Below, one piece after another: positions 1 to 64,000 of a stretch of 64,000 nt of DNA (its first letter is position 1; each line of letters starts with the position of its first letter). The notes under the pieces were generated by a model. The model was given only the letters and a program-made list of their open reading frames with translations, was not told the DNA's origin and searched no databases. Source of the DNA: Natrinema pellirubrum DSM 15624 (GTDB lineage: Archaea > Halobacteriota > Halobacteria > Halobacteriales > Natrialbaceae). A program made the translations under genes and the position numbers. The DNA is taken from contig NC_019962.1 in assembly GCF_000230735.2 (NCBI RefSeq), positions 744,001-808,000 on the forward strand, read 5' to 3'.

Positions 1-771
1 CAGGCGCTCCAGACACTCGGTCATCCCGCCAAGCACCTGATCGACGACCTCGCTGACGCGCTCGTAGGCCTCGTCGTCGCCGGCCTCCAGGCCCTGCATG
101 ATCGACTCGATCTCGGCCTCGGCGGCCGCGACCTCGTCCTCGGGCCCGTTCTCGAGGACCCGGTTGCCCTTGCGGTAGTAGCGCACGAGGTCGTACTCTT
201 TCCGGTCGCGTTCGGGCTCGCTCTCTAAGTCCGACTCGTCGAAGGTCTCGTAGGCCCACGTGAAGACGGCCATCTGGCGGCCGGCGTCGTTGACGTAGTA
301 GTGCCGATCGACGTCGTAGCCGGCGTACTCGAGCAGGTTGGCGACGGCGTCGCCGATGATCGGGTTCCGCGCGCGGCCGACGTGGACCGGCCCCGTCGGG
401 TTCGCGCTCGTGTGTTCGACGACGACGCTTTCCTCGCGGTCCGGCAGGGTACCGTAGTCGTCGGCGGTCGCTTCGGACAGCGTCTCCGCGAAGTAGGCGT
501 CGCTTGGCAGGAAGTTGAGATAGGGGCCCTGCGTCTGGACTGCGGCGACGTAGGTCAGTTCGTCGGCGTCGATCTCGTCGGCGACCTGGCCGGCGACCTG
601 CGGTGGCGGCGCGCCCGCCTCGCTGGCGAGTCGGAAGGCGACGCTCGAGGCCAGCACGCTCGCGACGTCGTCCGGCGGTTCTTCGATCCCGAGATCGTCC
701 GTCGGGAAGTCGAGCGCGGCGAGTGCCCCCTCAAGGGCGTCCTCGACTTCCGTGCGTAGGGCAAGGAACAT
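1..771 (-). CDS. argS: Arginyl-tRNA synthetase, N-terminal part (cut by window edge)
   Basis: This is a class I aminoacyl-tRNA synthetase that charges tRNA-Arg. The reverse strand from an ATG at 771 reads 257 codons without a stop and runs off the window. The first ~100 residues resemble the Arg-tRNA synthetase N-terminal (Add-1) domain. They are followed by [18 protein letters not shown], which contains the HIGH-type ATP-binding signature (HVGRA) in the form typical of ArgRS. About 257 of the ~580 residues expected for the family are present. The gene is transcribed away from the AT-rich island that begins just upstream of its start. Confidence 0.93.
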
Positions 772-943
772 ACCCGCCCGTATTCAGGGCCGGAGTAAAG
801 GGATGTCGGGTTTCGGTTCAAAGGAAAGCGTCAAAATTCGTTTTGAACACGAACTATCACTAGACAGTTCCGACTGCTCCTTTTAGAAGTTTTAAGCTTT
901 AACACCTCTAAAGGTAGGGTGGGAATATACATAATAATCAGAT
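772..943. other. Transition from core DNA to AT-rich island; no gene
   Basis: Base composition changes abruptly here from GC-rich argS coding sequence to AT-rich sequence, and it stays low until about 3720. The interval should contain the promoters for argS (leftward) and for the interrupted membrane-protein gene (rightward). I see no convincing RNA gene or integrase attachment site. Confidence 0.5.
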
Positions 944-1306
944 ATGAAGAAAACCCACAATAGGATATTTTTCTTCTCCCACCATATTGAATATACAATA
1001 CATGGTATTGAAAAAGGAAGAGTTTATTATTCTATGGGTTACAATTTACGTGTGGCTACATTAGTTTCTACTTCCTCGGAAAGCGATGATGGATCGGATC
1101 GTGATCAAAGAGAAAATGATCGCTCCAGTTACTGGCTACGTCGGTATGACCCTCATTCTTGGCTGTTGACAATGTCTGTCAGTGGAGGTATTGGATTTTT
1201 GGTAACTCTTGTAGTCTTCTTTCTATGGGTCGAAGTTGAGCAACTCATCATCGGAGTTTGGTTATTAGGTCCACTAATCGCTGGCACCGTGTCTAGCTAC
1301 TTATTA

Positions 1307-2375
1307 GAGCGTGTCATAGAATCGATCACAGGGTTTTGAGCTTCGTTCGTCCGGGATTGTGTCCTCTTTCGTAGTTGGTAACTGCGACGATCACGCGGAG
1401 ACTCAGTGCAAGGAACACCTGTGTTCGTGCATGTACGCGGCCTCGGGCGCGGACGTGCCCGAGGCCGCAGTCCTTGCAGGCTTCGTTTGTTCGTTCCACT
1501 TGCGTCCGATGATCATACGTCTCGGCGAGTACTGATTGTTTGAGACTGATGTCTTCGGCGTGTTCGTCAATGCGGTCCTCGACCCTGTATTCGATGTCAA
1601 GCGGATCGTCCGTATTGCGTGGGTTGTACGGCGCAATCGGCACGACTCCCTGCGACAGCAGGAAGTCGTGCCACTCCAGCACGTCGTAAGCGCTGTCTCC
1701 GAGCATCCAGATCGGTGTATCGACGGCGAGCGCGTCCTTCGTGACGCGCATCGCCGTCTCAGCATCGATCTGCTTTCGCTGTGTGAACTCTGCAGCAATC
1801 GGAATCTTTGGCCCGGCCGACACAATCACACAGCCGAATCCGTAGTAGTGTTCCTCAGCCGTTGAGTCGTAGTTCCACGTCGCTTCATCGTTGTACTGGA
1901 TTGCAGTGACGTGAGTCGAATCGATGCGGTATGTGGAGTCGAGCAGGCCCCGGCAGGCGGCCTGCTCGACGAGGCGGTCGAAGACATCATCCACCACCAA
2001 TTCAAGATCGGTGAGAAACCGATCAACAGTGTCTCGTGAGGGCGGCTTCTCGAAACCGCAGGAGAGCCAAGTGAGTGTATTGTGGAGTTCTCGTGTGACT
2101 GGTCGTGGGCCGTAGATGCCTTTGTAGTAGCAGTGCAGGAAGCCTTTGAAGAGTTCTGGGGGCTTGTGGACTCGTGTTCGCCCCCTCGAAGCGGGGGCGA
2201 ACACGTCGTACTCCAGCAGAAACTCGAACTCTAAGTACTCGAATAGCGGTGCTGTCTCCGTAGCCGCGACATTCAAGAAGTCGTCAACCGAAGCTACGCC
2301 TTGCAGGGTTGTGGCGCTGCTGGACATAGTTTCCACACCCTGCTGCCTTCGTTGAGAACGTTTCTATGACACGCT
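1307..2375 (-). mobile_element. ISH11-like insertion sequence, copy 1 (1069 bp)
   Basis: The left end GAGCGTGTCATAGAA (1307) and the right end TTCTATGACACGCT (ending 2375) are inverted repeats that enclose one transposase gene. Length and ends match the second copy at 9726-10793. About 1068 bp with a 7-bp target duplication is what I recall for ISH11 of Halobacterium. This copy has no duplication of its own: the left flank ACTTATTA recurs only after the neighbouring small element, at 2551-2558. Confidence 0.85.
1326..2327 (-). CDS. Transposase of ISH11-like element, copy 1
   Basis: This is a DDE transposase that cuts and rejoins the element ends. It has 333 residues from the ATG at 2327. An in-frame GTG nine bases upstream (2336) is possible, but the 2327 start aligns with the other copy. 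Visible motifs are IDSTHVTAIQYND (first acid), MLGDSAYD (second acid) and QVERTNEACKDCGLGHVRAR (candidate glutamate region). It is intact and clearly homologous to, but well diverged from, the transposase at 9775-10773, so the two copies are separate acquisitions rather than a recent duplication. Its family within the IS4/IS5-like group would need an ISfinder comparison. Confidence 0.9.
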   Translation of the reverse strand: MSSSATTLQGVASVDDFLNVAATETAPLFEYLEFEFLLEYDVFAPASRGRTRVHKPPELFKGFLHCYYKGIYGPRPVTRELHNTLTWLSCGFEKPPSRDTVDRFLTDLELVVDDVFDRLVEQAACRGLLDSTYRIDSTHVTAIQYNDEATWNYDSTAEEHYYGFGCVIVSAGPKIPIAAEFTQRKQIDAETAMRVTKDALAVDTPIWMLGDSAYDVLEWHDFLLSQGVVPIAPYNPRNTDDPLDIEYRVEDRIDEHAEDISLKQSVLAETYDHRTQVERTNEACKDCGLGHVRARGRVHARTQVFLALSLRVIVAVTNYERGHNPGRTKLKTL

Positions 2376-2399
2376 CCACCAGCCAGTTATAGTAACAAC

Positions 2400-2549
2400 G
2401 AGCGTGTCATAGAATAGTTCTCAGGAGGCGTTGTTCACGGTTTCGCCCTTGAGCAAAACCCATGACTGACGAAATTCATAGGATTACACGCGAATTGGAA
2501 GCTGTATAATCGCCAAGTTGAGGGTATGAGACGTATTCTATGACACGCT
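2400..2549. mobile_element. MITE-like element with ISH11-type ends (150 bp)
   Basis: The left end GAGCGTGTCATAGAA (2400-2414) and the right end TTCTATGACACGCT (2536-2549) are inverted copies of the ISH11-like terminal repeats. Between them are about 120 bp with no credible gene. Sequence just inside the ends (GTTCTCA, GTCTCAT) also resembles the transposase-start side of the full element, so it is probably an internally deleted derivative mobilisable in trans. It is 24 bp from copy 1, and the outer 8-bp duplication brackets the two elements together. Confidence 0.75.
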
Positions 2550-2968
2550 AACTTATTAAGGAAGTATGATACTGACCACACACTCATAGGTGCTGCTAGC
2601 GGTTTATTAGCTGCATTTCCAGTACTCGCCATAATCGCGGTGAATATTTTTGCTAGTGTTCAAACGCTCGGCCATGTCGGACTCACCGATTCTTGGACAG
2701 ATGTCACTACGACTGCAGGGTTAGGGCTTTCACTAACCGCAGGACTCACTGCCTTAGCTGTGATGACGATCGCTTTCGCGGTGACGGGGATCGCTGGCCG
2801 ATACCTCGGTGATATTTTATATTCTATATGAAAAATTAATAGAATTATTGTAGTGCGAGGATTCCGGAGGGGATGAACTAGGATTGGCAATACTGACCCT
2901 TAGTGTATATAATATGTACAAAAATAATATCCAATATTGTGTTTATATCCCCTCACTAATTGATCTGT

Positions 2969-3637
2969 TTACTGTGATTTCACAGTTTTAGCGTTGTGTA
3001 CTTCGACACCGCATCCTAGATTCTTCGAACTTACGTAGCTAGCTCCTAAGTTTACTAATAGGCCGGCAATAGACAGGATCGCACCAGGAATCACACCCAC
3101 TGGACCGACAGATATACCACCGACGGCTCCCACGATCACACCTGCCACCGCCATCGTGGTCCCAACGGTCCGAAGACTATAGACAACTTCACTGGTATCT
3201 TTATTATTGAGATATAATTCATCATCTGTTCGTTTCGTCACACCACATGAACTCGAACTAAGAGCGATGCGACTCGTTTGGGAAGTCTCTGTTCGGGAAA
3301 TCGCATCCTCGAAATATTGTGATCCGGATTTGGTAAGCTTAAGCCAGATGTCCCCACCACGCTCCACCGGCTTCCAAAAACCCTTCTTTACACCCTTGTT
3401 AATATCTTGCACAAATTCCTGAGCAGAGTACTTGGGTTCAGATTCCGATGACAGTGCGGAGACACCAGTCATTGTAACTCTGCCATCCCTAACGGTGACT
3501 TCTTCACTGAACCCTGAATTCCAACTCTCTAAATCATTTTCACTTGTACTATTAGAGGCAGCGACTGCCGAATTTGGTACTAATGCACTACCAGTTGCAA
3601 TACCACCTGATGCCATGAGCTTCCTACGGCTGAGCAA
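2969..3637 (-). CDS. Tat-secreted protein with hydrophobic glycine-rich C-terminal hairpin, unknown function
   Basis: I do not recognise this protein. The start is probably the TTG at 3637, because only then does the protein begin with a twin-arginine signal (SRRKLM, then a hydrophobic stretch and AVAA). The first downstream ATG (3616) would remove the RR pair, and no upstream ATG is in frame before a stop. It has 222 residues. After a polar domain (about 30-130) there is C131, then a glycine- and valine-rich hydrophobic stretch (about 155-203, two helices split by GPVGVIPG), then C209 near the end. Secreted precursors ending in a hydrophobic hairpin are typical of some pore-forming or bacteriocin-like proteins, but this is only an analogy. 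It is AT-rich, like the adjacent broken membrane gene. Confidence 0.6.
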   Translation of the reverse strand: MLSRRKLMASGGIATGSALVPNSAVAASNSTSENDLESWNSGFSEEVTVRDGRVTMTGVSALSSESEPKYSAQEFVQDINKGVKKGFWKPVERGGDIWLKLTKSGSQYFEDAISRTETSQTSRIALSSSSCGVTKRTDDELYLNNKDTSEVVYSLRTVGTTMAVAGVIVGAVGGISVGPVGVIPGAILSIAGLLVNLGASYVSSKNLGCGVEVHNAKTVKSQ

Positions 3638-3761
3638 GCCAGTCTTATTTTCGCTTATTGCATATAGACTATTTAATATTCCGTTACTTTAATCTTTATA
3701 CATTCTACACTCACCAGATGGGTTCAGTATACTATGACTTGAATGAACAAACACTGGCCGT

Positions 3762-4298
3762 TCACGGGAACTGATTGACAGCCTCCCGGAACCGATCCTC
3801 GTGGACCGGCCGAAACGTCTCCGCGGAGGCGTCGAACTCGGCCGGCGTCCAGAACCGTGCGTCCGTCGCGTCGCTGCCCGCGACCGGCTCGCCCTCGCTG
3901 TCGGCCCGGTCGACCACGTAGTGGACCGTCACGACGTGTTTGCCAGTCCGGGGCGGCATCGCCGACGCCGCCAGGATCTCGAGGTCGGCCGGATCGACGG
4001 CGATGCCGGTTTCTTCCTCGAGTTCGCGGGCGACCGCTTCCGGGGGTTCCTCGCCCACTTCCATGTGGCCGCCGGGGATCGTCCACTCGCCGACCCCCGG
4101 CGGGACGCCGCGCTCGACACAGAGGACGGCCGGGTCCGGCCCGGAGCGGTCGACGACAGCGACGCCGGCACAGGGGACGGGGTTGTGCCAGACGATGGCC
4201 TCGCAGTCCGGACAGCGCTTTCGCTCGCGGTCGTCGGCGCTCGTCCGCTCGAGGCGGGTACCACAGTCGGGACAGAACGTCGGGGGTCGGCTGACCAT
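3762..4298 (-). CDS. NUDIX hydrolase with N-terminal zinc ribbon
   Basis: This is predicted to hydrolyse a nucleoside-diphosphate-linked substrate, possibly NADH or a nucleotide sugar. It has 178 residues. The N-terminus has a CPDCG...CPDC zinc ribbon (about residues 9-33), as in NudC-type NADH pyrophosphatases. The Nudix box is intact at about residues 75-98: GGHMEVGEEPPEAVARELEEE-TG. The gene lies downstream of the threonine-synthase-like gene on the same strand, separated by a 108-bp gap filled by a long palindrome. The substrate cannot be read from the sequence. Confidence 0.9.
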   Translation of the reverse strand: MVSRPPTFCPDCGTRLERTSADDRERKRCPDCEAIVWHNPVPCAGVAVVDRSGPDPAVLCVERGVPPGVGEWTIPGGHMEVGEEPPEAVARELEEETGIAVDPADLEILAASAMPPRTGKHVVTVHYVVDRADSEGEPVAGSDATDARFWTPAEFDASAETFRPVHEDRFREAVNQFP

Positions 4299-4325
4299 TC
4301 TTCGACGTCTCGGTATGCAGGCCTC

Positions 4326-4407
4326 ATACGGTTTGCTGTACCGATTTACCGGTGCGACCGCAGGCCGTGTCGCGGTCGCACCGGAAATGACGTACAGCAG
4401 ACCGTAT
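4326..4407. repeat. 82-bp near-perfect palindrome
   Basis: Two 36-base arms (4326-4361 and 4372-4407) flank a 10-base loop. The inner 13 bases (CCGGTGCGACCGC and its complement) pair perfectly. The outer 16 (ATACGGTTTGCTGTAC against GTACAGCAGACCGTAT) have one mismatch, and the 7 bases between are largely unpaired. It fills the gap between the stop codon of the upstream gene (4407-4409) and the start of the NUDIX gene. It could act as an intercistronic hairpin or terminator, a processing site, or paired operators. Confidence 0.85.
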
Positions 4408-5540
4408 CAAAGGGTCTTCAATCCACTGCCGGTCAGCGGGACGACGACGTCGTCCCCGTCGTCGATGACGCCGTCCTCGCGGTACTGCTCGAGGGCCGCC
4501 GGCGCGACCGCACAGGTGGGTTCGACGTAGAAGCCGTTGCGGTGGAGTCGATCGAGCGCGGTCTCGATCGGATCCCCGCCGAGGGCGATGGCGTCGCCGT
4601 CGGTTTCCTCGATGGCCTCGAGGATCTCGGTGCCGCGCGCGGGCTCGGTGATCTGGATACCGTCGGCGATGGTCGTCGCCTCACCGTCGGCGTCGGTAGT
4701 GTCGCCGCCGAGTGCGGCGACGATGGGTGCGTAGCCGGCCGCCTGCGCGCCCAGCAGTCGGGGCATCCCGTCGACGATGCCGGCCTCGTTCAGCAGCGAG
4801 AAGCCACGATACGCGCCCAAAAAGAGCGTCCCGTGGCCGATCGGGAGGACGACGGCGTCGGGGACGGTCCAGCCCTGCTGGGCAGCCACCTCGAACGCGA
4901 AGGTCATCGTACCCGCGTAGAAGGCGGGGTTCCAGGCGTGGCTGGCGTACCAGCCGTCGCCGGTCTGGTAGGGGGCATCGCGCTCCCCGTCGCCCTCGAC
5001 GGCCCGCTGACAGGCGGCAGTGACGTCCTCCCGAGAGCCCTCGATCCGAACCGGGCGGGCGTCGGCCCGCTGGATCGCCATCAGCTTGGACTGCTTGACG
5101 TCGGCGGGGACGTAGATGTCCGCGTCCAGTCCCGCCCGCGCGGCGTAGGTCGCGATCGACGCGCCCGCATTGCCCGAGGAGTCCTCGATGACCTTCTCGA
5201 CGCCGAGTTCGACCGCCCGCGAGAGCGTGGTCGTCGCACCGCGGTCCTTGAACGACCCCGTCGGGAAGACGTACTCGAGTTTGAACTGCGCGTCCCAGTC
5301 GGGGGCCTCGACCAGCGGCGTAAAGCCCTCGTAGAAGGTGACGTGCTGTTCGATCGGGAGAAACTCGAAGAAGGTCCACAGCCCCTCGGTCGTGTCGAGG
5401 CTATGCAACGGGAGCGGATCGCCCTGTGGGTGCGGTCGTTCATCGAACTCCAGGGCGTGGCCACAGCCACAGCGCCAGGGCTCGTCCGGTCCGGCCTCGT
5501 AGACGGTCCCGCAGTCGGGGCAGGTGAGATCGGCCGGCAT
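4407..5540 (-). CDS. Threonine-synthase-like PLP-dependent enzyme
   Basis: This is a fold-type II PLP enzyme of the threonine synthase family, which converts O-phosphohomoserine to threonine; related members do other beta/gamma eliminations or replacements. It has 377 residues. An N-terminal zinc-ribbon-like segment (CPDCG, C24-G-C26) is followed by the PLP lysine in PTGSFKDRG (K98) and the substrate loop EDSSGNAGAS. The start at 5540 lies one base after the stop of the M14 deacylase gene, so the two are almost certainly cotranscribed. That pairing suggests a catabolic job linked to the deacylase product rather than ordinary threonine synthesis, but this is inference. Confidence 0.8.
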   Translation of the reverse strand: MPADLTCPDCGTVYEAGPDEPWRCGCGHALEFDERPHPQGDPLPLHSLDTTEGLWTFFEFLPIEQHVTFYEGFTPLVEAPDWDAQFKLEYVFPTGSFKDRGATTTLSRAVELGVEKVIEDSSGNAGASIATYAARAGLDADIYVPADVKQSKLMAIQRADARPVRIEGSREDVTAACQRAVEGDGERDAPYQTGDGWYASHAWNPAFYAGTMTFAFEVAAQQGWTVPDAVVLPIGHGTLFLGAYRGFSLLNEAGIVDGMPRLLGAQAAGYAPIVAALGGDTTDADGEATTIADGIQITEPARGTEILEAIEETDGDAIALGGDPIETALDRLHRNGFYVEPTCAVAPAALEQYREDGVIDDGDDVVVPLTGSGLKTL

Positions 5541-5541
5541 G

Positions 5542-6501
5542 TTAGTACTCGTCGATGTCGGTCCCGACCGAGCAGACGTACTCGCCGGTCGCGACCTGCG
5601 GGAGCCGTCTGGCCCGCCAGAGGATTCCTTTGCTATCGGCGGTCACCTCCGCTTTCGGCTCGCCGAAGGGAGTCGTCACCTCGAACAGCGTCTCGCCGGG
5701 GCGGACGCGGTCCCCGAGGTCTTTCGTTCGGGTCACGAGCCCGCCGGCAGGGGCACCGTACTGCTCGAAGCCCTTCGCTCGAGTCTGGGTCTCGAGCGGG
5801 GTCCCCTCCTCGAGGAAGTTGTAGTACTTGAGAACGTTGAACACGCCCGCGACGCCCTTTCGAATGCTCTCCTCGTCCCAGCCGACCGCGCCGCCGAGTT
5901 CGGGGTCGACGGTCGGGATCCCCTCGTCGGGGGCCGCGCGGGCCAACTGGCCGTCCGGTCCCTTCTGGTCGAGGACGTAGCCGCAGCCGAAGGCCTTCGC
6001 CAGCTCGAGACACTGGTCGTGGAGCCGGTGGCGCTTCCCACAGCGGACCCGGACCTCGTCGAGCATCCGGCTGGTCGAGCCCTGGTGGAGATCGAGGATC
6101 AGGTCGGCCCGCGAGGCGGCCTCGAAGGTCGCGGCTGCGATCCGTTCGGTCGAGGTGCCCCCCTCGTTGCCCGGATAGGCCCTGTTCATCTTCGTGTCGT
6201 CGATCGGGTTCCGGTGTTCGGCGACCTGGAACGCGTGGTAGTTGACGATCCCGACGATCAGGATCGTCCCCGAGAGTTCGGTGGGGTCCAGTCGCGGCAC
6301 GACCCGCTGGACGACGCCGACGCCGTTGAGTTCGTCGCCGTCGCTTGCCGCCTGCATGTAGAGGGTCTTCCCCGACTTCGCGCCGTTGACCACGGCTACG
6401 GGCAGTCCGAACGGACTGCCATCCCGCGTCTCGCCGACCTCGAGACGGCCCGTATCGATCTCGCCGGGCCCCGCGCTCGCCGTACCGAGCGTCGTCGTCA
6501 T
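5542..6501 (-). CDS. Succinylglutamate desuccinylase/aspartoacylase-family deacylase (DoeB-type candidate)
   Basis: This is an M14-like zinc amide hydrolase family that includes AstE, aspartoacylase and the N-acetyl-diaminobutyrate deacetylase DoeB/EutE. It has 319 residues. The usual HGxE zinc motif appears as SDGDE (D54, E57), so aspartate replaces the first histidine. The second histidine is in LDLHQG (H139), and TKMNRAYPG matches the substrate-binding NxNR region. The last ~70 residues form the beta-barrel-like C-terminal domain of the family. A likely TATA-like sequence (AGTATAAAGG on the reverse strand, near 6525-6540) precedes it. In this neighbourhood a role deacetylating N-acetyl-diaminobutyrate is attractive but unproven. 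Confidence 0.8.
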   Translation of the reverse strand: MTTTLGTASAGPGEIDTGRLEVGETRDGSPFGLPVAVVNGAKSGKTLYMQAASDGDELNGVGVVQRVVPRLDPTELSGTILIVGIVNYHAFQVAEHRNPIDDTKMNRAYPGNEGGTSTERIAAATFEAASRADLILDLHQGSTSRMLDEVRVRCGKRHRLHDQCLELAKAFGCGYVLDQKGPDGQLARAAPDEGIPTVDPELGGAVGWDEESIRKGVAGVFNVLKYYNFLEEGTPLETQTRAKGFEQYGAPAGGLVTRTKDLGDRVRPGETLFEVTTPFGEPKAEVTADSKGILWRARRLPQVATGEYVCSVGTDIDEY

Positions 6502-6737
6502 ATGTCCCTCACGATGAACCCGTTCGCCTTTATACTATCCTTTGATCTCGAGCGGTGGGAGCAGCGACGGGACGAACGACCGAGCCGGTTGCCGGTTTCT
6601 ACGGAAACGGGACGGGTCGAATCACCCGCCTTTCGGCGAGCCATACCGGCCGTGGTTTACCCCGAGATCGGCCGTCGGTCGCGCTCGAGGCCGACCGGGG
6701 CTCGAGGTCTCGAGCAACGGCCGTATATCGGTCCCGG

Positions 6738-7610
6738 TCAGCTGCTGAGAACGGCCCGAAGCGCGAACCGGAGGTTTTCCCGCCGTTCGGCGACCCGACG
6801 ATAGAAGTACGACAGCCAGCGGTCGCCGTAGGGGACGTACTGATAGACGTCGTACTCCTCGGCCAACTCGTACTGGGCCGCTTCGCGGACGCCCATCAGC
6901 ATCTGGATCTCGAAGTCGGTGCCGTAACGGTCGTGTAACGCCGTCGCGTGTTCGATCATCGCCGGATCGTGGCTGCCCACCGCGATCCCGCCGTCGTAGT
7001 GTTCGAACGCGTACTCGAGCAGGGTCCGATACTCCTGATCAACGCGCGTGGAATCGGTGTAGGCCACGTCGCTGGGCGGATCGTAGGCCCCCTTGACCAG
7101 CCGGATCTTGCCGGGGACGTCGGCGAGTCGCCTGAGATCGGCCCGGGTCCGTCGGAGGTTCGCCTGCAGGCAGACGCCGACCCCATCGTCGGATCGATGG
7201 TCCGACGAGGATCGCTCACCGCCGTCCCGTTCACGAGCGACCGCCTCGAAGGCGTCCAGCGTCGCGTCGGTCGTCGTGTGATCCTCCATGTCGATCCAGA
7301 CGAAGACGCCTCGCTCGGTCGCGGCGGCGACGATCTCTTCCAGCTCCCGCCGGAATACCGACTCGTCGATCTCGAGGCCCAACTGTGAGGGTTTGACCGA
7401 GATGCAGGCCCCGAGCCGCGAGCCGGCGATGTCGGCGACGAGCCGTCGGTACTCGGCGGCGTCGGCGGCTGCTGGCTCCCGCTCGTCGTAGTGTTCACCG
7501 AGCAGGTTGACGATGCCGTTCACGCCGTGGCCGTTCAGTTGCCGGACGTGTGCGAGCGCCTCGGCCGGGGACTCCCCCGCGACGAACCGGTTCGCGATCG
7601 GCGGGATCAT
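6738..7610 (-). CDS. Proline dehydrogenase
   Basis: This FAD enzyme oxidises proline to pyrroline-5-carboxylate, the first step of proline catabolism. It has 290 residues from the ATG at 7610; a TTG at 7637 would add nine residues with no family support. It is the short, stand-alone PRODH barrel. Visible elements are CISVKPSQLG, IDMEDHTTTD, RLVKGAYDPPSDVAY and the C-terminal signature YGDRWLSYFYRRVAERREN, which carries the substrate-binding arginines. The P5C dehydrogenase partner is not in this window. It sits directly downstream of the interrupted APC-USP permease gene on the same strand, so the permease may once have supplied its amino acid. Confidence 0.93.
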   Translation of the reverse strand: MIPPIANRFVAGESPAEALAHVRQLNGHGVNGIVNLLGEHYDEREPAAADAAEYRRLVADIAGSRLGACISVKPSQLGLEIDESVFRRELEEIVAAATERGVFVWIDMEDHTTTDATLDAFEAVARERDGGERSSSDHRSDDGVGVCLQANLRRTRADLRRLADVPGKIRLVKGAYDPPSDVAYTDSTRVDQEYRTLLEYAFEHYDGGIAVGSHDPAMIEHATALHDRYGTDFEIQMLMGVREAAQYELAEEYDVYQYVPYGDRWLSYFYRRVAERRENLRFALRAVLSS

Positions 7611-9725
7611 AGCCCCTACTGGGGGCGCAACTGACAAGAGGATTCCTCCGTTTCTCGAGCCGCTACAGGCGGTAGCGGCGGTGTGCCGGTTCCCGGCCGC
7701 TCACTCTTCGTCGTGACCCAGCAACCGCTCGCGCATGGAGCGCTCGCGGGCCCGTTCGGCCAGCAACACCGACCCCTCGATGTCCTCGTGGACGTCTAAG
7801 ACCAGCGAGCCGCGGACGATCCGCGAGAGCAGGCCCTTCCCGGTCGCGCCGAGGACCACCAGCGTCGCCTCCGTCGCGGCCTCGGTGATGGCCGTCTCGA
7901 CGTCGCCGTCCTCGAGTCGCAACTCGGCGTCGGCGAGGTCGTTCTCGGCGGCCCACTCCTCGAGGAACTGCTCGCCCTCAGCGAGGGACTCGTCGTCGGT
8001 GAGGACGTGCAACAGCGTCACCTCGGAGTCAAACTCTTCGCGAAGCAGTCGGACGACGTCGGCGCTGAGCGCCGAGTCGGGGCCGCCCGCGGTCGGGACG
8101 AGGATGCGGGACGGATCGAAGCCCCGATCTTTCAACACGAGGAAGTCACAGGGGAGATCGTGGGTCAGTTCGTCGATGCGGGACTCTGCCCGGCCGTGGG
8201 CGGTCGGTCCCCACCCCATGACGACCTGATCGGCCTCGAACGCGCGAGCGGCGTCGAAGACCTCCTCGAACGAGCGATGTGAGAGAACGGTGTGGGTCTC
8301 GACGGGCACGCCGAACGTCTCGGCGTCGGTCCGGGCCTGCTCGAGCAGTTTCTTGGACTCGGCGTCGAGGCGCTCGTTCTCCTCGGCGCGTGCCAGCGGC
8401 GTCTGGTCCGGCACCTGCACGATGTGGACCGCGTGGACGGTGCCGCCGCGTTGCTTCGCGATGGCTCCCGCAAGGGTGATGAGTTCCTTCTCGGTCCGGG
8501 GGTTGGCCAGCGGGACCATCACGCGGAAGTCGTCACCCGTCGCGCCCGCATCCGCCGCTTTGGCGGCGTCGGGGCGGACGGTGTCGGCTGCGGCGACCGC
8601 GGCGTCGGGCATCTCCTCGGAGCGGTCGAGTATCCATCCGGCGAAGACGCCGGCGCTCTCGACGCGCTGGCGGGCGTAGAACAGGTACCACGCGCCCGCG
8701 AAGACGACCAACGCCGCCGACAGCAGAATGACGAACGGCTCGATGTAGGCGATCAGGGCGAACGACGAGATCGTCCCGATAATCGGAACGACCGGATACA
8801 GCGGCACCTCGAAGTCCGGATCGTAGTCGGCCGGTTCGGCCTCCCGCATGACGATCAACGCGATGTTCAACAGGCCGTAGACGATCAGGTGCAACACCGA
8901 GCCGGCCGTCGAGAGGATCTCGAGGTTGCCAAAGAGCAGGAAGACGATGATGAGCGAGCCGGTGATCAGGATCGACTTGTACGGCGTGCCAAAGCGGGGA
9001 TGGATCTCGTTGACCGACGGCGAGATGATCTTCTCCCGGCCCATCGCGAAGTTGATCCGCGAGGATGAGAGGATCGAGGCGTTCGCGCTCGAGGCCGTCG
9101 CGAGGAGACCGCCCAGCAAGAGCAGTCCCCAACCGAGCGTTCCCAGGCCGAACCCGAAGATGTCGTACTGTCCGAACAGCAGTTCGGCGGCCTCGACGAC
9201 GGCGGTGTCGTTGTTCGCGACGAGGTCGTTCGGGACCGCCGCGAGTAGGACAAGCAGGAAGAGCGCGTAGACGACGGTCACGATGACGACCGAGCCGATG
9301 ACGGCCAGCGGGAGGTTCCGGCCGGGGTCCTTGATCTCCTCGGCGACGGAGGTGATCTGAACGAAGCCGAGATAGGAGACGAAGACGATGGCGGTCACCG
9401 GCAGCACCTCGCCGGTCGTTCCCTCCGGGGCAAGCGGCCGCAGCGACTCGAGGTCGGCGTTCAACAGCCCGACGATCGTGAAGGCGCCCAGAATGGCAAG
9501 TAGCGTGAGGACGATCCCGATCTGGAGGCCGCCGGTCTCCTTCGCGCCCATGTAGTTGACGGCGATAAACAGCGCCGCGCCGATCAGGCCGATCGTCTGG
9601 GCGGCCGACACCGTGACGGGACCGAGCGCGAGCGCCGGCGCGCCCACAAGCTGGTTGACGTACTCGCCGAACCCGTACATGTAGAACGCGGAGGCGAAGG
9701 CGAGTCCGAGCCAGTTGGCCCAGCC

Positions 9726-10793
9726 GAGCGTGTCATAGAAAGCGTCACGTACGAAGCAGCAGGGTGCGGAAAGTGTGTCCAGCACAACCGCGACCCTGCA
9801 AGACGTTGCTTCGGTCGATGAGTTTTTGAATGCAGCGGCTACGGAAACAGTTCCGCTGTTTGAGTATCTTGAGTTCGAGTTTCTACTGGAGTACGACGTG
9901 TTCGCCCCCGCTCGCCGGGGGCGAACACGAGTTCACCAGCCACCTGATCTCTTTCGCGCCTTTCTCCATTGCTACTACAAGAACATCTACGGAACACGCC
10001 CAGTCACGCGAGAACTCCAGCACGGCCTTGTCTGGTACTACTGCGGACTCGACAAACCGCCATCGAGAGACACCATTGACCGGTTTCTCACTGATCTCGA
10101 ACACATTATCAACGATGTCTTCGACAGGCTCGTCGAGCAGGCCGCCGTCCGCGGCCTGCTCGACTCGACGTACTCTATCGATTCGACGCACATCGAGGCG
10201 ATCCAGTACAACGACGCTGCCTCATGGAACTACGATCCAACAGCCGAAGAGTACTACTACGGCTTCGGCTGTACGATCGTTTCAACCGGTGCAAAGATCC
10301 CGATAGCAGCGGAGTTCACACAGGCCAAACAAGCAGACCAAGAGACGGCGATGCGCGTCACGGGTGACGCGCTCGCCGTCGATACACCGATCTGGATGCT
10401 TGGAGACAGCGCCTACGACATCCTCGATTGGCACGACTACCTGCTGACCGCAGGAGTCGTGCCAATCGCTCCGTACAACCCGCGAAACACTGACGACCCG
10501 AAAGACATCGAGTACAGGGTCGAAGACCGCATTGAGGAACACAGCGAGGACGTTCAGCTGAAACGATCCATCTTGGACGAGACGTTCAACAACCGGACAG
10601 GAATCGAACGAACCAACGACGCAGTCAAGGACTGCGGCCTCGGGCACGTCCGCGCCCGAGGCCGCGTCCACGCACGAACAGAAGTGTTCGTTGCGCTATG
10701 TCTTCGGATCGTCATTGCAATCACCAACTACGAGCGAGGACACGATCCAGGACGTGAGATGCTCAAGCTATGAGTTGGATTCTATGACACGCT
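9726..10793 (+). mobile_element. ISH11-like insertion sequence, copy 2 (1068 bp)
   Basis: The ends GAGCGTGTCATAGAA (9726-9740) and TTCTATGACACGCT (10780-10793) are inverted repeats. The 7-bp target duplication CCCAGCC is at 9719-9725 and 10794-10800. The 1068-bp length, ~15-bp ends and 7-bp duplication agree with what I recall of Halobacterium ISH11. The insertion splits the permease gene after the codons for ...FGSIS. Confidence 0.95.
9775..10773 (+). CDS. Transposase of ISH11-like element, copy 2
   Basis: This intact DDE transposase has 332 residues from the GTG at 9775, aligned with the ATG start of copy 1. Candidate catalytic regions are IDSTHIEAIQYND, MLGDSAYDILDW and IERTNDAVKDCGLG. 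It is transcribed opposite to the permease gene it interrupts. Compared with copy 1 there are many substitutions but no indels of note, so both copies look functional and of different lineage. Confidence 0.93.
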   Translation: MSSTTATLQDVASVDEFLNAAATETVPLFEYLEFEFLLEYDVFAPARRGRTRVHQPPDLFRAFLHCYYKNIYGTRPVTRELQHGLVWYYCGLDKPPSRDTIDRFLTDLEHIINDVFDRLVEQAAVRGLLDSTYSIDSTHIEAIQYNDAASWNYDPTAEEYYYGFGCTIVSTGAKIPIAAEFTQAKQADQETAMRVTGDALAVDTPIWMLGDSAYDILDWHDYLLTAGVVPIAPYNPRNTDDPKDIEYRVEDRIEEHSEDVQLKRSILDETFNNRTGIERTNDAVKDCGLGHVRARGRVHARTEVFVALCLRIVIAITNYERGHDPGREMLKL

Positions 10794-11073
10794 CCCAGCC
10801 ACTAATCGAGCCAAAGAGCGGACCAAGGGCGCGATTGATGTAGAAGTACGCGCCGCCGGACTTGGGCATCGCCGTCCCCAGCTCGGAAGCCGACAGCGCC
10901 GTGAACAGCGCGGTGACGCCGCCGATGACGAAGGTAAGCGCCGCGAGCGGGCCGGCGCGAGCCACCGCGGTGCCCGGCAATACGAAGATACCGGCTCCGA
11001 TCATCGTCCCGATCCCGATCGCGATCGCCGACAGCAGGCCGAGGTCCTTCGCGAGTTCCTCGTCGGCGCTCAT

Positions 11074-11505
11074 ACGGGGCCACCCCCGCCGCCCTCGGCT
11101 GGTCCGAGGACGCGGCCCGACGCTGCGTTGACGACGCCGACAGAGTGCGGACCTCCGCGCTCGTCGGTCCGTTTCGACCGGTGTCTACGTCGCTTGGTCG
11201 CGTTCGATACCGACCGTCTCGACGGACCGCGCGCTCGAGTTTGGACGTTCATCGCCCGGAGTTGTGTCGGAACCGATGATAAACTCCCTGATTACGGGAA
11301 GGACCTGCGAACGGCTCTCGTGGGCCGGCTTCTCGCGGTCCGAAGGGGTTCGACCGCCGTCGATCGATCGCAACGCGAAGACGGCATCGCGGTGTGGTCT
11401 CGTCGCATCTCGAGTCACCGACCCCGGACCGTGTTCAGTATCTGTATACAGTCTGCATGAATATCGTGGACAAGTTATTTGTAATCGGTTCCCTTGCCAC
11501 TACGT
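11074..11505. promoter_or_regulatory. Divergent intergenic region with palindromic operator candidate and TATA-like box
   Basis: This 432-bp gap separates the leftward permease gene from the rightward aminotransferase gene. Near the aminotransferase are the perfect palindrome CTGTATACAG (11442-11451), preceded by CAGTATCTGTA (11436-11446), and an AT-rich TATA-like stretch (AGTTATTTGTAA, about 11473-11484), 20-30 bases before the ATG at 11506. CAGTATCTGTA recurs upstream of the DoeA-like gene at 23069. I see no gene in the rest of the gap. Confidence 0.5.
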
Positions 11506-12888
11506 ATGACGGCAGGACCGCCGATAGACGAACTCCACTTCGCGGACGCACCGACCGTCGACGACGTTCCCGGCCCGAACACGCGGGCCTTGCTCGAGAA
11601 ACAGCGTGAGATCGACAGCAGCGCGGTCGCGTATCCCGACGATATCCCGATCGCCTTCGAGGAGGGCAAGGGCGCAACCGTTCGGGACGCCGACGGCAAC
11701 ACCTACATCGATCTCTTCGCGGGGATCGGCGTCCTCAACGTGGGCCACTCGAACCCGTACGTCCTCGAGGCGGTCCACGAGCAGGCAGACAAGTTCGTCC
11801 ACACGGTCGACTTCCCGACCGAGGCACGGCTCGAGCTGATCGAGAAACTCGACGAGATCGCACCCGACGGCTTGCAGGGCCAGAACAAGGTCGTCTTCGG
11901 CGGCCCGACGGGGAGCGACGCCATCGAGGCGTCGATCAAGCTCTCCAAGTACAACACCGGCGGCGACGGCCTCATCGCGTTCCGCGGTGCCTACCACGGC
12001 GCGACGACCGGCGCGATGAGCGTCACCTCGAACAAGAAGTTCAAGGGTGACTACACGCCGCTGCTCGCCGATGTCGTCCACGCGCCGTACCCCCATCCGT
12101 TCCGCCAGGACAAGGCACCCCAGGAAGCGGTCGACCACGCCCTCGAGGAGGTCCAGGCGATCGTCGAGGACCCCTACGGCGGTCTCGCGAACCCCGCGGG
12201 GATCATCGTCGAGCCGATTCAGGGCGAGGGCGGGATCGTCACGCCCCCGGAGGGGTTCCTGCAGGGGCTGCGCGATATCGCCGACGACAACGACGTGACG
12301 CTGGTCTTCGACGAGATCCAGAGCGGGCTCGGTCGGACGGGCCAGTGGTGGGCCAGCGACTGGGAGGGAGTCACCCCCGACGCGATGACCAGCGCGAAGG
12401 CGCTCGGCGGCGTCGGCTTCCCGCTCTCGGCGACGATGTACCACGAGGATCTCGATACCTGGGGCTCGGGCGACCACGCCGGCACCTACCGGGGCCACGT
12501 CGTCGGCATGCGGGCCGGGACCCGCGCGATCGAGTACATTCAGGACCACGACCTGCTCGCACACGCCCGCGATCTCGGCGAGTACATTCGGGGGCGGCTC
12601 CGCGAGGCGGGCGAGGGCACTGCCCACCTCGCTGACGTTCGTGGCAAGGGGCTGTTCATCGGTGCCGAGTTCGTCGACGCCGACGGCAAGCCCGACGGCG
12701 ACCTCGTCGACGCCATCCAGCAGTACTGCTTCGAGAAGGGTGTCCTCGTCTGGACGGCCGGCCGCCACGGCAACGTCCTTCGGTTCCTGCCGCCGCTGGT
12801 GTTGACCCACGACCTGGCAGAAACCGCACTGGACGTCGTCGTCGAGGCGATCGAGGCGGTCACCGCCGAGGCGACACGAACCGCCTGA
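11506..12888 (+). CDS. Class III aminotransferase, diaminobutyrate-2-oxoglutarate type
   Basis: This PLP-dependent transaminase has 460 residues. The segment [16 protein letters not shown] carries the PTG(S/T) signature of diaminobutyrate transaminases (Dat/EctB/DoeD group), where other class III enzymes read SG(T/S)EA. The PLP aspartate lies in LVFDEIQSG (D269) and the Schiff-base lysine in MTSAKALGG (K298). I chose the ATG at 11506; an in-frame ATG at 11494 is possible but too close to the TATA-like box. In the proposed pathway it would convert L-2,4-diaminobutyrate to aspartate semialdehyde, the DoeD step, with RidA immediately downstream. Other omega-amino substrates cannot be excluded. 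Confidence 0.85.
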
Positions 12889-12909
12889 CTCGAGCCCACG
12901 ACGATCCAC

Positions 12910-13299
12910 ATGTCCGACATCGATCCCATCGAAACCGACGACGCACCGAGCAACGACAACCCCTACTCGCAGGGGGTCCGCGCCGGCGACACGCTGTACG
13001 TCTCCGGCTACGGCCCCGTCGATCCCGGGACGGGCGCGGTCGTCGACGGCGACATCGAGGTGCAAACGAATCGGGTCCTCGATAACATCGCGGCCGTCGT
13101 CGACGAAGCCGGCGGTGACGGTCTCGCCGACGTGGTCAAAGTCACGGTCTACCTGACCGATCTCGAGGACTACGAGCGGGTCAACGCGGCCTACGGCGGG
13201 CGGTTCAGTAATGAGCCGCCCGCGCGGGTCTGCGTCGAGGTCTCCCGACTGCCCGAGGACGTCCGTGTCGAACTGGACGCGACCGCGTACTTGGGTTAA
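12910..13299 (+). CDS. RidA/YjgF-family enamine/imine deaminase
   Basis: This has 129 residues, the usual length for the family. It hydrolyses reactive enamine or imine intermediates released by PLP enzymes. The substrate-binding arginine is in EPPARVCVEV, followed by the family C-terminus LPEDVRVELDATAYLG; PYSQGV near the N-terminus is also diagnostic. It begins 21 bases after the aminotransferase stop, so the two are probably cotranscribed, consistent with a detoxifying role beside amino-acid catabolism. Confidence 0.93.
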   Translation: MSDIDPIETDDAPSNDNPYSQGVRAGDTLYVSGYGPVDPGTGAVVDGDIEVQTNRVLDNIAAVVDEAGGDGLADVVKVTVYLTDLEDYERVNAAYGGRFSNEPPARVCVEVSRLPEDVRVELDATAYLG

Positions 13300-13748
13300 C
13301 TCGGTTGGTCACCGTCCGCGTCGGCACCGACGAACGCCGGCGCGAAGGGGTATTCCCAGGCCTCGCCGAAGATCGCCTTTGCCATCGCGACGATCCAGAC
13401 GAAGACGCTGAGAGCGCCGAGGACGATCGCGAGGACCGTCAGGACGAAGACCGGCAGAAAGACGACCGTCTCGAGGAGGTCCGGTGCCGAGACGTACTCG
13501 AACAGCGCATCTAGCCCGAATACGAGGACGACCGTCCCGATGAACGAGCCACTGACCAGCAGATGCCAGTTGAGCGCGTTCCGGGCGTTGGCGCGGGTAA
13601 AGTCGTGGGTCGATACCAGATAGATCACGGCGGTGGCGACGATGCCGACGAGTGGCAGGATCGCGATGAAGTGGACGAAAATGCCCAGTAGCGTCCGCTC
13701 CGTGAGGATCGACGGGCCGGGTTCGGTCGTTGCGGTTGGTTGTGACAT
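13296..13748 (-). CDS. DUF4870-type membrane protein
   Basis: This 150-residue protein has about four hydrophobic segments. It shows the DUF4870 (Tic20-like) pattern of an early helix, FVHFIAILPLVGIVATAVIYLV, followed by ARNALNWHLLVSGSFIG, matching the family's N-x-(A/Q)-x-(N/Q)W region. The function of the family is unknown. It converges with ridA, and the stop codons overlap by four bases. It lies downstream of, and is probably cotranscribed with, the HTH membrane protein at 13769. Confidence 0.85.
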   Translation of the reverse strand: MSQPTATTEPGPSILTERTLLGIFVHFIAILPLVGIVATAVIYLVSTHDFTRANARNALNWHLLVSGSFIGTVVLVFGLDALFEYVSAPDLLETVVFLPVFVLTVLAIVLGALSVFVWIVAMAKAIFGEAWEYPFAPAFVGADADGDQPS

Positions 13749-13768
13749 GTGTTCTGTCGTGTGTGCTA

Positions 13769-14371
13769 TTAGTTGGGGTTCGATCGATCAGCCGTCGGCA
13801 CCGAAGCGGCGGTTCCGCCGTCGCGGCGCTTACGAACGGCGCGTTCGGCGACGAGCAATACGAGACAGGCGACGAAGAGGTTCCCGGCGGCCACCCAGAG
13901 CCCGTGACTGGCACTGACCGGGGCCTCGATCGACAGGGCGGTCAACACGACGCCGGCGCTGAAAAGCACCAGACTCAACTGGAAGCCCGCGAGGACCAGC
14001 GTTCTGATCCCCGCGGGGTTGCGAAGTCGGAGGAAGTCCCCGGCAGACAGCGTCTCGAGCGGTGTCTCGTACTCGAGGGCACGTTTTCCCTCGGGCGAGA
14101 GCGGCCACTGCGACTCGGGGTGGTTGACGTAGTACAGCGTGATCGTCTCGGGGTAGGTCTCCGCCGCGACGACGTCGATCTCGCGGAGTTCGTCGAGGCG
14201 GTTCCGAACCGTCTCCGTGCTGACGGTCGGTCGCACGCGGGACTGGAGCTGTCGAATCGAGAAGAACGGTCGATCCGACTCGAGCATCACCTCGACGACG
14301 TGTCGTTGCGTGAGTTTCTTTTCGAACGTGGGATCGATTCGGTCCTCGATCCACGTCGGGAGGGTCGTCAT
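13769..14371 (-). CDS. Winged-helix protein with two C-terminal membrane helices
   Basis: The start is the ATG at 14371 (200 residues); the longer frame upstream is low-complexity and improbable. Residues ~15-90 are a winged-helix domain that resembles PadR/ArsR-like haloarchaeal regulators (FEKKLTQRHVVEVMLESD, then TVSTETVRNRLDELREIDVV as recognition region). Two hydrophobic helices follow (LVLAGFQLSLVLFSAGVVL and GLWVAAGNLFVACLVLLVA), then a basic tail. This is a membrane-tethered DNA-binding architecture that is common in haloarchaea. The target is unknown. It sits between the aminotransferase/RidA pair and an M20 amidohydrolase, so it could regulate either. Confidence 0.75.
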   Translation of the reverse strand: MTTLPTWIEDRIDPTFEKKLTQRHVVEVMLESDRPFFSIRQLQSRVRPTVSTETVRNRLDELREIDVVAAETYPETITLYYVNHPESQWPLSPEGKRALEYETPLETLSAGDFLRLRNPAGIRTLVLAGFQLSLVLFSAGVVLTALSIEAPVSASHGLWVAAGNLFVACLVLLVAERAVRKRRDGGTAASVPTADRSNPN

Positions 14372-14559
14372 GGGTAGTCCCGGCATCGGTCGGGTTCGAA
14401 GTAAACCCCGGGGCGGATTTGCTGGCTCCCAAACGCGACTCCGCCCCCACCAAGGACCGGACGGTGAATGGAAAGGAGTACTTGAACGGCGTGCAGTCGT
14501 GTGGTTTCGACCGGTTCCGGACACGCCTCGGCGCAGGACCGACCGCCCGGCGATTTGCC

Positions 14560-14630
14560 ATCGATCGTGATGAAACAGTATACGATTATTGACTATGGTT
14601 AAGTATCCGCCGGGCGTACAACCGGCAAGA
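14560..14630 (+). promoter_or_regulatory. Promoter region of the M20 amidohydrolase gene
   Basis: ACAGTATACGATTATTGAC (14577-14595) is an AT-rich, TATA-like stretch ~40 bases before the chosen start. Its CAGTATA core resembles the CAGTATC boxes upstream of the aminotransferase (11436) and the DoeA-like gene (23069). Confidence 0.4.
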
Positions 14631-15911
14631 ATGTCCTACGAGGTGCGAAACAGAGTGCGGGATCTCCGGCGGGCGTTTCACCGCCACCCCGAGCCCGGCT
14701 GGCGCGAGTTCCGGACGACGGCCCGGGTCGTCGAGGAACTCGAGCGGATCGGGGTCGACGAGATCGCCGTCGGCCGCGAGGCGCTGGCGACCGACGAGCG
14801 GATGGCGGTGCCGCCCGAGTCGGAACTCGAACCGTGGCGCGAGCGCGCCCGCGAGGCCGGGGTTCGGTCGGACCTCCTCGAGCGGACCGCCGACGGACAC
14901 ACGGGGGTCGTCGCGACGCTCGAGCAAGGCGAGGGGCCCTGTCTGGGGCTGCGGGTCGACCTCGACGCGATCTCGATGCGAGAGTCGACGGCCGACGATC
15001 ACCGGCCGGCCGCCGAGGGGTTCCGGTCGGAACACGACGGCTACATGCACGCCTGCGGCCACGACGCCCACCTCGCGATGGCGCTTGGGGCGCTCGAGAC
15101 GGTCAAAGCAAGCGAGTTCGAAGGCACGTTCAAGGTGTTCTTCCAGCCGGCCGAGGAGATCTCCGGTGGGGGGAAGGCGATGGCCGAGAGCGGCCACCTC
15201 GACGACGTCGACTACCTGCTGGCGTTGCACGTCGGGCTGGATCATCCCACCGGCGAGATCGTCGCCGGCATCGAGAAGCCGCTGGCGATGGCCCACCTCA
15301 CCGCGACCTTCGAGGGGGCAAGCGCCCACGCGGGGAAGGCCCCGAACGAGGGGGCAAACGCCATGCAGGCGGCCGCGACCGCCATCCAGAACGCCTACGG
15401 CATCCCCCGCCACAGCGACGGGCTGACCCGGGTCAACGTCGGCCGGATCGAGGGCGGGACCGCGAGCAACGTCATCGCCGAGGAGGTCACCATCGAGGCG
15501 GAGGTCCGCGGCGAGACGACCGCTCTGATGGAGTATACGCGCACCGAACTCGAGCGGGTCTGCTATGCCGCCGCGGAGATGCACGATTGCGACGTGACGC
15601 CGCGGATGATCAGCGAGTCCCCGCGCGTCGACAGCCACCCCGCTCTGCGGGATCTCGTGGGCAACGTCGCGTGGGACGTCGACGGCGTCGAGCGGGTGAT
15701 CCCGACCGAGGAGTTCGGCGTGAGCGAGGACGTGACCTATCTCATGCAGCGAGTGCAAAACAACGGCGGGCTGGCCTCCTACGTCCTGATCGGGGCCGAC
15801 CACCCGACGAGCCACCACACGCCGACGTTCGACATCGACGAGACAAGCCTCGAGGTGGGGGTGGCACTGCTCGCCGAGACGGCGATCGAACTCTCCCGGC
15901 GGCGACCGTAG
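14631..15911 (+). CDS. M20-family amidohydrolase, paralog 1
   Basis: This is a zinc-dependent amide hydrolase of the M20D (AbgB/HipO-like) group. It has 426 residues from the ATG at 14631, chosen because the paralog at 27530 begins at the same distance before the HRHPEP motif. In-frame starts at 14589 and 14595 are possible. Metal-site motifs are LRVDLDAI, MHACGHDAHLAM and FFQPAEE; SAHAGKAPNEGAN is the dimerisation/active-site loop and TSHHTPTFD the last histidine motif. The DLEPW-like insertion near residue 65 is shared with the paralog. It may remove an acyl group from an N-acylated amino acid such as N-acetyl-diaminobutyrate; the substrate is inferred from context only. Confidence 0.88.
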   Translation: MSYEVRNRVRDLRRAFHRHPEPGWREFRTTARVVEELERIGVDEIAVGREALATDERMAVPPESELEPWRERAREAGVRSDLLERTADGHTGVVATLEQGEGPCLGLRVDLDAISMRESTADDHRPAAEGFRSEHDGYMHACGHDAHLAMALGALETVKASEFEGTFKVFFQPAEEISGGGKAMAESGHLDDVDYLLALHVGLDHPTGEIVAGIEKPLAMAHLTATFEGASAHAGKAPNEGANAMQAAATAIQNAYGIPRHSDGLTRVNVGRIEGGTASNVIAEEVTIEAEVRGETTALMEYTRTELERVCYAAAEMHDCDVTPRMISESPRVDSHPALRDLVGNVAWDVDGVERVIPTEEFGVSEDVTYLMQRVQNNGGLASYVLIGADHPTSHHTPTFDIDETSLEVGVALLAETAIELSRRRP

Positions 15912-16009
15912 CAGTCGGGGAAGGCGGAGTCCATTCGTCCCGTCGACGGCGGGGTCGGATGCCGCCCGGAAAAATTATGCGGCCGCAGCGCCGACACGTC
16001 AGACGAGCA

Positions 16010-16339
16010 ATGGATCGGTCCATCGAGTTCTCGAGCGACTTCCCGTGGCTGCTCTTCTACGTGTCCCAACTGGTCGTGCTTTCGCTCGTGCTGTTCTTCG
16101 TCGTGTTCCCGCTCGAGAGACCCGTCGACGTCCTGATAGCGTCCCTGACCGTGTTGTTGCTGATCGCGGTAGCGGTGGGCCTGTGGCGGCGGACGACCGA
16201 CGGAGACGAGCGCGCCCACATCGGGACGGCCGACGACGTTGCGTACGATCCGTACGCGGATCCCGGTCAGGCGGCCCACGACAGGTGGGTGCGGGCGATC
16301 CGTCGGCTCTCCGACGGGGACGGCGACGACGAGGACTGA
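16010..16339 (+). CDS. Small two-helix membrane protein, unknown
   Basis: This has 109 residues from the ATG at 16010. Two adjacent hydrophobic helices (about 12-33 and 39-58: LLFYVSQLVVLSLVLFFVVF and VLIASLTVLLLIAVAVGLW) are followed by an acidic tail with DPYADPGQAAHDRWVRAI. I do not recognise a family. Base composition and acidic residues are native to the genome. Confidence 0.75.
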   Translation: MDRSIEFSSDFPWLLFYVSQLVVLSLVLFFVVFPLERPVDVLIASLTVLLLIAVAVGLWRRTTDGDERAHIGTADDVAYDPYADPGQAAHDRWVRAIRRLSDGDGDDED

Positions 16340-16493
16340 TACCGGGCCATCGGCCGACTCGAGCGGGCGCGACCGTCCGCGGGTCCGAACCCTCGGACTA
16401 GCTGCCGAGGGAACGAGCGCTCGAGAACTGTCGGAAGGCTACCACGTTCCCGGAATGGGAAACGTTAATTCGCGCGACCTCCGTGTATCTTCC

Positions 16494-17141
16494 ATGAGCC
16501 AGGACGACGTGCCGGAGTCGCTACGGACGGCGGCGGACTCGGATCGCCCGCGCGGGATTCTCACGCCCTCCGACCGCGACTTCCTGCTCGGTCGGAAGAC
16601 CGACTACACCGACCACTCCAAGAAGCAGAAGCGAAACCGCATTCGACGGCGGGTACGCAACGCCGTTCTCGATTTCAGCATTCTCTTCGAGTACATGGAG
16701 GAACGCGACCGGGAGACGGTCTTCGACCCCGACGACGACGAACGCGACGCCTACACCCAGGGGATCACCGATATGCTCGCGTTCCTCCATCTCGGGACGA
16801 TGGGGTATCACACCCCGTTCAAGGATATGCTCTCGGAGGGGGTCGGCAAGGCCGAACAGCGCCTGGCCGGCTCGAACTATCGGATGGTCAACGTCGAGTT
16901 CAACGTTGATCCGGTCGGCCAGATCGACGTCGACGAGGTTGTCGACAAACTGGAACACGAGGAGTTCGCCCAGCTCACCGACGAGGAACTCCGCGCGTTC
17001 GTCCGTCTGCTGACGATGTCCGACGACTTTTCGCCGACGGAAACACGGGCGGAGATCAAAGACCGGGTCGACGAGTTCGCCGAGCGGGTAACCGAAAGCA
17101 CCGAGGCCCGCGAGCGGGCAGTCGAAGAACTAACCGACTGA
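16494..17141 (+). CDS. Conserved haloarchaeal protein of unknown function
   Basis: This has 215 residues from the ATG at 16494. It begins with RGILTPSDRDFLLGR and a basic stretch, SKKQKRNRIRRRVRNAV. This opening (RGILTPxDR..L.G...) is widespread in haloarchaeal proteins of unknown function, often with a partner gene; recognition is from memory. The remainder is helical and acidic, without membrane segments, signal peptide or recognisable catalytic motif. Confidence 0.75.
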   Translation: MSQDDVPESLRTAADSDRPRGILTPSDRDFLLGRKTDYTDHSKKQKRNRIRRRVRNAVLDFSILFEYMEERDRETVFDPDDDERDAYTQGITDMLAFLHLGTMGYHTPFKDMLSEGVGKAEQRLAGSNYRMVNVEFNVDPVGQIDVDEVVDKLEHEEFAQLTDEELRAFVRLLTMSDDFSPTETRAEIKDRVDEFAERVTESTEARERAVEELTD

Positions 17142-17597
17142 CCTGTCATCGAATTCCGTTTGCGACGACGGGCGACTCGAGGCCGGTACCCGGTCGCGGT
17201 TCCCACGCGTTCGTTCTCACGTCGTGGGTGGTGACACCTCTCCACGACACGCAACTCCAGTCCAGCACGCGCTTCGCCCTCGACTGGTGCCACTTCCGAT
17301 CCGAATACGATTTCTGATTCCACCCGGTATTCCGCCATCTATCTCCTGTCCGAGAATAGGTTTGGTATTTTGTTTTCTAACTTAGTTTGGTGGCTGATTG
17401 AACATATCGCGGCTATACTTGGTGTGTTTTAGTCTTGTGTAGAACTAAACGTAATTCGTTTATTATTCTCGTGAGTGAGAAACACTTATTGTATACGGCG
17501 TCAATGGTCGCGGTATGCCATTACGCAGCATGGCAAATGGTCGGTGGAGAACGGGGCAATCAGCGAGTAGTCGCTCGATTCACGGGGGTGAAGCCGG
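17142..17597. promoter_or_regulatory. 456-bp intergenic region upstream of the BCCT gene
   Basis: No gene is visible. An AT-rich stretch (about 17345-17505) must hold the promoter of the transporter gene. It contains TATTGTATACGGCG (about 17488-17501), which is similar to the GTATAC-containing boxes at other genes of this catabolic region. The distance from these boxes to the ATG at 17598 (about 100 bases) suggests a leader or additional operators. Confidence 0.4.
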
Positions 17598-18559
17598 ATG
17601 AGCGACGCGGAGCAGGGGATGGTCGACGAGTTCCTCGAGGAGATCGACACGACGGTCTTCGCGTTCGGCGCGCTGTTGACCGTCGGGGTGATCGCGGCGT
17701 TCTTCATCAGTCCGAGTACGGTGGAGAACGGTATCTCGACGCTGAACGATCAGATGCTCGGTGTGTTCAACTGGGCGCTGCTGTTGATCGTATTCCTGAT
17801 CGTCGTCTTCCTGTTGTTCCTGATCATCGGCCCGTGGGGAAAGATCAAGATGGGAGACGAGGATCCGGAGTACAGCTTCCTGTCGTTCTTCGCGATGCTG
17901 TACTCCGCGGGGTTCGCCGCTGGCGTCGTGTTCTGGGGCCCGACCGAGGGGCTGTTCTACTACTCGAACCCATCGCCCCTGTTCGGTGGCGTCGAGGGGG
18001 GATCGGCCGCAGCAATGACCGTCGCAATCCAGCAGACGCTGTTCCACTGGGCCCTGCCCCAGCTGGCGGTGTTTACGATCATGGGGGTCGCGATCGGCTA
18101 CTTCGCGTACAACTACGAGAACGTCCCGTTGCGGGTGTCCTCGGCATTGACGCCGATCATCGGTGCCGATAATCTCGACGGTCCGGTCGCCAAGGTCGTC
18201 GATATCCTCGCCGTCTTCGCGACGATCGGCGGCGTGGCCACCTCGCTCGGCTTCATCGGGAGCCAGTTCATCACCGGACTGGACTACCAGTGGGGGATCA
18301 GTATGGGGAACATCGGTATTCTCCTCGTGGTGACGTTCATGACGCTCCTGTTCACTACCTCGATGGTGCTGGGGGTCGACAAGGGGATCCGCCGGCTCTC
18401 GAACTTCAACATGATCCTCTTCGTCGTTCTCATGGTGGGGACGTTCATCGTCGGTCCGACGCTGTTCCTGATCCTGCTCGGGACCCAGGCCGTCGGCGGG
18501 ATGATCACGGACTTCGTCTCGATGAGCCTCTTCACTGGGGCCGGCGCCTTCGGCGCAGG

Positions 18560-20136
18560 GTAGTTGGATAGCGATTTGCCGTCAGACCGATTTCGTAGCA
18601 GTCTCATGAATGGTCTCTCAATGGTGAACCAAGTGTGTCGCTGGGGATTGGCGGATCGCCGGAATCGATAGATTCCGCGATCCGCACCGAGAACAGTACG
18701 CATCTCCGCCAGCAACTCGTAGTCCAAAAGCTCGAGAACCGCCTTCTCCGTCGTCAACTCGCTGTAAAGCAACAGCAGATAGAGGTACTTGAGACTCGCC
18801 TCAAGCGGTACGAAAACCCAAACACACCACCCAGTAAGCAGGGTGGCGCGGCTGGATCACCTGGCAACGGTGACAGCGACAAGGAAGAGAACGAAGACCA
18901 AGGGGACGACGCTGGCGGCGACGCTGACGCCGCCAGCGACTCCTCTCCAGGACGTGACGAAGGTCACGAAGGAACAACTCGACCGCCTCCGGAACCAGAG
19001 GAGACTATTCGAGTCGATCAGGGATATTGCCCAGACTGTGAGCAAATCCTCTCTAACCCGGACAGCTACATCTCACGGACGATTATCGACATACCTCTCC
19101 CTATTCCAACCACTGTCGTCGAGTACGAACTCGGCAAACACCGCTGTTCCTGTGGAAACGAAGTCGTTGCTGAACATCCTGACTGCCCGGAAACCGGGCG
19201 GTTTGGGCCAAATATCATGGCCCAAACCGCCCTCGGTAGGTTCCATCAGCGACTTCCAAACCGTAAACAGGCGGAGCTGTTTGACTGGGAGCTCGATACA
19301 CCCATCTCTCATCGGACGATCTACAACCTGACCAAGCGGGTCGCAGACCGGCTGCGACCCGCGTATGACGATGTCAAAGCCCGTATTCAGGAAAGTGACG
19401 TCGTCTACTGCGATGAAACGGGCTTTCCTGTTGACGGAGAGCAACACTGGGCGTGGACGTTCGTTACTGACGAAGAAGTGCTGTTCTGGGTTGATGAGAG
19501 TCGTGGAAGCCAGGTGTTAGAGGACGTCCTCGGCGAGGACTTCGCCGAGGACTCAACGCTCAGCTGTGACGGTTGGTCAGCGTATCCGAGCTATCACACG
19601 AAGCTCCAGCGGTGCTGGGCACATCTGTTGCGGGAGGCGGAGTACGTTGCTGAACGGTACGAGGAAGCAGAGAGGTTGTCTGAGGAGTTACACGCTCTCC
19701 ACGACGATTTAACGGCGTTCGACGAGGAGGATCCGTCCGCCTCCGCCCGCGAGCAAAAGCGGGCGGAGGCGTCGTTACATCTGGAAGGCCTGATCAGGGA
19801 AGACTACGAGGCACAGGAGGTCAAGAAGCTGATCGAGAAGATCAGGAACGGGTTAGGGCACTGGCTGACGTTCGTTACAGAGCCAGATGTCGATTCGACG
19901 AATAATCGCGCAGAGCGCGCTCTGCGCGAGCAAGTTGTGCTGCGGAAGATGTTCCGGACCCTCCGCTCAGCCGAAGGGGTCCAGATTCACGAGACGATCA
20001 CGACCATGTTGGCCACGTGGAAACGACGAGGACTAGATCCGCCCGAACAGCTCCAGTCTATCCTCGGTGGAGAAGAACTCAGCTCAGGGTGAGAGGCATC
20101 ACCGAGCAGTGAATTATAGTCACGCTATCCAACTAC
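18560..20136 (+). mobile_element. IS66-family insertion sequence (1577 bp)
   Basis: The ends GTAGTTGGATAGCG (18560) and CGCTATCCAACTAC (ending 20136) are perfect inverted repeats of at least 14 bases. The 8-bp target duplication GGCGCAGG at 18552-18559 and 20137-20144 is the size expected for IS66. It has a single gene without the TnpA/TnpB accessory proteins, as in the ISBst12-type subgroup. Confidence 0.95.
18635..20092 (+). CDS. IS66-family transposase (TnpC type)
   Basis: This has 485 residues. An N-terminal coiled-coil/leucine-rich segment (QQLVVQKLENRLLRRQLAV) is followed by an acidic linker and a zinc-binding region with paired cysteines (YCPDCEQ and HRCSCGNE, about residues 133-185). 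The DDE domain includes YCDETGFPV, LSCDGWSAY and the IS66 signature TNNRAERALREQVVLRK near the C-terminus. It is intact and runs in the same direction as the transporter gene it interrupts. The start could be internal. Confidence 0.93.
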   Translation: MSLGIGGSPESIDSAIRTENSTHLRQQLVVQKLENRLLRRQLAVKQQQIEVLETRLKRYENPNTPPSKQGGAAGSPGNGDSDKEENEDQGDDAGGDADAASDSSPGRDEGHEGTTRPPPEPEETIRVDQGYCPDCEQILSNPDSYISRTIIDIPLPIPTTVVEYELGKHRCSCGNEVVAEHPDCPETGRFGPNIMAQTALGRFHQRLPNRKQAELFDWELDTPISHRTIYNLTKRVADRLRPAYDDVKARIQESDVVYCDETGFPVDGEQHWAWTFVTDEEVLFWVDESRGSQVLEDVLGEDFAEDSTLSCDGWSAYPSYHTKLQRCWAHLLREAEYVAERYEEAERLSEELHALHDDLTAFDEEDPSASAREQKRAEASLHLEGLIREDYEAQEVKKLIEKIRNGLGHWLTFVTEPDVDSTNNRAERALREQVVLRKMFRTLRSAEGVQIHETITTMLATWKRRGLDPPEQLQSILGGEELSSG

Positions 20137-20939
20137 GGCGCAGGAAACCCCGAGGCGACGAACTGGATGAACACCTGGACCGTCTTCTACTGGGCGTGGG
20201 CGCTCTCGTGGTCGCCGTTCGCGGGCCTGTTCATCGCCCGTATCTCCAAGGGACGAACGGTTCGCGAAGTCGCCTTTACCGGGATCGTCGCGACCTCAGC
20301 GGCGACCATCCCGTGGTTCACGATCGTCGGCGGCACGTCCGTCTGGTCACACCACAACGGCATCGCCGACTTCGGTGCGGTGATTGCCGGTGAAGCTGGG
20401 CCTGAAGTTTCCGGCTTCATCCTGTTCGAAACGTTCCCCTTGGGATCGCTGTTCATGCTGGCGTTTATGATCCTCGTGACGACGTTCTTCGTCACGTCCG
20501 CGGACTCCTCGACGCTGGCCGTCTCGATGATGACGACCGGCGGCAAGGCGCGCCCATCGACCATCAATCGCGTCTTCTGGGGTGTCGTCCTCGGCATGAC
20601 CGCTGCGATCCTGATGATCCTCGGCGGGACCGGCAGCGCGAACACGCTCCAGCAGGCGGCGATCATCACCGGGACGCCCTTCGCCTTCGTCTGCTTCCTC
20701 GCGATGCTCTCGCTGATCAAGGACTTCGGCTCGAACTACGGTCGCGTCCTCCTGCAGGACGAAACCGTCCTGATCGGCTCGAGCCGGAAGACCGATACCG
20801 ACTCGCCGTCCGGCCCCGCCGGTACCGTCGAAACGGACGACGACTGACCGTCTCGCGGCCCTCCGTCCGCGGTTCGGCGATACCCGCCGGCCGTCATGCT
20901 GTCCGCGTTTTTCCCGTCGTGACCGCACACCCTCGCCAA

Positions 20940-20981
20940 TCTATAACAAGTTTTAATGTACGAGGTACACATAAACTGTGT
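20940..20981 (+). promoter_or_regulatory. Promoter with TGTAC inverted repeat upstream of the second aminotransferase
   Basis: A TATA-like AAGTTTTAATG (about 20948-20958) is followed by TGTACGAGGTACA (20958-20970), an inverted repeat with 5-base arms and a 3-base spacer, then ACTGTGTATGG running into the ATG at 20982. The spacing fits a leaderless or very short-leader transcript with an operator at the start point. Confidence 0.45.
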
Positions 20982-22343
20982 ATGGATAGGGACACGGCGG
21001 AACCCGATGCGGACGCGCTTCCCGGGCCGAACGCCCAGCAGTGGGTCGACTTCCATCAGGAGTACTCCGCGCCCAGCGAGTACTCTCACGAGTTCGTCTG
21101 GGACGTGACCCGCGAGGCCGACGGCCCCTTCGTCACGGACGTCGACGGCAACGTCTTGCTCGATTTCACCTGTCACATCGGTGCGGCACCGCTGGGCTAC
21201 AACAACGAGAAGGTCCTCGAGAAAGTCCGCGAGTTCGACCTCGTCGAACCGATGAAGATCGCGGGCCAGGACATGTACTTCGGCTCCGGCCCCAATCCCG
21301 ACGAGGCCGAGTTCCCCGGCTCGAGTCACCTCATGCAGAAACTGACCGAGGTCTCGAGCCAGTACGGCATGGACACGGTCTTCCTCTCGAACTCCGGCGC
21401 GGAGGCCATGGAGAACGCGATGAAGATCACCAACGACTACCGCGCACCGGCCAAATACGGCGTCGCGTTTTCGGGGAGCTTCCACGGCCGTACCCTCGGC
21501 ACGCTCTCGCTGACGAAGTCCAAGGACGTCTACACGCGCCATTACCCCGAGATCAGCGGGATCGAGACGGTACCGTTCTGCGCCGACCGGGGTTGTGACG
21601 CCGACAGCTGCGACTGCGGGTTCTTCGCCGGCGGTGGCTCGCAGCTCCGCAATATGCTCGCGCCCGAAGGCGGCCACGTCGACCCCGACGAGATCGCCTT
21701 CCTCACGCTCGAGCCGATTCAGGGCGTCGGCGGTTACCGGTTCCCCAGCGAGACGTTCATGGAGGAAGTCGCGGCCGTCACCGACGAGTACGACATTCCT
21801 CTGGTCGTCGACGAGATCCAGGCCGGCGTGGGCCGGACCGGGGAGATCTGGGCCTCTGATCACTACCCGATCGAACCCGACGTCATCGCCAGCGCGAAGG
21901 CCTTGCGCGTCGGCGCGACGATCTCCCGGTCGGAGGTCTTCCCCAGCCAGAAGAACCGGCTGGGCTCGACCTTCGGCGGCGGCGACCTGCTCGGCTCGAT
22001 GATGGGTGCGTTCACGCTCGAGGCGATCCAGGAACACGACCTGCTCGACAACGCCACCCGACGGGGCGAACAGGCGACGGAACTCCTCCGGGACGACGCA
22101 CCCGACCACGTCGAGGACGTCCGCGGGAAGGGGCTGATGCTGGCCGTCGAGTTCGACACCCCCGAACGCCGCAACGCCGTCGTCGAGTCGGCCCTCGAGC
22201 GCGGCCTCCTGACGCTGGGCTGTGGCAAGAAGACCATCCGGCTGCTGCCACCGCTGGACTCGACCGAACGCGAGATCGAACTCGGCATCGACATCTTCTG
22301 TGAGGCGATCGAGGCCGTCGGGCCGAGTGCGACGGTCGCGTAA
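20982..22343 (+). CDS. Class III aminotransferase with cysteine-rich insertion
   Basis: This PLP-dependent omega-amino acid transaminase has 453 residues from the ATG at 20982. FLSNSGAEAMENAMKI is the PLP-phosphate loop, LVVDEIQAGVGRTG carries the cofactor aspartate (D278), and IASAKALRVG the Schiff-base lysine (K306). It differs from the enzyme at 11506 in having the ordinary SGAEA motif and a CADRGCDADSCDCGF stretch (C200, C205, C210, C212) that could bind a metal. Family members act on ornithine, lysine, 4-aminobutyrate and similar substrates. It follows the broken BCCT gene on the same strand after its own promoter. Confidence 0.85.
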   Translation: MDRDTAEPDADALPGPNAQQWVDFHQEYSAPSEYSHEFVWDVTREADGPFVTDVDGNVLLDFTCHIGAAPLGYNNEKVLEKVREFDLVEPMKIAGQDMYFGSGPNPDEAEFPGSSHLMQKLTEVSSQYGMDTVFLSNSGAEAMENAMKITNDYRAPAKYGVAFSGSFHGRTLGTLSLTKSKDVYTRHYPEISGIETVPFCADRGCDADSCDCGFFAGGGSQLRNMLAPEGGHVDPDEIAFLTLEPIQGVGGYRFPSETFMEEVAAVTDEYDIPLVVDEIQAGVGRTGEIWASDHYPIEPDVIASAKALRVGATISRSEVFPSQKNRLGSTFGGGDLLGSMMGAFTLEAIQEHDLLDNATRRGEQATELLRDDAPDHVEDVRGKGLMLAVEFDTPERRNAVVESALERGLLTLGCGKKTIRLLPPLDSTEREIELGIDIFCEAIEAVGPSATVA

Positions 22344-22377
22344 AAACCGGCGTCGTCCAACCCCTACTGCGGCTCGA

Positions 22378-22923
22378 TTACCACGGTTCGTTCTTTAACT
22401 CGAGTTTGTACGCCGCCATGTTCGTCGTCACGTGCAGGATCGGGGTGAGGACGACGACGACGAGGACGACCTCGAGCGTGAACCAGGTGGAAAACCACCC
22501 GAAGTCGAGCAGCGCCACGAGCGGCAGGGAGACGACGACGAAGTCCAACTGGTCGAGGCCGGGGAACATCGCGCCGCGCTGGCGGCCCGTCCGGCGTTTG
22601 AGAAAGGAGGCGAGGATGTCACCGAGCATCGCGCCGCCGGCGAGGCCGAGGGCCGCGAGCGGGGTGAACGCGGGTACGTCGAAGCCGAGCGAATCGCTAA
22701 CGGTCGGCTCGACGACGGTGAGGACGGCCGCGAGCGCGAGGCCCGCCGCGACGCCCATCGCCGTCCCGCGCCAGGTCTTTCCGTCGCCGAGTACCCGCTT
22801 GTCGCCCCAGGTCCGGCCGCCGTCGATCGGACGGCCGCCGCCGGCCAACACCGCGGCGTTGTTGGGGACGTACGCGGGCAACATCGCCCAGAACGCGATC
22901 ACGAGCGTCTCGAGTACTGCCAT
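22378..22923 (-). CDS. carS: CDP-archaeol synthase
   Basis: This integral membrane enzyme condenses CTP with unsaturated archaetidic acid to make CDP-archaeol for archaeal phospholipids. It has 181 residues from the ATG at 22923. About five membrane helices are visible, with the CarS/DUF46 features YVPNNAAVLAGGGRPIDGG, DGKTWRG and GGAMLGDILASFLKRRTGRQRG followed by PGLDQLDF. It is a core gene embedded in the catabolic region and transcribed against its neighbours. Confidence 0.93.
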   Translation of the reverse strand: MAVLETLVIAFWAMLPAYVPNNAAVLAGGGRPIDGGRTWGDKRVLGDGKTWRGTAMGVAAGLALAAVLTVVEPTVSDSLGFDVPAFTPLAALGLAGGAMLGDILASFLKRRTGRQRGAMFPGLDQLDFVVVSLPLVALLDFGWFSTWFTLEVVLVVVVLTPILHVTTNMAAYKLELKNEPW

Positions 22924-23064
22924 ATCGGCCGGAAGGAGCCGACGTGTCTTAATCGGCGGTGGTTCGATCGGACGGGCCGACCGGTTCGAGACGGCTCCCT
23001 CGCCCTCGAGCCGGCTGTGGCCGACGGTCCGGTCCGTCGCTGCCCGCCCGAGCCGCCCACATAG

Positions 23065-23142
23065 TAAACAGTATCTGTACCTACTATACACGAAAAGATT
23101 TTATTACTACTCGCCGATGCTCTTCGTAGAGGTCCTGTTACC
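23065..23142 (+). promoter_or_regulatory. Promoter and operator candidate of the DoeA-like gene
   Basis: CAGTATCTGTA (23069-23079) is identical over 11 bases to the box upstream of the diaminobutyrate-type aminotransferase. It is followed by CTACTATACACG and the AT-rich TATA-like GATTTTATTAC (about 23097-23107), ~40 bases before the ATG. Confidence 0.5.
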
Positions 23143-24324
23143 ATGCCACGAGAGCATATTTTCGACGAGGCCGAATACGAGCGACGGGTCGAACGGACCA
23201 AAGAGCGGTTGCGCGAGGAGGATCTCGACGCCATCGTCGTCGCCGATCCGGCGAACATGAACTACCTGACCGGCTACGACGGCTGGTCGTTCTACGTCCA
23301 TCAAGCCGTCGTTGTCACGCCCGACCGCGACGAACCGGTCTGGATCGGCCGCGACATGGACGGTGGCGGCGCGCGGGCGACGACCCACCTCGGCGACGAC
23401 AGCATCCGCGCCTACAGCGACGATCACGTCCACTCGCCCCACGACCTCCACCCGATGGACTTCGTCGCGGGCGTCCTCGAGGAACTCGAGGTCGCGGACG
23501 GCCGGATCGGCCTCGAGATGGACGCGGCCTACTTCACCGCGAAGTCCTACACCCGCCTGCAGCAAAACCTCCCCGAGGCCGAGTTCGAGGACGCGACGCT
23601 CCTCGTGGGGTGGGTGCGCATCAAGAAGTCCGAGCAAGAACTCGAGTACATGCGCGAGGCCGCCCGCATTTCGGAGAACGCGATGTGGGCGGGGCTGGAC
23701 GTCATCGAGGAGGGGGTTCCGGAGTACGAGGCCGCGGCCGCGATCTACGAACAACTCATTACCGGCACCGAGGAGTACGGCGGCGACTACCCCTCGATCG
23801 TCCCGCTGATGCCCTCGGGCGACCACACCGGGACGCCGCATCTGACCTGGACCGACCGCGAGTTCGAGGACGGCGATCCGGTCATCATCGAACTCTCCGG
23901 TTGCCGCCATCGGTATCACTCCCCGCTTGCCCGAACGACGTTCGTCGGCGACCCGCCCGCGGAACTCCAGGAGACCGCCGACATCGTCGTCGAAGGGATC
24001 GAGGCCGCGCTCGACACCGTCGAACCCGGCGTCACCTGCGAGGCGGTCGAAAAGGCCTGGCGCGAGACCATCGCCCAGTACGGCCTCGAGAAGGAGGACC
24101 GGATCGGCTACTCGATGGGACTGGGCTACCCGCCGGACTGGGGCGAACACACCGCGAGTATCCGTCCCGGCGACGAGACCGTCCTCGAGGAGGACATGAC
24201 CTTCCACATGATTCCCGGCATCTGGACCGACGAGATCGGGATGGAGATCAGCGAGACGTTCCGCGTCACGAGTACGGGCGCGGAGACACTGGCCGACTTC
24301 CCACGGGAGTTATTCACGACGTAA
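23143..24324 (+). CDS. doeA: M24-family ectoine hydrolase-like protein (DoeA/EutD type)
   Basis: DoeA/EutD opens the ectoine ring to N-acetyl-2,4-diaminobutyrate. The protein has 393 residues, close to the ~400 of bacterial DoeA. The N-terminal creatinase-like domain carries NMNYLTGYDGWSFYVHQ, which I associate with DoeA rather than Xaa-Pro peptidases. In the C-terminal pita-bread fold the residues that bind metals in peptidases are replaced: IIELSG (E250) and RYHSPLART (H259) stand where the two aspartates normally are. The M24 final segment reads PGIWTDEIGMEISETFRV. Loss of the metal site is a known trait of EutD, and E250 lies near the position reported as the catalytic glutamate there. 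It has its own promoter. An ordinary M24 peptidase is the alternative. Confidence 0.75.
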   Translation: MPREHIFDEAEYERRVERTKERLREEDLDAIVVADPANMNYLTGYDGWSFYVHQAVVVTPDRDEPVWIGRDMDGGGARATTHLGDDSIRAYSDDHVHSPHDLHPMDFVAGVLEELEVADGRIGLEMDAAYFTAKSYTRLQQNLPEAEFEDATLLVGWVRIKKSEQELEYMREAARISENAMWAGLDVIEEGVPEYEAAAAIYEQLITGTEEYGGDYPSIVPLMPSGDHTGTPHLTWTDREFEDGDPVIIELSGCRHRYHSPLARTTFVGDPPAELQETADIVVEGIEAALDTVEPGVTCEAVEKAWRETIAQYGLEKEDRIGYSMGLGYPPDWGEHTASIRPGDETVLEEDMTFHMIPGIWTDEIGMEISETFRVTSTGAETLADFPRELFTT

Positions 24325-24387
24325 CGCGATCCACACCGACCATGGAACGCCAACCATACTACTGTCTTCGATACGACTAGCATATTG

Positions 24388-25695
24388 ATGACTACCTCAT
24401 CACCCGCGACGGAAAACGAATCAACGGACGAACCCGCCTCGGCGCTTGTCACCGCGCGTCGCCAGCTCGAGCGGGCCGCGACCCACGTCGACGTCGACCC
24501 CGGCGTCGTCGAGCGACTGAAACACCCGACACGGGTCCAGCAGGTATCGGTCCCCTTAGAGCGCGATGACGGGACCGTCGAGGTCTTTACCGGTTACCGA
24601 GCCCAGCACGACGACGTCCGCGGCCCCTACAAGGGCGGCCTGCGCTACCACCCCGAGGTCAGCGCGGAGGAGTGTACCGGGCTCTCGATGTGGATGACCT
24701 GGAAGTGTGCGGTGATGGACCTGCCCTTCGGCGGCGGGAAAGGCGGAATCGCCGTCGATCCAAAGTCCTTGACTGACGACGAGACCGAGCGACTCACCCG
24801 CCGGTTCGCCGAGGAACTGCGCGATGCCGTCGGGCCGACGAAGGACGTCCCCGCGCCCGACATGGGGACCGACGCCCAGACGATGGCCTGGTTCATGGAC
24901 GCCTACTCGATGCAACAGGGCGAGACCATCCCCGGCGTCGTCACCGGGAAACCGCCGGTTATCGGCGGCTCCTACGGCCGCGAGGAGGCCCCCGGCCGCT
25001 CGACTGCCATCGCCGCTCGCGAGGCGATCCAGTACTACGATCGGGAGGCCTCCGAGACCACGGTCGCCGTTCAGGGCTTCGGCAGCGTCGGTGCCAACGC
25101 CGCCCGCCTGCTCCACGAGTGGGGCGCGTCGATCGTCGCCGTCTCCGACGTCAACAGCGCGGTCTACGACCCCGACGGGCTCGACGTCGAGGCGATTCCC
25201 TCCCACCACGAGGAACCCGAAGCGGTCACCAGCTTCGCGAACGGCCTCGAGGGCGACGATAGCGTCCGTCAGCTCACGAACGAGGAACTGCTCGAACTCG
25301 ATGTCGACGTCCTGATCCCGGCCGCGGTCGGCAACGTCATCACCGCCGACAACGCCGACGCGATCGCCGCGGACATCGTCGTCGAAGGGGCCAACGGGCC
25401 GACTACCTTCGCCGCCGACGCCATCCTCGAGGAGCGGGACGTGCCGGTGATCCCTGACATCCTCGCGAACGCCGGCGGCGTCACCGTCTCCTACTTCGAG
25501 TGGCTCCAGGACATCAACCGCCGCCAGTGGTCCCTCGAACGGGTCAACGAGGAACTCGAGGACCACATGCTCGAGGCCTGGACCGATGTCCGCGACGTCG
25601 TCGACGCCGAGGGGCTGACGTGGCGCGACGCCGCTTACGTGGTCGCGCTGTCCCGGATCGCCGAAGCGAAGGAGACGCGCGGGCTCTGGCCGTAG
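24388..25695 (+). CDS. gdhA: Glutamate dehydrogenase (Glu/Leu/Phe/Val dehydrogenase family)
   Basis: This interconverts glutamate with 2-oxoglutarate and ammonia using NAD(P). It has 435 residues. Diagnostic segments are [20 protein letters not shown] (substrate site), [12 protein letters not shown] (catalytic lysine region), VPAPDMGTD, the Rossmann loop [14 protein letters not shown] and [13 protein letters not shown]. The ATG at 24388 was chosen over the TTG directly before it. It follows the DoeA-like gene by 63 bases and would regenerate 2-oxoglutarate for the transaminases of the region and release the ammonia. Confidence 0.95.
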
Positions 25696-25765
25696 TCGGC
25701 CCGGTCGCCAGCGGCGGGCCGGACTGGCGACTCCCGGCCGAGCGCGGTTGCGAAGGGAAGCGCTC

Positions 25766-26452
25766 ATGTCCCGCCGATCACATACTCCGACAATGGCGTG
25801 GAAGCGCGAGTTCGCGAGCGGACTGATCGTTATCGGTCCGATACTCGTCACGCTGTATGTCCTGTACCGCGTCTACGCGCTGATAGCCGGTATTACGCCG
25901 CCGGTGCCGACCGACGCCCTGTTAACAGGGCTGATCGCTCACGAGCAGACTCGCACGGTCGCCGTCGGCGTCTCGCAGGCGATCGTTCCGCTGGCGTTGT
26001 TCTGTCTCGTGACGGTCGTCGTCGGCTTTCTGACCCGAACGACGGTCGGTGATCTCTTCACGCGAGGCGTCGACCACGCCGCGAACCGTGTTCCGGGGTT
26101 GCGCGTCATCTACAACGCATCGAAAGTCGCCGCCGAAACCACGTTCGGCGAGGAACAGGCGCTGCAGGAACCGGTCAGAGTCGAGAACTGGAACGGCGTC
26201 GAGGTACCCGCGTTCAAGACCGGCCACACGACTCCCGACGGACGGCCCGTCCTCTTTATTCCGACCGCGCCGAACATCTCCTCCGGGTTCGTCGTCGAGG
26301 CCGATCCCGACCGCGTCACGGAGACCGACGAACGCGTCGACGAAACGCTGGCTCACGTCCTAAGCGCCGGGTTCGGTGAGTCGACTCGGCCGGACGGAGC
26401 GGCCCCGACGGTCCCGTTCGAGACGACTGACGACCGCGCCGAGGACGACTGA
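25766..26452 (+). CDS. DUF502-family membrane protein
   Basis: This has 228 residues. Two hydrophobic segments (FASGLIVIGPILVTLYVLYRVY and VPLALFCLVTVVVGFLTRTTVG) and the conserved VPGLRVIYNASKVAAETTFG and FIPTAPNISSGFVV match DUF502, a widespread family of unknown function. The ATG at 25793 (MAWKREFASG) is an equally plausible start, and a TTG lies upstream at 25748. Confidence 0.85.
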   Translation: MSRRSHTPTMAWKREFASGLIVIGPILVTLYVLYRVYALIAGITPPVPTDALLTGLIAHEQTRTVAVGVSQAIVPLALFCLVTVVVGFLTRTTVGDLFTRGVDHAANRVPGLRVIYNASKVAAETTFGEEQALQEPVRVENWNGVEVPAFKTGHTTPDGRPVLFIPTAPNISSGFVVEADPDRVTETDERVDETLAHVLSAGFGESTRPDGAAPTVPFETTDDRAEDD

Positions 26453-26456
26453 CCGG

Positions 26457-27431
26457 TCACTCGCTCGAATCCGGCCGCAACACGGCGTTTTCGATCTCGC
26501 CGCCGGATGCGAGGGCCTCGAGGTTGCCGGCGACGATGTCGGCCAGCCGGTCCCAGTGTTTAGGCGTGTGACCGCCGGTGTGGGGCGTAATGAGACAGTT
26601 CTCGAGGTCCCACAGCGGGTGGTCGGCCGGCAGCGGCTCGGGGTCGGTGACGTCCAGTGCCGCCCCGCGGATCCCCTCGGACTGTAGCGCCGAAAGCAAC
26701 GCGTCGGTGTCGACGATGCCACCGCGGGCCGCGTTGACGATCACGGCGTTCGGGGGCAGCGTCGCCAGTTCCGCCTCGCCGACGAGCCCGCGGGTCAGGT
26801 CGTTGAGCGGGCACGCCAGCACGACGTAGTCGCTCCGCGAGAAGGCCTCGTGGACGTCGTCCTCGTCGAACCCGAGTACCTCGTCGGTCGGCCCGCCCTT
26901 CTCCGGGGTGTAGCGGATCCCGATCGTCTCGACCTCGAACCCCTCGAGGCGTTGGACGACCGCCTGTCCGATCGAGCCCAGCCCGACGACCGTGACGGTG
27001 CTGTCCGTGAACTCGTGGGACTGGAAATGTCGCCACTCGCCGTTTTCCTTGCGCCGCCACCCCTCGTGGAGCCGGCGGGCGAATACGAGCATGTTCCCGA
27101 TCGTCTGCTCGGCGATCCCGGGGGCGTGGATGCCGCCGGCGTTCGTCACGGTCACGCCGCGGTCGGCCAGCGCATCCATCGGCACGTGATCGGTGCCGGC
27201 GAAGGTACACGCGAACAGCTCGAGCCGGTCGGCCCGCTCGAGGAGCGCCTCGTCGATCGAGATCCCGGTCACGACTCGGGCCTGCGGGATCAGTTCATGT
27301 TCTTCTTTCGGCGTGCGTGCGAGCGCGACGGTGTGATCCGGCAGTCGCTCGCGCAGTCGCTCGGCGTACGATTCCATCGACAGCCCTTCCGTTCCCTCGC
27401 GGAGAACGACGACGTCCGGCTCCGGACTCAT
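26457..27431 (-). CDS. D-2-hydroxyacid dehydrogenase
   Basis: This NAD(P)-dependent reductase/oxidase of 2-oxo and D-2-hydroxy acids has 324 residues. The Rossmann motif VVGLGSIGQAVVQRL, the substrate arginine in NAARGGIVD, the DPEPLPADHPLW segment and the catalytic histidine in ITPHTGGHTPKHW are all present. It lacks an ACT or other regulatory domain, unlike phosphoglycerate dehydrogenase. Its start faces the M20 amidohydrolase gene across a 98-bp divergent promoter region, so shared regulation is possible. It could reduce a 2-oxo acid made by the dehydratase or transaminases nearby. Confidence 0.9.
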   Translation of the reverse strand: MSPEPDVVVLREGTEGLSMESYAERLRERLPDHTVALARTPKEEHELIPQARVVTGISIDEALLERADRLELFACTFAGTDHVPMDALADRGVTVTNAGGIHAPGIAEQTIGNMLVFARRLHEGWRRKENGEWRHFQSHEFTDSTVTVVGLGSIGQAVVQRLEGFEVETIGIRYTPEKGGPTDEVLGFDEDDVHEAFSRSDYVVLACPLNDLTRGLVGEAELATLPPNAVIVNAARGGIVDTDALLSALQSEGIRGAALDVTDPEPLPADHPLWDLENCLITPHTGGHTPKHWDRLADIVAGNLEALASGGEIENAVLRPDSSE

Positions 27432-27529
27432 TGTCCGACGATCGTCATCGACTCCCTTATCCTTTTTGTGTAGTCGTCGTAAACACTCACTGTGTATAAT
27501 TAAGTCCCTGGGGCGCGTCAGCCTCTCGC
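27432..27529. promoter_or_regulatory. Divergent promoter region, hydroxyacid dehydrogenase / M20 amidohydrolase
   Basis: The 98-bp gap is AT-rich in the middle. CACTGTGTATAATTAAG (about 27489-27505) provides a TATA-like element for the rightward operon 25 bases before its ATG. Its CTGTGTAT matches part of the sequence just before the aminotransferase start at 20982. Confidence 0.45.
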
Positions 27530-28870
27530 ATGACCGAGCCGATCCAGGACCGACTCGTGACGGTTCGTCGCAGCTTCCACCGCCACCCCGAGCCCGCGTG
27601 GCGCGAGTTCCTCACCACGGCCCGCCTCGTCGAGGAGATCAGGGGTATCGGCGTCGACGAACTGGCCGTCGGCCCCGACGCCTACGACCCCGCCGACCGA
27701 ATGGCCGTCCCCGACGCCGACCTCGAGCCGTGGGTCGAGCGCGCCCGCGAGCGCGGCGCGGACGAGGCCCTCTTAGAGCGCATGACCGGCGGCAATACGG
27801 GGGCCGTCGCGGTCCTCGAGCGCGGCGAGGGACCGGCGATCGGGCTGCGCGTCGACATCGACGGGCTGTTCATCGAGGAATCGACCGACCCGGATCACGA
27901 CCCCGTCGACGAGGGCTTTCGCTCGGAGATCGAGGGCACGATGCACGCCTGCGGCCACGACGCCCACATGACCTGGGGGCTGGCCGTCCTCGAGGCCATC
28001 GCCGAGAGCGACTTTGCCGGCCGACTGGTGGTCTTCTTCCAACCGGCCGAGGAGACCGGCGGCGGCGGCTGTCCGATGGCCAAAAGCGAGTTCGCCGACG
28101 ACCTGGACTACCTGCTCGCGGTCCACGTCGGACTCGACCACCCCACGGGCGAGGTGATCGCCGGGATCGAGAAGCCGCTGGCGATGTGTCACGTCGACGT
28201 GACGATCGAGGGGACCTCCGCGCACGCGGGCAAGGCCCCGAACGAGGGGGCAAACGCCATGCACGCCATGGGTGCCGGGATCGTCAACGCCTACGGGATC
28301 CCCCGCCACAGCGACGGGATGACGCGGGTGAACGTCGGCAAGGCCGAGGCCGGCACCGCGAGTAACGTCATCGCCGAACGCGCCCACATGGAAGCCGAGG
28401 CCCGCGGCGAGACCACCGAGTTGATGGAGTACATGAAACGCCGCCTCGAGCGGACGATGCGGTCCGCGGCGAAGATGCACGGCTGCCGGGCCGACGTCGA
28501 GGTCGTCAGCGAGTCGCCCCGGGCCGACAGCGACCCCGAACTGCAGGCGCTGGTGAGCGAGGTCGCCGGCGGCATTGCGGGCGTCGACCACGTGGTGCCG
28601 GCCGCCGACTTCGGCGCGAGCGAGGACGCGACCTTCCTGATGGAACGAGTTCAGGAAGACGGTGGGCTGGCGACGTACATGATCGTCGGCACCGACCATC
28701 CCACCAGCCACCACACGCCGACCTTCGACGTCGACGAGCGGAGCCTCCAGCACGGCGTCGACGTGCTGGTCGGGACGATTCGGGAACTCGAGGCCCGCCA
28801 TCCGGTCCCACAGGTCGACGCGGGGGACGCGACGCCGGCCGACGATGCGAGCGCGGAGGCCGGTGAATGA
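27530..28870 (+). CDS. M20-family amidohydrolase, paralog 2
   Basis: This has 446 residues and is a close paralog of the protein at 14631. Zinc and catalytic motifs are LRVDIDGLFIEE, MHACGHDAHMTW, FFQPAEETGGGGC, SAHAGKAPNEGAN and TSHHTPTFD. The C-terminal ~20 residues are an acidic extension. The last four bases (ATGA) overlap the start of the threonine dehydratase gene, so the two are translationally coupled. Coupling a deacylase to a dehydratase suggests that the amidohydrolase frees a hydroxy- or amino-acid that the PLP enzyme then deaminates, for example in hydroxyectoine breakdown (EutB-like step); this is inference. Confidence 0.9.
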   Translation: MTEPIQDRLVTVRRSFHRHPEPAWREFLTTARLVEEIRGIGVDELAVGPDAYDPADRMAVPDADLEPWVERARERGADEALLERMTGGNTGAVAVLERGEGPAIGLRVDIDGLFIEESTDPDHDPVDEGFRSEIEGTMHACGHDAHMTWGLAVLEAIAESDFAGRLVVFFQPAEETGGGGCPMAKSEFADDLDYLLAVHVGLDHPTGEVIAGIEKPLAMCHVDVTIEGTSAHAGKAPNEGANAMHAMGAGIVNAYGIPRHSDGMTRVNVGKAEAGTASNVIAERAHMEAEARGETTELMEYMKRRLERTMRSAAKMHGCRADVEVVSESPRADSDPELQALVSEVAGGIAGVDHVVPAADFGASEDATFLMERVQEDGGLATYMIVGTDHPTSHHTPTFDVDERSLQHGVDVLVGTIRELEARHPVPQVDAGDATPADDASAEAGE

Positions 28871-30126
28871 ACGGGGGCGACGCGGCAAGCGGGGCGGACG
28901 ACCCCCCGGTCACGCTCGCGGACGTCGAAGCCGCCCGCGAGCGCATCGGCGACGTCGTCCATCGGACGCCGCTTGACACCTCCCGGACATTCGCCGAGAT
29001 GAGCGGGGCGGCGTCGGTCGGACTCAAACTCGAGACCGTCCAGCGGACCGGCTCGTTCAAGATCCGCGGGGCGTACAACCGGATGGCACAGCTCTCGGCC
29101 GCGGAACGCGAGGCGGGGGTCATCACCGCGAGCGCGGGTAATCATGCCCAGGGCGTGGCGCTGGCGGGCGACCTGCTCGGGATCGAGACGACGATCGTCG
29201 TCCCCGAGATCACCCCCGCCGCGAAGATCGAGGCCACCCGCGGCTACGGAGCGGAGGTCGTCGTCGAGGGCGACATCTACGAACGCTCCTACGAGTACGC
29301 CCTCGAGCGGGCCGGTGAGACGGGCGCGACGTTCGTCCACCCCTTCGACGACGAGGCCGTCGTCGCCGGACAGGGGACGATCGGCCTCGAGTTGCGCGAG
29401 CAGTTCCCCGAGATCGACACCGTCCTCGTGTCGATCGGCGGGGGCGGGCTCATCGGGGGCATCGGCACGGTACTGAAGGCCACCGACCCCGAGACGCGGG
29501 TGATCGGCGTCCAGCCCGAGGGGGCTGCCCACGCCAAGCCCTCGCTCGAGGCCGGCGAGATCCGCCGGCTCGAGACGGTCGACACCGTCGCGGAGGGGAT
29601 CGCCGACGCGCGCATGCTCGAGACGACCTTCGAGATCGCCCGCGAGGTCGTCGACGACGTGATCAGCGTGAGCGACCGGGAGATCGCCGCCGCCGTGACC
29701 CTGCTCGCCGAACGGGCCAAGACCGTCGCCGAGGCCGCCGGGGCCACACCGCTTGCCGCCGCGCTCTCGGACGATCTCGACCTCGAGGGCGACCGCGTTG
29801 CGATCGTCGTCTCGGGTGGCAACGTCGATCTCACCGACCACGCCGAACTGACTCGGACCGGCCTCCACGAACTCGGGCGCTACGCCGAGGCCAGACTCGC
29901 GCTCGCGGGCTGGCCGACGGCGGTCGGCGACGTGGTCGAGACGGTCGAATCCGAAGGGGCCGAACTCGACGTCCTCGAGCGCGCCCGCCGGACCGCCGTC
30001 GACGAGCCCAACCGGACGCCCGTGACGATCGGCCTCGCGGGCAGCGGCCCCGACCACCTCGCGGGCGTCCTCGAGGAACTGGCGGCGCTCGAGGGCGTCT
30101 CGGTCGTCGAGCGCTCGCTCGAGTGA
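28867..30126 (+). CDS. Threonine/serine dehydratase with C-terminal ACT-like domain
   Basis: This fold-type II PLP enzyme deaminates threonine or serine to 2-oxo acids. It has 419 residues. The PLP lysine is in RTGSFKIRGAY (K65). Other features are TASAGNHAQGVALA (substrate loop), SIGGGGLIGGIG (phosphate loop) and SGGNVDL. The last ~75 residues resemble the single ACT-like domain of catabolic IlvA-type enzymes. Translational overlap with the M20 gene is unlike a biosynthetic ilvA. Bacterial hydroxyectoine clusters contain a related dehydratase, EutB, so a role there is possible, but general threonine deamination is equally compatible with the sequence. Confidence 0.9.
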   Translation: MNGGDAASGADDPPVTLADVEAARERIGDVVHRTPLDTSRTFAEMSGAASVGLKLETVQRTGSFKIRGAYNRMAQLSAAEREAGVITASAGNHAQGVALAGDLLGIETTIVVPEITPAAKIEATRGYGAEVVVEGDIYERSYEYALERAGETGATFVHPFDDEAVVAGQGTIGLELREQFPEIDTVLVSIGGGGLIGGIGTVLKATDPETRVIGVQPEGAAHAKPSLEAGEIRRLETVDTVAEGIADARMLETTFEIAREVVDDVISVSDREIAAAVTLLAERAKTVAEAAGATPLAAALSDDLDLEGDRVAIVVSGGNVDLTDHAELTRTGLHELGRYAEARLALAGWPTAVGDVVETVESEGAELDVLERARRTAVDEPNRTPVTIGLAGSGPDHLAGVLEELAALEGVSVVERSLE

Positions 30127-30179
30127 CGGCGCTGGAGGGCTTCGAGCGAACGGCGGCGAAACCGAGCGTTCGCGGCCGC

Positions 30180-31139
30180 TTACTCCAGTTCCGCCCGCAT
30201 GTCCGCGACGGCCGCCTCGTAGGCCTCGTGGGCGCGATCGAGGTCGATGGGATCGGAGATCATGCTGAAGAACCCGTGGATCATGTCGTCGTAGTTGTGG
30301 TACTCGACGGGGACGCCCGCGTCCTCGAGTCGGTCGGCATAGTTCGCACCGACGTCGCGAAGCGGGTCGAAGCCGGCGGTGAGGACCGTCGCGGGCGGTA
30401 GCCCCGAGAGGTCGGCCGCGAACAGGGGGAAAGCGTAGATATTCCCCATATCGATCTCGGTCTCGAAGTAGTGGCCCCGGAACCACTCCATGTCCGCTTC
30501 GGTGAGGAAATAGCCCTCTTTGTTCTCCTCGTAGGCTTCGGTCGCGGGCGCGTCGCCGACGCTGGGGTAGATCAGCAGCTGATAGGCAATGTCGGGGCCG
30601 CCCTGATCCCGGACGAGCAGCGACAGTCCCGCCGCGAGGCCGCCGCCGGCGCTGTCGCCGCCCACGATGACCCTGTCCGGATCAGCACGGAGTTCGTCGG
30701 CTTTCTCGGCGACCCACTCGAGGGCGGCGTAACAGTCTTGGAGTCCTTCGGGGAAGGGGTGGTCCGGTGCGAGCCCGTAGTCGACGCTAACGACGGGGTA
30801 CCCGGTGTCGTCGGCCAGTTTCCTGCAGACGCCGTCGTGAGTGTCGACGCTTCCGACGACCCACCCACCCCCGTGGAAGTACAGGAGCAGCGGCCGGTCC
30901 TCGCCCTGGGTGCCGGGGTCGTAGCTCCGGACGACGAGGTCGCCGTGTGGCCCGTCGATCGTGTGATCTTCGACGGACTCGAGTTCGATATCGGGCTCGT
31001 CAGTGACGCGCATCTCCTCGAAGTTCCGGCGGGCCTCCTCGGGCGAGATCTCGCTGAACTCGGGGGTGTCCAGCGACTCGTAGAGTTCGAGGAACGCCTG
31101 CACGTCCGGATGCGGCTCGTCGGCTCTGGATGATGTCAT
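30180..31139 (-). CDS. Alpha/beta hydrolase, hormone-sensitive-lipase-type esterase
   Basis: This has 319 residues from the ATG at 31139. The HSL/bHSL family signatures are complete: the oxyanion motif YFHGGGWVVGS, the nucleophile elbow GGDSAGGGLA, the acid in AGFDPLRDVG and the histidine in DDMIHGFFSM. There is no signal peptide, so it is cytoplasmic. Family members hydrolyse short-chain carboxyl esters, and the natural substrate is unknown. It stands alone between the dehydratase and pyrE. Confidence 0.92.
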   Translation of the reverse strand: MTSSRADEPHPDVQAFLELYESLDTPEFSEISPEEARRNFEEMRVTDEPDIELESVEDHTIDGPHGDLVVRSYDPGTQGEDRPLLLYFHGGGWVVGSVDTHDGVCRKLADDTGYPVVSVDYGLAPDHPFPEGLQDCYAALEWVAEKADELRADPDRVIVGGDSAGGGLAAGLSLLVRDQGGPDIAYQLLIYPSVGDAPATEAYEENKEGYFLTEADMEWFRGHYFETEIDMGNIYAFPLFAADLSGLPPATVLTAGFDPLRDVGANYADRLEDAGVPVEYHNYDDMIHGFFSMISDPIDLDRAHEAYEAAVADMRAELE

Positions 31140-31291
31140 TATAGGGCACACTTCCCTCGGAGAACAAAAACCTACCTGCAGCGGCAGCCGGGAACCCGCT
31201 GCTGCCCGGCGATCGCGGGGATTGACCTCGCTCGAGCGTCCGCCGACTGCGTTCCACACCGCTTATTTCGGTCCGGCGCGCCCTCTCGAGC

Positions 31292-31816
31292 ATGACGAAC
31301 CAGGACCTCATCGACGCCCTGCGGGCGGCCGACGCCGTGCAGTTCGGCGAGTTCGAACTCTCCCACGGCGGCACCAGCGAGTACTACGTCGACAAGTACC
31401 TCTTCGAGACCGAGCCGGACTGTCTCGAGGCCATCAGCGAGGCCTTCGCCGAGCGACTCGCACCCGACGACAAACTCGGCGGCGTCGCCCTCGGCGGCGT
31501 CCCCCTCGCCGCGGCGACCAGCGTCGCGGCCGGCGTCCCCTACGTCATCGCGCGCAAGCAGCGCAAAGAGTACGGGACGGCCAACCTCGTCGAGGGCCGC
31601 CTCGAGGACGGCGAGGAGGTTGTCGTCGTCGAGGACATCGTGACGACGGGGACGAGCCTCGTGGAAGCCGTCGAGGCGCTGCGGGAGGCGGGCGCGACCG
31701 TCGAGCGCGCGCTGGTCGTCGTCGACCGAGAGGAGGGCGGCCGCGAGAACGTCGAAGACGCCGGGGTCGAGATGGAGGCGCTGGTGACCGCGAGCGACCT
31801 GCTCGACTCGCAGTGA
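31292..31816 (+). CDS. pyrE: Orotate phosphoribosyltransferase
   Basis: This transfers orotate to PRPP to form OMP in pyrimidine synthesis. It has 174 residues, the usual archaeal length. The PRPP-binding motif [21 protein letters not shown] is intact, and [16 protein letters not shown] is the N-terminal orotate region. The promoter is the AT-rich CGCTTATTTCGG about 30 bases upstream. Confidence 0.93.
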
Positions 31817-31835
31817 ACTCGTCAGGGATCGACAG

Positions 31836-32477
31836 CTACTGCCCGTAGGACTCGAACTGCTCGAGGACCGTCTCGAGTTGCGCGTCCGAAAGCGTGGTCG
31901 GCTCGAGGCCGGCCGCGCGGGTCTGGAGGTACAACCGGGCGAGGCTCTCGACGTGATGCGTGTTTTCGAGCGCGGTCTCTATGTCCGACGCCGTGACGAC
32001 GAGGCCGTGGTTTTCGACGAGCGTCGCGGTCGCCTCGGCCTCGTCCATCGCCTGGACGATGTTCGCTGCGAGTTCGTCGGTCCCGTAGGGCGCGTACTCG
32101 GCGACGGGGACGCGCTTGCCGACGGCGACGATCATGTAGTGGATCGGCGGCAGCAGCTCGCGAGCGACGGCCAGCGTCGTCGCCCACGGCGAGTGGGTGT
32201 GGACGATCGCGCCGACGTCCTCGCGGCGGTAGATCGCGGCGTGCATCGGCACCTCGCTGCTCGGGGCCATCGCGCCGTTGCGCTGTTCGCCGTCGGTCGC
32301 GACGACCGGGACGTCCTCGACGCCGAAACCATCGTAGGGGACGCCGGTTGGCGTGATCGCGAAGGCGTCGCCGCGCTCGCTGTCACGAACGCTCAAATTG
32401 CCCGTTCGCCCGGGCGTCAGCCCCGCGAGTTCCGGTGCGGACTCGACCACCGCCTGGCGTTCGGACTCGAGGATCAT
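31836..32477 (-). CDS. Class II aldolase/adducin-family protein
   Basis: This has 213 residues. Zinc-ligand and catalytic regions of the L-fuculose-phosphate aldolase/MtnB fold are visible: [18 protein letters not shown] (E and H), [11 protein letters not shown] (two histidines) and [14 protein letters not shown]. The start overlaps the end of the HAD phosphatase gene by four bases (ATGA), so they form one unit. Candidate activities are a sugar-phosphate aldolase, such as the 5-deoxyribulose-1-phosphate aldolase of deoxyadenosine salvage, or a methylthioribulose-phosphate dehydratase; the sequence alone does not decide. Confidence 0.88.
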
Positions 32478-33184
32478 AGCACCACCTCCGGCAGGGCCGC
32501 GACCGAATCGATCCGATGGTCCGGTTCTCGGTCGCCCTCGAGCGGCCCGTCGGGGTCGTCACCGTCGGCGCTGAACAGCACCGTCTCGAGGCCGACCGCG
32601 TTGGCCCCGACGATATCGGCCTCGACGTTGTCGCCCACCATCACCGCCTCGGACGGGCGACGATCGAGGCGCGACAGCGCCAGCGTGAACATGACCGAGC
32701 CGGGTTTCTCGCGGCCCGTCTCCTCGGAGGTCACCAGCAGGTCGAGATCGTCACCGAGCCCCACCGCCTCGAGTTTCTCGAGCTGGGTTCGCGCCGTGAA
32801 GTTCGTGACGACCCCGACATCGATCCCTCGGTCTCGCAACGATTCGAGGGTCGCCTCGACGTCCGGCAAGAGTTCCATCGCATCGATATACGCCCTCCAG
32901 TAGGCCTCGCCGAGCGCGAGCGCCTCGGTCGGCTTCGGTCGGCCGGTGTGGCGCTCGAGCGCGCGTTTGAAGTAGAGGTACCGATCGTGAGATGCCGCCG
33001 TGCCGGGCACTTCGCGCTTTATCGCCCGCCGGCCCGTCTGATAGAACGCCTCGAACCCCCCGCGATCGAACTCGTAGCCCAGTTCCCGCGCGGCCGCTCG
33101 AGCGGCGTCTTTCCCCGCCCGATTGCACGGCGCGTAGGGATAGAGCGTGTTGTCGAAGTCGAAAAGGACGGCCTTGGCGCGCAT
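32474..33184 (-). CDS. HAD-superfamily (class IA) hydrolase
   Basis: This phosphatase-type HAD protein has 236 residues. Motif I is [10 protein letters not shown] (nucleophile and acid aspartates), motif II is VVTNFTA, motif III is a lysine in [10 protein letters not shown], and motif IV is [13 protein letters not shown]. The cap domain lies between residues 18 and 95. Coupled translation with the class II aldolase implies that they act on the same sugar-phosphate route. Confidence 0.9.
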
Positions 33185-33552
33185 ATCCCATCGTCAATGG
33201 GAAGGGAAAAACGAGTACCGGTTCCCGTGGGTCTATAGTAGTGCCCGGCCAGTCGCGAGCGCAATGTGAGGTTCGTTGACCGCCACGGAACCTGCATCTC
33301 CGCCCGATTCGGTTCCGGATCCGAACGGCCACATCGCACACCATCACAACGCTTTTACCCCACTCGAGACTACGCGTAGCCACGATGGTAGGTGTCCGTT
33401 TTACACGCCGGGCTCATGCCCGCTTCTAACTCACACCTACCGTTTGTTGTGTCGGCCCTGAACGACCAGCAGACGGTGGGACTGGCTCGCCCGTCGACGG
33501 ACACGCCACCGGCGTTTTCCACGCAGTTACAACACCCACACCAGCTACACCC
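33185..33552 (+). promoter_or_regulatory. thrS promoter and structured 5' leader
   Basis: The TATA-like GCTTTTACC (33351-33359) predicts transcription starting near 33383, leaving a leader of about 170 bases, long for a haloarchaeon. The leader begins with a two-tier hairpin. GGTAGGTGT (33387-33395) pairs with ACACCTACC (33433-33441) and encloses CGGGC-TCAT-GCCCG (33409-33422). GTGT (33392-33395) could instead pair with ACAC (33403-33406), so two alternative folds exist. I see no gene in this 368-bp interval. Confidence 0.55.
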
Positions 33553-35505
33553 ATGTCAGAATCAGATTCCCAGTCACAGGAACGGATAACGGTCGTACTG
33601 CCCGACGGCTCCGAACTCGAGGTCGACGCCGACGCCACCGTCGAGGATTGTGCGTACGAGATCGGCCCCGGCCTCGGCAGCGACACCGTCGCCGGCAAAC
33701 TCGACGGCGACCTCGTCGCCAAGGAGGAACCGGCCTACGACGGTGCCGAACTCGAGATCATCACGGACGGGAGCGAGGAGTACCTCGAGGTCATGCGCCA
33801 CTCCGCGGCCCACTGTCTCGCGCAGGCGGTCGAGCGCCTGTACGACGAGGACACGGTCAAACTCGCGATCGGCCCGCCGACGGACGAGGGCTTCTACTAC
33901 GACTTCGACGACCTCGACGTCGACGAGGAGGACCTCGCCGGCCTCGAGGCCGAGATCGAGGCGATCATCGACGAGGACTACGACATCGAGCGCGAGGTCG
34001 TCTCGATCGACGAGGCCGAGCAGCGCCTCGCGGGCGAGCCCTACAAGCTCGAGTTGCTCTCCGAGTTCGCCGACGAGAACGACACCGTCACGTTCTACAA
34101 ACAGGGCGAGTGGGAGGACCTCTGTGCCGGCCCCCACGTCGACTCGACCGGCGAGATCGGCGTCGTCGAACTGCTCGAGATCGCCGGGGCCTACTGGCGC
34201 GGCGACGAGGACAACACCATGCAGACCCGCATCTACGGCACGGCCTTCGAGGACGAGAGCGACCTCGAGGACTTCTTAGAGCGCAAGCGCGAGGCCGAGA
34301 AGCGGGACCACCGTCGCATCGGCAACGAGATGGACCTGTTCTCGATCCAGGACGTGACCGGCCCCGGACTGCCGCTGTATCATCCCGCCGGGAAGACCGT
34401 CCTCTCGGAACTCGAGGCGTTCGTCAAGGATCTCAACGAGGACGCGGGTTACGACTACGTCGAGACGCCTCACGTCTTCAAGACGGATCTGTGGCACCGG
34501 TCGGGCCACTACGAGAACTATCAGGACGACATGTTCATCTTCGACGTCGGCGACGACGAGTTCGGCCTGAAGCCGATGAACTGTCCCGGCCACGCCGCCA
34601 TCTTCCAGGACCACTCCTGGAGCTATCGGGACCTGCCGATCCGCTACGCCGAGAACGGCAAGGTCTATCGAAAAGAGCAGCGCGGCGAACTCTCGGGGCT
34701 CTCGCGGGTCTGGGCCTTCACCATCGACGACGGCCACCTGTTCATCCGGCCCGACCAGATCAGACAGGAGGTCGAGGAGATCATGGACATGATCACGGAC
34801 GTCCTCGAGACGTTCGACCTCGACTACGAGATGGCGCTTGCGACCCGTCCCGAGAAGTCCGTCGGCAGCGACGAGATCTGGGACCGCGCCGAGGAGCAAC
34901 TCGAGAACGTCCTCGAGAACCGCGCCCACGACTACGAGATCGAGGAGGGCGACGGCGCGTTCTACGGGCCGAAGATCGACTTCGCGTTCGAGGACGCCAT
35001 CGGCCGCTCGTGGGACGGGCCGACGGTCCAACTGGACTTCAACATGCCCGAGCGGTTCGACCTGAACTACGTCGGCGAGGACAACGAGGAACACCGGCCG
35101 GTCATGATCCACCGCGCGCTCTACGGCAGCTACGAGCGGTTCTTCATGATGCTCATCGAGCACTACGAGGGCCGATTCCCGCTGTGGCTCGCGCCCGAAC
35201 AGGTCCGCGTGCTGCCGATCTCCGACGACAACCTCGGCTACGCCCACCGCGTGGCAAACGAGTTCGATGACTTCCGCGTCGAGGTCGACGGCCGCGACTC
35301 CACCCTCGAGCGGAAGATCCGCGCGGCCCACGACGATCGGGTTCCGTACCAGATCATCGTTGGCGACAACGAGGAAGAAGACGGCAACATCTCGGTCCGC
35401 GACCGTTTCGAGGACCAGGAGTACGACGTCGAGATCGAGGAGTTCCGCGACCATCTCGAGGCCGAGCGCGACGAGCAGCGGACGGAACCGGACTTCCTGC
35501 AGTAA
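33553..35505 (+). CDS. thrS: Threonyl-tRNA synthetase
   Basis: This class II synthetase has 650 residues, close to bacterial-type ThrRS length. It has an N-terminal TGS domain (about 10-75), the editing domain with [15 protein letters not shown] (HxxxH) and [13 protein letters not shown], the catalytic core with motif 2 [15 protein letters not shown], the zinc cysteine in [12 protein letters not shown], motif 3 [12 protein letters not shown] and the C-terminal anticodon-binding domain. It has bacterial-like architecture, including the TGS and AlaX-type editing domains. Expression may be controlled through the folded leader upstream. Confidence 0.96.
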
Positions 35506-35665
35506 CGGCCTCGACGACCGCATCGACGCGGATCGGTTCACTTTCTCCCACCGATTGACGGCCGACGTCTATCCGCCACAGGCTCGGGATGACTCCACGT
35601 TCGTGCCTGTTTCTCGATTCGGAGCCGATCGTAATACCCATAGTTACGGAATCATGCATATCTGT

Positions 35666-36406
35666 ATGAACAGAGCCGAGAAGGCGGCCCTCCAGCTGCG
35701 GGCCGTCGACGTACTGCGGATGTTAAAGGAGACCCGGACCTACGACGAACTCGCCGAGACGACCGGGCTTCCGGCGGGCGATCTCAACCGCTACGTCAAC
35801 GGGCACGTTCTCCCCGGTACCGATCGCGCGCGCGAGGTCGTCGAGGACCTCGGCCGGGAGGCGCTGGCGGCGGAACTCGACGCACGAATCGCCGTCGACG
35901 ACGAGGGGTACGTCGACAACAGCGCGACTGTCTTCGACCAGCCGTTCCTCGACTTGGCCGCTCCAGTCGTGGCCAACGGGTTCGACTTCGATCGACCGGA
36001 CGTCGTTCTCACCGCCGCGACCGACGGGATCACGCTCGCGGCGGCGCTCGCGAGTTACTACGGGGTCCGCTGTGCCTACGCGAAAAAGAGCAAGGAGACT
36101 GCCGTCGAGGAGTTCATCGAGGCCCGCCAGCGACTGCAGTCGGGGATCGAACTCACCTACTACCTGCCCGCCTCGGCCATCGACCCTGGCGAGTCGGTGC
36201 TGGTCGTCGACGACCTCATCCGTTCGGGCGAGACGCAGGAACTCCTGTTGGACATCGCTCACACCGCCGAAGCCGACGTCGCCGGCGTCTTCGCGCTCAT
36301 CGCCGCCGGCGAGGACGGAATCGAACGCGCCCGCGGTCGGACCGACGCGCCGGTCGGTGCCCTCACGAGCGTCGCCCCGACGACAGGCCGGGTAACGAAC
36401 GACTGA
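35666..36406 (+). CDS. HTH-phosphoribosyltransferase-like regulator
   Basis: This has 246 residues from the ATG at 35666; an in-frame ATG at 35654 is possible. An N-terminal HTH (RTYDELAETTGLPAGDLNRYVNGHVLPG, about 23-50) is joined to a type I PRTase fold with the PRPP loop SVLVVDDLIRSGETQELLLD. Similar HTH-PRTase proteins in haloarchaea, such as GfcR, are transcription regulators that sense a phosphorylated metabolite, but this protein's HTH differs from the GfcR one I remember. It is upstream of, and on the same strand as, mamA with a 190-bp gap. Confidence 0.8.
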   Translation: MNRAEKAALQLRAVDVLRMLKETRTYDELAETTGLPAGDLNRYVNGHVLPGTDRAREVVEDLGREALAAELDARIAVDDEGYVDNSATVFDQPFLDLAAPVVANGFDFDRPDVVLTAATDGITLAAALASYYGVRCAYAKKSKETAVEEFIEARQRLQSGIELTYYLPASAIDPGESVLVVDDLIRSGETQELLLDIAHTAEADVAGVFALIAAGEDGIERARGRTDAPVGALTSVAPTTGRVTND

Positions 36407-36598
36407 CCGCCCGCACTGCATTTCGTCCGTCGACGGAACGAACGCGCAGTGTTCCAGACCGAAACGTGAAAGCGTTGTTTTCGACGCCGCGTTCGCTAAA
36501 ACGCCTCGAGAAACCGCCCGAGGGGAACCGTGTGAACGATTGGCACATTATTAATCATTAGGTTTATGGTGGTCCCTCCAGTTTGTGGTGGTACGCAC

Positions 36599-37045
36599 AT
36601 GACCGAGACAGTCATCCTCGGCGTGATCGGTTCCGACGCTCACGTCGTCGGGATCACCATCCTGGAACAGGCGCTGGAGGCAGCCGGATTCGACGTCGTC
36701 AATCTGGGGGTTCAGAGTTCCCAGGAGGAGTTCGTCGAAGCCGCGTCCGCCAACGATGCCGAGGCTGTACTCGTCTCGTCGCTCTACGGCCACGCCAAAC
36801 AGGACTGTGAGGGCTTCCACCAGCGAATCGCCGAGTCCGACCTCGATGTCACGACCTACATCGGCGGCAACCTCGCCGTCGGACAGGACGACTTCGAGGA
36901 GACCCGCAAGTTCTTCCGCGAGATGGGGTTCGATCGGGTCTTCGACTCCGAGACCGACCCCGAGGAGGCCATCGACGCGCTGATGGCCGATCTGGATATG
37001 CGCTCGACCGAGAGCGAACAGGAAAGTCAGACTATTTCGGCGTAA
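36599..37045 (+). CDS. mamA: Methylaspartate (glutamate) mutase, S subunit
   Basis: This is the cobalamin-binding small subunit of glutamate mutase, which converts glutamate to 3-methylaspartate in the haloarchaeal methylaspartate cycle of acetate assimilation. It has 148 residues. The B12-tail motif GSDAHVVGITILEQ (DxHxxG) is intact, followed by LVSSLYGHAK and YIGGNLAVG. The large subunit (mamB) normally lies directly downstream, but here the next gene is a USP on the other strand. An AT-rich promoter (CACATTATTAATCATTAGG, 36543-36561) precedes it. Confidence 0.92.
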   Translation: MTETVILGVIGSDAHVVGITILEQALEAAGFDVVNLGVQSSQEEFVEAASANDAEAVLVSSLYGHAKQDCEGFHQRIAESDLDVTTYIGGNLAVGQDDFEETRKFFREMGFDRVFDSETDPEEAIDALMADLDMRSTESEQESQTISA

Positions 37046-37155
37046 GCCGACCGATCACGTCTTCTCCGCTGTCGCTATCGACCCACTGAGCCGACGCTAT
37101 CGTTCGGTAGTGGCCACTGTTCGATCGACTCGTCTCGAGCGAGCGGCGACCGCGA

Positions 37156-37590
37156 TCAGCGAACGATCGTCACTGGGACCGGCGACCGCCGAGCGACCGT
37201 CTCGGCAACGCTCCCGAGTAAAATGCGGCTCGCGCCGGTCCGACCGTGGCTCCCGATCACGATGTGATCCATGTCGTGTTCGGCCGCGTAATCCACGATC
37301 GACCGCGAGACGCCACCGACGACGTGGTCCGTCTCGATCTCGAGCCCGTGGTCGTCGGCCTGTTCTCGCGCCGTCTCGAGGATGTTCTCGGCCCGTTCCT
37401 CGTGATGGTCCTGTATCTCGTCGTAGTTGGCCATCGCGGTCCCCTCCACACCGGTCACGGCGTAGAAGTCGCCCGGATCGAGGACGTGAATCGCGGTGAT
37501 CGTCGCCTCGGGATACTCGCGACAAGCGAACTCGAGGGCTTCCGTCGATTGGTTCGAGTCGTCGACCGCCACGAGGACGTTGTCTGCCAT
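37156..37590 (-). CDS. Universal stress protein, UspA family
   Basis: This is a single-domain 144-residue protein. It starts with NVLVAVDDSNQSTEALEFA and ends with the nucleotide-binding loop VIGSHGRTGASRILLGSVAETVARRSPVPVTIV split over the last 40 residues (G-x2-G-x9-G-S/T pattern intact). It is probably an ATP-binding stress-linked regulator, and the partner is unknown. It converges with mamA. Confidence 0.93.
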   Translation of the reverse strand: MADNVLVAVDDSNQSTEALEFACREYPEATITAIHVLDPGDFYAVTGVEGTAMANYDEIQDHHEERAENILETAREQADDHGLEIETDHVVGGVSRSIVDYAAEHDMDHIVIGSHGRTGASRILLGSVAETVARRSPVPVTIVR

Positions 37591-37796
37591 GCGCGCTGGT
37601 ACATCGGCCTACCGAATAAGTCCACCTCTGAATCCGACGGTACGGGAGTTGCCGCCAGCGTCCGTTCGGTCGCTCTCGGTGGGACTCGAGATCGTCCCAC
37701 CTCGTCCACGCAGGCGGCCTCACGTGGACACGGCAGCGCGGCCGCTGTCGAAGTCGATCGCGAAAGAAACGTGTTGGTTTACGTCGTGACTGCGCG

Positions 37797-38387
37797 TTAC
37801 TTCGCGCGTCCCTGACCGCCGGTGTTGGAGGGACGGACCTTCTCCGCGCCCTTGCCACGGTTGTTGAGGCCACGGTTGGCCTTGCCGGCGTTGGTCAGTC
37901 CGCGGAACGCGCGGTTGGTGTGGTCGTCGTCACAGATCCAACTGAGGTCGTCGTCGTTCTCGATCGCGGGGTGGTTCGGGTCCACGAGGATCGCTTCGAA
38001 CCACTTCTGCGAGCCGTCTTCACCGACCCAGTAGCTGTTGAGAACGCGCAGGTTGGGGTACTTCCGGGAGACGCGTTCCTCGCCGATGCGCTGGATGTTC
38101 TTGCGCCGCCCGATGCGGTTGACACCCTGGCGCTTCGAGCGCCGACCGGCGGTGAACCGTTCCTTCCGGGCAGTCCCTTTGCGGACCGAGACCCGGACCA
38201 CGACGATGCCCTGTTTGGCCTTGTAGCCGAGTTCGCGTGCCTTGTCCAGTCGCGTCGGGCGCTCGATGCGCTCGATAGCGCCCTGGTCGCGCCACTCCTG
38301 TTTGCGCTGCCACTGTAGCTCCCCGAGCTTGCCGTCGTCGGGGTCCTTCCATGCGTCCTTGATGTGGGAATAGAAGCTTTCTGCCAT
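37797..38387 (-). CDS. rpl15e: 50S ribosomal protein L15e
   Basis: This archaeal/eukaryotic-type large-subunit protein has 196 residues from the ATG at 38387. It begins MAESFYSHIKDAWK and ends with the basic AGKANRGLNNRGKG tail. RPTRLDKARELGYKAKQG and VSRKYPNLRVLNSYWVGED are conserved family blocks. It is highly basic, in contrast to the acidic proteome. The promoter on the reverse strand (GCGCTTATACCCG, about 38530-38542) is ~145 bases upstream. Confidence 0.96.
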   Translation of the reverse strand: MAESFYSHIKDAWKDPDDGKLGELQWQRKQEWRDQGAIERIERPTRLDKARELGYKAKQGIVVVRVSVRKGTARKERFTAGRRSKRQGVNRIGRRKNIQRIGEERVSRKYPNLRVLNSYWVGEDGSQKWFEAILVDPNHPAIENDDDLSWICDDDHTNRAFRGLTNAGKANRGLNNRGKGAEKVRPSNTGGQGRAK

Positions 38388-38956
38388 TGTATTCACCCGC
38401 GGGCGTTTGCTGGTTCAATCCCGACCGGGGCCAAGCCCCGCGGATCACATCCCGACCTGTGACACGGCGTCGTGCAGGTGCCCGCTGATGCCCGCGAACC
38501 AGCGAGTCTACCCTCCCTTCCCGGCTCTCGGGTATAAGCGCTTCGAACTCCGGGAACGCAGCGATCGCCCCTCGAGAGCGGGCCTCGCGTCGCCGACCGA
38601 TCACGTAGTCTCTCTGTCGACGAGAATTTCGATTTCATATATCGAAATTCGGTTTATTCGGGGCGCGCTCGAGACGAATCGCTGGTCGCACCGGATCAGG
38701 GGACGACGGCCGTCGCGACGACCCGTCCGACCGCTCCCGCGGACGGTTCGAACGTCGGGCCCGCCGATCCTCGTCCGCGAGAAGCCGCTCGCTATCCGGG
38801 TGTTCTTCCGCGACCGGCTGGTACCGATACATACCATCCGAGGCAACTCTATTGGGGTGCGCTCGAGACGACGACAAGGAAACCGAATCGTTCGACGGGC
38901 CGATCAAACCGCCGTGAACCGCGTTCCCGACCGGTAGTCCTCCGGTATCGGTGCGG
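38388..38956. promoter_or_regulatory. 569-bp gene-free region with inverted repeat
   Basis: This lies between rpl15e and the RIO2 kinase gene, both leftward. It contains the rpl15e promoter (TATA-like on the reverse strand at about 38530-38542) and the perfect inverted repeat AATTTCGAT-TTCATAT-ATCGAAATT (38625-38649), whose AT-rich sequence stands out. I find no convincing gene; the arginine-rich frames are GC-rich read-through. Confidence 0.55.
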
Positions 38957-39865
38957 CTATACGTCGACCTCGAGCGAGTCGAACGCGCCGGCCTCGATCT
39001 CGCGAGCGAGATCGTCGGCCTCGAGGTCGTCGGGGACGTGCTGGGGGTACTTCCGGCGGAAGTAGCCCACGATATTGGTCAGGTCTCGGCGGAGGAACTC
39101 GCTGGCGTTCTCGTGGTCGGTCGGGACCGCCTGGGGCCAGTCGAAGATCGTCACGCCGCCCTCGTCGACGAAGACGTTGTACTCGCTCATGTCCGCGTGG
39201 ACATAGCCCGTCTCGTAGGCTTCGGCCATCTCGCTGACAAGCAATTCGAGGACGCCCAGCACCTGCTCGTCCTCGAGGCGGGTTCGGGAGAGTTCGACGC
39301 CGTCCATCTTCTCCATGACGATAGCATGGCGGTTCTGCCCGATCGGCTGGGGGACCGCCACGTCGGGGTAGAGTTCCTCGAGAATGTCGTACTCGCGCTC
39401 GGCGGCCTTCCGGGCGGTGTACATCCACGAGACGTGGTCGTTGTCCGAGGTATAGTCGCGTTCCTTGTGTACTTCCCGGAAGTTCGTATAGCCCTCGCGG
39501 TGATACTTCAGGGCCAGCGGCTTGTAGGAGCGGACCTCGTAGACGTCGCTTTCCTTGCCGACGCCAAGCGGCGAGCCGAATTCCGAGATCGTATCCTGTT
39601 CGACCAGCGCCCGCAAGGCGAGGGTATCGTAGCCCTCGAACTGCAGTGTATAGCCCTCGTACTGGATCGTCTTTCGCTCGACCAGCCCGCGCTTGAGACA
39701 CCGCTCGAGGCGGTACTCGACCTCCTCGTCGGGTAGGTCGGCGAACTTCGGGAGCTTCTCCCGCTGGACCCACTCGGAGAAGCGCATCCCCTGCTCGACG
39801 CCCGAGAGGAGATAGAAGTCCTCGTCCTCGAGTTCCGGGAGCAACCCGGCGACGTTGCGCACCAT
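38957..39865 (-). CDS. RIO2-type serine/threonine protein kinase
   Basis: This is an ATPase/kinase of small-subunit ribosome maturation. It has 302 residues from the ATG at 39865, the length of archaeal Rio2. The N-terminal winged helix (about 1-85, LSGVEQGMRFSEWVQREKLP) is Rio2-specific. The kinase domain has the glycine-loop substitute GVGKESDVYEVRSYKP, the lysine in LALKYHREG, the catalytic YVHADMSEYNVFV and the metal-binding IFDWPQAV. The nearby rpl15e points to a ribosome-biogenesis neighbourhood. Confidence 0.93.
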   Translation of the reverse strand: MVRNVAGLLPELEDEDFYLLSGVEQGMRFSEWVQREKLPKFADLPDEEVEYRLERCLKRGLVERKTIQYEGYTLQFEGYDTLALRALVEQDTISEFGSPLGVGKESDVYEVRSYKPLALKYHREGYTNFREVHKERDYTSDNDHVSWMYTARKAAEREYDILEELYPDVAVPQPIGQNRHAIVMEKMDGVELSRTRLEDEQVLGVLELLVSEMAEAYETGYVHADMSEYNVFVDEGGVTIFDWPQAVPTDHENASEFLRRDLTNIVGYFRRKYPQHVPDDLEADDLAREIEAGAFDSLEVDV

Positions 39866-40094
39866 AAGCGCCGATAGCCGGCGTGTACGTAAAAACGGCG
39901 TGACGCGGCTCCGGCGTCGGCGACGCGACTCGGGCTGGTGATGCCGACTGGGACGGGATCGGCGCATGAGGTGGCTCGGAGCCACGGTGCCACCGTGGTT
40001 CGACCCGACGCTCGGCCGGGATAAATCGAATACCGATATACGAAAATCGAGGTGCGTCGGAATCGATTTCCATCTCGTCCCCATTGCCCCACGT

Positions 40095-40931
40095 ATGACC
40101 GACCGCACCGATCGGGACTGGCGGCTAATCCGGGACGAGCCCCGCGACGGGGCAACGCAGATGGCCCTCGAGGAAATCGCCGCGCGGACGGCCCTCGAAG
40201 ACGGCCTGCGAACGGTACGGACCTACTCGTGGGCACCGAGTACGCTCTCGCTGGGATACCGACAGGACGCTGACACTGTCGACTGGGACTTTTGCGAGCG
40301 GGAGGGGATCGACGTCACCCGTCGTCAGACCGGCGGCGGCGGGATCTATCACGACCGCTACGCCGACATTTCCTACACGATCGTCGCGCCCGCCGACGAG
40401 GTCCCGGGGGATCTGATGGACTGTTACGAACTGTTCTGCGAGCCGATCCTCGAGGCGTTCGACCGACTGGGCGTCGACGCCGACTTCGCCGCGGCCGAGC
40501 AGGACGCGATCTATCACCCTTCCTGCTATCTGCGCGATATCAACCCTGCCCACGACATCGTCGCGCCGGCAGGCGCGGGGGCGGACGCGAGGAAAATCAG
40601 CGGCAACGCCCAGTACCGCCAGCGCGACGTGGTCATCCAGCACGGCTCGATCAGCTACGCGCTCGAGCCCCACGCCCACGTCGGCGTCTTCGACACCGAC
40701 CTCGCGGAGTCGACGTTCACCGACCGGGTAACGAGCGTCCGCGACGAAGTCGGGGTCGATCGCGAGACGGCTGTCGACGCGATCGCGGGCGCGCTTGGCG
40801 AGTGGTGCGACGCCGAGGAATCGACTTGGCGCGAGAGCGAACTCGAGGCGGCCCGCGACCTCGCCGCCCGGAAGTTTGGGGCCGACGAATGGGTCCGCGA
40901 TCGGAAGGTCCTCGAGGCGGGCGAGCAGTGA
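40095..40931 (+). CDS. Biotin/lipoate A/B ligase-family protein (LplA-like)
   Basis: This has 278 residues. The ligase fold shows SLGYRQDADTVDW, RRQTGGGGIYHDRYADISYTIV (RRxTGGGxxxH substrate loop) and the lysine in ARKISGNAQYRQRDVVIQHGS (K-ISG-Q). It is therefore either a lipoate-protein ligase that adenylates and transfers lipoate to 2-oxoacid dehydrogenase or glycine-cleavage proteins, or an octanoyltransferase (LipM-like). The CPxY-type cysteine region appears as HPSCYLR. Confidence 0.88.
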   Translation: MTDRTDRDWRLIRDEPRDGATQMALEEIAARTALEDGLRTVRTYSWAPSTLSLGYRQDADTVDWDFCEREGIDVTRRQTGGGGIYHDRYADISYTIVAPADEVPGDLMDCYELFCEPILEAFDRLGVDADFAAAEQDAIYHPSCYLRDINPAHDIVAPAGAGADARKISGNAQYRQRDVVIQHGSISYALEPHAHVGVFDTDLAESTFTDRVTSVRDEVGVDRETAVDAIAGALGEWCDAEESTWRESELEAARDLAARKFGADEWVRDRKVLEAGEQ

Positions 40932-41156
40932 CGGAAGGACGCCAAGCACGGCTCGAGCGGGCGGTTCGGTAGCGCGTGCCGTACCGCGATGGCCGACAGT
41001 AGGTCACAGGAAAACACCGCGCGACGGTTCGCTACCGGTAAACCGTCGCACAGCACGCGCCACGGCGGGTCCGGCGGCCGGTCGGATCGACACCGTCAGT
41101 CGATCGAATCGGGGCGGTCCGTTATACCTATCACGGCCCGGTACTGACCGGCAGGC

Positions 41157-42032
41157 ATGACGATGAAGGTCGGCGCACACGTCTCGATCTCCGGCTCGCG
41201 CGTCTCTTCCGACGACGAAACACCGCCGTACGACGATCTCCGCAACGCCGTCCACCGTCAACTCGCTTTCGGCGGCAACTGTGGCCAGATCTTCACCACC
41301 TCGCCGCAAGTCTGGCAACAACCCGAAATCGGCGACGAGGCCGCTGACGGGTTCCGGGAAGAGACCGACGAGGAACTCGAGGGGCCGTGGGTGATCCACT
41401 CCTCGTATCTCGTCAATCTCTGTACGCCCAAGGACGATCTCCGCCGGAAGTCCAAAGAGAGCATGCAGGCGGAACTCGATGCCGCCGAGCGACTGGGAAT
41501 TCCCTACGTCAACGTCCACCTCGGGGCACACACCGGCGCGGGCGTCGAGGGTGGCCTCGACAACGCCGCGAGCCTGATCGACGACCTCGAGGTCCCCGAG
41601 GGCGTCCAGATTCTCATCGAATCCGACGCGGGCAGCGGGACGAAACTCGGCGGCGAGTTCGACCATCTGGCGGGGATCATCGATCGCACCGACACCGACA
41701 TCGGGATCTGTATCGACACCGCCCACACGCTCGTCGCGGGCAACGACCTCACGACCCCCGAGGCGGTCGACGAGACCGTCGGCCGCTTCGACGACGAGGT
41801 CGGCCTCGAGTACCTCGAGTACATCCACCTCAACGACTCGAAACACGACGTGGGCACCCACAAGGACGAACACGCCCACATCGGCGAGGGCTACATCGGC
41901 GAGGACGGAATGAAAGCGATCGTCAACCACCCCGACCTGCGGGACCTTCCCTTTGCCCTCGAAACGCCGACCGAGGACGGCCGTGGCTTCGCGTGGAACA
42001 TCGAGAAAGTACAGGAACTGCGCGAGGACTAA
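41157..42032 (+). CDS. nfo: Endonuclease IV (AP endonuclease)
   Basis: This zinc-dependent base-excision-repair nuclease cuts 5' of abasic sites. It has 291 residues; a second ATG at 41163 is an equally good start. The barrel begins [11 protein letters not shown]. Metal ligands are visible in [22 protein letters not shown] (E), [11 protein letters not shown] (D and H), [22 protein letters not shown] (several D and H) and [11 protein letters not shown] (E). The promoter is GTTATACCTA at about 41129. Confidence 0.95.
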
Positions 42033-42091
42033 CCCCTCTCGCCGCTCGAGAAACCGACCCGTTTTTACTCGTACCGCCGGTATCGTGGCCC

Positions 42092-42895
42092 GTGCGCGAG
42101 TTCTCCGAATCGTACCTCAGCCGGACCCGCGAGGGGATGTGGGCCGACTCTCGCGAGGCCCTCGAGCCGCTGGCCCTCGACACCCGCGACCGAATCCTCG
42201 ACGTGGGCTGTGGGACCGGCGAACTGAGCCGGGTCCTCGCGGCGGAATCGCCGGGCGAGGTGATCGGCTGCGATGCCGACCCGGACCTGCTTTCGGCGGC
42301 CGACGCTCACGTCCCGGTCGTCGCCGGCGACGCCTTCCGGCTGCCGTTTCCGGACGACACGTTCGACCTCGTTGTCTGTCAGGCGCTGCTGATCAACCTG
42401 CCCGATCCCGCGGCCGCAATCGCCGAGTTCGCCCGCGTCTCGACGGATCTCGTCGCGGCCGTCGAACCCGACAACGCCGCGGTCGAGATCGACTCGAGCG
42501 TCGACGCCGAGGACGACCTCGAGCGGCGGGCACGCGGAGCCTACATCGACGGCGTGCCGACGGACGTCGCGCTCGGGGCCGACGCCCGCGAGGAATTCGA
42601 CGATGCAGGGCTCGCAGTCCTCGAGACGCGTCGGTACGATCACGTCCGGACGGTCGAACCACCGTACAGCGAAGGCGCGCTGCGGAACGCTCGCCGGAAA
42701 GCGACCGGTGCGGGGCTGGCAGACGATCGGGAGACGATGCTCTCGGGGCCGTTGACCGAGGCGGAGTACGACGACCTCCGCGGCTCGTGGCGGGAGATGG
42801 GACGGACCGTCATCGAGCAGATGGAAGCGGAGGAGTATCGCCGGACGGAAGCGGTCCCATTTTTCGTTACCGTGGGCAGGGTCCCCCGATCGTAG
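42092..42895 (+). CDS. SAM-dependent methyltransferase (class I)
   Basis: This has 267 residues from the GTG at 42092. Motif I is ILDVGCGTGELSRVLA, the acidic residue of motif II is in VIGCDADPDLL, and DLVVCQALLINLPDP is the motif IV/post region. The C-terminal half (about 140-267) is specific and helical. The substrate is unknown. It follows nfo by 59 bases and may be cotranscribed. Confidence 0.88.
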   Translation: MREFSESYLSRTREGMWADSREALEPLALDTRDRILDVGCGTGELSRVLAAESPGEVIGCDADPDLLSAADAHVPVVAGDAFRLPFPDDTFDLVVCQALLINLPDPAAAIAEFARVSTDLVAAVEPDNAAVEIDSSVDAEDDLERRARGAYIDGVPTDVALGADAREEFDDAGLAVLETRRYDHVRTVEPPYSEGALRNARRKATGAGLADDRETMLSGPLTEAEYDDLRGSWREMGRTVIEQMEAEEYRRTEAVPFFVTVGRVPRS

Positions 42896-43026
42896 CCACT
42901 GCCGGTCACGACGGACTGTTTCGCGCAAGGCGTTGCGAGTCCGAGTGAACCGTTTCGGTGGCGAGGATCGTCACCCGGACGGACTGTGGCTGCGTTTGCG
43001 AGTCCGGACGTCCCGAGCGTCGTGTC

Positions 43027-43488
43027 TCACCACGGAGAGAGCGCCCGCAGCCCGCTGCCGACCAGCCCGCCGACGAGGCCGTCGATGGCAGTCAGCAGCG
43101 AGAAGGCGGCGGCGAGTAGGACGACGCTCGGAAGCCCGAGCCCGGAGAGCCCCGGACTGACCGGTCCGACCGAGGAGAGGACGAACAGCGGCGGTTCGGT
43201 GTACAGCCCGGAGAGCGCGCCGAGAAACGCCATGAAGAAGCCTGCGAGGCCGCCGACGAGCGCGCTCGCGACAACCGCGTACGCGAGGCCGGTCACGACC
43301 CGCCCGGCGGCGTACGCGGCGATAAATCCCGCGACGATGCCGCCACCGATCCGCGTTAAGACCGGTACCAGAAGCGAGGTAAAGGAAACGAACACCCCGA
43401 CGGCGGCGGCTCCGAGGACGATTCGCGAGTCGATCGCTGCCAACGACGGCGCGTACTCCTCAACGTCGTTCGTCTCGTGATCGCTCAT
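43027..43488 (-). CDS. Small multi-helix membrane protein, DUF5518-like
   Basis: This has 153 residues and about four hydrophobic helices: VLGAAAVGVFVSFTSLLVPV, GGGIVAGFIAAYAAG, VASALVGGLAGFFMAFLGAL and VVLLAAAFSLLTAIDGLVGG. The start overlaps the stop of the Asn-rich protein gene by four bases. It is the last gene of a four-gene envelope operon. The layout resembles the broken protein at 944, although the sequence does not obviously align. Confidence 0.75.
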   Translation of the reverse strand: MSDHETNDVEEYAPSLAAIDSRIVLGAAAVGVFVSFTSLLVPVLTRIGGGIVAGFIAAYAAGRVVTGLAYAVVASALVGGLAGFFMAFLGALSGLYTEPPLFVLSSVGPVSPGLSGLGLPSVVLLAAAFSLLTAIDGLVGGLVGSGLRALSPW

Positions 43489-44429
43489 GGTTCGCTTTCC
43501 CGCTCGTCACTGACTCCGTCGTCCGTCGATCGATTTCCAGTCCGCGCTGGCGTCTCCGTGTCGTTCTCGTCGGCCTCAGGGGCGGTCGGGGTTGCCGTCT
43601 GTTCATCGCCGTTCGGACTCTCGCTACCGGACTCGTTCGACGGCAAATCGCCAGCCGAATCGCTCGTGGTCCCGTCGCTTTCGTTGGTCAGGCCGTCACT
43701 TTCGTTGTCCAGCCCATCGGTCTCGTTCCCTCGAGTTTCGGTTTCGTTGTCTCGGATCTCACCGTCGTCGTGGCCGTCGTTTTCATTGTCTCTGCTATCG
43801 CTTTCGTTTCCTCCATCATTCTCGGTTACTCCTCCAACGCTCTCGTTTCCTTCTCCGACGCTCTCATTTCCTCCAACGCTCTCGTTGGCCGAACGGTCGG
43901 TCTCGTTGTTTCGGCTCTCGGTTTCGTCCTCTCGATCACCACCGTCGTTTTGCCCACCGATGTCGTGCGGTGGGTCGAACGGGGCGGGTGCGGGGACGTC
44001 GCGTTCCGGGCCGACCTCGACGGTGTACCCGGTAACGGAGCGGTTTCGCAACTCGACCGAGCGGGCGTCAACGACGACGTCGGTTTGCTGTGCCGTGAAA
44101 CACTCTTCGCCCGCCGCGAGATCGTTGAGCGCCTCGTTTTGTCGGCCCGTTCGTAACACGATTTCTCCCTCGGCGGATCGCGTCTCCTCGAGTTCGACGC
44201 GTCTGGTTTCGTCGAAGTGAATCGTGACGTTTCCGTCGTCGCCTCGAACGACGATCCGGTTGGTGTCCGACGAAAGTTGCTGGACGCAGACGGTCGCGCC
44301 CTCGACCGTACCGAGGTCGACGGTGATGGCTTGCTCGTCGGCCTGACCGGCCACGTGGGACGGGCCGACCATGACACCACCGAGGGCGACCGCGACCACG
44401 ACGACGACGATCGCACCGGCCCGTGTCAT
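43485..44429 (-). CDS. Secreted Asn/Glu-rich protein with many N-glycosylation sequons
   Basis: This has 314 residues from the ATG at 44429. A signal peptide (AGAIVVVVVAVALGGVMVG) is followed by a beta-rich domain (about 35-135) with two cysteines (ATVCVQQ, EECFTAQ) that may form a disulfide. A ~165-residue low-complexity tail carries repeated NES, NET and NDG units. Many N-x-S/T sequons make it a candidate S-layer-associated or cell-surface glycoprotein. No C-terminal anchor is visible; the following membrane protein may fill that role. It is part of the operon 45672 to 43027. Confidence 0.75.
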   Translation of the reverse strand: MTRAGAIVVVVVAVALGGVMVGPSHVAGQADEQAITVDLGTVEGATVCVQQLSSDTNRIVVRGDDGNVTIHFDETRRVELEETRSAEGEIVLRTGRQNEALNDLAAGEECFTAQQTDVVVDARSVELRNRSVTGYTVEVGPERDVPAPAPFDPPHDIGGQNDGGDREDETESRNNETDRSANESVGGNESVGEGNESVGGVTENDGGNESDSRDNENDGHDDGEIRDNETETRGNETDGLDNESDGLTNESDGTTSDSAGDLPSNESGSESPNGDEQTATPTAPEADENDTETPARTGNRSTDDGVSDERESEP

Positions 44430-44466
44430 GCGTCGTGGCGGTCCCTCGGTCGGATTCGTCTTGTCG

Positions 44467-45054
44467 TCACTCGTCGGTACCCCACCGTTTGATTCGGTCG
44501 ATGCCCGCACGGCAACTCAGGAGTAGCCGTCCGACGAGGCGACCGAACCCCGCGTCGATCCGGGCCGCCGCCTTGTCGACGACGCTCGGCTCCGAGACGG
44601 CGTCGTCGACGACATCGTCGCGTGGCTTCCAGGCGAGACAGAGGTTCCCGCCGAGAATCCCAAGCAGCATGCCAACCAGCAACCCGCCGAGGGATCCGAA
44701 CAGCGAGAAGATCGCCAGGACGGTCCCGACGACGCCGGCGACGTCGGCGTGTGCCGGCTTGACCAGCACGTAGATCCCCGTCAGAAAGACGAACACGCCG
44801 AAGAGGGCACCGATCGCGAGAAAGCCCGCCATCTGTCCGCCGATGAAGGCGAGATCCGGCAGGATCTGCATCGGCACCCAGGTGATCAGGACCCCGGCCA
44901 GACACAGCAAGAGCCCACCGAGGAACGGCCGTCCGGCCCGCCAGGTGTTGAACCGGCCCCATCTGGTCCCGCTCCACTGGCTGACCCTGCTCCACCGGCT
45001 CCTGGCCCGTGCGGGAAGCGTATCGGTCTCGTCCTGCTCGTTTTCGGGCGACAT
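44467..45054 (-). CDS. DUF6114-like membrane protein
   Basis: This has 195 residues. After a polar N-terminus, WRAGRPFLGGLLLCLAGVLI leads into about four membrane helices (VPMQILPDLAFIGGQMAGFL, FGVFVFLTGIYVLV, VGTVLAIFSLFGSLGGLLVG, LLGILGGNLCLAW). The R-P-F-x-G-G-L-L-x-x-x-G pattern is the one I associate with DUF6114, known mainly from actinobacteria next to DUF6230 proteins, as is the case here. The function is unknown. Confidence 0.75.
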   Translation of the reverse strand: MSPENEQDETDTLPARARSRWSRVSQWSGTRWGRFNTWRAGRPFLGGLLLCLAGVLITWVPMQILPDLAFIGGQMAGFLAIGALFGVFVFLTGIYVLVKPAHADVAGVVGTVLAIFSLFGSLGGLLVGMLLGILGGNLCLAWKPRDDVVDDAVSEPSVVDKAAARIDAGFGRLVGRLLLSCRAGIDRIKRWGTDE

Positions 45055-45060
45055 GGGTGA

Positions 45061-45672
45061 TCACCCGTCGGGGTGGTACTCCACGTCAACGTCGAGACCG
45101 GGGAGTGAGATCTCGTTCGAGGCGAGATACACCGCTTCCATCTCGACGTCTTCCTGCACCATTCCGGGCTGTTCCCCGGAGATGTCCGTGAGGTAGCCGT
45201 CCTCGGGATCGGCGTTGCCACCGGCCGTCTGCTGGAACTGCTGTTCCGGGTTGTCGGTCGCCTGTGCGTTGACGACCTGTCCGTTGAATGTCGCCTCTTC
45301 TGCCTTCAGGTCGGTGAGCTTGATGTACTGCTCGTCCGCTTTGACCGTCCCGTCAGCGGCGAAGGAAATCTCCATCGAGCCGTCGATCATGGGTATCGAC
45401 TTCTCGCCGCTCAGTACCATGCCGTCGATCTCGACGCCGCGTTGTTCGACGACGGCGACCGGCGTCGTCCCCTCGGTGTCCTCCCCGATGCTGGGATAGA
45501 GGAGGAAGTCGTCCGATCTGATCTCGTCGGCCGTGACCGTAAAGCCGCTGCCGCTGGCGGTAGCCATCGCCGTCGCGTAGGCCGTCCCCGACGAGAGGAC
45601 GACGAGACCGACCAGGGCGACGATCAGGAACGACGCGACGGTCCCGGTCGCGAGTCGCTTTCGGCGGTACAT
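45061..45672 (-). CDS. DUF6230-like secreted/membrane-anchored protein
   Basis: This has 203 residues from the ATG at 45672. A basic MYRRKRLATG start and one N-terminal hydrophobic helix (VASFLIVALVGLVVLSSGTA) lead into a beta-rich extracellular domain resembling DUF6230, with MVLSGEKSIPMIDGSMEISF and KLTDLKAEEATFNG. It sits six bases upstream of the DUF6114-like gene, reproducing the actinobacterial gene pair. It is probably first in the operon, with its promoter in the following gap. Confidence 0.75.
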   Translation of the reverse strand: MYRRKRLATGTVASFLIVALVGLVVLSSGTAYATAMATASGSGFTVTADEIRSDDFLLYPSIGEDTEGTTPVAVVEQRGVEIDGMVLSGEKSIPMIDGSMEISFAADGTVKADEQYIKLTDLKAEEATFNGQVVNAQATDNPEQQFQQTAGGNADPEDGYLTDISGEQPGMVQEDVEMEAVYLASNEISLPGLDVDVEYHPDG

Positions 45673-46207
45673 ACTACACGCACCTCCGAACGATCGGTTC
45701 GGCGGCTTTCGTTCTATTCGCTGCTCCCACACCGTTTCCGCTCCGATATCGCGGCCTCATTTCGAACGTCACAAGTCCACACCCAACACGATGTTCAATC
45801 ATTTTTCCTCCTTGTATGCGAGGGCATTTATAACCAGTTCGGGGAAAATATTACAACAACGATGGCTGTCTGCCGGCTGGGACGTATCGAACCATCGTCG
45901 TCCCGAACCGGCATAAAAGACCGTGGAAACGCGGGGAAACGTCTACTCGAGCGTACCGCTCGTATCGGAGCATGCGACCGAAACGGACTGGAATCGACGA
46001 ACGCAACGACACCTGCTCCGAGTTCGATCCCGACTCTCGTAACCCCCGAAGCGGTGTCGGTCGTCGCGAAGCCGTCGTCAGTGGTCATACCGCCGGCGCG
46101 GTGGCTGTGACGGTCACGCCGGGGCTCGACTCGAGACCGTCCCATCGAACTTCTATACTAGCAATCGATACTGAAAAATACCTGTACGATGTCGTGGCTG
46201 TCGAACG
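45673..46207. promoter_or_regulatory. 535-bp divergent intergenic region
   Basis: This separates the leftward envelope operon from the rightward Bat-type regulator. An AT-rich patch (about 45795-45860, with TTTATAACCAG) could be the promoter of the leftward operon. TTCTATACTAGCAATCG (about 46150-46166) could serve the regulator. No gene is supported. Confidence 0.4.
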
Positions 46208-46858
46208 ATGAGATACGCGAAATGTGTTATCATTCCCGATGAGGAGGGATTGCATCCGCTCGATCGACGGATCGCCGAACACCCGGACGTGACGCGTGAA
46301 CTACTCCACAACGTCAACCTCCTCGTCGATGATACGATCGTCGCGCTCTATCAGTTCTCGGGCGATAGAAACGCTCTCGAGTCGATCCTGTCGTCATCAC
46401 CGATGGCTAATCAGCACCAGCTTTCGAGCGCCGACGGCGAACACCACGCCTACATCCACCTCGAGGCGGACGACCGGCTCGTCGGGCTGTTGAGCATGCT
46501 CAGGGAGTTCGAGTTCATCTACGATACGCCCCTCGAGTTCACTCGCCGTGGGGGCCTCCGGGTCACGATGATCGGTGACGTAAAGAGTTTCCAGAAGGCC
46601 GTTCCGGACGTTCCCGACGGGATCAGGCTCAAACTCCTCAAGACCGGCCGGTACGAACCGAACACCGATCGGCTGTTCTCACAGTTGACCGGGCGCCAAC
46701 AGGAGATCCTCCGGACCGCCGTCGAGATGGGGTACTACGACGTTCCACGGGCGGTGACACACGAGGATATCGGCGAGGCGCTTGGCTGTACCGGGGGGAC
46801 GGTCGGCGGCCACCTGCGACGGATCGAGGCGACGCTGCTTACCCAGATCGTCCCCTGA
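46208..46858 (+). CDS. Bat-type helix-turn-helix regulator
   Basis: This has 216 residues. The C-terminal HTH-10 (bacterioopsin-activator) domain spans about 155-213: LTGRQQEILRTAVEMGYYDV, then RAVTHEDIGEALGCTGGTVG, then HLRRIEATLL. The N-terminal half is the usual sensor-like domain without known ligand. It is possibly a regulator of the divergent envelope operon. The ABC exporter genes follow on the same strand. Confidence 0.9.
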   Translation: MRYAKCVIIPDEEGLHPLDRRIAEHPDVTRELLHNVNLLVDDTIVALYQFSGDRNALESILSSSPMANQHQLSSADGEHHAYIHLEADDRLVGLLSMLREFEFIYDTPLEFTRRGGLRVTMIGDVKSFQKAVPDVPDGIRLKLLKTGRYEPNTDRLFSQLTGRQQEILRTAVEMGYYDVPRAVTHEDIGEALGCTGGTVGGHLRRIEATLLTQIVP

Positions 46859-46971
46859 TGCGGTCGCGGTCGATGCGACCGGTACCGCCCGGCGTGACCG
46901 ACGCGGTCCGGCTCGAGTGGCGACTAGACTAACCGTCATATTACATAGGGATGGCCGCCGAGGGTGCCGGT

Positions 46972-47937
46972 ATGGCAGCAATCGAACTCGAGGGGCTCAC
47001 GAAAGATTACGGCGAGGTACTCGCCAACGACGACGTGACGTTTTCGGTCGAGGAAGGGGAGATTTTCGGGTATCTCGGCCCCAACGGCGCGGGGAAAACG
47101 ACGACCATCCGGACGCTGCTCGGACTGCTCTCACCGACCGCGGGGACGGCTCGGTTGCTCGGCAACGACGTGACCGACGAGGCGCAACTGCTCGCGGCCA
47201 AACGCCGACTCGGCTACCTCCCCGACGATCCGGGGTTCGACGAGACGGCGACCGGTCGGGCGGTCCTCGACCTCCACGCATCGCTCAAGGGCGACGAGCG
47301 AAGCGCGGAGTTGCTCGAACTGTTCGATCCGCCGCTCGACCGCGAAATCAGGGAGTATTCGCGCGGAAACGTCCAGAAGCTGGGGCTGGTAACGACGTTC
47401 ATGCACGATCCCGATCTGGTGATCTTGGACGAGCCGACAAGCGGATTGGATCCACTCCTCCAACGACGGTTCGAGGAGTTCCTCCGGGCCGAGCGGGAGC
47501 GCGGGCTGACGGTGTTTTTCTCCTCGCACATCCTGAGCGAGGTGCGAAAGCTGTGTGACCGCGTGGGTATCATCCGTGGTGGCCGACTCGTCACGGTCGA
47601 GCCGGTGGAATCGCTGCTGGATAGGAGCGGCAAGTTCGTCCGGATACACGCCGCGGAGTCGATTCCGGTCGACGCCCTCGAGATCGACGGGGTCCACGGC
47701 ATCGAGTCCGAGACGGGGCCGAGCGACGGGACCGACTACGCGTTCACGTTCACCGGCGACGTCAACGCCTTGCTCGGGGCCCTTCGAGAGTACCGGTTGC
47801 ACGATCTGTCGATCGAGGAAGCGCCGCTCGAGGAGGTTTTCATGCGGTTCTACGACGATACCGACGGGAGCGAACGGAACGGGGCGGATCTGACCGTCGG
47901 GCCCGGTGCGGCGAGTGGGGGTGAAGACGATGTTTGA
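46972..47937 (+). CDS. ABC transporter ATP-binding protein
   Basis: This has 321 residues. Walker A is GPNGAGKTTTIR, and the signature motif is degenerate, EYSRGNVQKLGL in place of LSGGQ. Walker B is LVILDEPTSGLDP and the H-loop is FFSSHILSEV. The C-terminal ~90 residues are the DUF4162-like regulatory domain. It belongs to the CcmA/DrrA type of export ATPases. It overlaps the permease gene by eight bases. I chose the ATG at 46972; one at 46951 is also in frame. Confidence 0.93.
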   Translation: MAAIELEGLTKDYGEVLANDDVTFSVEEGEIFGYLGPNGAGKTTTIRTLLGLLSPTAGTARLLGNDVTDEAQLLAAKRRLGYLPDDPGFDETATGRAVLDLHASLKGDERSAELLELFDPPLDREIREYSRGNVQKLGLVTTFMHDPDLVILDEPTSGLDPLLQRRFEEFLRAERERGLTVFFSSHILSEVRKLCDRVGIIRGGRLVTVEPVESLLDRSGKFVRIHAAESIPVDALEIDGVHGIESETGPSDGTDYAFTFTGDVNALLGALREYRLHDLSIEEAPLEEVFMRFYDDTDGSERNGADLTVGPGAASGGEDDV

Positions 47938-48715
47938 ACTGACTGCCTACGACGGCCGCCGGCGGGTCCGGGGCAGCGTGTATCTCTCGATCGGGCTCTC
48001 CGTGCTCGCCGCGATGGTCGTCTGGGTCTACCCCTCCTTCGAGGCCGAAATCGACCTCAATGAGTTGCTGGCGGCCTATCCGGAACCGATCCTGCAGGTG
48101 ATGGGGGTCCAGACGATGACGAGTCTGGCGGGCTTTCTCTCGTTCGAACTCTACACCTTCGGCTGGATCATTATGTTGGGGCTGTATCTGGCCTACAGCA
48201 CTGCGGGGACGATCGCCGACGACGTCGACCGCGGGCGGATGGACGTGTTGTTGTCGATGCCGATCTCCCGACGGCGGCTGGTCGCCGAGCGATTCGGGGC
48301 GATGGCCGTCCCGATCGTCGGTGCCAACCTCTTCCCGCCGCTTGTCGTCTACGTCGGTGCCGAACTGATCGATCATCCGATCGCCGCCGCCGACGTCCTC
48401 GCGGTCCACCTGCTTTCGATCCCGTATCTGTTCGCCTGCGCCGGGATCGGCCTGCTCGCGTCCGTGATCGTCGACCGGGCGGCGATCGCCCAGCGGGTCG
48501 CGCTGGGCGTGACCTTCGCGCTCTTTCTCTCCGAATCGTTGCTGTCGGGGACCGACGCCGAGGCCGTCGGCGCGATCGCACCGATGCGGTACTACGATCC
48601 CAACGCCGTCCTGCTCGAGGGCACCTACGACCTCCTCGGCGCGGGAATCTTGGTGGCGATGACCGTCGCGTTGCTGATCGCGAGCCAGGCCTGGTTCCGC
48701 CGTCGCGACGTCTGA
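47930..48715 (+). CDS. ABC-2-type permease
   Basis: This has 261 residues and six predicted helices, the partner of the preceding ATPase. It has the family pattern of an N-terminal cytosolic stretch, helix 1, a periplasmic loop (FEAEIDLNELLAAYPEPI), then AGTIADDVDRGRMDVLLSMPISRRRLVAERF, the coupling helix region of DrrB/NatB-like exporters. The substrate is unknown. Confidence 0.9.
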   Translation: MFELTAYDGRRRVRGSVYLSIGLSVLAAMVVWVYPSFEAEIDLNELLAAYPEPILQVMGVQTMTSLAGFLSFELYTFGWIIMLGLYLAYSTAGTIADDVDRGRMDVLLSMPISRRRLVAERFGAMAVPIVGANLFPPLVVYVGAELIDHPIAAADVLAVHLLSIPYLFACAGIGLLASVIVDRAAIAQRVALGVTFALFLSESLLSGTDAEAVGAIAPMRYYDPNAVLLEGTYDLLGAGILVAMTVALLIASQAWFRRRDV

Positions 48716-48812
48716 GGGCCGGTCGTCGCTCTGGGTCGGCCTCACTCCCGACGCGGCTCCGCGCCGGTCCCTCTTCGCTACCCTATTCCGTGCCGGGTCC
48801 CAAGACCACACG

Positions 48813-49811
48813 ATGTCACAGGAGTGGCTGCAGCGCCACCAGACCGCCGTCTACGCGGTCGCGGTCATGGCCGCCGTCGGGATCGGGCTGGGCCGGCCGG
48901 CGTCGGCGTCGGTCTTCCAGCGACTCATCACGCCAGTGCTGGCGGTGTTGCTCTACGTGACCTTCCTCGAGATCCCGTTCGTCCGGTTTCGCGCGGCGAT
49001 CACCAACGGCCGGTTCATGATCGGCGCGCTCGGACTGAATTTCCTCGTCGTTCCGATCGTCGTCTACGGGCTCACCCGGTTCCTCCCGAACGAGCCCGTC
49101 GTTCTGGTCGGCGCGTTCATGGTGTTGTTGACGCCGTGTATCGATTACGTGATCGCGTTCACCGACCTCGCCGGAGGTGACGCCGAACAACTCACCGCCG
49201 CGACGCCGGCGCTGATGCTCCTACAACTGCTGTTTCTGCCCGCGTACCTCTGGCTGTTCATGGGCGAGCGGATCGCGGCCGTCGTCGAGCCCGGCCCCTT
49301 CCTCGAGGCGTTTCTCCTGTTGATCGCCGCGCCGCTGGCGCTGGCGTGGCTCACCGAGATCGGGGCGATCCGCTCGCCGACCGCCCGCCGCTGGCAGTCG
49401 GCGATGGGCTGGCTGCCGGTCCCGATGATGGGCGCGACCCTGTTGGTCGTGATCGCCTCGCAGCTCCCGCGGGTACGGGACTCGATCGACCAAATCGCGG
49501 CCGTCGTGCCCGTTTACGTCGCCTTCCTGATCGTCATGCCGCTGCTCGGCCGGCTCGCGGCCGGGCTGCTCCGGCTGGACACCGGCGCGAGCCGTGCGCT
49601 CGTCTTCACCGCCGTTACCCGGAACTCGCTGGTCGTTCTGCCGCTGGCGCTTGCCCTTCCGGCGAGGTACGAACTGGCACCGGCGGTCGTCGTCACCCAG
49701 ACGCTCGTCGAACTGGCCGGGATGGTCGTCCTCACCCGCGTCGTGCCCGCGTGGCTCGTGCCCGACGCCCCGGATCCGATCCCCGTCCCCGGCGTCACGC
49801 CCGAGGAGTGA
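48813..49811 (+). CDS. Bile acid:sodium symporter/ACR3-family transporter
   Basis: This has 332 residues and ten hydrophobic segments. VLAVLLYVTFLEIPFVRF and LLTPCIDYVIAFTDLAGGDA resemble the BART superfamily (ACR3 arsenite exporters and bile-acid symporters); the cysteine in helix 4 (TPCIDY) matches the conserved ACR3 cysteine. Arsenite or another anion/organic acid is possible; no ars genes adjoin it. Confidence 0.85.
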   Translation: MSQEWLQRHQTAVYAVAVMAAVGIGLGRPASASVFQRLITPVLAVLLYVTFLEIPFVRFRAAITNGRFMIGALGLNFLVVPIVVYGLTRFLPNEPVVLVGAFMVLLTPCIDYVIAFTDLAGGDAEQLTAATPALMLLQLLFLPAYLWLFMGERIAAVVEPGPFLEAFLLLIAAPLALAWLTEIGAIRSPTARRWQSAMGWLPVPMMGATLLVVIASQLPRVRDSIDQIAAVVPVYVAFLIVMPLLGRLAAGLLRLDTGASRALVFTAVTRNSLVVLPLALALPARYELAPAVVVTQTLVELAGMVVLTRVVPAWLVPDAPDPIPVPGVTPEE

Positions 49812-50531
49812 GCGTGGGCGAGACGGTTTCCGTCCCGGATCTCGCCAGCCCGACCCCGACAACGGCGACCGGTCGTCGTACACCGTGTTCTCGACGAGCG
49901 TCTCGACGCCGCGACGGAACCGCTCCGACGCCGCGTTCTGTGAGATGCCGAGTCGCTCGCCGAGTTCTGCCAGCGTACAGGACCGCGGAATATCCAGATA
50001 GCCCGCCTCGACGGCGGCGACGAGTGCCTCGCGCTGCCGACTCGTCAGGCCGAACTGGGACCCCGCGTCCCCACCGCCGGCGGATTCGCGGGTGTCGCGG
50101 AGTTTCCGGACGTCGACCTCAAAACCGCGCTCGAGGAAGAACCCGTGGAACCGCTCGAGCGCCTCGTCACTGGGGAAGGCGACGCGAAAGAACCAGCCTT
50201 CGTGGGTCACGGACGCCTCCTGTAAGACGCCGCCTTCCTCGATCACGGTTGGGTAGACGCTCGATTCTTCCCCCTCGGGCGTCAACTCGAGTTGGTAGAG
50301 CCACCGGTCGTCGAACGCGGCCGTCTGCAGGGGCGCTGTGACGGTCGGGTCCGCCTCGAGACCAGCCTTGAAGGCCGCCCGTTCGTCGTCGTCGCCGTCG
50401 ATCCAGACGAGCATTCGGTGGTCGTTGTCCGCGGTGAGGTCCGACTGCTCCCACGTGACGGTCACGCCGGGAGCATGCGATAACGCGTCGCGAAGAATGG
50501 GGTAGTCGATCAGCAGCGTCGCGAGTAGCAT
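49221..50531 (-). CDS. Bat-type helix-turn-helix regulator with long antisense extension
   Basis: The first ~218 residues are a typical Bat-type regulator: a beta-rich N-terminal domain (to about 150) and an HTH-10 domain (LTSRQREALVAAVEAGYLDI, TLAELGERLGISQNAASERF, RRGVETLVENTV). Family members normally stop soon after this point, near 49870. Here the frame continues another ~215 residues to 49221, antisense to the transporter at 48813-49811, and reads as low-complexity basic sequence. I believe that the N-terminal part is real and the extension a stop-loss or frameshift artefact. Confidence 0.7.
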   Translation of the reverse strand: MLLATLLIDYPILRDALSHAPGVTVTWEQSDLTADNDHRMLVWIDGDDDERAAFKAGLEADPTVTAPLQTAAFDDRWLYQLELTPEGEESSVYPTVIEEGGVLQEASVTHEGWFFRVAFPSDEALERFHGFFLERGFEVDVRKLRDTRESAGGGDAGSQFGLTSRQREALVAAVEAGYLDIPRSCTLAELGERLGISQNAASERFRRGVETLVENTVYDDRSPLSGSGWRDPGRKPSRPRSLLGRDAGDGDRIRGVGHEPRGHDAGEDDHPGQFDERLGDDDRRCQFVPRRKGKRQRQNDQRVPGNGGEDERTARAGVQPEQPGREPAEQRHDDQEGDVNGHDGRDLVDRVPYPRELRGDHDQQGRAHHRDRQPAHRRLPAAGGRRADRPDLGEPRQRQRRGDQQEKRLEEGAGLDDGRDPLAHEQPEVRGQKQQL

Positions 50532-50655
50532 CCGAGATACCGACGTAAGACACCGTGCCGTTTCCCGGTTTCGGCCGAACGCACGCCAGGGACTGATAAA
50601 TAGCGTGAATACTGCCGCGCCGCAACTATCCGACGGGCTGTCCCAGTGACGGACG

Positions 50656-51021
50656 ATGACTCACCAGGACGGGGCGAGTAGCGAAGCACAGCCGGTGATC
50701 GATCGGTCGCTCGCCGCGTTAAGCGATCCGTACCGCCGATCCGTCTGCCGGTACGCCATGCGAACGCAGACGACGCGTCTCGACCACGCGGAGATCGCCG
50801 ACTACATCGTCGACCGGGCATCGCCGGCGGACGACCTCGATCGGCGGACCGTCGCGACGGAACTGCGCCACCTCCACCTGCCGAAACTCGAAGACGCCGG
50901 GCTGCTCGAGTACGAGCGGGACAGCGGCGTCGTCCACGCCGATCGCGAGCGGATCGCCGACCGGCTCGAGCGACTCCGGGCGACGATCGCGGAGCTACAG
51001 GACGTCTCGATCGATCGCTAA
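50656..51021 (+). CDS. Winged-helix protein, DUF7344-like
   Basis: This has 121 residues. IDRSLAALSDPYRRSVCRYA opens a small winged-helix domain with the typical haloarchaeal RRTVATELRHLHLPKLEDAGLLEYERDSG recognition and wing region. It is probably a transcription factor. It is divergent from the Bat-type regulator at 50531 and could cross-regulate it. Confidence 0.82.
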   Translation: MTHQDGASSEAQPVIDRSLAALSDPYRRSVCRYAMRTQTTRLDHAEIADYIVDRASPADDLDRRTVATELRHLHLPKLEDAGLLEYERDSGVVHADRERIADRLERLRATIAELQDVSIDR

Positions 51022-51027
51022 CGGCCG

Positions 51028-51693
51028 TCAGACCACGTCGCCCCGAACCGTCACGCCGTCCTGTTGCTCTCGCCACGCGTGGAGTTCCCGCGCCGCGGTC
51101 TCGGCCTCGGCGTCGTCCAGTCCGAGCATCTCGAGGGCCGCCGATAGCGTCGGCAGGGCCAGTTCGCCCTCCCGAAGCTTCCGGAACGCCTCGTCGCTTC
51201 GCGTGCCCTCGGCCCAGAGACAGACGCCGCGGGGGTCGAGCAACTGCGTGTAGTCCTCCCGCAGGCGCGCGCCGCGCAGCCGCTGGGTGACGTTGTCCTC
51301 GAAGGCGGCGTTACAGACCTCGAGATGGACCGGTTCGTCTTCCTCGAGGAGGTGGGCGGCGAGACACTGCTCGGGCGCGGCGTGGCCGTTCGCGTTGGCT
51401 CGCAGATACTCGGGGTGGTCGGCGGCCCAGTCGGCCCGGACCGACTTGCCGATCCCCTCGACGCCGTATTCGGCGGCGATCGCGTCGGCGTCTACCGCCC
51501 CATTGTCGCTGTCGTCGCGCATGAGGACGTCCTTGGTCACGTAGACGTCCAGCCGTTCGACGGGATCGAGGCCCAACGCGACGTCGCCGAACGCCCACAC
51601 TTCCCGGACCGGAACCGGCATTCGCTCGTTCGCGACGGTCTCGACGAGGTCCTCGAGACGGTCGACCGCTCTCGCCCGATCGAATCCACTCAT
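51028..51693 (-). CDS. Conserved haloarchaeal protein (DUF7095-like)
   Basis: This has 221 residues from the ATG at 51693. It contains no membrane segment or signal. VWAFGDVALGLDPVERLDVY suggests a nucleotidyltransferase-like core (G-D and D-x-D), and the C-terminal half is acidic and helical. I recall it as a haloarchaea-restricted family of unknown role. It converges with the winged-helix gene, with six bases between stops. Confidence 0.75.
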   Translation of the reverse strand: MSGFDRARAVDRLEDLVETVANERMPVPVREVWAFGDVALGLDPVERLDVYVTKDVLMRDDSDNGAVDADAIAAEYGVEGIGKSVRADWAADHPEYLRANANGHAAPEQCLAAHLLEEDEPVHLEVCNAAFEDNVTQRLRGARLREDYTQLLDPRGVCLWAEGTRSDEAFRKLREGELALPTLSAALEMLGLDDAEAETAARELHAWREQQDGVTVRGDVV

Positions 51694-51849
51694 CGGTCGC
51701 CGTTGGGGCCGGACGCGCAAAGTCGTTTCTCAGTCGCGACCGCGTCGGTCGTCCGGACCCGCGACCGACCTGCGGTCAGCAGCCACGACCGTCACGAGCG
51801 GTGGCTCGAGAGATCAGGTTTTTTACCGGTTCGCGGCGAACGCAAACCC

Positions 51850-52569
51850 ATGCGACACCGGATCTTCAACGAGGACGGCGACGCGGAACTCGTCTTCGTC
51901 ATGGGCTGGGGCAACCGCTGGACCCACGAGAACGTCAGCTGGCTCATCGGACAGCTGACCGCGGCCGACTATCGGGTCCACGCGTTCGAACTCCCGACGA
52001 ACATCGACGATTTCAAAGCCGACTGGCTCGAGCCCGTCGCCGAGTACGTCCGCGACCTCGAGGGCTATCAGTTGCTTGGCCACAGCGCCGGCTCGCTGGT
52101 GGCACAGGCCCTCGACGGCGCGGACAACCACGTCTACCTGAGCCCGTGGTGGGGGTACGGCGAGGGATTTCCGGAACCGGTGTTAAAGGCCGTCTCGAAG
52201 CTCCAGACGGCATTCCCCTGTCTTCCGACCGGCGGCTTCGACCGCGAGGATCTGGGTCAGGAGGCGACCGATCACCAACTCGAGACGACCCCGTCGTGGG
52301 TGTCGCCGGCTTTCGTTCGGGAGACCCGCCGCGCACAACGGGAGCTGCTGACGATCGATCACGACGCCGTCGTCTTCTGCTCGCTGCGCGATCCCGTCAT
52401 CGACCTGCGACCGATCGGCGAGCGGGTGCCCGCCGATCATGTCGTCCTCTACGACGGCGGCCACGAGCTATTCTCCTCGCCGGGCCGCGACCGGTACGTC
52501 GACCCCCTGCTGGCCGCGCTCGAGGACGGGGCCGATGCCGTCGAGGACCGGGAACGGGTTCCCGTCTGA
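51850..52569 (+). CDS. Alpha/beta-fold hydrolase
   Basis: This has 239 residues. VFVMGWGNRWTHENVSWL is the oxyanion/N-terminal strand region, LLGHSAGSLVAQAL the serine nucleophile elbow, CSLRDPVIDL the acid and YDGGHELFSS the histidine. No signal peptide is present. The substrate is unknown. Confidence 0.87.
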   Translation: MRHRIFNEDGDAELVFVMGWGNRWTHENVSWLIGQLTAADYRVHAFELPTNIDDFKADWLEPVAEYVRDLEGYQLLGHSAGSLVAQALDGADNHVYLSPWWGYGEGFPEPVLKAVSKLQTAFPCLPTGGFDREDLGQEATDHQLETTPSWVSPAFVRETRRAQRELLTIDHDAVVFCSLRDPVIDLRPIGERVPADHVVLYDGGHELFSSPGRDRYVDPLLAALEDGADAVEDRERVPV

Positions 52570-52725
52570 TCCGGCCGACGGAACGATCCGGATAGGCCGC
52601 GACGTGTGTCGACCGAGACGGCTGCCAGGAAAGGCTGTGGGACGGACGCCCGCTCACCGCTCGAGACGGCCGCCGCGCTCCGGCAGACGAAACCGTGATT
52701 GGCGGCGACCGACAACGGGCCGCTA

Positions 52726-53685
52726 ATGGACTGTACCCGATGCGACGAGGAAGCGGTCATGCACGCCGCCTACTCCGGCTCCCATCTCTGTGCGGATCAC
52801 TTCCGCGAGTCGGTCGAAAAGCGGGTCCGGCGGCGCGTCCGACGGGACGATCTCGTCTCACACGACGCGACGCCCGAGGATCCCGAGACCTGGGTGATCG
52901 GCCTTTCCGGCGGGAAAGACAGCGTCGTTCTCACGCAGATCCTCCACGAGACGTTCGCCGAGGACCCCCGCATCGAACTCGTCGGGCTGACCATCCACGA
53001 GGGCATCGAGGGCTACCGCGACGAGTCCGTCGACGCCTGCGTCGAACTCAGCGAGGAACTGGGCATCCGCCACGAACTCGTCAGCTACGCCGAGGAGTTC
53101 GGCGTCCGCATGGACGAGGTCGTCGAGGACGACCCCGAAAACATGGCCGCCTGTGCCTACTGTGGCGTCTTCCGGCGAGATCTCCTCGAGAAGTACGCCG
53201 AGGAACTCGGAGCCGATCTCCTCTTGACGGGCCACAATCTCGACGACGAAGCCCAGACCGCGCTCATGAACTTCCTCGAGGGCGACGTCGAACAGATCGC
53301 GAAACACTTCGACGCCAGCCTCGGCCCCCTCTCGGAACGGGGCGAACAGGAGGAGTTCGTCCCGCGCGCGAAACCGCTGCGTGACGTTCCCGAGAAGGAG
53401 GTCGCCCTCTATGCCCACATCAACGACCTGCCGGCCCACATCACCGAGTGTCCCCACGCCAGCGAGGCCTATCGCGGCGAGATCCAGCAACTGCTGTACG
53501 ATCTCGAGGAGAACCACCCCGGTACCCGTCACTCGATCCTGGCTGGCTACGAGGACCTCGCGTCGATCGCCGCCGACGAGTACAGCGGCGACGACGGTGC
53601 CGACCTACAGGAGTGCGTCGAGTGTGGCTCGACGACGACCCGCGAGGTCTGTCGGAAGTGTTCGCTGCTCGAGTCGCTGGCCTGA
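52726..53685 (+). CDS. ncsA: tRNA 2-thiolation protein NcsA
   Basis: This Ncs6/TtuA-type ATP-dependent thiolase adds sulfur to the wobble uridine of tRNAs. It has 319 residues from the ATG at 52726. An N-terminal zinc ribbon (CTRCDEEAVMHA...LCADHF), the PP-loop GLSGGKDSVVL, ACAYCGVFRRDLL (catalytic/Fe-S cysteines), LLTGHNLDDEAQT and a C-terminal zinc ribbon (ECVECGSTTTREVCRKC) are all intact. In haloarchaea it works with the ubiquitin-like SAMP2. Confidence 0.94.
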   Translation: MDCTRCDEEAVMHAAYSGSHLCADHFRESVEKRVRRRVRRDDLVSHDATPEDPETWVIGLSGGKDSVVLTQILHETFAEDPRIELVGLTIHEGIEGYRDESVDACVELSEELGIRHELVSYAEEFGVRMDEVVEDDPENMAACAYCGVFRRDLLEKYAEELGADLLLTGHNLDDEAQTALMNFLEGDVEQIAKHFDASLGPLSERGEQEEFVPRAKPLRDVPEKEVALYAHINDLPAHITECPHASEAYRGEIQQLLYDLEENHPGTRHSILAGYEDLASIAADEYSGDDGADLQECVECGSTTTREVCRKCSLLESLA

Positions 53686-53873
53686 CTCGAGTCCGGCGAT
53701 CCGTCCGTCGCGTTCGCTCCGTATACGGCCGTAAACGGCGGTTGTGGGCGACGAAAGTCGCTACGTTGTGCTGAGACGCGATATCCGTCGTTACTCGCCG
53801 TGAGAATCGGAAGCGAAGCCGGCCAAAAACGGAACCGATCGGTGGTGGTGTGTCGGTCGTGGTCCCGTCGCGA

Positions 53874-55061
53874 TTACCGGATGACGTCGACGCCGTTCTG
53901 GCGGTCGACTTTCTCGCGGCCGCCGTCGCTTTGGGCACCGAAGCCGGAGCCGCCGGCTTCGACGTTGTTGCTCGCGTCGAAGTCGGCCTCGTTGATGCCC
54001 TCGATGCTCGCGCGGGACTTGTCGGCCTGTTTCTGGGTGGTGGGACCGAGTACCTGCGCGCTCTGGACGCCGGTCATGATCGCCATGACCCGGACCTTGC
54101 CCTTGTAGGACTCCTGGATGCGCGCGCCCCAGATGACGTTCGCCGAGGCCTCGAGGCGCTCGGTGATGTTGTCGGCGATTCCCTCGGCCTCTTTGAGCGT
54201 GAGGTCGGGGCCGCCGGTGATGTGGACGAGCCCGCCGCTTGCGCCGCGGTAGTCGACGTCAAGCAGCGGATGGTTCATCGCGTCCTTGACGACCTCGTCG
54301 GTCTTGTTCTTGTCCTGGGTCTCGCCGACCAGCATGACTGCGACCCCGCCCTGGTTCATGATCGTGGACATGTCGGCGTAGTCCAGATTGATCAGGGACG
54401 GTTGGGTGATCGTCTCCGAGATCCCCTTGACGGTCTCGGCGATGATCTGATCCATCACCGAGAACGCCTTCCCGATCGGCAGATTCGGGACGTAATCGAG
54501 CAGCCGGTTGTTGTCCAACACGATGATCGAGTCGGCCTGCTCGCGCAACTTCTCGAGGCCTTCCTCGGCTTTGACCGTGCGGGCACGTTCGACGTTGAAC
54601 GGCGTCGAGACCATGCCGACGACGATCGCACCCTGCTCTTTGGCGATCTCCGAGACGACGGGGGCGGCACCCGTGCCGGTGCCACCGCCCATCCCGGCGG
54701 TCACGAACACGAGGTCCGCGTCGCCGAGGACGTCCTTGATCGTCCCCTGGGCCATCTCGGTGGCGCGTTCACCCATCGAGGGGTCGCCACCGGCACCGAG
54801 CCCGTTGGTGAGGGATTTGCCGACGAGGATCTTCGTGTCGGCCTCGATCATCTTGAGGTGCTGTTTGTCCGTGTTGATCGCGATCGTGTCGGCACCGTCG
54901 ACGCCGATGTTGTACAGGCGGTTGATGGTGTTGTTGCCGGCACCGCCACAGCCGACGATGACGATCCGTGGATCGCCGAACTCGTCGTCGTCCATCGAGA
55001 CGTCCATCTCCCGGGCCTCTTCCTCCGCGTTCTCTAAGGCGTCCTGAACGATATCCTGCAT
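53874..55061 (-). CDS. ftsZ2: Cell division protein FtsZ2
   Basis: This tubulin-like GTPase is needed for archaeal division-ring constriction. It has 395 residues. Motifs are [33 protein letters not shown] (tubulin signature), [20 protein letters not shown] and [15 protein letters not shown] (synergy-loop region). The last residues NGVDVIR form the conserved C-terminal peptide. Assignment to FtsZ2 rather than FtsZ1 rests on gene order: a short RHH protein and an RHH-zinc-ribbon protein lie just upstream, as in the Halobacterium cdrSL-ftsZ2 operon (from memory). It starts two bases after the cdrS stop codon. Confidence 0.92.
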
Positions 55062-55063
55062 CG

Positions 55064-55243
55064 TTACACCTTGGCCCAGTTGCGTTTGCCGGACTGCTCG
55101 TTGGGAGCCTCCCGCTGTTCGTTGATCATCTCGCGAACGGCCGACCGGATCGCCTCGCTCCGGTTCGGGAACTCGCCCGCGTCGACCAGTTGCTCTACTT
55201 CCTCGATCTGCTGTTTCGGGATTCGCAGTGTCACACGCTCCAT
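55064..55243 (-). CDS. cdrS: Short ribbon-helix-helix regulator CdrS
   Basis: This 59-residue protein is too short for most gene callers. [20 protein letters not shown] gives the beta-strand and helix 1 of an RHH (MetJ/Arc) fold, and [17 protein letters not shown] gives helix 2. It is the position and size of CdrS, which in Halobacterium is cotranscribed with and controls ftsZ2. Its stop codon is separated from the ftsZ2 ATG by two bases. Confidence 0.88.
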
Positions 55244-55440
55244 GGTTGTATTCCCCGTTGGGGGTAAGACGGTGGCGCGCCCCTGTCAGACGCGGCGTGT
55301 CTTACGTCGAAACCACCCGAAGTCGGGCGATTTCCCGTCTTGTCGACGGGTGTAAGACAATCCGTCTTACGCGACTAAGTCGATGTTTGGCACAGATAAT
55401 AAAACTTTCCCCGAGGCTGACTTTCAGTGTCTTACACCGG
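55244..55440. promoter_or_regulatory. Operator-like cluster: five GTCTTAC/GTAAGAC boxes
   Basis: GTAAGAC or its complement occurs at 55264-55270, 55299-55305, 55352-55358, 55364-55370 and 55429-55435. The middle two form a perfect palindrome with a 5-base spacer, GTAAGAC-AATCC-GTCTTAC. The last overlaps the region just before the cdrL stop. An AT-rich stretch (AGATAATAAAACTTTCC, about 55394-55410) lies within. These sites precede cdrS-ftsZ2 and are natural targets for the two RHH proteins. Confidence 0.7.
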
Positions 55441-56025
55441 TCAGCGCTGGTGAGTGTCCGCCTCGAGAACGTCCGCCGCTGGCGTCCGACGACCACAACC
55501 CGGACAGAACGACCAGTCCGAGCGGACCTCGTCGCCGCAGTCACAGAACAGCCGTCGGGCGGCTTTCTCGCCGCAGTTCGGACAGTAGACGTGATCGCCC
55601 TCGAGCGTCTCCCCACACTGGGTACAGGCGGCGTCCGTCTCCTCGCGTGGCTCCAACTGTCTGTGTTCGGCGTCGTCCGACGCCGGGTCGCGCGATCGGT
55701 CGGCCTCGAGTCGGACATCGTCGACCGACTCGCCGTGAGCGCCCGTCAGCGAGACCGAGACGGTCACGTCCCGCGGCTCGTCGGACACACGCGAGCCCGC
55801 GGCCTCGAGCCCCAGCTCCCGCAATCGGGCGTCGAGCCGTTCGTCCACGCGTGCGCGAACCAGGTCGTCGATCGCCGTCTCCCCGTCACGTTCCGACGCC
55901 GACTCGCCGCGATCACCCTCGAGGTACGCCCGGAGCGCCTCTCGCATCGCCTCGCTCTTGGAGATCTCGAGGGCCTCGAGCTGATCGACGAGATCGTCGT
56001 CGGCGCGGAACGTGATCTTACTCAT
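55441..56025 (-). CDS. cdrL: RHH and zinc-ribbon regulator CdrL
   Basis: This has 194 residues. The N-terminal RHH domain MSKITFRADDDLVDQLEAL, then SKSEAMREALRAYLEG, is followed by an acidic linker and two zinc ribbons (CTQCGETLEGDHVYCPNCG and CDCGDEVRSDWSFCPGCG, about residues 133-180). It matches CdrL, the long partner in the haloarchaeal cdrSL-ftsZ2 operon, which acts as a DNA-binding regulator. A 197-bp gap with repeated boxes separates it from cdrS. Confidence 0.88.
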   Translation of the reverse strand: MSKITFRADDDLVDQLEALEISKSEAMREALRAYLEGDRGESASERDGETAIDDLVRARVDERLDARLRELGLEAAGSRVSDEPRDVTVSVSLTGAHGESVDDVRLEADRSRDPASDDAEHRQLEPREETDAACTQCGETLEGDHVYCPNCGEKAARRLFCDCGDEVRSDWSFCPGCGRRTPAADVLEADTHQR

Positions 56026-56149
56026 GCTCGAACTACCTCCCTGTTGTCACGCATCCCATATCAATCATGCTGCCGTTCACGCTCGTGACACGACACAGCC
56101 GGTGCGAATAATAACCCTTATGTGTACGAGGGCGGCTACGTTGGAGTGC

Positions 56150-56223
56150 CCGCCCTTAGCTCAGACTGGTAGAGCAGTCGACTGTAGATCGACTTGCCCC
56201 CCGTTCAAATCGGGGAGGGCGGA
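56150..56223 (+). tRNA. tRNA-Tyr (GTA)
   Basis: The acceptor stem CCGCCCT/AGGGCGG, anticodon stem GTCGA/TCGAC with loop CTGTAGA (anticodon GTA), and T-arm CCCCG-TTCAAAT-CGGGG all pair perfectly. The discriminator base is A223. It has no intron, CCA is not encoded, and there is a short variable loop. It is preceded by an AT-rich promoter (AATAATAACCCTTATG, about 56106-56121). Confidence 0.97.
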
Positions 56224-56577
56224 CTCGGATTCTCGCCGAAGCACAGTCGAACCGGATACTGGCGTTTTCGTCACTCGTAGTGGCCTTACTGCTGATTTCG
56301 CGTTTCCAATATCGGAGGCCAAATCCGGAGTGGAACTTGGTTCCAGTGCCGGGTGGACGCCTGCGGGCGAATTTTGGAGTCGTCGGAGTGGTCAGCGTGA
56401 CGATCATGCCAAGGCACTCGATGGCAGCGACATCGACGCCCGTACAGAGCGTTCCATTTCGGTGGCGCCCCTTCCACTCGAGTTCAACGCGGCGGTCGCG
56501 TTCGGGGGAGCCCGACTGTTTGACGACCGCTTTCGGAGACGGATATCGGGTCTGCCCATCGCGAAACGTGAGGCGGG
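56224..56577. other. 354-bp interval without recognised gene
   Basis: This lies between tRNA-Tyr and the stop of the leftward secreted-protein gene. No frame in it has haloarchaeal-like composition over a meaningful length. I see no attachment-site repeat of the tRNA 3' end and no integrase nearby. Confidence 0.5.
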
Positions 56578-57156
56578 TTAGCGTCGTCTCCGCAGGAGGA
56601 CTGCACCGATAACGGTGCCGAGACCGAGTCCGGCGAGAGCGATACGTCCGGAACCGAACCCGGCTTCGTCGGGCTGCTCGTCGTTGGGTTGGGAGTCAGT
56701 ACTGTTGCCGGCGGCTTCCGATTCGCTGGCCGGGTATTCCAACTCGGCACGATCGGTGACCGTCTTTTCGAAGTGAGTGTGGACATCGACTCCGTCGAGC
56801 TGTCCCTCGAGGTGGACGACGTAGTCGCCCGGGTCCGCGAAAACGACCGGTGCTTCGTACACGCCGGGCTCCCCGTGTTTTTCGCTGAGTTCGAGCGGGG
56901 TTTTCTCGGCCTCGGACGTCTGGACGGCAACGGTTAGGTTCTCGGCGTGGCCCGCCGCTGGCGCGCCGGTGTCGGTGTCGACGATCTCGAACTCGAGCCA
57001 CATCCGTTCGTCGGTGATGAGGGGTTCGTCCGCTCCACCGAAGGTGACGTCGTACCCGTCGACGGCCTGTGTTTCGTGTGCCAGTACCGGAGTGGCAATA
57101 CCGGTGAGTACCACGCTGAGTGCGACGAGCGCGAACAGTGACTGTTTGATCGACAT
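56578..57156 (-). CDS. Secreted protein with C-terminal membrane anchor
   Basis: This has 192 residues. A signal peptide (LFALVALSVVLTGIATPVLA) is followed by a YtkA/FixH-like beta domain (about 30-130: ITDERMWLEFEIVDTDTGAP, FADPGDYVVHLEGQLDGVDVH) and an Asn/Ser/Glu-rich linker. The C-terminus AGFGSGRIALAGLGLGTVIG plus RRRR resembles a PGF-CTERM/archaeosortase sorting signal, with alanine in place of the proline. It is probably an outside-facing surface protein, possibly metal-related. Confidence 0.78.
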   Translation of the reverse strand: MSIKQSLFALVALSVVLTGIATPVLAHETQAVDGYDVTFGGADEPLITDERMWLEFEIVDTDTGAPAAGHAENLTVAVQTSEAEKTPLELSEKHGEPGVYEAPVVFADPGDYVVHLEGQLDGVDVHTHFEKTVTDRAELEYPASESEAAGNSTDSQPNDEQPDEAGFGSGRIALAGLGLGTVIGAVLLRRRR

Positions 57157-57739
57157 TCGTGAACCGATTCACCGAGTAGATGTAAGTACTATCTGGCGCA
57201 TACGTCGAAAATATGGTTTAGGACTCGAAAATAGGTGTGAATACCCGAACACGACTCGCGTGTTTTGCAGATGTGTTCAGTTTGGTTACGAACGCAGTCG
57301 GTGTCGCTCCTCCGGACCCGAGGTACGGACGGGTGGTACGAGACGGAATCAGTGTCCTGATAATCCGGGGGGAGAGGACGGGGCCCACCGAAACGCGATC
57401 GACGTGGATCGAACACACCGCCATCCATGGGACGATCTCGAGGTCCCGTGAGCGCGACGATTAGAATCGCGGCCGCAAACGTCAATCGTCACTGATCTGT
57501 ACGGCACCCTTTCGCGGGGTCCCGCCCGCACAATCCCTGCCTACGGGTCGGTATCGTCGGCCGATGCGGGTCGATCGCGGATCCGATTCCAACGGCCCGG
57601 ACAGTTCCCGAGCCCGGCCGCTCGAGCGACCCCGTGGCCCGCTCGTGTCGGCAAAAATTCCTGTAACACGGGGCTGACTGGGGTAGACGGGTCGAAACAA
57701 TGAGCCGGGACCCCGTCGCTGGCACTGAGATCGTCGAGG
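57157..57739. promoter_or_regulatory. 583-bp divergent intergenic region
   Basis: This lies between the leftward secreted protein and the rightward ABC operon. The first ~100 bases are AT-rich (GTAAGTACTATCTGG, AAAATATGG) and carry the leftward promoter. The remainder is GC-rich with no supported gene. An alternative start for the ABC ATPase upstream of 57740 is not favoured. Confidence 0.4.
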
Positions 57740-58501
57740 ATGTCAAACCAGTCAGTACGCGGTTCGCGATCGTCGGTGACGGATCGGACGGACGACCGCG
57801 AATCGGCGAGCGCCGTTCGCCTCGCGGACGTCAGACACGAGTACGGCTCGACGGGGGGACGGTTCCGCTCGGGTGGGGACCGGACGGTGACCGCGCTCCG
57901 GGGGGTGTCCGTCGACGTGCCGCGGGGAACGATCGTCGGCCTCGAGGGACCGAGCGGAAGCGGGAAGTCGACGATCCTCCACGCCGTCGCGGGGCTGCTG
58001 GTCCCGACGGCGGGCCGGGTCGAGGTCGCGGGCACCGACCTGACGGCGCTGTCGGACGCGGAGCGGACCCGACTGCGACGGCGCCACATCGGGATCGTCT
58101 TCCAGCGATTTTATCTCCTGCCGTCGCTGTCGGCCCGCGCGAACGTGGCCCTGCCGCTCGTACAGGCGGGGGTTCCCCGTTCCGATCGCCGGCACCGGGC
58201 GGAGTCGCTGCTCGAGGCGGTCGGGCTCGGCGATCGGGCCACGCACCTGCCGGGGGAACTCAGCGGCGGCGAACGTCAGCGCGTGGCGATCGCGCGGGCG
58301 TTGTCGACCGATCCCGACGTGATCGTGGCCGACGAGCCGACCGGCGAACTCGACACGGCGACCGGTCGGACCGTCCTCGAGCTGTTGACCGACGTCGGGC
58401 GCGATCGGGCGGTGATCGTCGCCTCCCACGACGAGGGGGCGCTATCGGTCGCGGACCGGATCGTCTCGTTGCGCGACGGACGGGTGGACGATGTCCGATG
58501 A
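57740..58501 (+). CDS. ABC transporter ATP-binding protein, MacB/LolD type
   Basis: This has 253 residues. Walker A is GPSGSGKSTILHAV, the Q-loop is VFQRFYLLPSLSA, the signature is ELSGGERQRVAIARAL, Walker B is VIVADEPTGELD and the H-loop is VIVASHDEGAL. This is the LolD/FtsE subgroup that powers FtsX-like permeases. An 11-base overlap with the first permease gene marks an operon. Confidence 0.93.
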   Translation: MSNQSVRGSRSSVTDRTDDRESASAVRLADVRHEYGSTGGRFRSGGDRTVTALRGVSVDVPRGTIVGLEGPSGSGKSTILHAVAGLLVPTAGRVEVAGTDLTALSDAERTRLRRRHIGIVFQRFYLLPSLSARANVALPLVQAGVPRSDRRHRAESLLEAVGLGDRATHLPGELSGGERQRVAIARALSTDPDVIVADEPTGELDTATGRTVLELLTDVGRDRAVIVASHDEGALSVADRIVSLRDGRVDDVR

Positions 58502-59774
58502 GGGCGACGACGTGCCGTCGGACGGATCGCGGCGACGGACGCGCTGGCGGGGACTCGTCGGTCTGACGGCCACGCGGTGGTGGCAGCGGGCGACCCGAAC
58601 GACGGGCGGTCGGATCGCGTCGACGATCGCGACCGTCGCGCTGACGGTCGCCTTCCTGCTCGTCGTGACGGGGGTCGCGCTGGCGCTGGCCGACGGCGGT
58701 GCGGCGAGGGAGGACGACGCGACCGTGCGGATAACCGCCGAGGACGGCAGTACGCTCTCTACAGTCGACGGCGTCGAAGGGCCGCGGCTCGGAGCCAGCA
58801 ACGACCGCGCCCGCGAGCTTCGATCGGCGTCGGGGGTCGATCACGCCTCGCCCGTGCTGGTCGAGACGGTCCGCCTCGAGTCCGACGGGGGCGAGCCCCG
58901 GCCCGTCCGGGTGGTCGGCGTCGTTCCCGACGGGGAGTCCCGGACCGTCGCTGGCCTGTCGACGGCGGCCTTAGAAGCGGGCGATCCCCATTACGCCAAC
59001 GGCTCCTACGACGGCCCGCGAGCGGGCGGGATCGTCCTCTCGCCGACCGCGGCCGAGCGCCTCGAGGCCGCGGAGGGCGACGAGGTGGCGGTGTCGATGC
59101 CGGGGCAGGAGCGAGCGAACACGCCCGCGTCCGCCCCGACGGTGACCGTGGCGGCCGTTGCCGACGACGGGGCTGCCGGCGATGCACCGGTTGCGCTCGT
59201 TCACCTGAGCGAACTGCAGTCGTTGTCGGGTGCCGACGACGGCGGACTCGCCGATCGGGTCCTCGTCTGGGGCGAGCCCGCTGCGGCCGAGTCAGCCGCC
59301 GGCGACGCCTATCCGGACGCGTCGGTGACGGTGGCCGGACACACGGATCCGGCCGCGCTGTTCGACGACGGGCTGGCGTTCGCGGCGAGTGCCATCGCGT
59401 TGCTCGTCGGTCTGACGATCTGTGCCTCGTTCGTCGCGACGACCGCCGGGATGGCCGTCGACGAGGACCGGCGGACGCTTGCCGTCCTCGAGTCGGTCGG
59501 GGTCCCCGTCGGCGGCCGGCTGGCCGTCGTCGCCGTCTCGACGGGGATCACCACGCTCGTCGGGGCACTCGTTGGCGTCGCGCTCGGCGCGGCGGGGATC
59601 GCCGGCGTCAACGCCGTCGCCGGTGCGACCGTCGCGCCCGGTGCGGTCGCGCAGTTCCATCCGCTGTTCGTTCCCTACGGGATCGCCGTGGCCCTCCTCG
59701 CGGGGCTGGTCGCGGTGCCGTACCCGCTCGCGGTGGCCGCGCGAACGTCGGTCTTGGCGGAGGTGGGACGATGA
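58491..59774 (+). CDS. FtsX/MacB-like ABC permease 1
   Basis: This has 427 residues and the MacB topology: one N-terminal helix (about 41-65, IASTIATVALTVAFLLVVTG), a ~210-residue external domain, and three C-terminal helices from about residue 290. It ends with the characteristic helix-loop VAVPYPLAVAARTSVLAEVG. It works with the adjoining ATPase, probably in mechanotransmission or export of an unknown substrate. It ends four bases inside the next gene (ATGA). Confidence 0.88.
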   Translation: MSDEGDDVPSDGSRRRTRWRGLVGLTATRWWQRATRTTGGRIASTIATVALTVAFLLVVTGVALALADGGAAREDDATVRITAEDGSTLSTVDGVEGPRLGASNDRARELRSASGVDHASPVLVETVRLESDGGEPRPVRVVGVVPDGESRTVAGLSTAALEAGDPHYANGSYDGPRAGGIVLSPTAAERLEAAEGDEVAVSMPGQERANTPASAPTVTVAAVADDGAAGDAPVALVHLSELQSLSGADDGGLADRVLVWGEPAAAESAAGDAYPDASVTVAGHTDPAALFDDGLAFAASAIALLVGLTICASFVATTAGMAVDEDRRTLAVLESVGVPVGGRLAVVAVSTGITTLVGALVGVALGAAGIAGVNAVAGATVAPGAVAQFHPLFVPYGIAVALLAGLVAVPYPLAVAARTSVLAEVGR

Positions 59775-61003
59775 GCGTTCGTGGGGCGATCGTCCGGCTT
59801 CGGGCCGTTACGGGACTGGCGCTTGCACAGCTCCGACGCGCGCCCGGCCGGACGACGCTGACCGTCCTCGCGGTCACGCTCGCGGTGCTGTCGGTGACGG
59901 TCCTGGCCAGCCTCGGCGTCGGCGTCGTCGACAAGGGAGAGCAGGGGCTTGACAACGCCGGACGGGACATCTGGATCTCGCGGGAACCGGTCGATCCGTC
60001 GGCGAGCGGGACGACGAACCCGGTCTCGGGGGCACACGCGAGGGCGGCCGAACTCTCCACACGGGAGGACGTCGACGCCGCGTCGCCGATCGCGATGTAC
60101 GACGTCTACGTTGGAACCGAGTCCTCGAATCTGCAGCGCCACCCCGCGGTCGGCGTCCAGGAGACCCACGACGGGTTCGACTTCGAGGCCGGCAACGGGT
60201 TCGAGGTCGATCCGGAAACCGCGGCGACGCCGCCGCCCGATGACCCCCAGCGCGAGGAGATCGTGATCGACCCGCGGGTCGCCGAGGACCTCGGCGTCTC
60301 GGTCGGCGACACGATCCATATCGGCACCAGCCGGGAGACGGCGGCGACCCACGAGTTCACGGTCATCGGGATTTCCGGCTACTACTCGCAGTATCTGGGC
60401 TCGCCGGCCGTGACGGTCCCGCTCGGTGACCTCCAGGCCGTGGCCGGCACCGACGGGACCGATCGGGCGACGTTCATCACCGCCGACGTGGCGGACGACG
60501 CCGACCGCGAGACCGTCGCCGCCGACCTCGATGCCGAATATCCCGAGTACGACGTTCGGACCAGCGATAACCAGATCCAGTCCGTCCTCGAGGAGCGATC
60601 GATCGTCCTCGCCAGCGGGATCACGCTGGTCGGGCTGGCCGTCCTCGGCGGGGCGGTCCTGACGGCCAACCTGTTCGCGCTGGTCGCCCACCAGCAACGC
60701 GAGCAGCTCGCGGCGCTGCGGGCGATCGGGCTCTCCCGCGGGCTGCTCGCCGGGGTGATCGGCACGCAGGGGCTGCTGATCGGACTGTTCGGCGGCCTCC
60801 TCGGACTCGCGGCGACGCCGCCGGCCGTGATCGGGCTGAACCGGCTCTCCGCGTCGGTGCTGGGCTTCGAGGAGTTGCTCCGGACGCCGCCCGCGGTCTA
60901 CGCCGGGGGCCTCGCGCTCGCGCTGGCCGTCGGGACTGTCGTCGCAGTCGTCGCCGGCTGGCGGGCCGGCCGCTACGCCCGTATCGAACACCTCGAGGCC
61001 TGA
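59771..61003 (+). CDS. FtsX/MacB-like ABC permease 2
   Basis: This has 410 residues. It follows the same plan as its neighbour: LALAQLRRAPGRTTLTVLAV leads into helix 1, then a MacB_PCD-type external domain (about 60-280), then three helices with QQREQLAALRAIGLSRGLLAGVIG, the conserved cytoplasmic loop of FtsX proteins. Two different permeases with one ATPase suggest a heterodimeric exporter or lipoprotein-type extraction machine. Confidence 0.9.
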   Translation: MSVRGAIVRLRAVTGLALAQLRRAPGRTTLTVLAVTLAVLSVTVLASLGVGVVDKGEQGLDNAGRDIWISREPVDPSASGTTNPVSGAHARAAELSTREDVDAASPIAMYDVYVGTESSNLQRHPAVGVQETHDGFDFEAGNGFEVDPETAATPPPDDPQREEIVIDPRVAEDLGVSVGDTIHIGTSRETAATHEFTVIGISGYYSQYLGSPAVTVPLGDLQAVAGTDGTDRATFITADVADDADRETVAADLDAEYPEYDVRTSDNQIQSVLEERSIVLASGITLVGLAVLGGAVLTANLFALVAHQQREQLAALRAIGLSRGLLAGVIGTQGLLIGLFGGLLGLAATPPAVIGLNRLSASVLGFEELLRTPPAVYAGGLALALAVGTVVAVVAGWRAGRYARIEHLEA

Positions 61004-61081
61004 GTGATGGCTCGAGTCCGACAACCCCTGCCGGCGTATCCACGCCGAAGCCACTTGGGGGCCGGAGCCGTACGGGTCGCG

Positions 61082-61726
61082 ATGCGAGTACGCACACCCG
61101 ATAGCGAGCGACAGCGGACGGCCGGCGCGGGATCGACGACCGCGTCACGCCTGCGGGGGCTCGCCCGCCATCTCCTGACCGCAATCGGCCTGCTCACCGT
61201 CACGTACGCCGTGTTGCGACTACTCGGGCCGCGCGACGACGTTCCGATCCAATCGGTCGACGAGGCGAAGGAGGAAATGGAGGGGGTACTCCCCGAGGGA
61301 GTCACGGACCGCGCCGCCGACGCCGTCCCCGACGACTCGTCGGTCGACACGATACGGAACCGCCTGCAGGCCACCGATCGCGACGTCACGCCGACGACGA
61401 TCGACGGCCCTCGAAGCGAGGCCTCGGCGTTCGACCCCGGCGTCACCCCGTCCGAAGAGGAACAGGGAACTGACGACGTGACCGGGCTCGAGGGCGACAG
61501 CGAAGCCGAATCCGGTGGCTCCGAGACGGACGCGAGCGGCGACGCCATCGACGACGGCGAAGCAACGGCCGACTCCATCGACGGCGATCTCTCCGACGCG
61601 GGGATCGCCGAACGAATCGAGCCCGATGCCGGGGACGAACCCGCGGAACCCGGCGAGATGGCGGTCGACGAGGGGGTCGCAGAGAACCTCGCCGACGAAA
61701 TCGACGCCGACGAACCCGAGGAGTGA
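61082..61726 (+). CDS. Acidic single-helix membrane protein, unknown
   Basis: This has 214 residues from the ATG at 61082. One membrane helix (HLLTAIGLLTVTYAVLRLLG, about 29-48) is followed by a very acidic, low-complexity tail. I do not recognise a family. The weak conservation of low-complexity sequence makes the start uncertain. Confidence 0.65.
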   Translation: MRVRTPDSERQRTAGAGSTTASRLRGLARHLLTAIGLLTVTYAVLRLLGPRDDVPIQSVDEAKEEMEGVLPEGVTDRAADAVPDDSSVDTIRNRLQATDRDVTPTTIDGPRSEASAFDPGVTPSEEEQGTDDVTGLEGDSEAESGGSETDASGDAIDDGEATADSIDGDLSDAGIAERIEPDAGDEPAEPGEMAVDEGVAENLADEIDADEPEE

Positions 61727-61800
61727 GACGACCCTCGAGGGGCCCTCGGAGTCACCGGAAACGTGGTGCTTATCCGCCGCTCATCCCTACCGTATTCCGA

Positions 61801-64000
61801 TGACTGACGGGGACGTCGCGGCGTTTACGCACCTCGGAGCGACGGTCCGCGGGGCGCTCTCCGAACGCGGCTTTTCGCAACCGACGGCACCACAGCGGCT
61901 GGCGATCCCGCCGCTCGCCGCCGGCGAGAACACGCTGGTGATCGCGCCTACCGGGAGCGGCAAGACCGAGACGGCGATGTTGCCCGTCTTCGATCACCTG
62001 GTCGCCGAGGAAGGACCGCCGGAGGGGTTGGGCGCGCTCTATATTACCCCGCTGCGGGCGCTCAATCGCGACATGCGCGAGCGCCTCGAGTGGTGGGACG
62101 AGTACTTAGACCTCGAAGTCGACGTTCGCCACGGCGACACCACCGACTACCAGCGGCGCAAGCAGGCCGAGGACCCGCCGGACGTGCTGATCACGACGCC
62201 CGAGACGGTCCAGGCGATGCTCACCGGCGAGCGGCTGCGCGAGGCGCTTTCCGACGTCTCCCACGTCGTAATCGACGAGGTCCACGAACTCGCCGCCTCC
62301 AAGCGGGGCGCACAGTTGGCGATCGGTCTCGAGCGGCTGTACGACCTCGCCGGCCCGTTCCAGCGGATCGGGCTCTCGGCGACGGTCGGCGATCCCGGCG
62401 AAGTGGGGCAGTTCCTGACGGGCGGCCGACCCTGCGAGATCCGGGAGATCGACGTGGGGAGCAACGTCGACGTGACGGTTCGCGAACCCGAGATTACGGA
62501 GGAAGACGAGCGCCTGGCCGGCGAACTGATGACCGAGGCCGATACCGCCAGCCACGTCCGGCTGATCCGCGATCTGGTCGCCGATCACGAGTCGACGCTG
62601 ATCTTCGTCAATACGAGGCAGACGGCGGAGGCGCTGGGGTCGCGGTTCAAGGAACTCGACCTCCCGATCGGCGTCCACCACGGCTCGCTCTCGAAGGAGG
62701 CCCGGATCGACGTCGAGGACCGCTTCAAGGCCGGCGAGATAGACGGGCTGCTGTGTACGTCCTCGATGGAACTCGGCATCGACGTGGGACAGGTCGATCA
62801 CGTGATCCAGTACAAGAGCCCGCGGCAGGTCACCCGCCTGCTCCAGCGGATCGGCCGCGCGGGCCATCGACAGGACGAGGTCTCGAGCGGGACGGTCGTG
62901 ACGACCCGTCCGGACGACACCTTCGAGGCGCTGTCGATCGCGCGCCGGGCCCGCGACGGCGAGGTCGAGCCGGCGGCGATCCACGAGGGGAGCCTGGACG
63001 TGGTCGCCAACCAGTTGCCCGCGATCGTCCAGAGCCGCGGCGACACGTACCTCGACGAGGCGATCGAGACGATCACTCGCTCCTATCCGTTCCGAAACGT
63101 GCCCGAGGCGACGATCCGCGAGATCGCGGGAGAACTGGACCGCAATCGAATCCTCTGGTTCGACGAGGGTGAAGATCGCATCGAGACCACCGGCGGCACG
63201 TGGCAGTACGTCTACGCCAACCTCTCGATGATCCCCGACGAGGAGACCTACGAGGTCCACGACATCGCCTCGGGGGGCCAGATCGGGACCCTGGACGAGC
63301 GCTTCGTCGTCAACTTCGCCCAGCCCGGCGAGGTGTTCATCCAGCGCGGCGAGATGTGGCGGATCGCCGAGATCGACGACGAGGAGGGCCGAGTCAAGGT
63401 CAGCCCGATCGAGGACCCCGCGGGCGAGGTTCCATCGTGGATCGGGCAAGAAATACCCGTCCCCGCCGCGGTCGCGGGCGAAGTGGGTGAAATTCGGGCC
63501 GTGGCGGAGCCCCAACTCGGGACGGGAGCCGACGCCGCCGCGGTCGGCCGCGAACTCGCTCATCGGTACCCCGCTGACGAGTACACGCTGACCGAGGCCT
63601 GCACGCAACTCGCACAACAGGTCGACGACGACGCGCCGATGCCGACGGCCGACCGCCTGGTCCTCGAGCGACGGGGGCGGACGATCGTCATCAACGCGCC
63701 GTTCGGCCACACGGCCAACGAGACGCTCGGCCGGGTGCTGTCGGCGCTGCTGGGCCAGCGGGCCGGCTCCTCGGTCGGCCTCGAGACCGACCCCTACCGG
63801 ATCGAACTCGAGGTGCCGAACTCGATCGCGACCAGCGAGGTACTCGAGGTCATAGAGGAGACCGACCCGGACCACGTCGAGGCGATCGTCGAACTCGGGC
63901 TGAAAAATTCCGACGCGCTCGCCTTCCGGCTGGCGCAGGTCTCGGCGAAGTTCGGCGCGTTAAAGCGCTGGCAGGGCTCGGGCCGACTCTCGAACGATCG
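61801..64000 (+). CDS. Lhr-type ATP-dependent helicase, N-terminal 733 residues (cut by window edge)
   Basis: This is a superfamily 2 DNA/RNA helicase of the Lhr group implicated in archaeal repair. It begins with the ATG at 61801 and is open to the window end. It has the Q-motif region FSQPTAPQRLAIPPL, motif I APTGSGKTETAM, motif Ia YITPLRALNRDM, motif II VIDEVHEL, motif III GLSATVGD, then FVNTRQTAE (motif IV), SMELGIDVGQVDHVIQ (motif V) and RLLQRIGRAGHR (motif VI). From about residue 430 come the winged-helix and Lhr-specific domains. Typical full length is about 900 residues. Confidence 0.93.

Follow-up and report, generated by a model that had tools for sequence, protein, structure and literature searches.

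A conserved box array and a predicted structured leader in front of cdrS-ftsZ2 in haloarchaea

The box array at the Natrinema pellirubrum locus

The window, the whole 64,000-nucleotide stretch of Natrinema pellirubrum DNA that was analysed, carries cdrL, cdrS and ftsZ2 in this order on the minus strand (Table 1). Both CdrS and CdrL, the products of the RHH genes adjoining the array, matched PF01402. The neighbourhood was as given in a preliminary description of this DNA, with the array in front of the RHH gene cdrS and behind the gene for its long partner, and with ftsZ2 after cdrS. All five 7-base copies listed there were found again at the same positions, spanning 172 bp. On the sense (minus) strand from cdrL to cdrS, the boxes A to E read GTAAGAC, GTAAGAC, GTCTTAC, GTAAGAC and GTCTTAC; scored on the forward strand, the matches at A, B and D are plus and those at C and E minus. 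The A-B and B-D spacings are both 65 bp. Two boxes had also been described as a perfect palindrome. This is the inverted pair B/C (55352-55370), whose two boxes are separated by a 5-bp spacer. The single GTCTGAC box between D and E is retained by many members of the same family and also belongs to a predicted inner hairpin of the leader. A putative tRNA-like sequence (anticodon GTA) was seen at 56150-56225, upstream of cdrL.

Table 1. Features of the cdrL-cdrS-ftsZ2 region, in window positions
Feature	Position	Strand	Remarks
cdrL, RHH_1 + CdrL_M + double zinc ribbon	55441..56025	-	
Box A, sense GTAAGAC	55429..55435	-	upstream of BRE/TATA; predicted untranscribed
Predicted TATA box (TTTATTA) and BRE-like GGGGAAAG, cdrS promoter	55397..55413	-	from sequence and TATA-to-B distance in orthologues
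Predicted structured cdrS 5' leader RNA	55244..55376	-	B:E and C:D helices plus inner hairpins
Box B, sense GTAAGAC	55364..55370	-	just 3' of predicted start site; partner of E in predicted RNA
Box C, sense GTCTTAC	55352..55358	-	inverted mate of B, 5-bp spacer; partner of D in predicted RNA
Box D, sense GTAAGAC	55299..55305	-	65 bp from B
GTCTGAC, single CdrS-type box	55285..55291	-	between D and E; from sequence
Box E, sense GTCTTAC	55264..55270	-	27 nt ahead of cdrS start codon
cdrS, 59-aa RHH protein (RHH_1)	55064..55243	-	
ftsZ2	53874..55061	-	

When the 197-bp intergenic region was dinucleotide-shuffled 20,000 times, the box count never exceeded two. When the window was divided into overlapping 197-bp stretches, about 3,190 in all, 25 of them had some 7-mer that reached five copies, so the count alone is not unique. 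Within the 4.35-Mb host genome, GTAAGAC-N1-28-GTCTTAC occurred in this region only, once formed by B and C and once by D and E. The strength of the five-copy observation thus comes from genome-wide uniqueness and class-wide conservation.

Conservation across haloarchaea

Of 292 haloarchaeal genomes, 286 had the pair GTAAGAC-N2-6-GTCTTAC, always as a single copy except for one genome with two, and a reversed control pattern gave only four matches in the same set. The preliminary description had named absence of the boxes from orthologous promoters as one result that would speak against it; they were present nearly throughout the class. A chance repeat, which the other five-copy 7-mers in the window might seem to favour, is already refuted by this conservation at the same place, leaving it a negligible probability. 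The five boxes are real.

Among 160 orthologous upstream regions read directly, 156 carried the exact pair ahead of cdrS, and in the remaining four B or C was recognisable as a one-base or near variant. The starts of B and C lay 11-12 bp apart, about one helical turn, in 152 of the 156 exact pairs. The B-C spacer is cut to 2 bp in three loci of family f9 (L048, L050 and L059), which breaks this register. The TATA box preceded B by 32-33 bp in 133 of the 160 loci, and E sat 19-32 nt ahead of the cdrS start codon. Box A preceded B by 65 or 52 bp in most cases, and its orientation flipped (GTAAGAC in 70 loci, GTCTTAC in 55). The orientation of D and E was nearly fixed, with exact E in 147 loci and exact D in 115. 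The deepest sampled lineages (L157-L162) kept B/C and were missing D or E, indicating that the B/C pair is the universal core.

CdrS was detected in all 292 genomes, confidently in 291 and marginally in one (G229). This genome, with an estimated completeness of 98%, had no confident CdrS, CdrL or pair; the locus was either lost or falls in an assembly gap. Second CdrS-like copies were observed on other contigs of two genomes (G046:C3:93067-93210, 58% identity; G034:C99:37162-37302, 47% identity).

The predicted leader RNA

With a transcription start some 30 bp past the TATA box, as its position predicts, B, C, D and E would all lie in the leader of the cdrS mRNA. The preliminary reading was at the DNA level only; that four boxes also fall in the predicted leader, as helices with covarying flanks, had gone unnoticed. 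For the window, the predicted fold of the leader joined B with E and C with D (-61.9 kcal/mol, z -4.88), and the same architecture recurred in the predictions across clades. The leaders folded far better than their shuffled versions, with a mean z of -4.46 compared with -0.79 for the sequences before ftsZ1. For relatives outside the haloarchaea, the mean z was -2.9 for the leader and 0.0 for a distant stretch.

The box helices themselves are invariant, so that any covariation signal must come from the flanks and the inter-box segments. On a plain alignment, RNAalifold chose the local pairs B:C and D:E, which are invariant and show no covariation. Because the loops in such an alignment are unreliable, explicit tests of the flanks were used. 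At the positions immediately internal to the C:D and B:E helices, bases matched their partners from the same genome better than those from other genera (z 4.9 and 3.6). The excess persisted under within-family shuffles (z 4.3 and 2.9), while neither the flanks of the alternative pairings (B:C and D:E) nor those of control combinations gave covariation. Pair counting found 53 doubly changed cells against 32 after shuffling (0 of 500 shuffles reached the observed count), and slid versions gave 15-31.

In 42 of 44 genera the nested B:E and C:D fold was no more than 0.5 kcal above the optimum. It was better than the local fold by 5.2 kcal/mol, a difference that fell to 0.3 once the inter-box segments were dinucleotide-shuffled; with the boxes fixed and these segments shuffled in this way, the native nested fold exceeded the shuffled ones in stability by a mean of 3.2 standard deviations. 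Where D was not an exact box, C still paired with the D region (mean probability 0.66). A bistable switch between B:C/D:E and B:E/C:D was considered and rejected, as the alternative flanks do not covary and the nested fold is favoured. The leader matched no Rfam 15 family up to E = 1. The fold is not universal, since D or E is missing from the deep lineages (L157-L162). A monocistronic cdrS mRNA has been reported at about 250 nt, shorter than the roughly 300 nt expected from a start at B, which counts against the leader model. Ribo-seq has shown that the mRNA and the translation of cdrS-ftsZ2 do not rise together, suggesting post-transcriptional control of the operon (PMC8303175).

CdrL and the genomes without it

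CdrL ChIP-seq in Halobacterium salinarum found this region only (PMC7439475). Together with the occurrence of the pair once per genome, this would suit a pure DNA operator for CdrL as a one-target regulator, with the RNA pairing incidental. The distribution of CdrL bears directly on this reading. A profile search detected CdrL in 281 of the 292 genomes, and an RHH-domain search agreed, with scores of 85-92 bits where CdrL was present and at most 26 in the eleven genomes without it. Apart from G229, these eleven comprise ten genomes from seven genera that have CdrS (G001, G002, G007, G026, G092, G135, G137, G182, G260 and G281); CdrL has been published as present in all sequenced Halobacteria. 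In nine of the CdrL-less genomes, the 5-6 kb upstream of cdrS were examined and contained no CdrL relative.

All ten kept the pair, so box presence does not track CdrL presence. With the core intact in ten CdrL-less genomes of seven clades, CdrL is not the only constraint on it. B, C and E were exact in all eight CdrL-less loci analysed. Exact A was found in one of these eight, compared with 124 of the 152 others, and exact D in two of the eight, compared with 115 of 152. This suggests that box A tracks CdrL, although A adjoins the deleted cdrL gene and the related genomes are not independent; A may have gone simply through this proximity. The less frequent integrity of A and D without CdrL agrees with the operator for CdrL alone, but the retained pair, confirmed by both searches, speaks against it and the flank covariation would be left unexplained, making it quite unlikely. 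Two more specific candidates were discarded on the same genomes: CdrL as the sole binder is ruled out as the full story, and a CdrS-CdrL heterodimer on an asymmetric box cannot account for them.

CdrS-type boxes and their probable ancestry

CdrS ChIP-seq in Haloferax volcanii gave 18 sites, which include ftsZ1 and dacZ and do not include the cdrS promoter (PMC8406309). Upstream of haloarchaeal ftsZ1 and dacZ we found GTCNGAC-N4-GTCNGAC-like pairs, a motif inferred here from those promoters. Those before dacZ, the diadenylate cyclase gene, were seen in several haloarchaea (L223-L244). The cdrS boxes have the same 7-N4-7 geometry and stand one base per box apart, at the fifth position; carrying GTCTTAC, the cdrS array does not match GTCNGAC-N4-GTCNGAC as a CdrS regulon site does. 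A strict scan of the host genome for this pattern returned one site, on the third contig, which was not the ftsZ1 site. The motif is therefore too strict for genome-wide calls.

As an outgroup we took 20 non-haloarchaeal relatives of the same phylum (methanogen relatives), in which CdrS is present and no CdrL was detected beside it. The 120 bp before cdrS at these 20 loci held 45 GTCNGAC boxes, compared with 0.6 expected; a more distant control stretch of the same relatives contained none. Just one GTCTTAC-type box was found before cdrS in them. The same 120-bp regions (L202-L221) showed GTCAGAC/GTCTGAC arrays and long leader hairpins, for example in L209 and L212. Arrays of this kind in CdrL-less relatives imply that CdrS autoregulation through GTCNGAC is likely the ancestral state, of which the haloarchaeal boxes would be a one-base variant. 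Judged from the sequences, CdrS is the likeliest ancestral binder, and RHH proteins in general are the likeliest binders of the boxes in DNA.

The preliminary description had proposed an autoregulatory array. The evidence strongly supports a conserved regulatory array in front of cdrS-ftsZ2. Simple CdrS autoregulation is not established, because cdrS is absent from the CdrS ChIP list, CdrL is found here by ChIP and the CdrS targets carry GTCNGAC. A version in which CdrS alone binds and represses its own promoter array draws on the near-universal confident detection of CdrS, on the 11-bp geometry shared with the ftsZ1 and dacZ sites and on the outgroup arrays. It has to contend with the missing ChIP site, with a TAC half-site that is kept almost without exception and differs from the GAC of the CdrS consensus, and with RNA evidence that it does not explain; we consider it unlikely. 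The missing ChIP site and the retention of the pair without CdrL would also fit a third conserved transcription factor, neither CdrS nor CdrL, on the B/C pair. We regard this as very unlikely, given that there is no candidate protein and the boxes belong to the family recognised for CdrS.

The relation to the CdrS box also weighs on the idea that the element acts in RNA only, the need of four leader strands to pair having frozen the box sequence. The covariation, pair-counting and folding results, and the fixed orientation of B to E, are what this predicts. However, box A has the same 7-mer upstream of the TATA box, the deep lineages, which lack D or E, still have B/C, the 7-mer differs by a single base from a CdrS DNA box, and CdrL occupies the region by ChIP. 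A purely RNA role is therefore given a low probability.

Proposed dual mechanism

Control of the level of the division tubulin in archaea is poorly understood, and the array offers a precise cis-element, amenable to mutation, before cdrS-ftsZ2 that is nearly class-wide and occurs once per genome. We propose that it is a conserved cis-regulatory leader of cdrS-ftsZ2, at once a DNA operator and a structured-leader element, a model to which we give about an even chance of being right. In DNA, the boxes would serve as an operator for the RHH regulators of the locus itself. An RHH protein bound to the B/C pair, which is situated at the predicted transcription start, would hinder initiation, and A, upstream of the promoter, and D might act as auxiliary sites. 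The main ligand would probably be CdrL where it is present, with CdrS the ancestral one. The position of the boxes suggests repression; in the published picture, CdrS activates ftsZ2 expression (PMC7439475).

In RNA, the B:E and C:D helices would fold the 5' leader compactly, ending just ahead of the cdrS start codon. The folded leader may add post-transcriptional control, probably on translation or stability, and the Ribo-seq data (PMC8303175) are consistent with such a step. A bolder form of this proposal, offered tentatively and with some doubt, is that one set of boxes works both as RHH operator in DNA and as helix strands in the leader RNA, so that transcription and translation are controlled by the same sequence, and that the haloarchaeal change from GTCNGAC to GTCTTAC split the cdrS operator from the CdrS regulon, perhaps with the arrival of CdrL.

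Comparison with known systems

Bacterial RHH operator arrays, such as those of CopG, Arc, MetJ, NikR and CopG-type antitoxins, consist of short repeated half-sites at one-turn spacing near the RHH gene. Short repeats at this spacing beside an RHH gene are also found at cdrS. However, at cdrS the predicted leader RNA also has the boxes paired with one another, and the box core is kept in one copy across a whole class, in front of a tubulin-like division gene. With structured 5' leaders and cis-regulatory RNAs, the cdrS leader shares a conserved multi-helix architecture with covarying flanks; it differs in that its helix strands double as DNA boxes and in having no Rfam match. In Haloferax, 72% of transcripts are leaderless and structured leaders are considered not typical (PMC4983044). 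The cdrS leader suggests that such leaders may act on a core cell-cycle gene in haloarchaea. In the literature covered, which did not extend to subscription papers and preprints, we found neither these boxes nor a structure of the cdrS leader described.

The CdrL site of Halobacterium salinarum (PMC7439475) lies in the same region upstream of cdrS-ftsZ2 and is likewise single in its genome, but no motif was reported for it, and the boxes described here persist in CdrL-less genomes. The CdrS regulon sites of Haloferax volcanii (PMC8406309) resemble the cdrS pair in having two 7-base boxes at N4 spacing (an 11-bp register) near promoters, with six of seven bases shared. In contrast to the symmetric GTC-N-GAC inferred here for the ftsZ1 and dacZ boxes, those of cdrS read GTC-N-TAC. 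The cdrS pair also sits at the predicted start, whereas the regulon pairs lie upstream of the BRE, and the cdrS array has extra single boxes. Overall, the element resembles an RHH operator array combined with a structured leader, and is neither a standard CdrS regulon site nor a strict CdrL operator.
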